Assembly (NCBI GenBank): GCA_015178975.1 | Contig: WHVD01000072.1 | Location: 248,001 to 312,000, forward strand | Length of the DNA stretch: 64,000 nucleotides | Source of the DNA: Hysterangium stoloniferum | Lineage: Eukaryota > Basidiomycota > Agaricomycetes > Hysterangiales > Hysterangiaceae | Reading direction: 5' to 3' | In this document: piece after piece, positions 1-64,000 of the stretch | How positions within the stretch are numbered: position 1 is the stretch's first letter | Layout of the letters: the number at the start of each line of letters is the position of its first letter | The notes under the pieces: generated by a model | Databases searched by the model: none | What the model was told of the DNA's origin: nothing | Seen by the model: only the letters and a program-made list of their open reading frames with translations | Translations under genes and position numbers: made by a program

Positions 1-917
1 ACTCCGCAATCGTGGTGACTCATTTCCACAAGCGCCGACCCACCATCTCGAATCACAGTCCGACAGGAGCTGTTGATGTGGCCGCCGCTCCGCTCAGATA
101 GATGCTGAGTGTTCATTAGAAGGAGAGATGAATCTTGCGATCTTCATCCAAAATGGCGTGGGTGGGCGGGAACGGCGGGTTGGTGGCTTCCTATTGCATC
201 CGTTGCCGTACCCACCCACCGATCATGTTAATTCTCTCGGCGACTTGAAGGGGTGGCTGGGCCCGTACGTGTCGGAAGGGTATATAGAAGCATGGTGCCT
301 TGGTCGTAATCCGCACATGTCGGAAGGGTATCTGGGGTATACCGACGTTACTTGCGCCCGATGTCCTCGGTAGAAGGAGGTAGCATGCGTCCTGGCTTGC
401 GCTTAGTCTAGATGGCCGGATGGGTGAAATGACAAGGATATCATGTATACCACGTATCATTACAACATAAAACTCAAAACTAGCATGACGTGGAGATAGA
501 AAATAGGAAATAAGGAGACTAGACAACAAGTGGGCGAGAGAGAACACGAAGTAGCACAAGGGTAGAAAACGAAAATGAGACAAGACAACATGAAGTAGTC
601 CGAAAGGGTAGAGAAGAGACATAGAGACGACACAGATGATATACTCGTACAGCGGGGGTGGATCAACAACGTGAAGCATGTCCCAACGATAAAGCCACTA
701 CATGCAATGCGCCCATGAACAGTGATCGCTGGTCGAAGAGCGGTGGGGAGAGGTGAACCAGAAGCCGACAACATCACGATGGAGTATCTGTGAGAGAAGT
801 GGGGAGCTTTGGCCACAACGTCGACAGACGGCAACCGTAGTAAATAATGTTGATGAAAGAAGAGTCGTCTACATGGCTGACTCGGTATAGGTTCGCTCGT
901 GGGTCATGTGCTCGATG
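1..917. other. No supported gene
   Basis: I see no recognisable gene here. The plus strand from about 410 to 640 is strongly purine-rich, which leaves long pyrimidine-rich open frames on the minus strand. These have no recognisable domain and some lack an ATG start. A short motif, TGTCGGAAGGGTAT, occurs twice about 50 bp apart near 270 and 320. Confidence 0.5.
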
Positions 918-1530
918 TTAGTCACCCGTCTTGGATGACTTGGCTCTGGGCGTTTGTGGTGCGCGGCGACTCGAACTCGTGTAGTAGGGGGTAACAGGAG
1001 TTGGTAGTGGGACAGACGGCGTCGGCGCGCTACGGCTGACGTAGTGACGAGCACCAGAGGGTGGTGCAGAGGGCATGCGAGTTCGAGCGTCGCGGCTGCT
1101 CTGTCCAACTGGTTCATTTCGACTCGAGTACTGCGAGTAAGGCGGTGGTGAAGAGGGCATGCGGGTTCGAGCGTTGCGGCTGCTCTGTCCAACTGGTTCA
1201 CTTCGACTCGAGTACTGTGAGCGAGGCGGTGGTGAAGAGGGCATGCGAGTTCGAGCGTCGCGGCTGCTCTGTCCAACTGGTTCACTTCGACTCGAGTACT
1301 GTGAGCGAGGCGGTGGTGAAGGTGGTGGAGTAGGCATGTGTTCTGAGGAGAGATAAGGAAACGACGGCGCGATTAGGAGACATATACAAACGGGCGAGAG
1401 GATAGAAGGTCTTGTCGTCAACGTCTGGGAGGGGGACGGGACGCAGTCTGGGTGTGTCTGGCATTGGGGGTGGGGGTCCAGACGATGCACGCATGGGGGT
1501 AGGACGATGAGATGAGGTGTAGTAAGACAT
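918..1530 (-). CDS. Small Ser/Pro-rich protein with three 28-residue repeats
   Basis: Two-exon model: exon 1 is 1530-1392, the intron is 1391-1343 (49 nt, GTTTGT donor, CTAAT branch-like motif, CTCAG acceptor) and exon 2 is 1342-918, giving 187 residues. The donor was chosen because it alone keeps exon 2 in frame; the nearby GTATAT does not. The start is the first ATG in this frame, and a TTTAAA box lies about 75 bp upstream. The N-terminus is rich in Ser, Tyr and Pro. The middle holds three near-identical 28-residue repeats containing SPPPRSQYSS and RSEPVGQSSRDARTRMPS, encoded by an 84-bp array. The C-terminus is basic (RRAPQTPRAKSSKTGD). There is no signal peptide, membrane segment or enzyme motif, and it looks intrinsically disordered. 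Function is unknown. The Pro-rich gene at 15013-15339 has a similar style (PLP followed by an acidic stretch) and could be a distant relative, but this is weak. Confidence 0.55.
1069..1320. repeat. 84-bp tandem repeat, three copies, exonic
   Basis: Units start at 1069, 1153 and 1237 with an exact 84-bp period and only a few substitutions. The period is a multiple of three, so copy-number change keeps the frame of the minus-strand gene. Few changes between units point to recent expansion or homogenisation. Confidence 0.9.
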
Positions 1531-1593
1531 TCTGGCTAACGATGAGGATGTGTCTGAGTGGTTGATTGTGGGGATGTTGAAGTGAGAGGGCAA

Positions 1594-4500
1594 GCTTCCT
1601 CCTTTTAAACTGCTGGAGACGCTTGGAATAAGAAGATATTAGGAATAAGAGCATATCGGGAAAAAGCGCTTGTAAGTAAGTGTTTTTGATAAAGTTACAG
1701 CGATGCCGTGTTTGGGGAAGTGGTAAGAAGAAAGTTGCATGTGCAGTACGTGGCCCAACGGACACAATTTACTCTCCGCTCATTCATCGACTTAGCGTTT
1801 AACCCAATTTAGGGTGATTCTCTTTATTTGGCCTTGTTTAGTGTTAAATAAGTTACAATTCATACAAAGGTGATAAATAATAATTACAATATTCCATATC
1901 AAGGCAGCACGATCATACACCCTTCGTCACTGCGGGCATTAACATTGGTGGGTCGACATCCTACGCAGTCATCCCGGTTCGGCGCATCCACCGGTCGTGT
2001 CGATGCATTCTAAAGCTTCTTTTTTGGCTATCTTCTCGAACGCAGGACATTTTTACGTCGGTGACGCCCATGCTTCTTCGGATGACTCTGGTAGACTCAT
2101 AGCGGACAGCCTTTCTGCATATCGCCCAATTGGCAGAAGGCGCAGTTTGAACACTTTGGCAGGTTGCTGAAGATCTAACGCATCCATTCCCCCATCTAGC
2201 CCTAGGACCTGCTGGACTTGTTACCAGCCTTGGGTCTTACTATGATTACCACACCAACACTCTTCATCTTGATGCTGTAACCATGCAGTTGACTTCCGAA
2301 CAGCTTGGAATTGGGCGCGTTCGGTCATCTGGGCTGTAAGCTGCACCAATTACCTGGCGAACACGGTCGTACGACCCAAGTGACGTACGATGCGCTCATT
2401 ATTCCGTCTAGCAGCTCTTACTCTTAAAGGACTTGGCGCCGTTGACATTGTTCTATTTTTGCACTTGGCGCGTCTTTTCCGATTTTACAGAGGATAATAA
2501 CAAAATAATGATCAGTGTGAAGAAAAAAACGCCAGATATCTCATGTTTAATTGATTTGAATGATAGCCGGGCAAGATCAAGGATCGCCTTCCAGTTAGGG
2601 TGTGTGTGACCCTTGGGCCGTTGCACCGATCATATCCTGCACAGTAGATAATTAAATGGCCATTGATTTAGATAGATGATCTCCATCAAATCACCAAGAC
2701 CCCAAAACTGTTGCTGAATCCTCGGCATGATCATGATATAGTCCCTTCCGTGCTGACTCAAATTTCTTGGGTTGGCACAGCAGTGATAGGGATTACTACT
2801 ACGTTGCTACTATATGCTTACAGGGTATCCCCAATCAGTCGCGACAAATGAGCGCTGTACCCTTGTATTCCGACTGACGCAAACGATAACGTTAGTACTA
2901 AGTATAGGTTGTTTCTCAGTGCTCCTCGGGTGATCATTGAATATACGTGGTGATGTTTGTTGCTGTGTGCCTGGTCTGCTCATTTGGGGCGTTGAGTTTG
3001 AATATTAGGACCTGTGTCCGAGATCTCAAGCATGAGACAGGCGCGTAAAGTGAGGGACATGCCACCTCGATTCTAACGCTAGACAGGGACAAAACTCCTA
3101 CAGAAGCCCAGCCTAGGACTGGCCGTGGCCAAGCCAAGTCATTTTCCGCTCGTTAATAATCCTCTATACTTCTGAGGCACCTAATTAGAGTTAGGACTTC
3201 TTCCCCGCATACAAGCGCACTACAGAAGCACGAGCGCAGCCACTCACCCTCAAGTGCCTTAATGTCATCGAGGGCTAGCCGACAGCTTCTCTGGCCTTGT
3301 ATTGTTATCTCGGACATACTTCATCGCCGAGTGTGTTTCAATAAGCGGCCAGAAGAACTCGAAGATCTAATGCCCCCAAAGCAACCGATTTTCTATTCAA
3401 GGCACACTCAATACTCAAGGCACCCTGCACCGTACGATTCGTAATTTGAAATCCAACTTCCCATCCCACCCGAAAAGACCCACCAGAAAGTACTTTTCGA
3501 TTGAAAATCGGGACTGGTCGGGAGAACATTAGATTCAGCCAGCCCTTGTGCCTGAGCTTCATCCCTGCGGATCTTCGTGTGAGCACCATGTCGGACTGAT
3601 TCTCGGACAACACTGTGGGATAAGTGGATGTGATGAGAAGACCCAGAGCATTCAGGTTCGCTCTCCTTGCCGTAGTCCATAATTGCTCTATCCATCCATT
3701 TCTGTCGGGAACTTAAAGACTGGTATGTATATTGACCGGGTGGATATAACTATTTTTATTTGTGTATGAACATAAACTAACCTACCTTGGAGCTGTCAGC
3801 TAAAAACGATGACGCGCGATGAGCACGTTGCCGGAAAGGGAGATAATTAGGACTATTGATAACTACTAATACATCTCATATTACTGATAGATTACTTTAC
3901 ATGTCTATTAACATAAAGGGGCTTTCAAATTAAACTCTACAATCTGTTTTTCAGAGGGCCCCTTCTAATGATTGCAAATACGTTCTAACATGATACGCAT
4001 ATCAGCCCACAAACGCTTTATGTGAACCCAGCCACATAGCAGCAGTTTACAAGACGCGCATCCTTCAAGCGATGGTGTCATGTGCTTGTCATCCAATGCG
4101 GAACTAAGCGTGATGTCCGTCGCGACACTATCAACACAAGCATTCTCGTTATTTTTAGAACACCTAAGTATACCCACTAAAGAAGTAAGATTCTGGCAAC
4201 TTGTACCTCCGCGCAGCAGCGGTTGCAGCAACCGCTGAATGAGTAGGTACAGCGGACGATCCGCAGGCAGAGTCCTGATGGTGGCTGCGGGATCGGTGGG
4301 CTGCTTCTGGCTCCAATGCACAACACCTCACTTGAATTGGCGGTATTGAGTGGACCCGATGGCCACAATAATGTCTAATGGCTTACTGCGAGTCGGATCA
4401 AGGCGGAGACGGTGAGGTAGGCACTCGGATATCCGTCACCAACCAACTCTGTGGTATCTGAGTACAGGAAGATCCCATTTTTTTTTTTGGGGGGGAATGC

Positions 4501-5044
4501 TTCAGTTCATGCACTCCCCGTGAAATCGCAATGTTCCAACCCGGAACAAGTCGGGCCTGTGATGACGTTCGACGAAGCTCGCATCGTAGCTCTGTTGATC
4601 GGAGACGCAGCCGGGAAATCTTGTGAGTTGCATTTGAGTTTTGGCGACACGACATATTAAATGGGCATTCCCATCACTAATCAGACGATGGTGCCTAGCT
4701 CTTGCATATTCCACCTTGTACACTCTGCAATTATGAGCGGCTTGGTGAAGTTCCTTGAGGTGCGTAGTCCGCTGCTCTGGCGAACATGAGAAGTACTCTT
4801 AGCGCCGAGGCCGAAAACAAGGACATCCTAACGTCTGCTCAAAATGGATCAGCCAGCGGGGTATGATTGATCAATAAAATAAAATACGTCATTTTCTGGC
4901 TAGCCGCATAGTCAAAATACAAGGGGAGTCTCCCTGTCTTGTACTCCAAACTTAGATGAACAACTGTGACGCGGGAGGGAGCCTAACCAAAGTGTCTGTT
5001 GGGAATCGATCTTACGAAAATACATCTTCTCCACTCCAGCGGGC
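1594..5044. other. Gene-free stretch
   Basis: Only short open frames without recognisable domains are present. I see no structural RNA or mobile element. There is a run of ten T followed by G at 4479-4494. Confidence 0.5.
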
Positions 5045-5400
5045 CATCATACTCGTGGCGGAGGGTGGCTGATCTTTCAGGGCTGTGTCAAGGAAAAATA
5101 ATACAAGGGGCTAAGAAATAGGGTGCCGTGGACTTGGAACCCGACGTCCACGGACCTTCATATTCTTAACGGAGAATGATTGATCTTTCAGAACTGTGGT
5201 AAAGGAAATATAATACAAGGGGTTAAGAAACAGGGTGCCGAAAGGACTTTGGAACCCGACCCCCATGGATCTTCATACTCGTAACGGAGAATGATTGATC
5301 TTTCAGAACTGTGGTAATGGAACTATAATACAAGGGATTAAGAAACAGGGTGCCGTGGACTTTGGAATCCGACGTCCGCGGACCCAGTCTCGTACCTTTT
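5045..5400. repeat. Tandem array of about 113-bp units, three copies
   Basis: GATCTTTCAG begins units at 5071, 5182 and 5297. Each unit contains AATACAAGGG, AACAGGGTGCCG or a near match, and a variable GTGGACTTGGAACCCGAC block. Within a unit, CCGTGGAC and GTCCACGG can pair. The copies have diverged by several substitutions. No coding role is apparent. Confidence 0.8.
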
Positions 5401-8400
5401 TGAAGCATGTGAGAGCGAGCGCACTGTACCGCGATCCCTTCGCAGTTCGGTAGACTGCTTCCCGGTCACCTGCGCGTTGGTAGATCGGCCTGTTCAATGG
5501 AATAACATCTTCGGGACCAATGGCGGGCAGTTCATAGTCCATAGATTGATGGCAAGGTCCCTTCCAGGTAGATACGCGGGCGGGGGTGAGAAATGGCAAT
5601 CGCGCTCTGATGTCCACGCCTATGCTGTTTCAACACAATAAAAATGGGAGAAGGCGAAATCTCTCCAGAAGTTACAAAGAAATGAGAGCTTTGAAACGGC
5701 CAAACAAAGTAAAGACACGTGAATAGGGGGAGCCAAGTTGCTGTACTGTTCCATACATTCGCTCACGGCTTTGAGGCATAGGATCTTCTCCCGAATGTTA
5801 TTACAGAACATTTTATGAGTATGCACATAGCTGTCGCTCTCTCGGAGTTACACTGACATGTTTGAGTTAATCAAGCGTTCTTCCACTGGTATGATTTCTT
5901 TTTTTTGGGGGGGGGGGCTGTTGAAGAGTTGTGACGCCGTAGCAACTGGTTTGACTAGTAATCAGGAGATTGATATTACCCAGTACTAATGTATCGAACC
6001 TATCCACTGCTTGGAAGGTAAGGCAGAAACTTAGCGCAATAACCGGCTTGTGTCTTCTTCTGTTGTGGTATTATCGTCGGGCGGCCGGCACACGGCATTT
6101 CTACAATTAAAAATATTATGAATCATTTTTTAAAATGAGAGCTATGAGTCTAGAAAGGCTGCTCGTCGCGTTGCATCAAAAATATCGGGGTGAGGTGACT
6201 ACTACAAGTAGGCACGTCCCAGAATGTATACCTAAGTCCGACCCGTCAACAATGCTACCCACGTGTGTGTGTTTGAGGTGACTAGGTTTACCATACTTGG
6301 AAGAACGGCACTCACCCATTTTGTACGGTTTACAGCTCTCGGACAACATAGATTATAGCCAGGAGTTGTGGTCAGGTGTCCATGAAACATGAAGAGGGTG
6401 TTTCGCCACTTTGGGTCGAAATGTGTGAAACGTGGATCAGGTTCGGTGCGTCGTTCCTGCACGCTAGCTGCTGTATGACGTCACCAGATTTAAAGATTTA
6501 ATTAATTAACCCCAAGGCCGCAAATTGGCAATATATATACTGCTTAACTTAAAAATAGCGATATGTACAATTCAACTAGCGATGCTAACTAGCGGTTTGT
6601 CAACTCACCATGGGACGTCATATAATTATATGATAAACCCTATACTATGTTTCTGCAGTTCAAATTGTTAAGCTGACGCACGTTTGCAAATTAAACGGCA
6701 GAAACAGTTATTTTATTGCAACAAAAACTTTTTGGTTGTAATTCAAAGACGATTTGGCACATATAATGTGCCCTCTTTCGCTCTCAACTGTCGTTTTGTA
6801 TGTGAAGCTCGTTCGCAATAAACACTTGAAAGTACAAAGCAGCCTTTCCCAAAATGCTCAAAAGAAATTAACAGGGAGACTATTGTGGAATATAACTTAA
6901 TAAGACCTGCTGCCATATGGACAACGACAACTTATTAAGTGGATAACTATTCCGTGGTTCCCATATATAACCAATATCGGGCAGGAGCCATCGATGGAGG
7001 TGCAGCGAAGCTAAATCGCACCAGAAGACCAGGATGCGGCTCTACGGAAGGTTTGCATACCTTCGGGGTTGTCGGAAGTTGGAATCATACAGTATTGCTT
7101 TTCAAACACGTTTATAAGGCCATATCGCGCGCCGTGCATTCAAAGCAGCAGATAATGGGATGAATGGGAGATATTTTACGTTCTTTTCAAGTCAATCGCC
7201 GGCCAAGTTCGGAATCGATCTTTCTCATTCAAGGGACATGTGGGGCTTAGTCGAGTGCGCCAAGTCCACAGAACAGCCGACATACCTGGGAACGTGTCTA
7301 TCTGCATGACACCGCTTATGTAGATGAAACCCACTATTTTCAATATGGACTTCCTATATGGCAAATGACCATGTCAATCGGGACCTTCCCACTTGACCAT
7401 GCAACCCTGTACCCTATCCCGCCTTATCGGCTTCAGGATTTCCTGCACATTTGTGATCCAAGATACGAAAATGAGATAAGCGATTCTCGTGACCCAAGGT
7501 CATGACCGAACCAGCGGTAGATGTTCAGGGACAAGTCCGAGGAAAGGTGCATCAGAGTCTATGGAGTGCTTCCGAGTGCCAAAAGCCCCACGCCTTACAT
7601 CTGCATGTTACAGTCATTGAATGAGGCTGCGGATAAAGGGGTTGGAGCGACAATATCCCTGCATACAGCACAAGCTACAGTCATATGTCGAGAAATGAAG
7701 TTGAAGCTGGTGGTGCAAGTAGCGAATTAAGATTAGATGCACCTGCATTTTATCCAACCCTTGGGGTCTTTCTCTCAAGGTCTTTCACCTCTTTTTTTCA
7801 CTTGTTCTATTTGATGCCGGAGCTGGTTCCATTACAGAAAGTAGGTTCCGGTCTTAGTTGTTTCAAGCTGGAACCCTCTACGGCATCTGACAACGCAAAA
7901 AAGGGTATGGTTACAACGCACCGATCGCTGCCGCGGATGATAATTACGGACCCTGTCACTCAAGCTTCCGCAGCCAGATGCGCCTTGCAGCTGATTCCCA
8001 TTGACAGGGTATTTCGTGAGTTGAGACCGGGTATTCCTACCACCGCCGCCAAGACCGAGACGACCGACCTATCAATTAATCCCCTGTATAGTAACCAAAA
8101 AATTCATAGAATGCTTAGCCAGCTGAGCGCAGGAACCATCCAAGAAATAGACAACAATGTCCTAAGCTCAGAGAACCCAGTGACCGGAAGATGTCTTAAT
8201 ACGAGACACCCGAGATGCCCGTTACACTTACACAAAGAGTAATTCAGGCATTTTCTATCAAGAAAAGCGTTAGTGAGGTAGAATAGAAGCAACTATCTGA
8301 ATTGCCCAGTAGATGTACCTTGAATCCTGCTAAATGTTTCATTGCGAATGAAACTATGAGTCAAAGAATACGGATCTACATACGTCCTGATATATCAACC

Positions 8401-11099
8401 TCTCTATGTCCATGGAGCAGGAGATTCCCAGGGCGATATCAAATTTACTTACGCTTTCAAATCGATGACACAAGAGCTATAAGTCACCAGTAATTAAAAT
8501 TCCGAAACCACTAGCAGAATGCTTGAGACGTATAACAACATGAATACGCGGAGGAATGGCAAAACCTGTGTCGCTTCGGTGCAGGAATAAAATTGAACTT
8601 GTTAGTTGGCGTGGTCCTTTATTTGGGTTGTAATTGGAGATGGGGGATTGACAGAGATCACCTGTATTCTCTCTTGAACATGAGAAGACATACCAAAAAA
8701 AAAAAAAAGGAAACGCGACTCATTGCATTAGCTAATGTTAATGCTGTTTGTTAATTTGTAGGTTCGTGATTCGAGATTCCACTCCAAATAAACAAACCAG
8801 TGTCAAGTTCACGCGTTTCGCTTGAACTCACGTGACAAAGACCTTGAATTCTTTCGCGTCTCCCTTTTTCATCTTTTTTCGGGATTACGAGTCAAAATAG
8901 TGGTCTTGAAATCGTTGGTTACTCCTTTCGAGGTGGAATGTCGGATCAAACTGCCGAACGTTTGTTATAGTTCGTTACGTAACACGAGCTCGTGTCGGCA
9001 GCCATGCCCGCGGTAGACGTCCGCTAACACCATCATGATAGTCACACATACCCTCACATCCATACCCGTTATGTGACGGACGTTTCTGAGATCTTTTTTA
9101 TTCTTGCTTGATGCCGCTAACCACATCCACTTGGACTGTATACGATCAAACTAAGCTAAAGGACGGTGTCGTGGTAATTCGGGGTTGGGTTACGCTGTAT
9201 TGTTTGCTTTGAGAAGGCCCGCGCTTCTTTCATCATGGTCCAATGCTGCCATCCCTTCCTCGATAACCGTTTCGCAAGTCAAATCCCCGAAACCGTCTTC
9301 CTGCGCTCGCCTCTAAACCCTCATTTATTATTTATTATTGTCTCAGAAACTGCAGCAACAGACAAACGGGTTTCTCCAGTGCGTTTATTTCATTTAATCT
9401 CATTAATTCTATTAACGCAAATCGGACAGATTAGGTTTTAGGGATTATATAGGATCAAGCAACCCTGTGGCGTTGGGAATTGGGGTTCTTTCCAGTTGTG
9501 CCGATTCATTGATATCAATGTCCGCTGTTGCTGTCTAATACCAAGGGCTAACGAGCCTCTTGTTGCCTGCCTTCTTTCGAATCACCCAGCAGTTCCAACT
9601 TATTCCCCATCATCGCCTCTGATCTGCATCAACGGAGCCTGAAACTTGCGTATGAATAGGTGTCCCGCCCCTAGTATGCTTCTTGTTTGGTCCACTGTGA
9701 TGTCCTGATATCAGAAGCCACCCTTTCACATACTGGTGTGTTCCGGTAAAGAATTGCTTTGGTTTCCTAAGCCTTTGCGTTTTCATCGTCTCGCTAATGC
9801 GCTGACGTCAGACGCACATCCTTTGGGCACAAAGAACTTCCACTTTCACTTCCACTTCTGCATTCATTCAACAGTTCATTCCTGGATCCGGAGAATTAAA
9901 GATCGGAGCTCCTTGCGATCAAGCCAAGCCAGCCACATTTCCCAGATATATATATACATGGCAACATTCACAAGCCTGTTACCATGCATCAAAAAGAGTT
10001 CTAACCTGTTTGGGAGGTCTCAGCAGCCTCCTTTAATCTGATCACTTTTATATATGTAAATCTTTATGCCGAGCCGCTGATGCAGATTCCGTTAATCTTT
10101 CCATTACGATCAACAATCTGTTCGTGTTAAATTACGTCAAGCTGTATTATTTTATTATTTTTGACCAAGACATCTCGCGATGGCTGTGACGTCACGAGAG
10201 CAGATTGCACATGGACTAATTCGTCCCGATCGATACGCGAATCCGTGTAATTATTCCCACCCGACTTATCGTTTGCCGAAAGTTTCATTCCGTTGCTTGG
10301 CTATGTCTTTTTTACGGTAAAACACGTTTTTAAGCTTACTCCTCCCATACTCCCAATACTCTCCTTGGTGCAATAATAAAAAATGGTTTTAAAGTTACAA
10401 ATATAATTTATGCCAAGATAATCTTTCTGGGCCTAGCGCACACTTGAAGGACGGAAAGCGGGCCGTGAACTACTTATTCCCACGTTGGACGTACCTTGCC
10501 GCTCCCTGGTTGAAATATGCAAGAAGGGCATATTTTACTAGTTATCACGCCTGGCGACTTCGTACGGGGAACATGAGAGGGATGCCGCAGGTGGATGTAG
10601 GGCCTCCAAATCGTGGTTGTAACCAGTACTTATTTCACGCTGAACTCGCTTAATACTCACTAACCACATCCCGTTTTCTTCCCTCGCCCTCTACGCCGGA
10701 TTCTTGAATTTTCTCTTCGTAAAAATTCATTATTAGCCGCCGCCTTCAACATGCTTCAATAACAGACTCATAGGGTGCGTCCAACGGGAAAATAAATAGC
10801 TCGTGGGTCGCTTTTGGCCCTCAGTCTGCCGCCCCAGCGAGCTTTTCCTATTATTCCACTTCGCCTAAATTGTTGTAATTTAAAAAAACTATTTTTTCAT
10901 CACTGTAACAAATAGATATCAAGGGTTATGAGTGGAAGCAAAATTAGATACTTGTTCAGCTCTAAGAAAGCGCCAGAAACCAAAGCGCCCGAAGCAACAG
11001 CGGAGCGCAAACCTATCTGCAAACTTTACGGCTGCAATTCGCTTCCGCTAAACCCCCATTAGTTCTGTTACAGATTTCCGGGGGATAGTTTAGATGTCA
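5401..11099. other. Gene-free stretch
   Basis: No recognisable gene. The longest ATG-started frame (7685-8242, plus, 185 codons) has no domain or repeat structure, and its length is within what chance allows in a window this size. Simple runs occur at 5899-5918 and 8696-8708. Confidence 0.45.
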
Positions 11100-11712
11100 G
11101 GGAATGGACGCATCACGTTCGGTGCCTTGCTACTGGGGGGCGCGTGCTGTGCGGCTGCGCGTGCCAACCTGTCCGATTGCTGACAGAAGGCGCATGCTGT
11201 ACACAACCCTGTCGGTCCTGAGAAAAGTTCTGCATGCTGTGTTTGGCTGTCTGGAGATCAGGGCTGTACTTGGCTGTGCTCCACTCGACGCTTTTGGGAC
11301 GCGATGCGGCGTGTCAGTCTGTTGCATCCAGGGGATTGAAACGCTGTGTCATTTGTCCCCGTTAGCACTTGCATGTCAACGCTGTGCCAGTTCCTACCCT
11401 GGGAGATGCTGTGTGTTGCTCCCCGTTCCAAGGACGAGCCGTTCCGAATGCTGTGTTTATTTACCACTTTATTTCAGCCAGGGTCCAGCGTGCGTGTGTG
11501 AGGATGCTGTGTCTTCCACCCTGTGCTACGGACACGTCGGCCGGAAATGAATGTTGTGTCATTTATCCCGTTCGGGGTAAAGTAGGCTTCAGGTCAAATG
11601 CTGTGGTGACCGCCGTGTCGCGTGTGCTGTGCTTGCGCTGTGTCTTTAGTTCCTGGGCTTCTCAGCGGAGGATCTCATCGATCACTTTCGGCTAGTGGAG
11701 CGCTGTGCTAAA
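11100..11712. repeat. Degenerate GCTGTG-rich repeat tract
   Basis: The hexamer GCTGTG or a one-base variant recurs about a dozen times at roughly 40-50 bp spacing (for example CATGCTGTGTTTGG, AACGCTGTGTC, GATGCTGTGTGTTG). The sequence between the hexamers is mostly not conserved. It looks like an ancient tandem array. The open frame at 11104-11550 rides on it and I do not call it a gene. Confidence 0.45.
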
Positions 11713-11965
11713 TTTCTTGAAGTGCATGTGGATGAGTAATTAGGCTGCTATCCGTGTTGGCTATGAGGTGACAGTCGACTCCGGCGTTCGCCTGTGGCTT
11801 TGCTGTGGATGAGCGATCTGGCTGTCTATCCGTGTTGGTTATGAGGTGACAGTGGACTCCGGCGTTCGCCTGCAGATTTGCTGTGAATGAGCGATCGGGC
11901 TGCTAGTTGCGTTGGTAATGAGATGACAGTGGACTCCGCTGTGTGCTTCTAGATTTACGTGCTTG
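11713..11965. repeat. 78-bp tandem repeat, three copies
   Basis: Units begin near 11731, 11808 and 11886 with GATGAG or AATGAG, and share CTGCTATCCGTGTTGG-like and GACTCCGGCGTTCGCCTG-like blocks. The third copy is the most diverged. It continues directly from the GCTGTG tract and precedes a longer-period array. Confidence 0.75.
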
Positions 11966-12029
11966 GTTCTGAATTTGTAGTCTCCGCCTGTTGTTTTTTT
12001 TGTGTTTCACGTCCATTCACCGGCCCAAA

Positions 12030-13095
12030 GGGCACCCTCTTTGAAAGCTCCCCATGCCGGCCGAGTGTTAACGACTTGTAATGGCGTGAGTGTATCTGAG
12101 TACCCCAAAGATTTTCGGCGTTCGATCCTAAACTTGTATGCTCGACCCCGAACCTTCCATACGGGCCTTGCCATGCACGTTCGACCTCCGCTTTTCCGCC
12201 CCCGAGATGCCCTTTTTGAAAACTTCCCATGCCGAATAAGTGCCAGTTATGTGTAATGGTATGACCGTGTCCGAGCTAACCCAAATTTTTTCGGCGTTCA
12301 CTTCTAGATATGCATGCATTTCTGTCGGTTTTCCTTGTTCGACTTATGACCTTCGGCTACCCAGTTTGGTACCCCTTCTTGTCAACTTCCCATCCCGACC
12401 GAGTGCTAAGTGCGTTGTACTATTTAGGGTAACTATTAGGTTAACCTAAATATTTTACATATGTAACTGCTTAAAATGACGGGCTTTCCAAGCCAAGTGC
12501 TGTGCTAAATTGATGTCCACGGTGGATCATGGACGTGCGATTGGCTTGCTATCTGTGCGGCAGGCTCCGCCGTTCGGTTATGGACCTGTATGCAGAGCTT
12601 TCTGGCGGCCTCCATGGGCGATGCATGCGGACAAAGTGGTAAGTACTTGGTGCTTCTTTCTTAAGATGGCTATATTTGAGGCTAACCCAAATAAGTTCAT
12701 ATGATTGCTTGAACACTTTGAAAATATGCGCCCTGTGCTAAATTACTTGAAGTCCGTGTGGATGGCCTGCTATCTATGTCCGTTATGAGGTGTCAGTTCC
12801 AGGCTTGTATGGTCAAGCTTTCCGTGTCGACCTCTTTCCATTTTCGATTCTAGAATTGCACGCTCAATGTGTCGTCGGCCTTTTCCATTTTCGATTCTAG
12901 AATAGCATGCTTGATTCTGAGATTCTGTATCGGTTTCCGATCTCATATTCGATTTTTCCTCCGCTCCCCGGCCGATTTTCCGACCCGGTGTTGCCCTCCG
13001 GTGCCAGCTCCGCATGTCAATTAAGTCTCAATGCTACTTACTTTGTAATAGGGATGACTGTATCCGAAATTACCTTACGAAACATTGTTTGAATA
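12030..13095. repeat. Decayed satellite, units of about 170-180 bp, four partial copies
   Basis: Blocks like CCCATGCCGGCCGAGTG, GTAATGGCGTGAGTGTATC and TTTTCGGCGTTCGATCCTA recur near 12050-12130, 12225-12305, 12385-12440 and 13000-13085. A second block, GTGCTAAATT followed by a GCTATC motif, recurs at about 11705, 12500 and 12735, giving a higher-order pattern. Substitution load is high, so the array is old. Confidence 0.6.
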
Positions 13096-13900
13096 CATAA
13101 AATTTGAGTTTTTGAACCGAATCGAGTTTTATACGCATTTCGGCCACAATAAATAGCGGGGGAGGATCGATCGCTGTTTACTTGAAAAACTTTTCAACCC
13201 AATCATAATTTGCATGAAAATGGGTCCCAAAAGAAGGGAAGACCGACCTTGTTGTGAACCTGAGATTTAAGCGTGGCCATTTCCGCGTCACATGACGTCG
13301 AATTGGAAATTTCCCGTCAAAGCCGGACAGCAGTACGCATACAGAATGACAATACAGCCCTCCCACCCCCACCCCGCATTGCGCATTTATATACTATATA
13401 GTACTGATGATCAACTCGCTACCGTTCATCCGTTCCGACACTGATCGTCGCCTAGTTCAAGGGATGAATCTCTTCAGCTGTGTCGATACACGTCTGGCTT
13501 GCCCGACCTTGTGCATGCCACTATTAACCTAATTCCAAATTCTTCCCCTGCGTCCGACCCACCCGGGATTGCCTGGCGGTGGTGAGACTAAGGATAGGGA
13601 TTTTCTCTGCTCCGGGGGTTAGACTGTCCGTGACGTGTTTTCCGTGACAGAACATAGGCACCTAGCCAATCGGCGGTTCTGCCATTCCGATCTCACGAGT
13701 GGTTTGTTTATAAACGAGATATGGTGCCTGGCTCCGGTGGCATTTTATTAAAGTAAATGTCAAACGAACTGCCGAGGGCAAAGGGTCCAGTCAATTATTA
13801 TGATGTGTGGCGCATCTTCTTCCCTCTTTGCATGTGATATTTGCGTCTGTCTAAATTTTGCTTTACGTTCCAAGGACAAGGAGATATGATCACAATAATC
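13096..13900. other. No gene seen
   Basis: No open frame with a recognisable domain. A TATA-like TATATACTATATAG lies at about 13388-13401 with no convincing gene downstream. Confidence 0.45.
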
Positions 13901-14990
13901 GTTCAATTCAATTCTCTTCGACAGCTACGTGGCAATAACGACGGTAACATTAGCCAACAAGAAACAACGGCGAAGGCGACGAGGAATAAGGATGGGGTGT
14001 AATCGGATAAATGTAGAGGGATTTCAGGGGTGGGAGAAGGGGGTAAGTGGGGGAAATTCGAAGTATGAGAACAATGATATACGAATAAATTGTACACGGC
14101 GATTCGGCGACAAAAGGTGGTGGGATTTTGTAAGACAGATGGGGGTTAATTGCTTTTTGAGACATTTGGATTTGGAGTAACACTTGGACTTTGATTGATT
14201 TTCTTGTTAGAACCGGACTTTGGGATTAGAGATACTATGGGGGGGATCGGTGGTGATAATACAGAATAATTGACGGTGGAATAGGGGGGGAGATTGATGA
14301 TTTTGGCTTGATGTGATGTGATAGATGGTGATGGGGAATGGGGTGGCGTGGGGACGGGGACGGGAATGGACGAAACAGGCTTGAGAAGGGAGACGTGGAG
14401 AGGTTCATGATCGTTCGTGTTCGTGATCATACGTGTTCATGATGTGAGCGCGCCTCTGCCTCAATTGAGTTATGAGCAATGATGGACGAGCCCAACCGTA
14501 ATAGGATATGAACGATGATTTGATAGATCGAACCAGATTGGGGGTAGCGGTGATGAATAGATACCAAGAAGATTGATCACGATACGGAGGAAAGTGTGAT
14601 GGAATGAAAATCCGACAACAGCGGCGATAGTGGTGGCAGCGGAAATGCCCGAGGTGGCATGACGACAAGCTTCACTGGAAAAAGGGGAACACGAATCACG
14701 AATATGGCGAACAAGACGACGTGGGACGTCATTACGATGACGACGAGGAGAGCGAGGAAGGTGCATGACAGTAGAACAGGAACGATGTGTCAGGCTTCCA
14801 CAACTCCATCCCAACGAGTAGATCGACCACTTATTGGATTGATGTGTTTTCGAATGTTCACGTCAGAGCATCTCAGGGATCGGGGAGACGCAAGTACCCT
14901 CGTCCTGGCGCCAACAAGAGCGATGGCGACGGCGGTGGAGGCGAGGTTGGTGGTGTCGGGGGTTCTATTAGTCAATAACGCTCAGGATCA
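13901..14990 (-). other. Pyrimidine-rich minus strand with short overlapping frames, possible gene remnant
   Basis: The minus strand reads as several short Pro/Ser-rich frames, for example an ATG-started frame at 14430-14146 of 94 codons rich in PVPTPPHSPSPS-like sequence. Other frames cover 14814-14470 and 14668-14405. I could not chain them into a convincing spliced gene. It may be a decayed or intron-rich gene upstream of nothing recognisable. Low certainty. Confidence 0.2.
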
Positions 14991-15012
14991 TGTATCATAA
15001 CAGAGAAGAATG

Positions 15013-15339
15013 CTACGAACGGAATGAGCGTCGCCTATTGTCGTTGCGTTGCTGTGTGGTAGCGTGCCCACCACCACTGTATCGAGTGGGTTGAGGGCGA
15101 GTGGGCTGAGGGTAGCCATATGGGTAGAGGAGCGGCGACGGCGGATGCACGTATTGACCATGGGTCGGTGTTGGATAAGCGTCCTCAACGGGTGGTAGAG
15201 GAATGCAGACCATCTTGGGGGCATTAGGCGGTGAGGGCCTGTAGTGAGACGGTGATGAAGACGAGGGTGTGGGTGGGTAGGTGGGCTGGGACATCCTTGC
15301 GGTGGTGGATGCAGATTGAGACGCTTTGGACGTAGCCAT
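15013..15339 (-). CDS. Small Pro/Ser/Tyr-rich hypothetical protein
   Basis: A single-exon frame of 108 residues starts at an ATG (15339) preceded within about 20 bp by a TTTATATAAATA box; that is too close to act as an ordinary TATA box unless a later start is used, such as Met16 or Met43. The sequence is low in complexity: an N-terminal Ser/Ala/Thr stretch, a PPTPSSSSPSHYRPSPP tract, then CIPLPPVEDAYPTPTHGQY, a PxxYPYGYPQPTRPQPTRY tract, and a basic RRRSFRS tail. It has no signal peptide, membrane helix or enzyme motif. Codon use and composition look protein-coding rather than random, but the low complexity makes this uncertain. Weak resemblance in style to the 918-1530 protein. Confidence 0.4.
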   Translation of the reverse strand: MATSKASQSASTTARMSQPTYPPTPSSSSPSHYRPSPPNAPKMVCIPLPPVEDAYPTPTHGQYVHPPSPLLYPYGYPQPTRPQPTRYSGGGHATTQQRNDNRRRSFRS

Positions 15340-18154
15340 CTGTATTTATATAAACAGGTGGAATAGGGTTAGGGGGAAAGTCTGGTTCAGGATACGGGTC
15401 ACTGTTCGTTGCCTATAACAACGGAGACAACAAAGTACAAGGGACAGCCTTGATAAAGCCGTACAAACTTGGGGATGCACCAAACATGACTTGACCCTTG
15501 CGTTTTATACTGATTTGGTTCTTCCTGCGGAAAGAGCAGCAGCAAGTGGGCTGGCAAGTCATCGTGGAAGTCGAGTCATGAAGGCTTGCGCGGCACCGGA
15601 GGCAGTGTGACTCGCGTAAGCGGGCCCCTGTTGCCCCAGGAAATGGGCCGCGGAGACCACCTTGGCACCGGGTTCCCTTCTCAACCATTCAGTTTTGCCC
15701 GTCCTTGTTGATTAAATCCACTGCCAAGGTGATTTCGGTTCCGCAATCTATTATAATCTACATTTCCCACTAAAGTCTTCAGCATGATCAACTGGTCCGT
15801 CACACGCCGACTATCTGCGCTCCGCTGTATACTTTCGACATCACTGCGAACGCCTTTTTCGTGCCCGGAGAATACCTGCTGCGCAAAACCGCTTCGCCGC
15901 ATGCATCAGGCGCAGTTCACAGTTCCACATGCAAGATAAGGTTGGGAACTGTCTCTTAAAATCGACCATTCACTGGCTACTTGCCTTTTAGGCTTCAGAT
16001 CTTGCCGACAACCCCTTCGAAGGTTCCAGTTGCTTCTACGCATCTCGGCTAAGTGGACTTACCAGTTTATTCGGCCCCCCTTGATTTATTTACTTATCAT
16101 TATGAACGTGTGATATATACCAGCTTTCTCGAGTGCAGTTATTATGTAATACCGGAAATTAATTAATATGAATTCCATGTGATAACTTTAAGCAAAGCTA
16201 AAAAAGGATATAGCAGGGTGTTATATTTAATCCACATGTTTACTAACTAAATAAATAGCCTCAGGCTCTTACTAATGCAATAAGTGTATACGTTAACTGC
16301 TTGATATATGAACTATACCTGAAACTTTTATTTCTGCCTCGAGGGAAAATAACAAGAGCTTATCAAAATGGTATTTTACGTTAATTTCCGTGCCACCGAG
16401 ACCATCAACATCCCAAGTCCAAAAATCAATGACACTTGAGTCAATGATCCACGCATTCCATCCGAAGTTATGTCAGATCATCTGTATACACTAGATGTCA
16501 ATTGCGACGCTTTGTGATACAAGGCTCGGTTGAGTCACAGCCGCTGGTTATTGTTTTGGGATCCTTGCTGATGGCCAAGCCGTAAAATAATGATAATTCT
16601 AGGGTACCCCCCCATGTGTTTAGCTGGCTAATCCCGTTCCAAAACCATTGCGTAATGTTTCCCTAAACTTATTTCCTCCACTTGAGTTGACCCAAAAGGA
16701 GAATTAATAGGTTTGGCGTCTCCACTGTGCGTGCGCTTGGTCTGACCAAGAAGGTTCTTCTGACCTTCTAGATCTAGCTCTCGACGAACGGACTTTGGGT
16801 GTCAATTTTAAGCTAAAAATGGACTAAAAATAGTGAGGAACATTTGAGCCCTGAAGCCGACTCGGAGGTTCTCATTGACATCGCCCCGTTTCCTCCTGGT
16901 GTACTTGAGACCATGTCGAAGCGCGATGCTCGTTCAGATGACGCGGCTGCCTTCTGTATGTTTACCAACCCCTGATCTATCCAATATGAGCGTGGCGGGA
17001 TTTATCATCTCTTGATTGATTGTCGTGTTCGACTCCGAGTCGGGCTTGCGTTTGCCACTCAAATGCCAAAGGTGAAACAATCCCAAAGTCAAGGCAAGTG
17101 TCGTAGAGGGGAGATCTCGGACGTCCAGCACCGAACCAGAACAAAATCTGAGACGTGCTTCTTCCTGAATCGGAAATTACCGTGAGGCGTAGGCTGCTCA
17201 AACCATACCTGGTAATAATTGGTATTCCACCTCAATCGATTGCCCTGGTCTTGATCTTGATCATGGGAGGGTGGGTGTGTGGATTGCCCCATCCAATACA
17301 CATGGGGTAACAAACGCTCAAAGTTTCTTAGTTTGACACCAGGAAGTTAGTCTACGAAAGATACCTTGGCATCGGGTTCCAATTCCACGGCTATTTGGAA
17401 CGTGATGCGCGCTCTCTCGGCGGCAAACGCAGGCATGTACTCTCACTCCCGACCATCTCGACCGTCCTTCTTTGATTCTCAATCGACGCCGTGCCCGCCC
17501 TTGCACCCCCTGTCTCGCCGATGGATCTAAATGACTGTGTTACTTTTGTAGCCACCTCATAGATACGATATGAATGTGTTCCCTTCCACGCCATTTGGCA
17601 CGCAGCCGCCCGCAGTCCGTGGTCGCGGCATTCTAAGTTGTCCGTTCTTCGCAGCCACTTTGAATGGAGCCCGCACATGATAGCGCTCCCTTGACGGGCG
17701 CAGCGCACAATCAACTTGCAGAGGGATCTCGCAAAGTTAACAGACACTGAGCGTCGGGGGTCGGTCGGGTACTTTCTGTAACGGCGCTTGGCTGGAGGTG
17801 GATACCCTCGATCTTTTAAGCTTCCGATACGGCTTCGAATGCCTTCTGAGAAGTGATTTTGCACGGGCCCGACACCGAGATGACCAGGGTAAGTGTCGAC
17901 CAGGACGTTGGCGGGAAGAAAGGAAATCGATTAATCTAGGGATTGGAAGTATCATCGCCCGAGGGATACGGTACAGTGGGTGGTCATAACTACTAGACTA
18001 CTCTCAGCGGAATAGGTACCACTACTTCTGTACCCCAAGCGACGATACTAATACATGTAGTGAGCAATAGACCCTCGTCTTACGTTCCCCCCTGTTTCGG
18101 GTCGGGGACTCACCGATGTGTTCGGCGTTGTTTATTTTTGGCAGAGCGGCGTTT
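15340..18154. other. Gene-free stretch
   Basis: No recognisable domains. The longest frame (17864-17391, minus, 157 codons) is Arg-rich and without motifs, and I treat it as chance. The segment 16080-16380 is AT-rich. Confidence 0.45.
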
Positions 18155-18890
18155 AATACTGGATGGAATTGAAGTTTTTATGGAATTGAAAGCACATGAG
18201 CAACTCTGCTCAATTTGGTACGGAGTTTTTTTTTTCCATCACGAAAAGCACTCACTCCCCCATTTCTAGATACGGCATGCCAACTTTTATGAAATTGACG
18301 TTTTTAATGAAATTGACGTTTTTATGGAATTAACGTTTTTTTATGGAATTGACGTTTTTATGGAATTGATGTTCTTATGGAATTGAAAGCACATGGAGCA
18401 ACTCTGCTCAATTTGGTAAGTCCGGAGTTTTTTTTTTCCATCACGAAAAGCACTCACTCCCCCATTTCTAGATACGGCATGCTATATTTTATGAAATTGA
18501 CGTTTTTATGGAATTGACATTTTTATGGAATTGATGGTTTTAATGGAATTGAAGCTTTTATGGAATTGAAAGCACATGGAACAACTCTGCTCAATTTGGT
18601 AAGTCCGGAGTTTTTTTTTTCCATCACGAAAAGCACTCACTCCCCCATTTCTAGATACGGCATGCTATCTTTTACGAAATTGACGTTTTTATGGAATTAA
18701 CGTTTTTTTTATGGAATTGACGTTTTTATGGAATTGACGGTTTTAATGGAATTGACGTTTTTATGGAATTGAAGCTTTTATGGAATTGAAAGCTCATGGA
18801 GCAACTCTGCTCAATTTGGTAAGTCCGGAGTTGTTTTTTCCATCACGACAAGCACTCACTCCCCCATTTCTAGATACGGCATACCATCTT
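18155..18890. repeat. Nested satellite: four long units with embedded 17-bp subrepeats
   Basis: The long unit contains AACTCTGCTCAATTTGG, a T-run, CCATCACGAAAAG and CACTCACTCCCCCATTTC, ending at GATACGGCAT. Its anchor recurs at about 18247, 18448, 18631 and 18850, so the period varies (201, 183 and 219 bp). The variation comes from a different number of 17-18 bp subrepeats (ATGGAATTGACGTTTTT) in each unit. The long unit is strongly conserved while the subrepeat number changes, so the array is probably still active. Confidence 0.9.
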
Positions 18891-21800
18891 GCATCATGAC
18901 CCCTCATAAAACCAACCTATTCCGTGAGCCAAGGATGCCACAGCTGAAACGGGAGCTTAACGTGAAGAAGACTAATTATACCTTATCTGATAGTAGAATT
19001 TTATCGATATCAACTGCGCGGTTACGCCCTCGATCGCACGTAGGGTCATGAACTGTACAGGTAAGCTAAATTTAATATACTGCATTGAAGCTTCTAAATA
19101 TAACGCATTTCCTTCAACAGGCTCTCCATCCACACCGCGGTACGCACTACAAGCGCAGCAGGAACGGATCAACCAGCTGACATAGTCACCACATTCTAGA
19201 CAGATCGGCCCAAAGTGGCTCGTTGACAGTGCCAGGGTGCATCGGAGGTTGAGGCTAAATTTGGGTACTTCATTTTTTAAGGTGTGCGAATCGGGAAATC
19301 GCGATGTTGCCGGTCTCGGTTCGTCAAGGTACGACTTGGGATTGCGCCAGTACGACAGGCGCAATAATTATTGTCTGACCATTATGGCAGTGTGGCGGGC
19401 CCTCAAACTCTGAGTATGAATGGGTAAACGTGATTCTAATGATGTTATAAATTGGAAGAAGACTTCTCAGGGCACTCAGTGGCATGAGGGTGGATTCATA
19501 ACCACTGTATGGCAGGCCTTGAAATAAGTCTTACATACTCAGTATTATATCCTAATATAATCAAGGATGATAACCTTGAAGAGAACTACTATTTACTATT
19601 GCGACAAGGTCTCATCCCCTTTTGGTCGCTTACTCATGCAGATAACTCAAAACAGGGGGAGTTAGCGCATCGTAACTAGCCTTGCCGGATAGAAGTTAGT
19701 TACATATGCATTGACCTGAAATGGTAGGCCTGAATATCCCAACAACGAGGCCAGAGACTGCATATGCACTTATCCATCGGGCAGACGCCTCCATTACCGG
19801 GAACCGGCGCCATTATACAGGCAAGCTGCTCCATGCTCCCGCGGCATTGAATGGGACAATACGTGCCCGTTGAGTATGTACACCGATGACGCATTTAGTA
19901 TGACGCGTGGGTCATTTTGTTCGGCAAATGTGCCAGTTTCGGAATAAAAGAAACGTGCGTGGCCCTGAAAGAACCACCCCAAAGAGAAGTTGGGATCCGG
20001 AGAGCTGAAGCGAGAGCCAACTGATCGAAAAATGTTCCGATGATCAGTTGTGCAAATCCCGTGTGACGTTGGTATGGTTACCTTTGAATCATGACAGGCA
20101 GATATACACGGTGAGGGATTGGCTTCTGCGGGTCATGTTTACCCTACCTACAGGAAAATATCGATCTTGACTGCGTACCCGGTTTCACTCCGTGAGTTGA
20201 GCTGCATTCGGGTCTGCTGGTAGAAGTGGGCGGAAGTGAATTAGAAATATTCCAGCAAGGGGGTACTCGACTGGAGAACAACTAAGAATGGCCCGTAAAA
20301 GTATTATGACAATCTTTTTTCGTAAAGGGACTTGAAGAAAATGATAACGTTCGCTTAAAATATATACAAGCGTAAGGCCAAAATATAGGTGTAAGGGGCT
20401 AGCTATATTTAACAAAGCGTAACTTTCTTCCATTTAAGTTATCAACTATATATTACTACCAAAGTGGAACAATCATAACTCATGGCCTCCTATCGCACAA
20501 TCTTGCCACTTCCGATCAAACAATCATCTATGCAAAGAAGGATAGGTAAGTAATAACCCAGAAGCGCAGCGCAAAGCAGATCAGGGTCACCTCGGCTAGG
20601 AGCCTGCGCATCAGGGGCGACCGAAATGAATGTATGAATAACGTGATATATGAAGGCTTACGTGCTCATCAATTTTCTTCTCCCCAGGAATTAGGACCCC
20701 AAACCCAATCTAGGTGTTTTATGTTCCTTTCATGTTCCCACTTGGCACGCGAAGCTCCAATTTAAGTACATATTACGTACATTTATACTATTAGGCCCAT
20801 CGAAGTCTGATTGAGATGGTCGTAAACCTCCGTCGGAACTGGTGACCCTCTATATTAGCTTCCCGTTGCTTCAGAAATCCGGGATCGAGAAAGTCCGGTC
20901 ACGAGGCACTCCTGTACTTCTTTTCCAACATTATCACATGATACTTGCGACGACGCCCTCGGGCATTACCTGACGCACCCTTCTCTTCAGTAGACATCGA
21001 ATGTTGATGTCGATTGCTCATACCGCACAGGCAAGGGTGGGACATTAATATAAATTATTACATGTATACGCTCCACTTGCAGAAAAACCTCACATTTACT
21101 AGTATACTAGTATCTGCGCCAACTCGGATCTGACACCTTGACACTCGATCGGCGCGTCTATACTCCAAGCACGCATGTTTACGACTACGAAGATGCCACG
21201 TCCTGTCGAAAAATTTCCTCGTGCAATTCAGTACAATATGCGTTATCTCCGCAGGCTCGTCCGGCGTGAAGTACACCCGACGCATCCCTCCGACACTCCG
21301 CAGACATTCGCACCCTAGACCCTAGCCCGCGACCTGCGGCTCCCCCGCCTTTGCGCTAAATTTGGCGAGAATTTGAAAATCAGCAGCATGGGGCGATCTC
21401 CCAGAGACGTATCCATGCCTAGTTAACATTTCTTCTTCCTTGATCGGTCTGTCTGCAGGGACCACTCGGGCTCCATGGACGAGGCCGAGACTCCGAGTTT
21501 CCCACCGCCTATCCAAACTCAAGAACAGATGTTTCGTATAAAAGTCGGTGTTCTTAGGCCTTGTCGCTTGGAGGTCCCCTGAAGCAGGCATTTCATAGTG
21601 CAAAATATATCGGCTATATTTCCAATGCGATGTGAGAGGGTGGTGGGAAGTAACAGGAGGAAAGAATTCAAAGTTTACACTGGATCTCGATAGGGTAGTA
21701 CACACTGGCGCGGTACTCTGGCAGTGCCTTGCCTAGCTAGGCACCTGTAATAATTTGAAGTGGACTAGTCATAGCGCGTCACTAAAATAGGCCATGTCGA

Positions 21801-22690
21801 AGGCATGACGGTATAAGTGCACATAAACAATCTCGTCATGACCAGCATCATACACATATCAAGGCTTGATCACTACTGCCACAGTATTAGATGCTTCAGG
21901 AAGCCTTCCAGTGCATTTCTTGAGGCCAGGCCCCATAGGTTCTAGACCTCAGAAGACGATCACAACAGTCCTCTCACAGATCAATCAAGCTTGTTTAACC
22001 TCTCGTTTTCCATAACCCCACGGGATTCTCCGCAGTCGTAGTGTTCGATTCCATTAATATTCTGGACTGACATCTGGCGCTTGAGGTGTGTTTAGGTTTA
22101 GTGCGTGCATCTATCAATATTTATATCTCTGCTATTGAAATCGATCACGCTGCAGTGGTGGTCCCTTTTCCTAGTTTTAAGGTACGCAAGATCGCGATTG
22201 AGCGCATACATGAGCGTTATAAGAGCTTGTTTGGGGCATTGTTCATCCGTGATTATAGGAGGGTTTGAGTGAGAATATGGCTTTGGGAGTTATTGAGCGA
22301 AAATTGTGTCATGGTTTCTGTCGATCAGCGTAACGGTTATTACAGGATAATGGTGAAGTTCTATTTATAAGACCAGCGTCTTAGAGAGTCTGGGCTTTGC
22401 CTGTCACGCGCAACCCGGGAGGAAGTGTAGTATTCTTCCTCAACCCAAACACCGATAACCTAACGGTATACTCTTCAATTTGTAGATCAACTTTGAAAGG
22501 TTCGCTGTTCGGGCAACAACTTTTCCCTAACAATTCGCTTGACGAAACCACTACGACAAGCTCTAATCAACAACGTACACTTTTTTTTTTCATATTGTAC
22601 CTTATCGCGGACATCGACTCCCTCTGTTAGTTCAATACACAATACTCACGCCTCTTGCGATTTCATATTATGCCACCACTTTTATGAAAT
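18891..22690. other. Gene-free stretch
   Basis: No recognisable gene, RNA or mobile element. Open frames at 18972-19364 and 21322-21705 lack an ATG at their 5' ends and have no domains. Confidence 0.45.
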
Positions 22691-22785
22691 ATTAATTCAT
22701 GTCAAACAATATAAATATAGTATATATGCTTGATTGAGGAAATATATTTTTTAAATTTTGGTTATCCTCTGAACTTGGCATTAAC
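22691..22785 (+). repeat. Fragment related to the TIR transposon at 60981-62253
   Basis: The stretch with AACAATATAAATATA, a TATATGC/TATATAC block, TTTTAAATTTTGG and GTTATCCTC matches 62031-62095 in order and orientation, with scattered substitutions. It marks the left edge of the mobile-element-rich half of the window. Confidence 0.45.
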
Positions 22786-23905
22786 ATTTGTGCTGTACCC
22801 TCAGATGAACTGTCTGGGTGCTCTGGTACTGTATTTTGAAACAAACAAGAAGTATGTCTTGAAAACAAAAGTAATCAACACTTAGCTGATAACCAGATGG
22901 AGGAATGGAATAATATACATAGGAGGGTGAAGAACTCAATACAATATAATCAGAATAGCAGAAGTGAGGAAAATGGAACAGAGGATCAAGACAATGGAAT
23001 ATGAGGTAAACATAAATGATAAAAGGTCTGAGGTAGCAAATGATATGGCAAAGTGGCACAAGGAAGAGTGGAATGCTGTTGGAGTAGAATTGCAATGGAG
23101 TGACTAAAAAGGAAATTGTCTAGTGGAGCAAGCAGTCAGGACACTGCCATCAGAGATGCCACCATTGGGGATACTGATGTCAGGATGCCAAAGGATAATA
23201 TGGGTGGAATGCAAATGCAGGGGCCTGAAAGACATGGATCCTAACACCTGACCACAGAATCCTGTTTGCAACTCCTAGTTTGTACAAAATAATACAAAAA
23301 ATTGAGCCTGGACAACAGGCCTACTCACAATAGCCAGTTCACGATGCTTGAAGTTGAATGTAGTCTCAAAAATTGTAGACATACAGTGAACAAAATGCTC
23401 ATGAGTCCATTCCCAATAAACCACATTCCATATAACTGCTGGCACTCCACAGTATCTTCATTAGTCCCAATATACCACTTTGTATGTCCACCTCTCATCA
23501 TCCTCAAAGATCTGGGTGCCACAGTGTGAATGATCAAAGTGTCAGGAGAATTTTCGAAAGAGTAGTGGTGATGTTATCAATAATGAGGGGTGTGGTTTAG
23601 ATATAGTGGCAGTAGATAAGAAAATTAGAGGCAGCTGGCAGAACCCATAACTTGTTGAAAATATATGGCAGGTGGCAGGTTTTTGTGTGGGTGAAGGGGT
23701 TCCTTGTGGAAGACAACTAATGACTAAGCTACTGTGAAGTACTACCTAGCAATTGTCCATTGAATAAACCACTTGATAATATAATATAACCTAAAAAACA
23801 CAGCACAATCATGAGCATCCTTGATGACTTGCAACACAAATGTCAATAAATGTCAACAAGGCACTCATGTATATGTGTAAAAAACACATGGATAATGCCA
23901 TTAGG
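22786..23905. other. Unrecognised sequence, probably old mobile DNA
   Basis: The base composition resembles the neighbouring element-derived DNA. On the plus strand, about 22880-23110 is rich in GAA/AAG codons. Short frames at 23302-23537 exist on both strands without a recognisable domain. No family can be named. Confidence 0.3.
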
Positions 23906-23921
23906 TGTTAAGCATGGTACT

Positions 23922-24762
23922 TGTTATGACCGGAAATCCCGCCAGACTCTGGGTACTAACTTATACGCACCCACGCCCTATACGCACCCATTATCAGTTT
24001 ACCGGAATTCCCACTGGACTCCGTATGTCAGACTCGTCTACATTCGTCTTCATTACGTTGTGTTTCAGTCACCAGAAAACCCACCGGACTCCGTCTCTGT
24101 CTATTTCCGACCTCGTCCCATGCATCAGTCACTGGACCCTGCTCAGAATACCTGTCTTCCCTCTAACCGAGCCCCGTTCCCATTTTAGTCAAATGACCTG
24201 TCACGATTCAGACTCCACTCCCACTCTGTTTCCCATTATGGTTTATGATTTGTCACTATTCGGACTCCACTCCATTCTGTCCTGTTCCTAACACCAATTT
24301 GGTGTTTACTATTCCCATTTTATGTTTTGCTCATTTCGTTTCATTATTACTGGATTCGGTATGACATTTACTCCACAGTCTATTTAAACTGGCAGATGTT
24401 GTACATACAATCCAGTCAGAAAATCGGCTTAGATTCCCCCAGTAATCTAATACATTTTCTGCTCTAAAACCCTACTTGATTCACACCACTCGCACTAGTT
24501 GGAGCCCACGGGCTCTGGCATATCTATCTCTCTCACCAGTCTCAACTCACGACCCACGACCTCTGACTTACGACTCACAACCCACGACCTCCGACTTATG
24601 ACTCACAACCCACAACCCCCGCCCGGACTCCTCGGGATTCCCGTCCGCCTGTCTGAAATTGGACGACACAATCTAGTGAGGGTGCAGCCTATAAGCTGAA
24701 GCCAAGTCCTACTGGATATTCCACGGGTTTCTCTGGAGACCCACCCTGTATGTATCCTAACA
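23922..24762 (+). mobile_element. Solo LTR, Gypsy-A family
   Basis: An 841-bp LTR beginning TGTTATGACCGG and ending TATCCTAACA, with flanks GTACT and GTGCT as a 5-bp target duplication carrying one change. It sits inside an older LTR in the opposite orientation. A TATTTAAA promoter-like box lies at about 24383. A degenerate GACCCACGACCTC-type minisatellite near the 3' part explains length differences among LTRs of this family. Confidence 0.85.
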
Positions 24763-25269
24763 GTGCTCATGGGTGGGTCTCCAGGGGAAACCCATGGAAG
24801 TTCTGGGGAAGGACTTGGTTTCAGCTTATGTTCTGTGTCCTCACAAGATTGCATTGTCTGACTTCAGACAGGAGTGGATGGGAAACCCATGGGTTCCAAG
24901 AATATGCCGAGGCAAATACTAAGTCAAAGCTAAGTTGATTTTCTGATCAGATTGTAAGTACAGACAGTAGCTAGACTATATAGACTAGTAGATTATTGGA
25001 CTACATATCCAGAGAGACAAAAAGACATAACAGGCATACAATAAGACAATAAACCAGATGTCAAATGGGCAAAGATGGATTGGGAACAATGGGTCTGGAA
25101 TGTCCAGGTGGAGTCCAGTGGCTGGTTCGTATGATATAGTTTAAGGCTGAAGTCCCAAAAAGGTCCTAGAACTTGTTAAGGTTTGTTGGTTAAATGTATG
25201 TGTCAAGATGTCAGGTGATCTGGAAGGTAAGGTTCAAATGTGAGGAGCCTATATAAAAATTGAAAATAA

Positions 25270-26190
25270 TAAAATTTCTTCTTTCATACCCCCATCAATG
25301 TCCAAAAAATGGGACCAAAGCCCACACTGTGGAAACCCACCAACACTGCCAGGCCTTCCATGCTGGGCTCCACTCATGGTTGCTCAAACACTTGAGTAGC
25401 ATGAGGAACAGCAGTGGTGATGGGAGAAGTGGTGCTGGAGAGAGAGTGCCAGGTGGTGTTGGCCACAGAGGAAGAGGTGGAGGAGAAGAGGAAGAAGGAA
25501 GAGGAAGAGGTGGCTGCAAAGAAGGCAGAGGCAGAGAAGGAGGCAGCCTGGGTCACTGTGGAGTGTGCCAGGGTGTCCATGGTGGCTGCAGGAAAGGTAG
25601 GTCAAAAAATAATTTTTTGCTAAGTCCTTACTGACAGTCCTAATACTGTAGTACAAAGCAGTGGATGTTGAGTCAGAGTCTGAGGGGGAGCTGGGAAGCC
25701 CCCAAAAGGTAAGTGGGCAGTCCATGGAGAATCCTACAACTGACTACGATTGACAGATGGCACAGAAAAATGCTCTAGCCCAGCTGGAGACCAAAAATGA
25801 CCTGTGGTGTTCTGGTTGTCATGACCAGAATGTGGATTGTTTCTGGAAGGCAGGCCAGGGTCCAGGCTGCTGGCCCTGCATGCACTTGAAACCCAAGTGC
25901 TCACTAGTGCAGGAAGCCTCAGGATCAAGTTCCCAGGAAGTGGGTGGGCATGCAGAAAGGCCAGGGGCCTTGGAGGAGGTTTTGGGGCAGATTGGGGCAG
26001 GCATTGAGGCCCAGAATGTTTTGTTGCAAGAGGGCAACAATGTTTGGAAAACCTTGGTAGGTGGTTTCCAGAACTTCCATGGATTATTCTGCAAGTTCCT
26101 GAGGTACATACTACAAGGACTATGAGTATTCCAAGGAGACTGAAGAAATAGAGAAGTCTGTGGGGACCAAGGAGATCAAAGAGTTGCACC
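25270..26190 (+). other. Antisense Cys-rich reading frames of Gypsy-A (copy 1)
   Basis: This lies antisense to the retrotransposon, between chromodomain side and LTR. Near 25440-25600 there is a highly charged Glu/Lys/Ala stretch that looks like a coiled coil. A frame at 25757-26125 contains six cysteines spaced C-x2-C-x6-C-x9-C-x2-C-x6-C (about 25807-25903). That spacing falls within the fungal Zn(II)2Cys6 binuclear cluster pattern. It is followed by a helical-looking segment containing LEEVLGQIGAGIEAQN. The same layout recurs at 44690-45645. Whether it is expressed is unknown. Confidence 0.5.
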
Positions 26191-26309
26191 AGGAGTTTGT
26201 AGGGGTGGGAAAACCAGGACTTGTAATAGTCATAAATGACTAAATAATAATTTTATATATATCTTAGTAAGGTGTGAAAAATGAGAAAACCCATGGAATA
26301 TCCACTTAA

Positions 26310-26737
26310 TGTTAGTAATCAAGTCTTCGCATAAACCGAAATCGGAATCGAACCTATAATGATGAGTGTATGCACATATATGCACATATATTGTAGTGCC
26401 GTTAAGGGGGAGGGAGTAACTCCTAATTACAAATTTCTCCTTAATGATGCAATGGACTAGAAACTTCGAGTATCTAAATTTCCCTTTTTTACTCCCCTAA
26501 TAACTCTCCTAAAATAATTAGAAAGTAAATAAAAAGTCGTGATATTTCACCATATACCTCAGTGAAGTTTACTCACTCACTGAGGTATATGTGCAATCAT
26601 CTATTCTTATTCTATTACTTACGAAACGTCTTATAGCTTCGAATTTAGGTACTACAATATATAGTGAAGTTTACTCACTCACTCACTGAGCTTCAAATTT
26701 AGACTCAATCTTTCAAATTCTTGTCTCCTAATTAACA
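26310..26737 (+). repeat. Copia 5' LTR
   Basis: Starts TGTTAGTAATC and ends CTCCTAATTAACA. It is about 110 bp longer than the 3' LTR, mostly because a segment near 26585-26665 lies between two copies of GTGAAGTTTACTCACTCACT. It contains the 15-bp inverted repeat CATATACCTCAGTGA with its complement. Confidence 0.9.
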
Positions 26738-26751
26738 GGTTATGGGCCCGC
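26738..26751 (+). other. Copia primer-binding site, half-tRNA type
   Basis: GGTTATGGGCCCG directly after the LTR is complementary to the anticodon stem-loop of initiator tRNA-Met rather than to its 3' end. This is the mode known from Drosophila copia, where a 5' tRNA half primes reverse transcription. Confidence 0.6.
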
Positions 26752-29700
26752 TATAGTCACACTCGAGAAACTCGCCGATAATGGCGAAAATTGGATTGCT
26801 TGGAAAAGCCGAATATTATCCATATTGGAATCAGGTGCACTGTTGAAACACATCGACGGAAGTGCACAGCACCAGATCCTACGATATATGTCACAGGAAC
26901 TGTATTAACAAATGATCAGTTAGATCTTAGGGACAAGCAAGAGGAACATTTGGATCGTTACCTTGCACGTGAAGGACAAGTCAAAGCTCAGATCTTCCTA
27001 TCTGTTGGCCCTTCTCTTATGCTCAGTCTTCAAAGACTCAGCACAGCAAGAGAAGTATGGGAGGTTGTTTGCCAGGAATTCGAGTCGAAGCCGAAAATGG
27101 CTCAAGTTGATTTGCAGCGCAGAATGTGTGCTCTAAAGTGCAAAGAAGGGGAAGATGTGCATTCCCACCTTGACACCCTGCTCGAAATGCATCAGTGATT
27201 AGCAGGCATGGGAATGAAGATAGAAGATACCGATTTCTTCAATATCATGTTGAGTTCACTCCTGGACTCTTACGACATCATGATGAACGCAGTAACGACT
27301 TCTGCAACAGCCACTGGAACTATTTTAACCCCAACAAGTCTAATAACAATGATCAAAGCCGAATATGAGTGTAGAAAATCAAAGAAAGCCCCAAACTCAA
27401 CTAATAACAACAATCACGCCCTCCTAACCAATACTAAGGGCCAGCGACAAAGTACAGGCCCTAGCAGTAACTCTTGGAACTTGAGAAATACCTCCACAAC
27501 TCAAAATAGAAACCTAACATGCTTCAATCCGAATTGCAGACAGATCGGGCATGTCATAGCCGATTGTTGGGCTAAAGGTGGTGGTAAGGAGGGGCAAGGA
27601 CCAAGATATATGTGCGGAAATTCAAGGTGCAATAGCACAAACCAAAGGGGATACAATACAGGCAACAGCAGGAATGCAAACATTGCAAATGAAGAGTCAT
27701 ACACATTCGCTAGCTCACTAAACACAGGGATTTTAACAAATGACGAAACTAGCAACAATGGTACAAAAATCGTCAAAGTATGGGACTCTGGGGCCAATTC
27801 TCATATGTCCCCATATATAAGCTTATTCTCAAGCTTCAAAACAATACACCCACCTCGGAAAATTCATGCTGCAGACAAGACAGAGTTCTTAGCCACAGGA
27901 ATTGGCAACATGTGCATACAAGTGCAAAACGGCAGCAAGCCCACTAACATCACATTACAAAATGTGTTGTACTCACCTGAATTAGCATTTACTTTAGTGT
28001 CCATTGCATGCTGCAATAAAAAAGGGTTCTCATGCACATTCAGCGATGGAAAATGCACCCTTTGAAATCTGGAGGGAGGTATATGTGGGCAAATCAATCA
28101 AATCAACAGTCTTTATCAAAGAAGTTACATTATCCACGAGACCAATAATCTACAAAATGACGCCTGCACTACAATGACAATAAATGAGCTACATACACAG
28201 ATGGGACACATAGCACCAGCTGCTGCAAAGCGAATGGTCGAAAATGGGGCAATTGAAGGAATAACACTAGACCACTCAAGGCCTATCAAGTTTTGCGAAG
28301 CCTGTATCAAAGGAGATTACTCAAGAACCAATCCCAAAAGTCCGGAAATCAGAATGAGCCAAACTTCAAGGCCAGAAGATACACACCAATGTGTGGGGGC
28401 CATCCGAAGTTCAAACTATCGGAGGTTGTAGATGGTATATATCATTTACTGATGATTTCACAAGGAAAACAAGAACCTACCTGATGAAAACAAAGGGAGA
28501 AGCATTCCAAAAGTACAAAGCATACGAGGCATTCTTAAATCAACAAAGGGACACTACAATTAAGAAGTTACAATCAGACAATGGAGGTGAATACACATCT
28601 AATGAGTTTAAAGACTATCTATCCTCACGTGGAACCCTCCAACAATTAACTGTTCATGATACTCCCCAACAGAATGGTGTCACAGAGAGACTAAATCGAA
28701 CATAGTCGAACACACCTGATCGATGCTCATCGCTGCCAATCTACCCAAGTTCCTATGGGGCGAATGCATACAACATGCAGTATATCTAAAGAATAGAACA
28801 GCAACATCAGCCCTCAATGGGAAAACACCATATGAGCTAGTTTACAACAAAAAGCCAAATCTAAGTGACTTACTGGAATGGGGAGAGATTGTATATGTGA
28901 GGATGGAGCCAGAGGGAGGTAAACTAGGACCCAAGGCAAAAGAGGGCCACTGGGTCGGGTATAGTTTTAACAGTGAAGGACACCGCATATATTGGCCAGA
29001 AAAACGAACCGTAACAGTAGAACGAAACATAGCATTCCCCAAGCAAGCTGGGGTTCCTATACTCGTATCAGGAAGGGATCTAGAACACAAAACATACAAG
29101 ATACTTCCTCAAATGCCCACAGATGTACCATTGCCCGAATCACCTCAAGTTAGCATTCCAGAGCTACCAGAAACCACGGAATCCTTACCTCAAGAGCAAT
29201 TGAGACGAAGTTCAAGAACCAGATTTCCATCTGATTATATGCACCGTCTCAGACAAGGGGAAGGTACCGCAGGTTCTAGTCAAATCGAATTTTCTCCAAA
29301 ACTGCAAGTACCAGAAGAATTCAAAAAGGCTACATGCATTATATTAGAAGATGAAAATGGTTTTGATGAAGACTCAATTTTATGGGAAGACAGTCCAAAT
29401 GAGCCACCAATTATGGTCAATAAAAACATTTCGTATACAGACACATATACCCCATCAGAGTGGATGGATTTTACAGACAGGATGGATAGTGAGAGATTGG
29501 AAATGATAGGAATGGTCGCAAACCTTCAAGAAGATGTACCAGCTACAGTGGAAGAGGCTATGAGAGGAGACGATTGGCCATTATGGAAGCCGGCATTTTT
29601 AAAGGAGTTGAAGGCCTTACACGATTTAGGCACCTGGGAACTTGTTGATAAACCCGAAGGAGTCAATATAGTCGGTTCTAAATGGACATTAAGAATAAAA

Positions 29701-31100
29701 TGCGATGCGAATGGAAATATTACCACATACAAGGCACGACTCGTAGCCCAAGGCTTTACACAAGTATTTGGGACAGACTATGAAGAGATGTTTTCTCCCA
29801 TTGTTCGTCTAGCTTCACTGAGGCTTATAACAGGCATAGCAGCTCAGAACAGCTGGCCTGTAGAGCAAATGGATGTTAACAATGCATACTTAAATGCGAA
29901 GCTTACAGAAATGGTGTATATGCACCAACCACTGGGATTTCCTCAAGGTCCAACCTCAAAAGTCCTAAAATTGAAAAAGGCCCTATATGGTTTAAAACAA
30001 TTGGGTAGAGAATGGTACAAACTATTCAGCAAGGTGATGAATCAAATGGGATTTACTTGCTCACTATCTGATCCAGCTGTATTCTACAAACAAGTGGAAC
30101 ACAGTATTATCATTATTGCAGTAGCCATGGATGATCTCACCATCATTGCAAATACGAATGAAGGGATAATTCAAACAAAGGAGCAATTCAAATTGCATTT
30201 CAAAATGAAGGATATGGGTGAATTACATTGGTTACTAAATATAGAGGTCAAATACGATATAAAGCGCATACAATCTCATTTGGGCAAACTGCATATATCG
30301 ACTTGATTATCAAACATTTCAATTTACAAGACACAGCCCCAATCACGCTGCCTATGGACCCCAAACCATTATTATCAAAAGAACAATGTCCTACTACACC
30401 AAAAGAATGTGAAAATATGAAGAACATTCCATATCACAAAGCCATTGGTTCACTAATGTGGGCTGCAATGGGCACCAGACCAGATATTGCCTTTGCAGTA
30501 TCTATTTTATCTCAATTTATGGATAATCCAGGACGAGTACATTGGGAAGCAACAAAGAGAGTACTGAAATATTTAAAGGGAACACAAGACTTCAAATTAA
30601 CATTAGGAAGAAACGAGAGTGGAATAATGGGATATACAGTTGCAGATTTGGGACAACAACTGGATCGACATTCGATGTCAGGCTATTGTTTTCTATTAAA
30701 TGGTGGAGCATTCTCTTGGAGTTCAAACAAACAAAGACTCATAACTTTATCTAGCACTGAGGCCGAATTCGTTGCAGCCACATGTGCCATCAAAGAGGCA
30801 TGCTGGATTCACAAATTCATGAACAAAGTCTTTCATCCATTCACCAAATCAATCACACTCCATTGTGACAATCAAGCCGCTATTATCATATCGAAGAATA
30901 ATAGATTTCAAGGATGAACAAAGCACATCGACATACAATACAAATTCATATATGAAATTGTGGAGAACAGCACAGTTACACTTGCATATTGTCCTACTGA
31001 AGATATGACAGCAGATATATTCACCAAAGCTTTACCTCGCCCAAAACACATCTATTTTACATCAAAACTCAGTCTTATCAATACTTGACTTGAGGGGAAG

Positions 31101-31416
31101 TGTTAGTAATCAAGTCTTCGCATAAACTGAAATCGGAATCGAACCTATAATGACGAGTGTATGCACATATATTGTAGTGCCATTAAGGGGGAGGGAGTAA
31201 CTCCTAATTATGAATTTCTCCTTAATGATGCAATGGACTAGAAAATTCAAGTAGCTAAATTTCCCTTTTTTACTCCCCTAATAGCTCTCCTAAAATAATT
31301 AGAAAGTAAATAGAAAGTCGCAATATTTTGCCATATACCTCAGTGAAGTTTACTCACTCACTCACTGAGCTTCGAATTTAGACTCAATCTTTCGAATTCT
31401 TGTCTCCTAATTAACA
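31101..31416 (+). repeat. Copia 3' LTR
   Basis: The same termini as the 5' LTR, preceded by GACTTGAGGGGAAG and followed by the CTTAA duplication. Confidence 0.9.
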
Positions 31417-31708
31417 CTTAAGACAAAGTAAACAAGTCAAAATTTGTAAAAGCAAGAGAGACATAGAGCAACAAGGAAAAATGAGATCCAAGATATGTAC
31501 AGAGTCCATGGACAATGCAGCTTGTTAGGACCAGAAAACCTGCTGGGCTCTGGACCCCATCCTATATGCACCCGACTCTCTATACCAGGTCACAGTTACC
31601 TGGAAAACCTGCCAGGCTCCAGACCCTGCCCTATAAGCACCTGACCTCTGTCTCATGCATCAGTCATCGGACAACCCACTGGGACCCACACTTGTCAAAC
31701 CTACCTAT

Positions 31709-32040
31709 TGTAAGGGGACAAGTCATGCACACTTTATTTTCCCCAGATTAGTACCCCCCAGACTATGCCTTATTGTCTATTCCATTTTATTACCTCCCCA
31801 TAACAGGACATCTTATTCTTTATAGGGTACATTGAACTGATGTAAGAGGGCGCTTAAGGCGTGGGAAAATACACTGCGTGCTGTATAGCTGACGTGTTAC
31901 ACCTGGTAGAGTTTCCTTAGACTTTTCTCTTTGGATTTCCTCTACTAGGTGAGTAGATAGTTATCTTGTATTTAGTCATTTATATATACCTTTGGATTTC
32001 CTCTACTAGTGTGATATCCACTCTTAGAGTTGCCCTTACA
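31709..32040 (+). repeat. Gypsy-2 5' LTR
   Basis: TGTAAGGGGACAAG to TTGCCCTTACA, 332 bp. It contains a direct repeat of TTTGGATTTCCTCTACTAG. Confidence 0.95.
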
Positions 32041-35000
32041 GTAGAAAAGTCTCACAATCTTCGAGAACTGGCCGCGATTTTATTACAGGTATTAGACAGA
32101 ATAAAATCACGACCCCTCCTCACACCCTTACTTCATTCAACTCACTTTTGGGATGTCTCTGCCTCCAGAGCTCGAGCAACGCTTACAGGGCATGGAACAG
32201 AATGCCCAAGACAACATCAAGGCTCTCATGGACCTTATCACCCAACTTCAACTCACCATCAGCAATCTCGCCAACTCTACATCCTCCTCTTCCTCAGCTG
32301 CACCTGCTACCCTCCCTCTACACCCAATTGCCCAGCCTACACCATCTGTCGATTCGTCGGCTCGGTCGACACGTCACCCGAAAGGTTCGAAACCGAGCGA
32401 CTTTGATGGTAATAGAGACAGTGGCCATAACTTCCTACACTCATGCTACACCTACATGATGCTATGCCCCGAAGACTTCGTGGATGACAACACGCGTATT
32501 CTTTGGGTCTTGACCTTAATGAAAACCGGTCGAGCTGCAACTTGGGCAAGTGAGGCCATCCTGCGACACCACGCTAAAGGTGTTATGTTCACGGACTGGG
32601 GCGACTTTCAGACCCAATTCGAAGCAGAATTCTACCCGCAGTTTGAACAGGAGGCCGCCGCCAGTTGACTCAATTCCACAGCATATTTTCAGGGTACCAG
32701 GCATATTGACCTTTACATCTACGAATTTCGAGAAATGGCGCATAAGGCGGAGTACACCGGTGCCCCCGCGGTCATGGCGTTCAGAGCAGGTCTGAACTGC
32801 AGCGTCAAGTGACAAGTCACGACCATGACGGTCGGTCGACCAGGCAATGGCGACCTCGACGGCTGGTTTGAGACTGTGCACATCGCAGTGCAAGTGCAGA
32901 TGGCCAGCGACACTTTCCAGCAGTCGCTCCAGCATCAAAACTTACCTTCGAGAACACCAGTCATTTTGTCGACGACCGGATTGCATTTGCACTCGATCCC
33001 CACACCCCCTCGCGTCAACTATGCACCACCGCCAGGGCCGCCCCCCGGACCTCCCTTCCAAACACCATCAATGCAATGGGGATCTGCAGTGGGAATCGTG
33101 CCTATGGAAGTGGACCGGACTCGTCGGACCCAGCAACGCATCCCTCTCAATACCTGTCGTAGGTGTGGACAGGTGGGTCATTGGGCACGCGATTGTCCAG
33201 AGATTAGGGAAATCCTCCGTTTCCTAGCAGAAGACCCAGACGACCTGTCAGCCTTCACACAAGATATATTGGCATTAGAGGATGCAGGCCATATTTCCAA
33301 TATGGACAAGGAGTCACCCCCATTGGGACAGTCGGTGGAACAGGGTTTTCCCCCCAGCAACGAGTGAAGGATGCGCCCTCGTTGCTTATTCATGACCAAC
33401 TTCACAGTGTAATGATAGATAAGATAGAGCCCCAATACACTCCTCCTACTCATGCTGAAACTGTGAAACCAATAGTCGTATCTAATCTCCCAAAACCCTA
33501 CCTCCGTCTCCCGAAGTGGGAGCGGAGATTGCCACCCACTTACATCATATGTTCAACCCTCTCGACCAATTCCTTGTCCTTGCCGATTCAGATTCAGGCA
33601 ACAGACACTGCTGAGATCCATGCCCTGAGTGCTCTTTTAGATTGTGGTGCTACAGGACTATTCATTGACAGAGACTTTGTTAAAAGGAAGCACCTCACCA
33701 CTTGTTCCCTCATTCGTCCAATTCCAGTCCTCAATGTTGATGGCACTCACAATGAGGCAGGTGCTATCATGGAAGTAGTTGACCTCATCCTGCGTTATAA
33801 AGATCATTATGAGCATGCTGTCTTTGCAGTCACTAGTTTGGGTCACCACAATATGCTTCTTGGATTCACCTGGCTGCGACAGCACAACCCAGAGGTAGAT
33901 TGGTCAACAGGCAAGGTCACCATGAGTCGATGCCCATCCCAATGCCGGACTTGCCAACAAGAGTTAAAGGAAGAGCATCGAGCAGCTGCAAGACTTCGGG
34001 CCTGTCGTACTGGGCCATTACCGATACCCATCACTCCTATAGAAGATGACTCAATAATGGAGGGAGAGGTAGAAGAAGATACTGAACTCTGAGAGGATGG
34101 GGACTGCATTTGGGTGGCCTCACTTCCCCCAGAAGAAGAGTTTATTCGTGCAAGTACTACCACCTCTCAGCGTCTTGCAGAGGCATTTCATCGTAATTCC
34201 CAACCAATGACTCCAGGTAAAGGATCAGTACAAGATCAAATTCCTGTATACCTGCATGAATATGTGGACATCTTTTCCAAGGCCACCTTTGACAGACTTC
34301 CTGAACAGAAAGCCTGGGACCATGCCATTGAACTGGTACCAGATGCCAAACCTTCATCTTGCAAGGTGTACCCTTTAGCTCCAAATGAACAGGCAGAGCT
34401 TGATGCCTTCCTTCAAGAGAACCTATCCACAGGCCGTATCTGACCCTCAAAGTCACCCATGGCTTCCCCAATGTTCTTTATTAAGAAAAAGGATGGGTCC
34501 CTTCGTTTAGTACAGGATTATCGTGTTCTCAATGCTGTCACTATCAAGAATCAATACCCCCTTCCTTTGATCTCTGACCTTATCAATCAGCTATGTGGAG
34601 CTCGCTATTTCACCAAATTAGATGTACGATGGGGCTATAACAATGTGAGGATCAAGGAAGGGGATGAATGGAAAGCAGCCTTTCGCACCAACCGGGGATT
34701 GTTTGAACCCCTTGTTATGTTTTTCGGACTCACCAATAGCCCCTCCACCTTCCAGACGATGATGAATGACATTTTCCATGACCTCATCATGGAGGGTGTA
34801 GTGGTCATTTATCTGGATGACATTTTGATATTCACCAAAACACTGCAAGAGCACTACCGTGTGTCACATCTAGTCATGCAACGGCTATGCCAGCATAAAC
34901 TCTACCTCAGGCCAGAGAAGTGTGAATTTGAGAAGACCAAGATTGAATACTTGGGACTCATTATCTCAGAGGGTCAGGTGGAGATGGATCCGATCAAAGT

Positions 35001-37278
35001 GGCTGGTGTAGCAGAATGGCCAACCCCAGGTAGCCGTAAGGAAGTACAGTCCTTCCTGGGGTTTGCCAACTTCTACCGACGCTTCATCAAGGACTTCTCC
35101 CACCATGCACGTCCCCTGTTTGATCTCACCAAAAAGGATCAGCCTTGGAAGTGGGGCAAGGAGGAAGTGGGTGCCTTTCACACTCTCAAGCATCTAGTGA
35201 CTTCAGCACCAGTTCTTGCCTTTGCGAAAGACAACCTTCCATACCGTATTGAGGCTGACAGTTCAGACTTTGCCACAGAGGCAGTACTGTCTCAGCAGTC
35301 ACAGGAGGATGGCAAGTGGCATCCCATTGCATTCTACTCCAAAAGCCTCAATGAGGTGGAACACAATTATGATATTCATGATAAGGAGATGCTGGTTATC
35401 ATCTGGGCACTGGAAGAGTGGCGTCACTTTGTAGAAGGTGCTGAGCATAAGTTTGAGATTTGGACAGACCATAAGAACCTGGAATACTTTCACACATCCA
35501 AGAAGGTGAACCGGAGGCAAGCCAGATGGTCACTTTATTTGGCATGGTTTGACTTTGAGATGCATCATCGTCCAGGAGCCTCTATGGGAAAATCAGATGC
35601 TCTATCCAGATGTGCTGACCATGGTTCTGGTGCAGAAGACAATAAGGATAGGGTACTCCTCCAACCAGAATTATTTGCTATTCGAGCATTAGAAGGGATG
35701 GAGGTTTATGGTGAAGAACGGGACATCCTGAAGGATGTCCGGGAAGGCTTGAAGGAGTCAACCCCAGAAGATGCAGTGGCAAATGCCGTTCAGAAGATGC
35801 GCAAGACTAAAAGCAGGTCTATACAGTCCTCAGAGTGGTCAGAATCAGAGGGCCTACTCCTGTTTTGTGGGAAGGTATATGTTCCAGACCACTTGGATCT
35901 CCGCCGCCGCATTATGGCCCAACATCATGATACCAAGGTAACAGGCCACCCAGGCAGGTGGACGACCTTAGAACTCATTTCCAGGAATTACTGGTGGCCC
36001 CAAATGTCCAGACATGTAGGACTCTATGCCAAGACTTGTGATGTGTGTTTGCGGACCAAGACCATCTGGCATAAACCTATGGGTCAGCTGCAGCCATTGC
36101 CAATCCCCAGTCAACGCTGGGAAGTGGTCAGTGTAGACTTTATTACGGAATTGCCAGAGGCCCATGGTTTCGATGCAATTATGAATGTGGTTGACTCACT
36201 CTCTAAACGGGCTCACTTCATCCCTACCATGACCACATTGTCAGCAGCAGGTGCAGCATGTCTTTTCCTACAGCATGTCTGGAAACTACATGGCTTGCCA
36301 ATGAAGGTGGTTTCTGACCGTGGCTCACAGTTTGTGGCAGAATTCACCAAGGAACTCTACTGCTTGCTGGGCATCAAGATAGCCTCCTCTACTGCCTATC
36401 ATCCTCAGACATATGGACAGACAGAACGTCTCAACATGGAACTAGAACAATACATACGGGTGTTCACAAATGAGCAGCAGGATGATTGGGATGAATTGCT
36501 TCCCTTAGCAGAGTTCCAATACAATAACCACATCCATTCTTCCACACAACACACACCCTTCATGGTTGACACTGGTCGTCATCCGTGCATGGGTTTTGAA
36601 CCACATCAGGTGCCATCCAGATTGGAATCTGTGAATGAACTTAAGGAGCGTATGGCAGATGCACTACAGGAAGCTCGGGCTGCCTTGCAGAAATCAAAGG
36701 ATGACATGGCGAGATACTATAACTGACGATGGGAACCCACTCCAGTCTATCATCCAGGAGATAAGGTGTTTTTGGATGCGAGTAATCTAGCAACTACCCG
36801 ACCATCAGCCAAACTGGCACACCAGCGTTTGGGCCCTTTCATGGTAGAAAGGGCAGTAGGCACACATGCCTATCGACTGCGTTTACCTCAAAAGCTCAAG
36901 CATTTACACCCAGTTTTCCCTGTTGTTAAACTCATGCTTGCTCCAGTGGACCTATTTCCAGGCCGTCCTAAGCCCTACCAACCCCCCCCAGATCTTGTAG
37001 GTAACCAAGAGGAATATGAGGTGGAGGAGGTCCTTGATAGCAGGATGCACTACAGGAAGTTCCAGTATCTTATCAAATGGAGAGGTTATGGCTATGAGGA
37101 AAATGAGTGGGTGGATGCCAAGGATGTTCATGCACCAGAACTTGTCACTGAGTTTCATCGACTACACTCAGGTGCACCCAGACCCATTCAGGAGAAAGAC
37201 TTTGCCATTTTCAGGGACCCCAAGTTGAGGTTGGATAACACTCGTGTGTCGGGGCGCCACACCTAGATGGGGGGGTGA

Positions 37279-37610
37279 TGTAAGGGGACAAGTCATGCAC
37301 ACTTTATTTTCCCCAGATTAGTACCCCCCAGACTATGCCTTATTGTCTATTCCATTTTATTACCTCCCCATAACAGGACATCTTATTCTTTATAGGGTAC
37401 ATTGAACTGATGTAAGAGGGCGCTTAAGGCGTGGGAAAATACACTGCATGCTGTATAGCTGACGTGTCACACCTGGTAGAGTTTCCTTAGACTTTTCTCT
37501 TTGGATTTCCTCTACTAGGTGAGTAGATAGTTATCTTGTATTTAGTCATTTATATATACCTTTGGATTTCCTCTACTAGTGTGATATCCACTCTTAGAGT
37601 TGCCCTTACA
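37279..37610 (+). repeat. Gypsy-2 3' LTR
   Basis: Same length as the 5' LTR, with two transitions. It is preceded by GATGGGGGGGTGA. Confidence 0.95.
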
Positions 37611-38130
37611 CCTATACCCAACTCTGTCAGGACCCATGCATGTCAAACCTGTCTATGTCTGACTCCATTTCATGCACCAGTCACCAGACTCCACCTGGAC
37701 AACCTGTTAGCTCTCTAACTGAGCTCTGCTCCCATTATGGTCAAATGATCTGTCATGTTTCAGACTCCACCTCCATTCCTTTCCATCCCTAACACCTAGT
37801 TTGGTGTTTATCTGTCCTGTTTCATGATTACTTGTTTTGGCTTTATTATTACCAGATTTGGTATTGCATACATTCAACAGTCTATATAATCTAGCTAATG
37901 TTGTACATACAATCTGGTCAGAAAATCAACTAAGTTTTCAACTAAAGTTCCCCCCAGTTACTTAACATATAACCTGCTCTATCTCTCAGCCCTGAAGTAC
38001 AATGCTATTGACCCCATCAAAGCCCACAGGCATTCTGACTGACCTCCCAACATATCATCTATCACCTATCAACCTATTGACTATACCCAGACTCCCTGGG
38101 TTTCCCATCTGCCTGTCTGAAATTGGACAC

Positions 38131-38813
38131 CATGGAGGGTGTTTATAATTACTATAATATCAAATATTTATTAATAAAAGCCTTATTTTTACAAAACTCC
38201 ATCTTTAAATAGTGACATATCCTCTGAGAGTATTATATTGTTAACCACCAATCATAAGAAACAATTCTTCATATTACATCCTAAATAATTCAGAGTCAAT
38301 TAATAGAACCTATTGTATATGGTTTTCCAAGTTATGTAAATACTTGCTAATACTTTTATTAGTACTTTGTTTTTTAAAAGTTGTAATGTAGTTATTTCCA
38401 TGTAAAATATGTAAAATATTATTGGAAATTTTACATACCACAGCTTTCTTGATTAAGTAAAACCACCTATACATTCTAGGTATGTTGAATCAAGTAGAAA
38501 TCTGTTTAGATTGACAGATCCATTCTGAAGTAATACATATGTATTTAGAGGTGCCAATGATATATGTACATATGCATGGAATGGACTATCTAAAAGTATC
38601 TATTTTTTAAAAGCATTAATGTTTCAAACTACTAATTTCTTTTATTGTCTACTCGTGTCTGGAAAGATTCTTTAGTTTGTAATGTACAAGAGAGTTTAAA
38701 ACTTTTTGAAAGTTTTAAAAACCAAATTATGTTTGAATCACATCCCAGATGTTTAAATGACCTTTAGAGTATATTAGAATTTGGTATACTTAATAGTTTT
38801 CAGATATCCTCCC
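38131..38813. mobile_element. AT-rich insert in the outer Gypsy-A LTR
   Basis: Other LTRs of the family read directly from CTGAAATTGGACA into ACGATCTCG-type sequence. Here about 680 bp of AT-rich DNA intervenes. Its ends, GGAGGGTGTTTAT and the complement of ATATCCTCC, share a weak GGAGG inverted end. There is no coding potential. It may be a non-autonomous DNA element, but target duplication is not clear. Confidence 0.45.
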
Positions 38814-39918
38814 ACGATCTTGTGAGGGCACAGTCTATAAGCTGAAGCCAAGTCCTACCAGATTATCCACAGGTTTCTCTGGAAACCCTCCACTAAGCTC
38901 CACATGTCTTTTAACAGTATTTTCTGACCTGGACTCACAGATCATGTCAATATGCCACCAAGAAGAAAAGCACCCATACAGGAATCATTACCTGGACCCT
39001 CAACTCTTCATTCCCCACTTACTTTGTATACCAGCCAGACACTCACAAACCAGCCAGACACCATGGACAAACCCTGTATTGAAGAAGTCCCGGAAAACCC
39101 AGACAATTCCAAGCATGAGGACAAGTCTGTGGCCCTGACAAGGGCAAAGGTGTCAAAAATTCCCCATCTAATGAGTGACTGCCACTTTCAGATCCCACTT
39201 CCGAGTTGTTAGCAATCACTTTAGAAAGATTGATGAATCACATGCTTGGAGAAGGCAAGAAAAAGGATCTGGAACCTCTGTGGTCAAAAGTCAATGCTCT
39301 GGAACCTTTCATGGGTTCCAATCCCAACAAACTTTCCACCTTCCTCATGCAATGTCACTTCAATTTCCGCAATCAATCTGCCACATTCTCCATGGACTCC
39401 TGAAAAGTCAATTACGCACTCTCATACCTCTCAGGATCTGCATTGAAATGGTTTGAACCAGCTTTTAGTAGACTTTCTGAAGAAGAGCCGACCTGGCTTG
39501 AAGATTGGAATGAACTTTGGCCTGTACAACCCAACTGGAGAAGCCGAGAATAGCCTCACCATCTTTGCATGAAGGACAGACAGCACATCATGGACTACAT
39601 TGTCCAATTCAACAATCTTGCAGCTTGTTGTCAATGAGGCAATCCCACTCTCTGCCACCAGTTCTATGCCAGTCTGCCATCCTGCCTCAAGGACAAAGTC
39701 TCAAAAGGTGAAGATGGCAAACCCAAAACATTGTCCCATATGCACCTCAAGGCTCAGAATGGGGATGCACACTATTGGGAATGTCATGTGGAAGTTGCCT
39801 GCAAGACCTCCATGGACAAGGTCAACAAGTCCACAGTCAACAAGCCCAACAATAACACCCCATCTACCAGCAACCAAAACTCCATGCACTCTGACCAGAA
39901 GAACAATAAAAAGTCTTC

Positions 39919-39919
39919 C

Positions 39920-39954
<35 letters not shown>

Positions 39955-39955
39955 A
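39919..39955 (+). repeat. AAC microsatellite in Gypsy-A gag
   Basis: About twelve AAC/ACA units encode an Asn run in gag of the outer copy. The inner copy has a shorter Asn stretch at the corresponding place, so the run has expanded or contracted. Confidence 0.85.
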
Positions 39956-40960
39956 GGTCAGCAGTCTGGCAAACAAACTGGAAAACCCAACCTTACAGGC
40001 AAGCTCAGACCCAATGGCAAGCTTACCCCACAAGAAAGGCAGCATTGTATGGACAACAGCCTTTGTCTCTTGTGCAGAAAATGCAGTCATTGAGTTCCAG
40101 AATATCCATTGGCAAAAGAAAACTCTGCAAAAGGTTGTACAGCCAAGACTTCCTCCATGGAATCCCTGTTGAAGGACAAACTGGCTTCCAATCCAAAAAA
40201 AGAGTAAGCAACCCCACAGACTCCACGCAGGTTGGGGGTTGCATTACCTCTCCACACATTCATGAGTTTACTCATCTTAATGCATCTGCTCTTTTGAACT
40301 CTGACTCATTTTTTATTAAACTTATGTCTAATATGATCCCGAAATTCATTTTCTCAGCATTCAAAGATTCTGGCTCAACTCATTGTTTTTTAGACACAAA
40401 ATTCATACAAAAGAATCTGTTGTCAACTTATCCAATAAATCTGGTCAGACTCTGACTTTTTGATGGCACAAGCAATTTGGTTATCACCCAAGCTTGCAAC
40501 CTATCTATCCAGTTCCCATGTGGAACATCTCAGTTGGTCACTTTCTATGTGACCCAGTTAGACTCAAGTTGCTCGGTTGTCCTAGGACATAACTGGCTTA
40601 CATGATACAATCCATTGATTGACTGGGTATCAAACAGTATTACTTTCTGGACACCCACAGTGCCCAAAATAACTGTATCTGACATGGCCTTCCTGGCACC
40701 TGCAGCCTCAGTGGATCCCTAGAGCACTTATGGCTTCCCTGGAACCCACAGCACCTCTGTCTATTTCTCTTATGAATGCTGCAGCATTTATCAGAGCTAT
40801 GAAAATGGATGGATCCCAAGCATTCACTATCAATTTGAAAATTGGTGAAGCAACTGGTCATTTTTCAACTCCAGCATCTGAGCAAATCACAGACCTAGAA
40901 GGCATCCCTGAGAAATACCATGATTTCACAGATGTTTTTAGTAAGTGCAAAGCTGACTGG

Positions 40961-41249
40961 TGTTACAACCCATTCCTGGATGTTTCAATATCCGACTTCC
41001 AACTTCCAACTTCTGACTACAGACCATAATAGTTATAGTTACCGTATCTTCCGTATTCTTCCCTTGTTCTGCATTTGGTAATTTGTCTGTTGACAAGTAT
41101 TCACTCGTTTGTTTATTATATTCCCATTTCAGAATATTGTCTCCCTAATTCATCTTATTGTATTCCTGTTTCAGAATACTTCCATTTCCATCTTATTGTG
41201 ATCTTAGTTTGTAGTACAATAACGAGAAGACTTATATTAGTTTCCGTCC
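40961..41249 (+). mobile_element. LTR-B fragment within Gypsy-A
   Basis: Starts TGTTACAACCCATTCC. It matches the LTR at 62797 through CTTGTCTGTTGACAAGTAT and ACTTATATTAGTTT, and then returns to Gypsy-A reverse transcriptase. It lacks the LTR 3' third. Confidence 0.7.
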
Positions 41250-41979
41250 TTTGAATGGTTGGTTATGCCATTCAGTCTTACCAACACCCCTTCTGCTTTT
41301 CAACATTTTGTAACAATATATTTTCCGACATGCTTGATGTATGTGTTATAGTCTATTTGGACGACATTTTGGTATTTTCAGAGGATCCCACTCTTCATGA
41401 CGAACAAGTCCGTGAAGTTTTCCAAAGACTCCGAAAACATGGTCTTTTCACCAATGGAAAAAAATGCTATTTTGACATGGATTCTATTGAATACTTAGGT
41501 TTCATTATCAGACCTGAGGGTCTCCATATGGATGAAACCAAGGTTCAAGTTGTCCATGATTGGCCTGAACCACAGAAAGTCAACGACATTCAGTCATTTT
41601 TAGGTTTCACAAACTTCTACTGTTGTTTCATTCAGAACTACTTGCATATTACAATACCGCTCACTCGCCTTATCCGTAAATCTCAACCATGGGTTTTTGA
41701 CAACAAATGCCACTCTGCTTTCCAGATCTTAAAAAATGCTTTCACTTCTGCCCCGATTCTTTCTCATTGGAAACCTGATATTCCAATTATTGTGGAAACC
41801 AATGCTTCTGATTATGGAATTGCCACAATTCTTTCCATTCAAGATTCCAGCAGTGAAATTCATCCAGTTGCATTCCTTTCTTGGATACTTTCAGTGTCTG
41901 AACTCAACTACGATGTTCATGATAAGGAACTTTTGGCAATCTTTGAAGCTTTCAAACATTGGCGCCATTACCTCGAAGG

Positions 41980-42789
41980 TGTTAGGATAGGTACAGGGCG
42001 GGTCTCCGGAGAAACCCGTGGAATATCTGGTAGGACTTGGCTTCAGCTTATAGGCTGCACCCTCGCTAGATCATGTTGTCCAATTTCAGACAGGCGGACA
42101 GGAATCCCGGTGAGTCTGGGTGGGGGTTGTGGGTCGTGAGTCGTAAGTTGGAGGTCATGGGTTGTGAGTCGAGACTGGTGAGAGAGATAGATACGCTGGA
42201 GCCCGTGGGCTCCAACTAGTGCGAGCGGTTTGAATCAAGTAGGGTTTTAGAGCAGAAAATGTATTAGATTACGGGGGGAATCTAAGCCGATTTTCTGACT
42301 GGATTGTACAACATCTGCCAGTTTAAATAGACCGTGGAGTAAATGTCATACCGAATCCAGTAATAATGAAACGAAGCGAGCAAAACATAAAACGGGAATA
42401 GTAAACACCAAATTGGTGTTAGGAACAGGATGGAACAGAGTGGAGTCCAAATTGTGACAAAGCATAACCCATAACGGGAAATGGAGCGGGAGCAGAGTCC
42501 AAAATCATGACAGGTCATTTGACTAAAACGGGAATGGGGCTCAATTAGAGTGGTGACGGGATTCTGAGCGGGGTCCAGTGACTGATGCGTGGGATGAAGA
42601 TGGACATAGAACAGAGACGGAGTCCGGGGAACTCCGGTGACTGATATGTGTCATAATGAGGTTGAACGTAACAAGTCTTGACGTACGGAGTCTGGGTGGG
42701 AAATCCTATAAACAGACAATTGGTGCGTGTATGGTGTGGTGGCATACAGGTTAGTGCCCAGAGTCCGGCGGGATTGTCCAGTCGTAACA
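41980..42789 (-). mobile_element. Solo LTR, Gypsy-A family
   Basis: An 810-bp LTR in opposite orientation to the host element, with TSD GAAGG on both sides (41975-41979 and 42790-42794). It interrupts the RNase H region of the outer copy. Confidence 0.9.
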
Positions 42790-43686
42790 GAAGGTTCTGC
42801 AACTCCTGTTGATGTTGTTACTGATCACAAAAATCTCAAAACGTTTTCTACCACTAAACCTTTGACCTGCTGGCAAGCCCGCTGGTCTGAATTCCTTTCC
42901 ACTTTCAACATGATTATCCATTTCTGACCCAGACGTTTTGGTGGAAAACCAGATGCCATGACTTGACGATGGGACATCTATCCTAAAGAGGGGGAAAGTA
43001 ACTACGCTGTTGTTAATCTGCATAACTTGAAACTAGTTTTTACAACACAGCAACTTTCCACATCTATTTGAGCGACTTCCCTCTACTATCCAATTATGCA
43101 TAGCGTTATGATTATGGACATTGAGCAATTACATCAAGATATCCTTTCCACACTCACTTCTGACCCAGCCCTCAAGCCACACCTAGAAGTTTTCGATAAT
43201 CCCAACCAACCCCGATGGTCACAAGACTCTCAAGGTTTTATCTGTCTCGATGGACATATCTATGTTCCAGGTTCCAATAATCTCCGACTCTGTGTACTTC
43301 AGTACAAACACAATCATCCAATCTCTGGACATTACGGCATTAATAATACTCTTGGTCTAATCCGAAGAGAATGTACTTGGCCCAACCTCTGAGATTTTGT
43401 AACCCAGTTCTGTAAGTCATGCACCACCTGCTTACACTCTAAAACCCAGAGATATAAGCTGTATGGCCTTCTCAAGCAACTTCTGATACCAGAAAAACCC
43501 TGGAACTCAATTTCCATGGATTTTATCGAACAACTTCTGACTTCTGAAGGCTTTACATACATCCTAGTTGTTGTGGATCAATTCTTGAAACAAGGAATTT
43601 TCATACCCACTCACAATACAATCATGTCCTTACAATTAGTGGAAGTTTTCATTATTCACCTATTTTCCAAACATGGTGTTCCATCT

Positions 43687-44496
43687 TGTTAGGGTACATA
43701 CATGGCAGGTTTCCAGAGAAACCCACAGATTATCTGGTAGGACTTGGCTTCAGCTTATAGGCTGTGCCCTCGCGAGATCGTGTTGTCCAATTTCAGACAG
43801 GTGGACGGGAATCCTGGGGAGTCTGGGCAGGGGTCGTAGGTCAGAGGTCGTGGGTCAAGAGGTCATGAGTCAAGATTGGTAAGAGAGTTAGATGCGCTGG
43901 AGCCCGTGGGCTCTGACTAGTGTGAGCGGTGTAATTCAAGTAGGAGTTTAGAGCAGAAAATGTATTAGATTACTGGGGGGAATCTAAGCCAATTTTCTGA
44001 CTGGATTGTATGTACAACATCTGCCAGTTTAAATAGACCATGGAGTGAATGACATACCAAATCCAGTAATGATGAAACAAAACTAGCAAAACATAAAACA
44101 GGAATAGTAAACACCAAATTTGGTGTTAGGAACGGGACAGAACGGAGCAGAGTCCAAATCATGACAAATCATAAACCATAATGGGAAACGGAGCGGGAGC
44201 AGAGTCTGAATCGTGACAGGTCATTTGACTAAAATGGGAACGGGGCTCTGTTAGAGGGATGATGGGTTTTACGAGTGGGGTCCAGTGACTGACGTGTGGG
44301 ACGAGGTCGAACATAGACAGGGACAGAGTCCAGTGGGTTTTCCGGTGACTGAAACACAATGTAACGAAGATGAATGTAGACAAGTCTGACATATGGAGTC
44401 CAGGTGGGAATTCTGATGAACTGACAATGGGTGCGTATAGGGTGCGGGTGTGTATAAGTTAGTGCCTGGAGTCGGGCGGGATTTCCAGTCGTAACA
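43687..44496 (-). repeat. Inner Gypsy-A 3' LTR
   Basis: 810 bp, TGTTAGGGTACATA to CAGTCGTAACA as read on the plus strand. Confidence 0.9.
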
Positions 44497-44689
44497 GTAC
44501 CCTCCCTTTATGCTGAAGTCCCAAAGAGGCTCTAGACCTCGATAAGGTTCTTGTCGGCTAAGCACATGTGTCAAAAGTCATGTCTGTCAAAGAGTCATGT
44601 GATCTGGAGGGTAAGGTTCAGATGTCATGAGCCTATATATAAATTTGAAAAAATAAAATTTCTTCTTTATTACCCCCATCTTCGCCATA

Positions 44690-45645
44690 ATGGGACCAAA
44701 GCCAATGCCAAGACATCCTATGCCAACCGCCAGGCCCTCCATGGGCACTCCATATCGGGCACGTCTCAGTGCAGCACAAATTTTGGTGCAATGAGAGGAA
44801 CAATGCCGACTATGTGAGGAAGCAGAGAAGGAGGCCAGGGAGGCTGAGAAGGCCCTGGACAGGGAGTACCAGGTGGCATTGGCCACAGAGGAAGAGGCTG
44901 CAAGGCAAAAGAAAAAAGAGGAGGAGGAGGCTGTGTGGGTGGCCGCAGAGAAAGTGCGGGCAGCTGCAGACAGAGCCGTGGTTGCCGTGGGCAAGGTAAG
45001 TCCCAAATTTCAACTTGTCGTTTTTTTCTTTTGACTGACTTGTCATTTTCAGTGCAAGGCGACAGAGGTTGAGTCCGAGTCTGAGGGGGAGCTGGAGAGC
45101 CCCCAAAGGTAAGTCTCAGGTCCGTGGGATATCCGTGGAACTAACCATATCAACAGAAGGCAAGGAAGGTGGCACCAGTCTGCCTACCCACACAGAATGA
45201 CTAGCAGTGTTCTGGTTGTAATGACTGGAACACTGAATGCAACCGAAAGTCCGGGCAGGGTCTGGGCTGCTACCAATGTGTGCACCTCAAAGCAAGGTGC
45301 TCTTTGGTTCACGAGCAGGCCACGAGGTCCAGGGCATGAGACATTAGCGGGTCGGACGGGTTTTCTGGGTTGGACGAAGTTTTGGGACAGATCGCCGAGG
45401 GCATAGAGGCCCAAAATGAGTTGCTCTGGAAGAGCAACAAGGTCCAGATTGTGGTGGCAAAGGAACTTTACAGACTCCGCAAGGAGTTTTGGAAGTTCCT
45501 GGCAGTGTATGGCAGCTATATTTATGAAGAGCCACAGGTCAGGAGTTCTGAGGATGCCAGGTCGGATGAGGATGGGGTTGCTGCGGAGCTCCCTGAGGAG
45601 ATGGCTGAGGTTGGGCAGAAACATAGCCCCATAAATGTAGATTGA
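44690..45645 (+). other. Antisense Cys-rich reading frames of Gypsy-A (copy 2)
   Basis: Antisense to the inner copy. An ATG-started stretch beginning MGPKPMPRHPMPTARPS (44694) leads to a Glu/Arg/Ala-rich coiled-coil-like segment (44810-44990). A block near 45205-45295 has the cysteine spacing C-x2-C-x6-C-x9-C-x2-C-x6-C, identical to copy 1. A helical-looking C-terminal frame (45370-45645) contains GQIAEGIEAQNELL and ends with an acidic tail. Conservation of spacing between two diverged copies suggests past selection on the protein. A role as a regulator carried by the element is inference. Confidence 0.55.
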
Positions 45646-48600
45646 AATAATATAAAAGTTTAATAATTTTTTTGAAAATGAAGGTAAAGTGTGACAAAAC
45701 ATAAGATCAAAGTCTGTGGAAAATCCACTTAAGGACTTGAAAACTTATCAGAACCTGTAAAAGCAAAGAGAGACATAGGGTGACGGGGAATAATGAAAAT
45801 GAGTCCAAACGTAACATGGGGTCTGTGAAGTGCAGTCAGAGAGAAGATAGTGGTCCAGGTTTGAGTGGGTAAGCTGTATGAAAGTCAGTAACAATTTCTG
45901 TGGCATTACTGAGTTCTGTGGCCAAAATCCATGAAGTTTCTTCATCAGTGCCCTCGTAACCCGCCCACTTGACCAAGTAAGGCAGTTTACAAGTGCGTCG
46001 ATGCTTGTCAATTTTCGAATCTAAAATTTGCCAGATTTCAAACTTGGGTTCTCCATCAATAATGACCAGAGGAGGCAGAGATTGCACGTGATCTGGGATA
46101 GTGTTAGCAGTACAAGGTTCTAACATAGAAACATGAAATACCAGGTGTACCACGTGCATGCTATCTGGAAGCTGTAGGGTCCAAGAAACTGAACCTACTT
46201 GTGCGATAATTTCAAAAGGATCTAAATATTTTTCAGCAAGCTTTTTGATGGATGGGTAGTTTGGAAGAATTGAGCTTTGACAAAAACACGATTGCCAATC
46301 TTGAAGTTGGGTGGCGGGATCCGGTGTTTGTCCACTGAATGTTGATATTGCTCTTGGGCGGACATTATTGCAGTCTGGAGTTCCTCGTGGAGCTCATGGA
46401 GGTCCACGGTGAACTCTTGAGCACGAGCAGAGGTGGGATTTTGTTCTGGATGTACTGTAATATTTGGATTATATCCTTTATTTGCAAAGAACGGGGAAAC
46501 ACCAGTAGTGGCTGAGGGTGCATTGTTGTAAGCAAATTCTGCAAGTGGTAGCAAGGATTTCCAATTGTCCTGTTGGTAATTGCAATATACATGGAGATAT
46601 TGTTCCAATGTCTGATTGACGTGTTCGGTTTGTCCATCACCTTCCGGGTGATGTCCGGACGTGAAATGTAATTTCATGTCCAAGGATTTCCCGAGGGATC
46701 TAAAGAAGTGAGATACAAACTCTGATCCTCAATCGGAAGTTATGTGGGACAGAACTCCATGCTTGGAAAATACGTGGATAATGAAAAGTTCCGCTAACTG
46801 CACAGACGTAATTGTATCATAAGTAGGGATAAAAATACCTTGTTTTGAGAATCTGTCAACAATGACTAGAATGGTGGAAAGGCCTTTGGAATCTGGTGGG
46901 TATTCAATGAAATCCATAGAGATAGAATTCCACAGATGTTCCGGTACTGGGAGTTGTTTCAAAAGGCTGTATGGCTTGTGTTGCTGAGATTTCGAGCAGG
47001 GACAAGTAGTGCAAGATTTACAATAGTGCTTAATGAATCTACGGAGTCCGGGCCAAGTACATATTAATGATACAGTTTTGTTGTACCTGAAATGTCCTGA
47101 AAGTGGATGATGATCATGTTTGTATTGAAGGATCCTGAGGCAGAGGCCATTGGAGTCCGGTACATAGATCTGATCATCAAGTCTAATGAAACCATGCTGA
47201 TCAAGAGACCACTGGGGTTGATCGGGGTCCACGGGATTGTCTAGGTGAGCTTTCGTTATTGGGTCTAGCGGAATTGCCAATAGAATATCTTGATGTAACT
47301 TCTCAATATCCATAATGATAATTCCACGGACAATGGGATTGATGAGGAAAGTTGCACGGACCGATGCAGTAAGTTGCTGATTTATGAGAATAGGTTTCAG
47401 GTTGTGCGGGTTTACCGTGGCATAGTCGTTGCTCCCTCTTTAGGATAGACGTCCCATTGTCTAGTTAAAGTGTTGGGTTTTTTTTTTTGCCGCCGAGATG
47501 GCTGGATCGAAAGCGGATAATCATATTGAAAGCAGATAGATATTCAGACCAGCAGGCCTGCTGGCAGGTCAAAAGTTTTGTGGTAGAAAAGTATTCCAGG
47601 TTTTTGTGATCTGTTACAACGTCAATTGGAGTTCCTGAGCCTTCCAAATAGTGTCACCACACTTTGAAGGCTGAAAAAATTGCCAGGAGTTCTTTATCAT
47701 GAACGTCGTAGTTGAGCTCTGCTCCAGTGAAAGTCTGGGACAGAAAGGCCACGGGGTGGACTTCTCCGTCGGAGTCCTGGATAGACAGAATGGCTCCAAG
47801 TGCATAATCCAAGGCGTCCATTTCAACAATGAGCAGGAAGTCCGGTTTCCAATGCAATAGAATAGGAGCTGAAGAAGAAGAATTTTTTAAAAGATTGAAA
47901 GCTTTTTGACATTATCATTAAAATTCCACGGAGTATCCTTACATGTAAGATGGGTAAGGGGAACCGTGATGTTGGAATATCTGCGGATAAACCGTCTGTA
48001 AAAATTGGCAAAGCTGAGGAAGGATTGTATATCTTTTCGGGGTTCAGGCCAATCTTTGATGACTTCCACTTTAGTTTCATCCATGCAGAGTCCGTTGGGT
48101 CCCATCATGAAACCCAGGTATTCCACAGAGTCCATCTCAAAAGTACATTTTTTACCATTCACAAATAAACCATGTTGTCTGAGTCTCCAGAGAACTTCAC
48201 AGACTTGTTTGTCATGTTCCACGGGATCCTCAGAGTAGATAAGAATGTCGTCCAAGTAAACAATAATGCATACATCAAGCATGTCAGAGAAAATGTCGTT
48301 GATAAAACGCTGAAAAACAGACGGAGCATTGGTGAGTCCAAAGGGCATCACCAACCACTCAAAGGCCCCATAACAGGTTCTAAAAGTGGTTTTCCATTCA
48401 TCGCCCACAGCGATCCAGACCAAATGATAGGCATGTTTGAGATCTATTTTGGTGTAAATCTGGGCATTCCGCAGAGCATCGAGCAGATCAGATATGAGTG
48501 GAAGTGGATACTTATCCTTTTTGGTGACAGCATTGAGTCCTCTAAAATCAACACATAGTCTAAGGGATCCATCCTTTTTTCTGACAAACAGAACAGGTGC

Positions 48601-50318
48601 TCCAAAAGGAGACTTTGAGGGTCTGATAAAACCTATGGACAAATGTTCATCCAGGAAATTGCAGATCGCGGAAAGTTCTGTGGACAAGAGTGGGTAAATA
48701 TGTCCTAGGGGTGGCTAGGCGCCATCTTCGAGATCGATTTTTAAGTCATATTCTCTGTGGGGCAGAAGCCAGTCAGCTTTCCACTTGCTAAAACATCCAC
48801 AAAGTCATGATATTTCTCCAGGATGCCTTCTAGGTCAGCAGCTTGCTCAGATTCGGATACCAGGGTTGAAAAATGTCCAGTTGCTTCATCAATTTTTAAG
48901 TTGATAGTGAACACCTGGGACCCATCCATTTTTGTAGCCCTAATAAAAGCTGCAGCATTAATCAGAGAAATAGACGGAGGTGCCATGGGTTCTGGGGAAG
49001 CCATGGGTGCCGTAGGGATCACAGGAGTCCTCAAGACTGCAGGTGCTGGGAAGGCCATGGGTGCCGTGGAGGCCGTGTCGGGCACAGTTTCCTTGGCTGC
49101 CGCAGGGGTCCAGAATGTTATACTGTTAGCTATCCAGTCAATCAACGGATTGTAGTGGGTAAGCCAGTTGTGTCCAAGGACCACCAAGCAACTTGAGTCT
49201 AACTGGGTCACATAGAAAGTGACCAATTGAGATGTTCCACACAGGAAACAGATGGATAAATCACAAGCTTGGGTAACAACCGAATTACCATTAAAGACTT
49301 TTTCTTGTTCTTCTTGTCAGATTGCATGGAGTTTTGGTTGCTGGTTGACGAGTTGTTGTTGTTGGTTTTATTGGCTGTGGACTTGTTTACTTTGTCCATG
49401 GAGGTCTCGTCGGCAACTTCTGTGTGACGTTCCCAATAACATGCATCCGTGTTTGAGCTTTGAGGCACATACAGGACAGGGCTTTTGGCTTGCCATCTTC
49501 TCCTTTTGAGGCTTCGTCTTTAAGGTGGGATGGCAGACCGGCGTAGAATTGGTGGTGGAGAGCGGGATCACCCCACTGACAATGAACTGCAAGGGTATTG
49601 AATTGGACGATATAATCTGTGATGCACTGCGTGTCCTTCATACGAAGATTTGTGAGACTGTTCTCGGCTTCTCCTGTCAGGTCATACGGGCCAAAGTTGT
49701 TTTCAAGCTCCATAACAAAGCATCCCAATCTTCGAGCCAAAGTGGCTCTTCCTCGGAAAGTCCACTAAAAGCCGGTTCAAACCATTTCAACGCAGATCCC
49801 AACAAGTATGAAAGTGCGTAGTTGACTTTTCTGGAGTCCATGGAGAATGTGGTGGATCGATCGTGGAAATTGAAGTGACATTGCATGAGGAAGGTAGAGA
49901 GTTTGTTTGGGTTGGAACCCGTGAAGGGTTCCGGAGCATTGACTTTTGACTGTGGAGGTTCTTGTTCCTTTTTCTTTTGTTCTTTGAGCAGGTGTGTCAT
50001 AAATTTACCTATAGTACCTGCTAAAAATTCAGAAGTAGGGTTCTCCATGTGCAGTCATTCGTTAGATGGAGGATTTTCAACACCTTTGCCCTTGTCGGGG
50101 GCCATGGACTCGTGCTCGTGCTCGGATTCGTCCTGGTTTTCCGGGACATCTTCGATATGGGCTTCTTCCATGGCTTCCGACTGGTTTGCAAGCATCTGGA
50201 TGGTATACAAAGTTAACGGGGAATGAAGAGTCAACGGTCCAGGTAATGATGCCTGTGTGTGTGCTTTTCTTCTTGGTGGCATAATGAAAACAATCTGCGA
50301 GTCTTAGTCAGAAAATAC

Positions 50319-51155
50319 TGTTAGGGTATTACACGGTGGGTTTCCGGAGAAACCTGCAGATTATCCAGTAGGACTTGGCTTCAGCTTATAGGCTGCACCC
50401 TCGTGAGATCGTGTTGTCCAATTTCAGACAGGCAGACGGGAATCCCGGGGAGTCTGGGTGGGGGTCATGGGTCGAGGGGTCATAGGTCGGAGGTCGTGGT
50501 CGAGAGGTCATGAGTCGAGAGGTCATGAGTCGAGATTGGTAAGAGAGTTAAATGCGCTGGAGCCCGTGGGCTCCGACTAGTGTGAGTGGTGTAATTCAAG
50601 TAGGAGTTTAGCGTGGAAAATGTATTAGATTACTGGGGGGAATCTAAGCCAATTTTCTGACTGGATTGTATGTACAACATCTGCCAGTTTAAATAGACTG
50701 TGGAGTGAATGACATACCAAATCCAGTAATGATGAAACAAAACTAGCAAAACATAAAACAGGAATAGTAAACACCAAATTTGGTGTTAGGAATGGGACGG
50801 AATGGAGTGGAGTCCAAATCATGACAAATCATAAACCATAACGGGAAATGGAGCGGGAGTGGAGTCCAAATTGTGACAGGTCATTTGACTAAAATGGGAA
50901 TGGGGCTCTGTTAGAGGGATGATGGGTTTTACAAGCGGGGTCCAGTGACTGATGTGCGGAACGAGGTCGGACATAGACAGGGACAGAGTCCAGTGGGTTT
51001 TCCGGTGACTGAAACACAATGTAATGAAGATGAATGTAGACAAGTCTGACGTACGGAGTCTGGTGGGAATTCCAGTGAACTGACAATGGGTGCGTATAGG
51101 GTGTGGGTGTGTATAAGTTAGTGCCTGGAGTCTGGTGGGATTTCCGGTCGTAACA
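50319..51155 (-). repeat. Inner Gypsy-A 5' LTR
   Basis: 837 bp. It is longer than the 3' LTR mainly through extra GGTCATGAGTCGAGA-type minisatellite units near 50480-50530. Confidence 0.9.
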
Positions 51156-52141
51156 CATCTCATGTAACTTCTGATTGAGGCTCCAAGTTCGTCTCCCATT
51201 TCTTCCAGCCCCTCAGAAAAGCCCTCAACATGAAATTTCACTTCACCTCGGGATATCATCTGGAAGGTGATGGACAAATGGAATGTGTTAATCAAACACT
51301 GGAACAATATCTCCGCATCTATTGCAACTATCAACAGGACAACTGGAAATCCCTTCTTCTGATCGCAGAATTCACCTACAATAACTCTCTAAATGCAACT
51401 ACCGGCATCTCTCCCTTTTTCACCAACAAAGGCTATAATCCAAATCTCACAGTACATTCTGAACGAGATTTGGCTTCCATCTGTGCTCAAGAATTTATTA
51501 CTGATCTCGACGAGTTACATCAAGAACTTCAGAAAGCTATTTCTTCCACTCAGGAATATTATCAACATTCTGTGGATAAAAACAGGATCCCACCTCCTAG
51601 TTTTAAAATTGGTGATCAGGTTTTTGTAAAAGCTCAATTCTTCCAAACTACCCGACCTTCTAAAAAACTTGCTGAGAAATTCTTAGGCCCTTTTGAAATT
51701 ATAGCACAAGCCGGTTCACTTTCATGGACTCTCCGACTTCCCGATAGTATGCAAGCAGTCCACCCCATTTTCCACATTTCCATGTTAGAACCTTGTGTTC
51801 CTAACAATATCCTGGAACATATTCAACCTCCACCCCCTCTGGTCATCATTGATGGAGAACCTGAATTTGAAGTTTCCGAGATCTTGGATTCTAAAATTGA
51901 CAATCACCGATGTACTTGTAAATTGCTCTATTGAGTCAAATGGGCAGGATATGAAGGTACCAACAAGGAAACTTCATGGATATTGGCCACGGAACTTGGA
52001 CATGCTATGGAAATTGTTACTGGCTTCCACACAAAAAACCTGGACCTTTATCATCACTCTGACCTTTTTCCGTTTTCTTTCTGTTCAGTTTCCAATACTT
52101 CCAATACTTCCAATATCACACTCATTTTGAAATCATACAAG

Positions 52142-52663
52142 TCAAAAAAATATATTTGCAACTACTTCAAAGTCTCTGACACCCCAAATCCTTACTTTCT
52201 GGCCCCTTTCCTGACTCCCACCTTTTCTTGACACATTCTGCCAATGGATCATTTGGCTGTTCCTTGCCTTATTGGAAAACCTCTCAGAAACTGCAATAAC
52301 GCCGATGCTAACCATTACCTTCTCCAGAAATTCATTTTGCCTCTGGAAATTCCAGGTCAATGACTGGAAACCTTTTTCCTGGATATTGTTATGGCACTCC
52401 AGAGCATCCCACATTTTCATGAGTTCCGTTCCAATAAAAACCAATGTGTCAACGGTGTCCTTGAGGAGCTTGATGCCAGAACTATCCATACTCGGCACTT
52501 CAGTTTCTGCAATCTTGGCCATTCCCAGATTTTCCACATCATCAGTTTTCTGAGCCTTCTCACCTTTCAGAACCCTCTTCATGGCGAGCATGCACAGAAG
52601 TTTGAGAACTGCACAGGGATAGCAAGTTCCACCCCATTTTACCTTCTGTTTCCAACACGTCAT
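52142..52663 (-). other. Antisense reading frame of Gypsy-A (copy 3)
   Basis: A frame of 173 codons in the outer copy, at the same relative place and orientation as copies 1 and 2. It keeps the second half of the cysteine pattern (C-x10-C-x2-C-x6-C at its start), then a charged and helical region. It is the longest uninterrupted version of the C-terminal part. It is more diverged in sequence than copies 1 and 2 are from each other. Confidence 0.45.
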
Positions 52664-52826
52664 ATTCCAAATTGAACATCAATAACATGGACTATTGTGG
52701 ACGACTTCCATCCATTCTGGAGCTTTGACCTTTTGTTTCTGTTTCAGAAATTAATCAACTTCTGACCTTTTACAAAGTCACTTACTTTGGGACTCGAAGG
52801 CCCAGCCTCTCCCTCTACCTCCACCT

Positions 52827-52920
52827 AAGAATACGGAAGATACGGTAAATATGATGGTCCGTAGTTGGAAGTCGGAAGTCAGAAGTCAGATATTGAAACA
52901 TCCAGGAACAGGTCGTAACA
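52827..52920 (-). mobile_element. Inverted LTR-B scrap
   Basis: Reads TGTTACGACCTGTTCC from 52920 downward and matches the first ~95 bp of the LTR-B copy at 40961, including TACCGTATCTTCCGTATTCT. Confidence 0.7.
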
Positions 52921-53163
52921 ACTGGCTTCCACCCCACAAAGAGTATGAAAAAATCAACCTCAGCGAGTGCACACAAAGGTGGAGAGTGGGACTCCCAATG
53001 ATTGAATTTTGTGTGAAAATGCACTATAGGGGTTGTATGGCATATGTACAGCAGCAGGTGTTATTAGAATGAAAAAGGGAGGTGGATGCAAGGCACTGAA
53101 AGTGCAGGAGCTCAGACACAGACATGGACACACATGAGTGAGATGAAGATTCACCAGGGTTTA

Positions 53164-53720
53164 ACTATGGACCCACGGTAGTACACAACATGTATCTCGT
53201 GTGCCAAGTCATAAAATCTAACAGACCAATCAATCGCCTAGTAAGCCTCAGGCATTGTTGAGGATGCGGAGCAACAGCGACGTGTCATCGGAGGCAATCA
53301 ATAAGTGAAAAGCTTACATATAATCTGATATGGATCATCTGTAGCAGCTAAGAACTTCGGGAATCTCATTCGAAGATCCCTTTGGATGCTTGTGTGGATA
53401 ATAGTTGGTTGCACGCCGTGGTGGGAAGCTAGATCGAATATCTTCTCACCATGCCTGGGGTTTTCCTTTCAGAAGGTGAAGTTATTCATGTCACCATATG
53501 GTGATCTCCGGCGATAACATTACTTTGCGTCCTCCAGATCACTAATCATGCCAAACCAATTTTATTCATGAATAATCACCGTGGTATTATAACTTGAACA
53601 TTAGGCTGATAAACTGGTCTTCCCAGCACATGTATGACCCTGCGTCTTCCTCTGAATGCGAACGCGCTGAACGTAGCATGTCGGCCTCTCGGTTGTGAAT
53701 AAGCTCCAGGATTATCCAGA
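53164..53720 (-). repeat. Outer 0.5-kb terminal unit, left arm
   Basis: Diverged inverted copy (roughly 70-80% by eye) of 56060-56588. Shared blocks include GGTGATCTCCGGCGATAACATTACTTTGCGTCC, split here as GGTGATCTCC then TTACTTTGCGTCC, and AGTAAGCCTC. It includes a scrap of the zinc-finger gene's 3' end. Confidence 0.75.
53593..53708 (-). pseudogene. Fragment of the zinc-finger gene 3' end
   Basis: On the minus strand it reads READMLRSARSHSEEDAG, a stop codon, then YMCWEDQFIILMF. This parallels READILRAARLLSEEDAS and YLCWEDHFITLMF at the end of the intact gene. It is a diverged, truncated duplicate inside the terminal unit and unlikely to be expressed as protein. Confidence 0.75.
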
Positions 53721-53733
53721 GTTGGAGATATGC

Positions 53734-54039
53734 CTAAAAGCACCATCCGGAGAGGTTAAATTCATTTAGGGTGTCTTTAAAGGCCGACACTTCCGCAATA
53801 TAACTGTCCAAGGTGATTAGAGACTGAATTAAGGTGTAGAGAATGAAGAGAACGGCGAAAACATGGTATGGTATGCATGTCAGGTAATGAGAGGAAGTTT
53901 TATATTCCCAGAAATAATTATAGCGGGGGGAGGGGGGCCTCCGGTAAGCGGCGAGTAGAATCAAGATTGATTGGAGAACAGTAAAGCAGGATGTAACAAG
54001 GTTTGATGGTAAGGCAGCTCTTCTCATCGTTAGGTACAT
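53734..54039 (-). CDS. Two-helix membrane protein, 101 residues (left copy)
   Basis: An intronless ATG-started frame. Predicted helices lie at about residues 13-32 (VTSCFTVLQSILILLAAY) and 55-76 (CIPYHVFAVLFILYTLIQSL). They are separated by a Pro/Arg/aromatic loop (RRPPSPRYNYFWEYK), and the tail is polar and acidic. There is no cleavable signal peptide beyond the first helix. The protein is identical to the copy at 60100-60405; the DNA has at least one synonymous change (third base of the Cys100 codon), which suggests separate, maintained copies. It is divergent from the zinc-finger gene with about 600 bp between starts, so the two may share a promoter. No family recognised; it could also be one exon of a larger gene. 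Confidence 0.55.
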   Translation of the reverse strand: MYLTMRRAALPSNLVTSCFTVLQSILILLAAYRRPPSPRYNYFWEYKTSSHYLTCIPYHVFAVLFILYTLIQSLITLDSYIAEVSAFKDTLNEFNLSGWCF

Positions 54040-54646
54040 TGAGATGTATACATTATTATGGCTAAGCTAATAAGTCCCAGTGATAGCGATCATGGTAAAG
54101 AAACAAAAATAATGTCATGCGGCGATCGGTGAAAAGGTTGATTTTTGGAAATCGATGGTGGGACTGTCAGGTGAAGCATTTGCAATGGGGGGGCACTGCG
54201 GCGCTGAGAAGCATTTTATGCGTATTCATTGAGGATACAACGGTGTGCATGGCCATAGTTTCAGACTCTCAGATGTATTGGTCCCCTAGTATTCGACTGC
54301 ACTAGTTTCTACCCCCAAGCGACTCTGTGGTGACTTATTGCTGTAAAGGCATTTAACAAAACAAATGTTTCGAATGTTTTGATGCCATGCGAGTTTTATG
54401 TAATGTTACATAAATGCATCGACCGTCGAATGATCGACGTCGAAGATAATTTCACGATGAATAATGAACAAAGCTTGTAATTTGATTCATTGGTGACTAA
54501 GAGGTGACTGTTTTGAGCAGTTTGCCACATCGATTCCAAGCGCTTCTAAAGTTGTAGAGACTCGCTTAACGTGATTTAGGCTAGTAAGGTTCCGGGCGGG
54601 GATCCGCTTCTAAGCCTTTTCCCCCCATCTGTGAACACTACCCCCA
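54040..54646. promoter_or_regulatory. Shared upstream region of the divergent pair (left)
   Basis: Lies between the divergent starts. It contains the perfect palindrome TCGACGTCGA (54434-54443) with a CRE-like GACGTC core, and ATGTTACAT at about 54402-54410. A 62-codon frame (54117-54305) is also present unchanged in the other arm, but I do not treat it as a gene. Confidence 0.35.
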
Positions 54647-56184
54647 ATGTCCATTCACACGAATAGCGAATCTCAGTGCGTTGACATACTTGTACCTTCA
54701 AGTCCTTTACTCATTTTTCGCCTTAGTGATAATTATCTAGAGGCAGACGTTGATCCTTGTCAACTACCTAGGGAATTCAGCACTCCGAATGTCGAAAGGT
54801 AAGACACTGACCTCAAATATTGTTAGTATTTATTGACAGCTACAATCTCGGTGCTAGTGCGGACACCCAAGGATCCCCGACAGACTGTGGACAGAGGGCT
54901 CTTATCGCCGCCGAAGAGCCTATCAGCCCCCGAATCTGTACGTTCCTTCAGCATCGCCTGTCCTTATATTGAACCGTGTATTCTATTCCCTTCTACGATT
55001 TGACAGTGGTACATTGGATGGTCGTCACGGGACGAAACTTAACTCGCCTCGCCTCTCAACTACTCGCCCACGCTTTTTTCTCGCTGAGAATTCTGACAGC
55101 GACGAGAGTCCGGCCCAACCTTCAGTCAGACGCAAGAAGGTGAGTGTTTTTATGCATCTTATACATGGAAACTCAAGCCATTCTCTGTAGATTATCCTCG
55201 CAGGACCTCCCACCAACACTCCTCGTTTGATTCGGAATCGCCCACAGTTACCATGGGCATCACTCGTTGAAAGAATTTCAAAATATCAAGATCCACTGAT
55301 GGTGTAAGTTCAAAACACTATAGTGTTGTATAGTGCGTATTGAATGTAAAGGTTATTAGGGATAAGCTCACCGACTTTGATTTTGATGTGGAAATCGCGG
55401 ACTGGGGAGAGATCTGCACTGCATTGGAAATGATGAAACCAATGTGTAGAGCCTCTCCTTCCAATTCCAGTCTCACATATGACGGGGAGACCGAAACGTG
55501 AGTGCAATAATTATATTAATCTAATTGGCTGACTTCCTTCTTTGATGGCATGCTAGAACTCCCCGACCGCTAACAAATGATATTCAAAATGAGTACCTGG
55601 AGGAAAATATCACTTCCAGGCCCCGCCTTGAAACATTGACAAGGGCGAGGGAGCTGGGTGCACTCTCAGAAGCAAATATAGGTTCCGCCACAACATCATC
55701 CTCATTTCCCCTTGCACCAATCCCCAACCGATCCATCCGGTCAGAATCCTTTGGCGGTTTCAAAATGCCTGACTTAAGGTGCATCCGTCTCATCCAAGGG
55801 GACCTGGAACAAGACCAATGCTTATTTGGCCGTCAAAACTCACAAGTGAACACCATGCATCACTGGTTGGCCAGACACCTCTTCAGTCGTGAAAGCGATG
55901 TAAATATGGGTTTGTCTCATAAACAATTAGCCCACATTTACGGCTCATTGTTGAGATGTCCGGAAGAAAACTGTCCCCAACAAGGTGGATTCTTGTGGAA
56001 AGAAAATTTCCTAGTCCATATGTGGATGCACAAAGCGGAACTACTGCCCTGTCAGTCAGTGGAGGCCATTGAAAGGCGAGAGGCTGACATACTACGTGCG
56101 GCGCGCTTGCTCTCAGAGGAGGACGCAAGTTTCTACTTGTGTTGGGAAGACCATTTTATTACTCTAATGTTCACGCTATTATAG
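54647..56184 (+). CDS. Six-exon C2H2-like zinc-finger protein gene (left copy, possible 1-nt frame defect)
   Basis: Exons: 54647-54798, 54840-54937, 55007-55139, 55191-55303, 55360-55497 and 55557-56184. Introns of 41, 69, 51, 56 and 59 nt are all GT-AG (GTAAGA, GTACGT, GTGAGT, GTAAGT, GTGAGT). All phases match except across exon 2, where a C run (54927-54931) has five Cs against six in the right copy. So this copy is frameshifted in exon 2, or the run is a sequencing error. Otherwise the protein equals the right copy described at 57954-59492. An AATAAA signal follows at 56202, and the stop codon lies within the palindrome CACGCTATTATAGCGTG. Orientation is divergent from the membrane-protein gene. 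Confidence 0.6.
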
Positions 56185-56588
56185 CGTGCTGATTATCCTT
56201 TAATAAACCTGGTTTTAGCATTATTAGTGATCTGTAGGACGCAAAGTAATGATGTCATCGGAGATCACCCTCTGGTGACGTGGCAAACTAAACCAAAACA
56301 CCGTTCTTGCTGAGAAGAGATTGGATCGGGCTTTCTCTCCAACTATTATGCCCACAAATATCCGAAAGTGATTTTCGAAGTGACGCCACCTAATTGAATG
56401 ACTTCTATGACAGATCATCCACATAAGCATCGTATTTAATGATCGTCCCCGATAAAACATCGCTATTGCTCCGCGCCCCATGAAACGCCAAGATGGTTGA
56501 TTTGGGTACCTGATTATTCCAAGGTGATCTGGATGCGGAGGAAGTAAGATTAGCCTGCTTCAACGTTATTCGACGTCAATTGGTCTAC
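56060..56588 (+). repeat. Inner 0.5-kb terminal unit, left arm
   Basis: Covers the last coding part of the zinc-finger gene and about 400 bp downstream. It is the inverted relative of 53164-53720 and mirrors 57536-58078 with about 10% difference beyond the gene end, including a small indel near 56340. Confidence 0.75.
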
Positions 56589-57109
56589 GTCATACCCCTA
56601 ACACTTGTGTTATCCACATTTGACAGCACCCTCTCCTACCTCTTATGTACGTGCATCCCAACAACAAGAGTTACTGTGAATCAAAGAAGGGCTCTCCCCA
56701 TATTCTTCTCTACTCCCAACATGGAGGCATATGCCAATTACGTCCAAGCTGGCTTTCACTCCCAAATAACTCGGTGCTCTATGTTGGGGGACGCCATGGG
56801 ACAAAGCCACGGACGATTCAAGATAGAAAACGATTCTTCCAATGTGATGGGAGGGGTAAAGTCATGGAATCAAGAATGTTCTGGATGTTCATTTTTTCGT
56901 TGGTTGTGACTTATACCCTTGTGAAATGTTCCGAATATTTCTGGTACTCCTGCATGTGACAGCTTGTTTATTTTGACTAAGACTCCGATGTATGACAGGT
57001 TCTGGCGTTAGCAAGTTGGTAGGAGTGATTATCTGCGAATGTGGCTCCTGCTAAAACATATTATAGCTATTCATGCGTGCACTAGTTGTTACATCGGTAA
57101 TCCCCCATG
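56589..57109. other. Spacer of the inverted repeat, left part
   Basis: Unique sequence between the arms. An ATG-started frame at 56645-56959 (104 codons) ends in a hydrophobic segment (RMFWMFIFSLVVTYTLV). An overlapping frame at 56580-56909 lacks an ATG at its 5' end. Neither is recognisable, and coding status is uncertain. Confidence 0.3.
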
Positions 57110-57435
57110 TCTCCTTTCACACACAAGTGATGGATGGGTGGTCAGTGTGATCAACAGTTGAGGTCTGGATTGAAAGTGGAGAAAAATCTGAGACAGTAAT
57201 TGATTGCAGATGACCACATTGATCCTGAGCAACAGCAGACTGAAGATGGTTATTAATGCTCCATGGAATACTGATTGTCCTCATCAGCTTTGGAGGCTCA
57301 ACCAATGAAGTTGGCAGACAAAGTAGGAGCTAGCACAGTCTATTAAAGGTATAGAAAAGAAGTGACCAAACCTGAGATTGAACCAAGGCTATATATGCCA
57401 GTGCTCTTAACCACTGAGCAACTGGAACTATGGTC
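57110..57435 (-). mobile_element. tRNA-derived SINE-like element
   Basis: On the minus strand, a tRNA-like head carries an A box GTTGCTCAGTGG (57422-57411) and a B box GGTTCAATCTC (57384-57374). Between them is a GGC-ATATATA-GCC stem and seven-base loop like an anticodon arm. The head is followed by about 250 bp of unrelated sequence rich in CAATC and CCATC motifs. The head does not fold as a clean tRNA because of extra bases at its 5' side, so a SINE is a better call than a tRNA gene. No clear target duplication or A-tail was found, and the 3' limit is approximate. Confidence 0.65.
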
Positions 57436-57490
57436 CAGTGTTATATTATGGATAATACTGTATATATAGGTCTTCTCATGGCAACCTGGC

Positions 57491-57537
57491 AGGTTTCTAC
57501 TTTTGCTGGGAAGACCATTTTATTACTCTAATGTTCA
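57491..57537 (+). repeat. 47-bp scrap of the zinc-finger gene end
   Basis: TTTCTACTT followed by GGGAAGACCATTTTATTAC and TCTAATGTTCAC duplicates 56130-56174 in direct orientation, and runs straight into the first bases of the right arm. It is a sign of an earlier rearrangement at the inner junction. Confidence 0.7.
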
Positions 57538-57953
57538 CGTAGACCAATTGACGAAGCAGGCTAATCTTTACTTCATCCGCATCCAGATCACCTTGGAATG
57601 ACCAGGTACCCAAATAAATCACCCAGTAAGCCTCCGGCGTTTCAAAGGACGCGGAGTAATGGCGACGTTTCATCGGGGACGATCATTAAATGCGATGCGG
57701 ATGGGGATGATCTGTCATAGAAGTCACTTAATTAGGTGGCCTCAGGTCGAAAATCACTTTCGGATGTTTGTGGGCATAATTGTTAGTTCTACACTGGGGG
57801 GAGAAAGCCAGATCCAATCTCTTCTCAACAAGCACGGTGTTTTGGTTTAGTTTGCCACGTCACCAGAGGGTGATCTCCGATGACATCATTACTTTGCGTC
57901 CTACAGATCACTAATAATGCTAAAACCAGGTTTATTAAAGGATAATCAGCACG

Positions 57954-59492
57954 CTATAATAGCGTGAACATTAGAGTAATAAAATGGTCTTCCCAACACA
58001 AGTAGAAACTTGCGTCCTCCTCTGAGAGCAAGCGCGCCGCACGTAGTATGTCAGCCTCTCGCCTTTCAATGGCCTCCACTGACTGACAGGGCAGTAGTTC
58101 CGCTTTGTGCATCCACATATGGACTAGGAAATTTTCTTTCCACAAGAATCCACCTTGTTGGGGACAGTTTTCTTCCGGACATCTCAACAATGAGCCGTAA
58201 ATGTGGGCTAATTGTTTATGAGACAAACCCATATTTACATCGCTTTCACGACTGAAGAGGTGTCTGGCCAACCAGTGATGCATGGTGTTCACTTGTGAGT
58301 TTTGACGGCCAAATAAGCATTGGTCTTGTTCCAGGTCCCCTTGGATGAGACGGATGCACCTTAAGTCAGGCATTTTGAAACCGCCAAAGGATTCTGACCG
58401 GATGGATCGGTTGGGGATTGGTGCAAGGGGAAATGAGGATGATGTTGTGGCGGAACCTATATTTGCTTCTGAGAGTGCACCCAGCTCCCTCGCCCTTGTC
58501 AATGTTTCAAGGCGGGGCCTGGAAGTGATATTTTCCTCCAGGTACTCATTTTGAATATCATTTGTTAGCGGTCGGGGAGTTCTAGCATGCCATCAAAGAA
58601 GGAAGTCAGCCAATTAGATTAATATAATTATTGCACTCACGTTTCGGTCTCCCCGTCATATGTGAGACTGGAATTGGAAGGAGAGGCTCTACACATTGGT
58701 TTCATCATTTCCAATGCAGTGCAGATCTCTCCCCAGTCCGCGATTTCCACATCAAAATCAAAGTCGGTGAGCTTATCCCTAATAACCTTTACATTCAATA
58801 CGCACTATACAACACTATAGTGTTTTGAACTTACACCATCAGTGGATCTTGATATTTTGAAATTCTTTCAACGAGTGATGCCCATGGTAACTGTGGGCGA
58901 TTCCGAATCAAACGAGGAGTGTTGGTGGGAGGTCCTGCGAGGATAATCTACAGAGAATGGCTTGAGTTTCCATGTATAAGATGCATAAAAACACTCACCT
59001 TCTTGCGTCTGACTGAAGGTTGGGCCGGACTCTCGTCGCTGTCAGAATTCTCAGCGAGAAAAAAGCGTGGGCGAGTAGTTGAGAGGCGAGGCGAGTTAAG
59101 TTTCGTCCCGTGACGACCATCCAATGTACCACTGTCAAATCGTAGAAGGGAATAGAATACACGGTTCAATATAAGGACAGGCGATGCTGAAGGAACGTAC
59201 AGATTCGGGGGGCTGATAGGCTCTTCGGCGGCGATAAGAGCCCTCTGTCCACAGTCTGTCGGGGATCCTTGGGTGTCCGCACTAGCACCGAGATTGTAGC
59301 TGTCAATAAATACTAACAATATTTGAGGTCAGTGTCTTACCTTTCGACATTCGGAGTGCTGAATTCCCTAGGTAGTTGACAAGGATCAACGTCTGCCTCT
59401 AGATAATTATCACTAAGGCGAAAAATGAGTAAAGGACTTGAAGGTACAAGTATGTCAACGCACTGAGATTCGCTATTCGTGTGAATGGACAT
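57954..59492 (-). CDS. Six-exon C2H2-like zinc-finger protein, 420 residues (right copy, intact)
   Basis: Exons on minus: 59492-59341, 59299-59201, 59131-58999, 58947-58835, 58778-58641 and 58581-57954. All five GT-AG introns and all phases agree. The start ATG (59492) heads an open stretch through exon 1. Features: a Ser/Asp-rich segment (AENSDSDESP) then basic RRKK at about 125-128, a possible nuclear signal; an acidic aromatic segment (DFDFDVEIADWGEICTAL) in exon 5; and a C2H2-like finger with C346, C351, H366 and H370 (C-x4-C-x14-H-x3-H) around GGFLWKENFLVHMWMH, which resembles the fungal FxRKDNLxxH finger core. A helical READILRAARLLSEEDA tail follows. Probably a nuclear protein; DNA-binding is inference. 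The frame is intact here, unlike the left copy. It is not recognised as a named family. The splice model rests on sequence alone. Confidence 0.72.
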
Positions 59493-60099
59493 TGGGGGTA
59501 GTGTTCACAGATGGGGGGAAAAGGCTTAGAAGCGGATCCCCGCCCGGAACCTTACTAGCCTAAATCACGTTAAGCGAGTCTCTACAACTTTAGAAGCGCT
59601 TGGAATCGATGTGGCAAACTGCTCAAAACAGTCACCTCTTAGTCACCAATGAATCAAATTACAAGCTTTGTTCATTATTCATCGTGAAATTATCTTCGAC
59701 GTCGATCATTCGACGGTCGATGCATTTATGTAACATTACATAAAACTCGCATGGCATCAAAACATTCGAAACATTTGTTTTGTTAAATGCCTTTACAGCA
59801 ATAAGTCACCACAGAGTCGCTTGGGGGTAGAAACTAGTGCAGTCGAATACTAGGGGACCAATACATCTGAGAGTCTGAAACTATGGCCATGCACACCGTT
59901 GTATCCTCAATGAATACGCATAAAATGCTTCTCAGCGCCGCAGTGCCCCCCCATTGCAAATGCTTCACCTGACAGTCCCACCATCGATTTCCAAAAATCA
60001 ACCTTTTCACCGATCGCCGCATGACATTATTTTTGTTTCTTTACCATGATCGCTATCACTGGGACTTATTAGCTTAGCCATAATAATGTATACATCTCA
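59493..60099. promoter_or_regulatory. Shared upstream region of the divergent pair (right)
   Basis: Mirror of 54040-54646, with the TCGACGTCGA palindrome at 59696-59705. Near-perfect conservation of this noncoding stretch between arms matches that of the genes, as expected from homogenisation rather than protein-level selection alone. Confidence 0.35.
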
Positions 60100-60405
60100 A
60101 TGTACCTAACGATGAGAAGAGCTGCCTTACCATCAAACCTTGTTACATCCTGCTTTACTGTTCTCCAATCAATCTTGATTCTACTCGCCGCTTACCGGAG
60201 GCCCCCCTCCCCCCGCTATAATTATTTCTGGGAATATAAAACTTCCTCTCATTACCTGACATGCATACCATACCATGTTTTCGCCGTTCTCTTCATTCTC
60301 TACACCTTAATTCAGTCTCTAATCACCTTGGACAGTTATATTGCGGAAGTGTCGGCCTTTAAAGACACCCTAAATGAATTTAACCTCTCCGGATGGTGTT
60401 TTTAG
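60100..60405 (+). CDS. Two-helix membrane protein, 101 residues (right copy)
   Basis: Encodes the same protein as 53734-54039, with predicted helices at about residues 13-32 and 55-76 and a loop containing RRPPSPRYNYFWEY. It starts at an ATG with an in-frame stop upstream. It differs from the left copy by a synonymous TGT/TGC near the stop. Small size, two helices and strict conservation beside a zinc-finger gene give no direct function. It could be a membrane-acting accessory protein or an exon of an unrecognised gene. Confidence 0.55.
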   Translation: MYLTMRRAALPSNLVTSCFTVLQSILILLAAYRRPPSPRYNYFWEYKTSSHYLTCIPYHVFAVLFILYTLIQSLITLDSYIAEVSAFKDTLNEFNLSGWCF

Positions 60406-60418
60406 GCATATCTCCAAC

Positions 60419-60978
60419 TCTGGATAATCCTGGAGCTTATTCACAACCGAGAGGCCGACATGCTACGTTCAGCGCGCTCGCATTCAGAGGAAGACGCAGG
60501 GTAGTACATGTGCTGGGAAGACCAGTTTATCATCCTAATGTTCAAGCTATAAGACGACGGTGATTATTCATGAATAAAATTGGTTTGGCATGATTAGTGA
60601 TCTGATCTGGAGGACGGAAAGTAATGTTATCGCCGGAGATCACCATATGGTGACATGAATAACTTCACCTTCTGAAACGAAAACCCCAGGAATGGTAAGA
60701 AGATATTCGATCTAGCTTCCCACCACGGCGTGCAACCAACTATTATCCACACAAGCATCCAAAGGGATCTTCGAAGGAGGTTCCCGAAGTTCTTAGCTGC
60801 TACAGATGATCCATATCAGATTATATCTAAGCCTTTCACTTATTGATTGCCTCCGAGACACGTCGCTATTGCTCCGCGTCCCAACAATGCCTGAGGCTTA
60901 CTAGGCGATTGATTGGTCTGTTAGATTTTATGACTTGGCACACGAGATACATGTTGTGTACTACCGTGGGTCTATAGT
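60419..60978 (+). repeat. Outer 0.5-kb terminal unit, right arm
   Basis: Mirror of 53164-53720 with scattered substitutions and small indels, more than in the arm core. It is an inverted relative of the inner unit at 57536-58078. Confidence 0.75.
60431..60546 (+). pseudogene. Fragment of the zinc-finger gene 3' end (right)
   Basis: Counterpart of 53593-53708. It reads NREADMLRSARSHSEEDAG, a stop codon, then YMCWEDQFIILMF, and lies within the outer terminal unit of the right arm. Confidence 0.75.
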
Positions 60979-61144
60979 TACAGCTGTTCCGAGTATCTAA
61001 GGCGGAGTCCAAAGTTTAAAAAAAATTCCGCTTTCGACCTACAGACAAATTGTGCTGTATCTCAGGAAAGGGACCCAATTAAGACAAAATGATTTGGGGT
61101 GTGTACTATATAGTATAGGTCTATATATCTATGTATATAGTTGG

Positions 61145-61505
61145 CCTTATGAGATGCTATTTAATATTCAGTGAAATATCAGTCCAATGGCTCCCCTTCA
61201 TTCAATTCTCCCTCAATTTGCATATAAGCTGGTGGGACTAATACTATATATTGTGTATGAATATTCCCTTAGCTGTGAGGCTTAATACCATCATTTGAAC
61301 AAATTGTGCCACTTACTGTATGCACACTTGATAGTGAGTAGTATAACTTGTTCAAAAGGTAGTATTAGGCCTCACAACTCACATTATGTTTAGATACAAT
61401 ACATAGTATTAATTCCACCAGCTTATATGCAAATATAAGGAGAATTGAATGAAGGGGAACCATTGCAATGATATTTCACTGAATATTAAATAGCCTGTCA
61501 TAAGG
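61145..61505. mobile_element. Hairpin element nested in the TIR transposon
   Basis: About 361 bp forming a long imperfect palindrome: CCTTATGAGATGCTATTTAA with TTTAATATTCAGTGAAATATC on the left is mirrored on the right, as is CCCCTTCATTCAATTCTCC and AGCTGGTGG. Arms are about 165 bp around a centre near 61325. It is non-coding and resembles a foldback MITE. Confidence 0.75.
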
Positions 61506-61665
61506 AGGATGGTCACACTTTATTGAATATACAAAATTTTACTGAATAATCCTCATATTTTTAAGTGAGACTACTTCCTCTGGCCATGGCAACTTATTCT
61601 ATGAGTTTATATTTAATTACCTGAAATTTCATCTTTAAAATATGCATGCCCTTTTAAAATACACA

Positions 61666-61797
61666 AGATTATTTGTGTTAACCTACATTATTTGGGTTAA
61701 TCTAGACTATTTGGGTTAACCTAGATTATTTGGGTTAACCTAGATTATTTGGGTTAAACAAGATCATTTGGGTTATGACTTAATCTTTGGGTTATGA
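61666..61797 (+). repeat. 19-bp tandem repeat
   Basis: Units of TTATTTGGGTTAACCTAGA recur about six to seven times with decreasing fidelity to both sides. It lies inside the TIR transposon. Confidence 0.85.
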
Positions 61798-62430
61798 TGT
61801 ATTCTCTTGTACTTTCAAATATATTTCATATAATTTAAATTTAGTTGGTTTAGAGAGTTAACCAGAACTATCTGGGATACCAATCCCCATTGTTCAATTT
61901 ATTCCAAAAAAATAATCTACAGATGATTGTTTGACTAAATTTTGTCAGATATAGGATAAATATTAATATTTTTGCATTCTTCAGAGTGATACCTAATCAA
62001 CTGAATTTGATTAAATATTAATTTTACAACAAACAATATAAATATATATACTTTAGTGGATAAATAACTTTTAAAGTTTTGGGTTATCCTCCTAAGGCCA
62101 AATATATACATCCATATATAGATCCATACAATATCATACACATAGAATTTTATTATGTCTTAATTGCCACTGATTCTGGAGATATGGCACAATTTGTCTG
62201 TGGCAGGATTTTTTTTAAATTCTGAACTCCACCTTGGGTACTCAGAACAGCTGTAAACCCTGGTGAATCTTCATCTCACTCATGTGTGTCCATGTCTGTG
62301 TCTGAGCTCCTGCACTTTCAGTGCCTTGCATCCACCTCCCTTTTTCATTTTAATAACACCTGCTGTACATATTCCATACAACCCCTATAGTGCATTTTCA
62401 CACAAAATTCAATCATTGGGAGTAAATTTG

Positions 62431-62796
62431 CATATCAGGTGTTATCAAAGGCTATTTGTAATCCTGGCCATCTTACCACAGGTACACATTACCAATCAGT
62501 CACTGCAACACAGGCATGTTACTGATCAGGTCTCTATTGTCTGAACAAATTACCTTGTCCTTTGACCAGACTGGTTCCTTTTGTTCTTCCATTTTTGACA
62601 GAATTCCACATTAGATACCATCTCCTTTGTTCTTTGCATCCCATTGTTTTGTAAAGGATATATTAAAGCTCAAGGAAACATAGCTAGAAGGTAGAAGCTT
62701 CCACTTGTATTTTTCTGCCTACACTATTACTCAAACAGAGAAAACTTAGTCCTGTCTGCATTGATTGAGTGAGGTCACACAGTGACCTTACACTAT
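62431..62796. other. Unrecognised sequence
   Basis: No gene or repeat recognised between the inverted repeat and the next LTR. Confidence 0.4.
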
Positions 62797-63297
62797 TGTT
62801 ACAATCCATTCCTGGATATTTCAATCTTCTGATATAATTCCCACCTCCAGAACCTTATCAATTCCTGGACATTCTGAACTCTGTCCTTGTTCTGTATTTG
62901 GTAACTTGTCTGTTGACAAGTATACATTCATTTGTTTATTATGTTCCCAAATCAAAATCCCTATCCTAATCCCTCTTATTGTAATATCAGTTTGTAGTAC
63001 AATTATAAAAAGCCTATATTAGTTTTGCGCATTTTACTTACACCTTAGATCTTATCAACTTAGTTAGCTTATTCTTCTTTTCTTTCTGTACACTTGATAT
63101 TCAGAACTCTTCCAAATTCTGAATATCTGTCAACTCTCCAGCATAGATGGAACCTCTGAAATTAAGGACACCCAAGCATTTGCATAAGGGCACAGCATGT
63201 AAACTGAGGCCAAGTCCTGACCCTACTTGGAGGTATCCTGAGTTCCTGGTTATTTACTGATAGTTTCTGGGATAGGTTTCTGATACAGTCCTTAACA
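62797..63297 (+). mobile_element. LTR-B, about 501 bp, start of another Gypsy-like copy
   Basis: TGTTACAATCC to GTCCTTAACA. The first half matches the fragments at 40961 and 52827-52920. The last part resembles the Gypsy-A LTR end (a GGGCACAGC block followed by AAGTCCT), so LTR-B and Gypsy-A are related. It is followed by ATGGGTCCCAAATG at 63332, comparable to the Gypsy-A gag start. This is a fossil that continues with decayed sequence. Confidence 0.65.
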
Positions 63298-63940
63298 GTA
63301 TATCAGATCTCACACTTACAACTCACTCATTATGGGTCCCAAATGTAAAGCTACTGAAGGACCATCTCAACTTCAATCCTCTTTGTAACTCTATACCACC
63401 TTGTTAGGATTTCAGACCCCCATGACCTGTTTTAGACTCAAAACCCTTTGTCAACTCACTATCAGAACCCTGTCCAAGTATCACTGCTTGTGGCACCCCT
63501 GACACTTGTTTCATTATAGTAGTTGACCCTCTAGTCTTCCATTCTATCTCCATCCCATTTGCTCCCCCATCACCATCTCCCCCATCACCATCTCCCCCAT
63601 CCCCATCTCCCCCATCACCATCTCCCCCATCACCATCTCCCCCTCACCATCTCCCCCTCACCATCTCCCCCTCACCATCTCCCTTTACACATCTCACTTG
63701 CCACCTCAGACCCCTTTAATATTGTTAAGTATTTTACATTTAGTCTCCCCACCTTTTCATCAACTTCTTATGATCTGTTTCACCCTTTGCTTCCTTGATC
63801 AGCTCTGGTCATCCATCTTGTTAGTATAAAATCTTCTTCATGTATGCTACAGTTCTTCAGTTTGAAAATTGAGATTACCCTCTACTAGTTCTCAATCTCA
63901 TTCCTCCCTTCTCAATTCTCTTGAAGACATTCTTGGCAAG
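63298..63940 (+). mobile_element. Decayed internal part of the LTR-B element
   Basis: Begins with a gag-like start near 63332 and an SL-LYT motif reminiscent of Gypsy-A gag. It contains a minisatellite. No other domain is recognisable. Confidence 0.35.
63563..63683 (+). repeat. CCCCATCACCATCTC minisatellite
   Basis: About eight to nine units, first 15 bp and then 14 bp (CCCCTCACCATCTC). The change of unit length marks two phases of expansion. Confidence 0.9.
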
Positions 63941-64000
63941 TGTTACAACTGGAAAACCTGCCAGACTCCAGGGACTACCCTATACGCACCCACTGTTAAG
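63941..64000 (+). mobile_element. Start of a Gypsy-A-type LTR, cut by the window end
   Basis: TGTTACAACTGG and CTATACGCACCCACTGTTA match the beginning of Gypsy-A LTRs such as 23922. It is incomplete because the window ends. Confidence 0.65.

Follow-up and report, generated by a model that had tools for sequence, protein, structure and literature searches.

A small gene locus duplicated in inverted orientation in Hysterangium stoloniferum, with a core probably homogenised by gene conversion between its arms

The DNA analysed here (hereafter the window) is a stretch of 64,000 nucleotides from contig WHVD01000072.1. It contains a large inverted repeat, and each arm of this repeat carries a copy of a six-exon gene and a short open reading frame predicted to encode two hydrophobic helices. 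The architecture of the palindrome is as follows.

52991..56590, + strand: left arm of the palindrome, from self-BLAST
56591..57536, unstranded: spacer of 946 bp, the interval separating the arm ends
57537..62423, - strand: right arm with the 1275-bp insertion included, from self-BLAST
60981..62255, unstranded: MITE-like insertion of 1275 bp, in the right arm only

The initial annotation described arms of about 3.6 kb mirrored around a spacer of about 950 bp, and self-BLAST confirms this inverted repeat, with 97.1% (52991-53163) and 97.3% (53162-56590) identity of the left arm to the right. The constant position sums of 114138-114139 that had been reported were likewise reproduced over the two longest ungapped stretches. 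The stated arm length is right for the duplicated sequence, the right arm being 3612 bp once its insertion is removed, but as it stands that arm extends over 4887 bp owing to the insertion. This has inverted ends of approximately 175 bp (74% identity) and a TA on each side, and the corresponding site in the left arm is empty. Beyond the arms, the sequence on the left is unlike that on the right, and no further copy of the duplicated unit was found elsewhere within the 64-kb window. The neighbourhood is rich in retroelement pieces.

The larger of the two genes was modelled in both arms.

54647..56184, + strand: six-exon gene, left copy, frameshifted in exon 2
54647-54798, 54840-54937, 55007-55139, 55191-55301, 55352-55497 and 55557-56184, + strand: exons of the left copy
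57954..59492, - strand: six-exon gene, right copy, open over 422 codons
59341-59492, 59201-59299, 58999-59131, 58837-58947, 58641-58786 and 57954-58581, - strand: exons of the right copy

A model with GT-AG introns fits both copies, as had been proposed, but the reading frame is intact only in the right one; in exon 2 of the left copy, a run of C residues is one base shorter, and the frame shifts. The locus therefore does not hold two working copies, unless the shorter run is a sequencing error. The product had also been called a zinc finger protein. It does contain, read by eye, a single C-x4-C-x14-H-x3-H motif, but neither Pfam nor PDB sequences lend support: the 422-residue product matched 0 Pfam families up to E = 10, zinc-finger profiles included, and the best PDB sequence match (E 0.57) was unrelated. 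NCBIfam has no family for the last exon, and an AlphaFold2 model of that exon made without an alignment (mean pLDDT 36.5) was useless. In one scan of each collection, the 211-residue last-exon frame returned 13 pattern matches in viral_contigs and 70 in genome_contigs, none of them confirmed and neither collection being fungal. From the one Cys/His motif we would guess that the product could reside in the nucleus and bind nucleic acid.

The second element in each arm is much smaller.

53734..54039, - strand: two-helix ORF, left copy, 101 residues from the first ATG, gene status uncertain
60100..60405, + strand: two-helix ORF, right copy, 101 residues from the first ATG

The initial annotation treated this ORF as a membrane-protein gene. 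An identical run of 104 residues is encoded in the left and right arms, and the combination of a frame of at least 95 codons with two hydrophobic segments was rare, appearing in 4 of 2000 shuffled regions, in a test that was picked after the ORF had been seen. Length offers no such support: an open frame of at least 104 codons was present in 163 of 1000 mononucleotide shuffles, so that the length of the ORF by itself is within the range of chance. Judged from its sequence, the standing of the ORF as a true gene is uncertain. The 101-residue product matched no Pfam family up to E = 10, NCBIfam has no family for it, and an AlphaFold2 model made without an alignment consisted of helices only (mean pLDDT 67.9). 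A SUR7/PalI match of the 110-residue open frame (E 0.015) was given no weight, scoring 15.4 bits against a Pfam cut-off of 29.6.

Within themselves, the arms also form older, imperfect inverted repeats, with the 3′ end of the six-exon gene at both ends of each (68-72% identity). The initial annotation had missed these older copies, as it had the stepped divergence of the arms described below. The pieces are as follows.

53228..53691, - strand: outer-left copy of the gene's 3′ end and downstream DNA, an older paralogue
53590-53709: 40-residue in-frame C terminus of the outer-left copy
56077..56480, + strand: inner-left gene 3′ end and downstream DNA, inverted match to the outer-left copy
57489..57539, + strand: 51-bp piece of the gene (94% identity) from its last codons, straddling the boundary between spacer and right arm
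57613..58061, - strand: inner-right gene 3′ end and downstream DNA, inverted match to the outer-right copy
60430-60549: 40-residue frame of the outer-right copy, with one stop
60448..60914, + strand: outer-right copy of the gene's 3′ end and downstream DNA

Taken together, the inverted 3′-end copies and the more similar spacer fragment indicate repeated duplication of one gene. Compared with the gene, the 40-codon remnant of the outer-left copy differs at 7, 7, and 15 first, second, and third codon positions, with a dN/dS of 0.34; the outer-right remnant, interrupted by its one stop, gives 0.46. We also considered that the two-helix ORF might be a spliced paralogue of the six-exon gene. There is no GT[A/G]NG donor on the + strand of 59500-60560, so no such intron could join the ORF to the C terminus of the remnant, and, at the DNA level, the gene and the reverse-complemented two-helix region gave no match (z 1.2).

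Since each arm is bounded by inverted copies of one sequence, the locus could instead consist of two head-to-head copies of a single TIR transposon, with terminal inverted repeats of about 450 bp that include the gene's 3′ end; the abundance of retroelement pieces nearby favours this account as well. We nevertheless regard it as unlikely. Identity between the arms runs 237 bp past the outer repeat and 76-110 bp past the inner one, the repeats share no sharp terminus (by eye), visual inspection of the outer ends (52991/62423) showed no target-site duplication, and the window holds no additional copy of the unit. A transposase domain is absent from the palindrome ORFs searched, although a nonautonomous element would also be without one. 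For this Pfam search, ten of the 19 open frames of at least 75 codons in 52990-62430 were used, plus the last exon; the remainder were right-arm duplicates of these together with six frames, three in each arm, on the strand opposite the gene. The initial annotation had offered an amplification unit, a mating-type-like locus, or a selfish locus as possible identities, and these are unsupported, there being no above-cut-off Pfam match in the palindrome ORFs searched and no target-site duplication visible at the outer ends. With respect to mating type in particular, the ORFs searched contain no homeodomain or pheromone/receptor Pfam domain, short pheromone precursors lying outside the search.

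Divergence between the arms is not uniform, and it is this pattern that carries our interpretation. In total, 51 substitutions and nine gap events, along with the one 1275-bp insertion, separate the arms, but the central part of each is nearly free of differences.

53741..56304, + strand: homogenised core, left copy, with 0 substitutions and one single-base indel relative to the right
57834..60398, - strand: homogenised core, right copy

Within the core, which takes in both the six-exon gene and the two-helix ORF, there are 0 substitutions in 2564 positions, and the sole difference is the C5/C6 indel. The adjoining duplicated sequence is far less alike: 21 of 745 positions (2.8%) are substituted in the outer part of the arms and 30 of 273 (11%) in the inner part, the inner count depending on the alignment (another alignment gives 38 mismatches in 56300-56599). 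The core differs from the outer part with a Fisher p of 2e-14, the inner part from the outer with a p of 8e-7, and the probability of 0 core substitutions at the outer rate is 4e-32. Because the identity of the core extends over introns and intergenic DNA, selection on protein does not explain it.

Palindromic chimeras are known artefacts of long-read sequencing, and the palindrome could in principle have been made by a fold-back read or a collapsed repeat, an idea with which the homopolymer length that is the only core difference would agree. We consider such an origin extremely unlikely. The insertion confined to the right arm, the empty site on the left, and the unequal flanking parts establish that the arms are separate sequences, and the substitutions and gaps between them, like the differing flanks, speak against a folded read. 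The stepped divergence disfavours a fold-back artefact and favours recent gene conversion from arm to arm. If the assembly was built from short reads, near-identical cores might have been merged and their identity exaggerated.

We favour the view that, in a repeat-rich genome, a small gene locus was duplicated as an inverted segment and that the palindrome most likely acts as a gene pair homogenised by conversion. The gene family here would have undergone two or more inverted duplications, after which the arms would have diverged, and a later ectopic recombination between them would have copied approximately 2.6 kb from one arm into the other, sparing the flanking parts. Either gene copy could then serve as a repair template for its partner. 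Since the arms are inverted and only 0.95 kb apart, pairing within a chromatid should be easy, and resolution by crossover would flip the spacer alone. We infer conversion from the step in divergence in one genome and one pair of arms. The suggestion in the initial annotation of a conversion-maintained pair is borne out as to conversion by the contrast of core and flanks, but "maintained" is, in one genome, indistinguishable from one recent event. A single very recent replacement of the centre of one arm, with no continuing homogenisation, overlaps with our explanation: one sharp-edged tract accounts for the core no less well than a series of small events. In mechanism it would be one long conversion, differing from our explanation in the number of events only, and the inequality of inner and outer divergence suggests more than one, so we think a solitary event quite improbable. 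The unequal steps (2.8% versus 11%) do call for either an additional, older event or local differences in rate.

The statement in the initial annotation that no fungal locus of this form had been described was too strong, a close analogue being the flip/flop repeat of Saccharomyces. Flip/flop is an inverted repeat of 4.2 kb with two gene pairs, Centroid (YNL018C/YNL034W) and a transmembrane-protein pair (YNL019C/YNL033W); its arms are homogenised, for which the authors propose gene conversion, and in three strains a mobile element lies within one arm (PMC9731477). The arrangement resembles the present one in its inverted repeat of about 4 kb with two genes per arm, one of them for a transmembrane protein, in having one lineage-restricted, fast-evolving gene, in its homogenised arms, and in the mobile element in one arm. 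Unlike the locus described here, the flip/flop arms flank and flip 24 kb with 15 genes, as against a spacer of only 946 bp, and in each arm here the 3′ end of the gene is present a second time as an older, inverted copy. We speculate that the palindrome could be a basidiomycete counterpart of flip/flop, in which an unrelated lineage-restricted gene and a small membrane-protein gene became palindromic independently and are kept identical by conversion along a tract confined to the two ORFs, an idea that we give a small chance of being right. If true, this would suggest that fungi repeatedly arrive at concerted evolution of such two-gene cassettes, perhaps in the service of a sexual or conflict-related function.

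An inverted pair with apparent concerted evolution, a small hydrophobic ORF, and no recognisable family recalls fungal drive gene families. The product of the six-exon gene could accordingly form, with the small membrane protein, a selfish or drive cassette, duplicated and homogenised for its own transmission, a proposal compatible with conversion. We judge it very unlikely, since neither product exceeds the cut-off of any Pfam family, the smaller ORF is of uncertain gene status, and for Centroid, the closest analogue, the authors tested drive without obtaining support (PMC9731477).

The gene-bearing palindromes of the mammalian sex chromosomes are far larger. These Y and X palindromes likewise have inverted arms kept nearly identical by arm-to-arm gene conversion (PMC3723533, PMC8981503); they differ in their location on sex chromosomes, and identity in the present case is confined to a 2.6-kb core. 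Another parallel is provided by the Cryptococcus mating-type loci, where divergent duplicated pheromone genes, basidiomycete genes in inverted orientation as here, are proposed, "if confirmed", to be repair templates for gene conversion (PMC12510652); no mating-type domain is present in the palindrome ORFs searched. Mammalian sex chromosomes provide the best-known conversion-homogenised gene palindromes, and the worked fungal example that we found is flip/flop. A second fungal case, in which an older inverted duplication of one and the same gene is nested, would help in asking why certain lineage-restricted genes form homogenised inverted pairs, and the stepped divergence is a specific pattern for which further fungal assemblies can be screened.

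Three smaller features deserve mention. A 95-bp stretch at 52827-52921, which recurs inverted near 62797-62896, is common to both outer flanks (z 8.4, 50 shuffles); the sequence also occurs at 40961-41162, and we rejected it as part of the palindrome in favour of a dispersed repeat. A tRNA-like SINE at 57341-57450 was unsupported, the region having five A-box-like matches and no B box within 2 substitutions. Finally, a further, degenerate copy of the gene within the spacer was considered but is not claimed here. The spacer at 56645-56851 has a weak protein match to the 422-residue product (E 0.024), which becomes E 0.002 with a protein model lacking exon 2, aligned differently from the 422-residue query. 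DNA comparison of spacer and gene gave no match (z -0.7); a 79-residue fused query scored 32.0 bits against the spacer, compared with a maximum of 26.2 in 300 shuffles.

Self-comparison of the window returned one near-identical large inverted repeat, which is its longest repeat pair; in a list of the 40 longest pairs, no other above 400 bp is as similar. The initial annotation had described arms of about 3.6 kb around a spacer of about 950 bp, and this description holds: the left arm measures 3600 bp, the right arm 3612 bp without a 1275-bp insertion, and the spacer 946 bp. We regard the palindrome as real and moderately interesting, although partly mis-described at first. Its components are as follows.

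52991-53163 with 62254-62423, inverted: first repeat pair from self-comparison
53162-56590 with 57537-60980, inverted: second repeat pair from self-comparison
53741-56304 (left) and 57834-60398 (right): homogenised core
54647-56184 (+) and 57954-59492 (-): six-exon gene
53734-54039 (-) and 60100-60405 (+): two-helix open reading frame (ORF)
53228-53691 (left) and 60448-60914 (right): outer ends of the arms, an inverted match of the inner ends
56077-56480 (left) and 57613-58061 (right): inner ends, holding the 3′ end of the six-exon gene and about 300 bp past its stop
60981-62255: 1275-bp insertion in the right arm, its own ends inverted (about 175 bp, 74%), with TA flanks

Once the insertion is excluded, the arms are seen to diverge in steps. 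In the outer part (52991-53740), 745 aligned sites hold 21 substitutions, and there are 4 gap events; across the core (53741-56304), 2564 sites hold none, with one single-base gap; and in the inner part (56305-56590), 273 sites hold 30, again with 4 gap events. The inner substitution count varies with how the arms are aligned: 38 mismatches were counted in 56300-56599 under a different MAFFT setting. Fisher tests give p = 2e-14 for core versus outer part and 8e-7 for inner versus outer part; at the outer rate, a core free of substitutions has a chance of 4e-32, and core divergence has an approximate 95% upper bound of 0.12%. Since the core covers five introns as well as intergenic DNA, selection on protein cannot produce its identity. 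Stepped divergence of this form is the pattern that a recent gene-conversion tract inside an older inverted duplication would leave. It also argues against a fold-back artefact, in which neither the 51 substitutions between the arms nor the 1.3-kb insertion would be present. The exact identity of the core may nevertheless be overstated, as near-identical cores could merge if the assembly was made from short reads. The core starts within the last codons of the two-helix ORF and ends 120 bp past the stop of the six-exon gene, so that the tract spans both, perhaps by coincidence.

Inverted arms that lie close together pair readily, and when one of them breaks, the other serves as template for the repair, so that a stretch of its sequence is copied over. 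The latest conversion event or events at this locus would have covered about 2.6 kb, a crossover between the arms would invert the spacer only, and the outcome of such repair would be a gene pair evolving in concert. We infer concerted evolution of this kind from the divergence pattern, taken together with established knowledge of ectopic recombination.

The break in the right-arm match is the 1275-bp insertion, for which the left arm retains an empty site. Its inverted ends and flanking TA resemble what Tc1/mariner-type elements leave behind. Inside it lie a second hairpin (61145-61505, 80-83%) and a 19-bp tandem repeat of 5.8 copies (61666-61775). A portion of the hairpin has an Rfam miRNA hit at 71.4 bits, below the gathering score of 230.

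A six-exon gene had been proposed for each arm, and the six-exon model with GT-AG introns was recovered in both. The right copy is open for 422 codons; the left copy has one C fewer in a run within exon 2, which shifts it out of frame. This is the sole difference between the core copies and, because it falls in a homopolymer, could be a sequencing error. The last exon lies within a 212-codon open frame; of 1000 shuffled versions of the gene region, one contained a frame that long. The zinc finger ascribed to the product is represented by one C-x4-C-x14-H-x3-H motif, seen by eye, but no Pfam family was found up to E = 10. Searches of solved structures gave no convincing match (best E 0.57), and one scan each of two non-fungal sequence collections gave no relative of the last exon. 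The proposed two-helix membrane-protein gene we retain as a possible gene: the same 104 residues are read in both arms, but 163 of 1000 shuffled versions of the region contain a frame that long. Frames of at least 95 codons with two hydrophobic stretches arose in 4 of 2000 shuffles, a test picked after the ORF had been seen. The predicted structure shows nothing but helices, at a mean pLDDT of 67.9.

Each arm in turn forms an imperfect inverted repeat: the outer end matches the inner end, inverted, at 70-72%; across arms, the outer and inner ends match at 68-71%. The final 40 codons of the six-exon gene can still be made out in the outer copies, at 65% amino-acid identity; they are open in the left copy and interrupted by one stop in the right. 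Compared with the gene, the outer-left copy shows 7, 7 and 15 differences at the three codon positions, with a dN/dS of 0.34 (0.46 for the outer-right copy). The third-position excess and these ratios, drawn from 40 codons only, indicate that the outer copy probably kept its coding function for a while following the split. Where the spacer meets the right arm lies a 51-bp fragment of the gene's 3′ end (94% identity), which has the bases CGT in common with the arm end. Together with the older inverted copies, this fragment leads us to suggest that inverted copies belonging to a single gene family are clustered at the locus, and that the present palindrome would be the latest large duplication among them.

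Among the literature matches listed, which mostly did not extend to subscription journals, no paper was recognisably about this palindrome, and the closest described case found was the Saccharomyces flip/flop inverted repeat, likened here by arrangement. There each 4.2-kb arm pairs a transmembrane-protein gene with one that is lineage-restricted and evolves fast, the arms are homogenised, as its authors suggest, by gene conversion, and in three strains one arm includes mobile elements; meiotic drive was tested there and found no support (PMC9731477). The present palindrome differs in its short spacer and in the older duplication nested within it. Mammalian sex-chromosome palindromes follow the same principle. 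We conclude that the palindrome belongs to an already known kind of locus.

A tRNA-derived SINE head, read by eye on the minus strand of the spacer (57341-57450), found no support in a box scan. Pieces of Copia- and Gypsy-type retroelements occur in the window, the DNA of which is presumably basidiomycete. In a Gypsy-type element at 31709-37610, two direct 332-bp repeats (31709-32040 and 37279-37610, 99.4% alike) probably represent young paired LTRs that enclose the reverse-transcriptase and integrase frames. Four copies of a repeat of about 840 bp (23922-24764, 41980-42789, 43687-44496 and 50319-51155; 81-89% alike) are probably LTRs of older Gypsy elements. A dispersed repeat flanks the palindrome on both sides in inverted orientation (52827-52920 and 62797-62983), and a third copy at 40961-41162 matches these two pieces at 82% and 72%.
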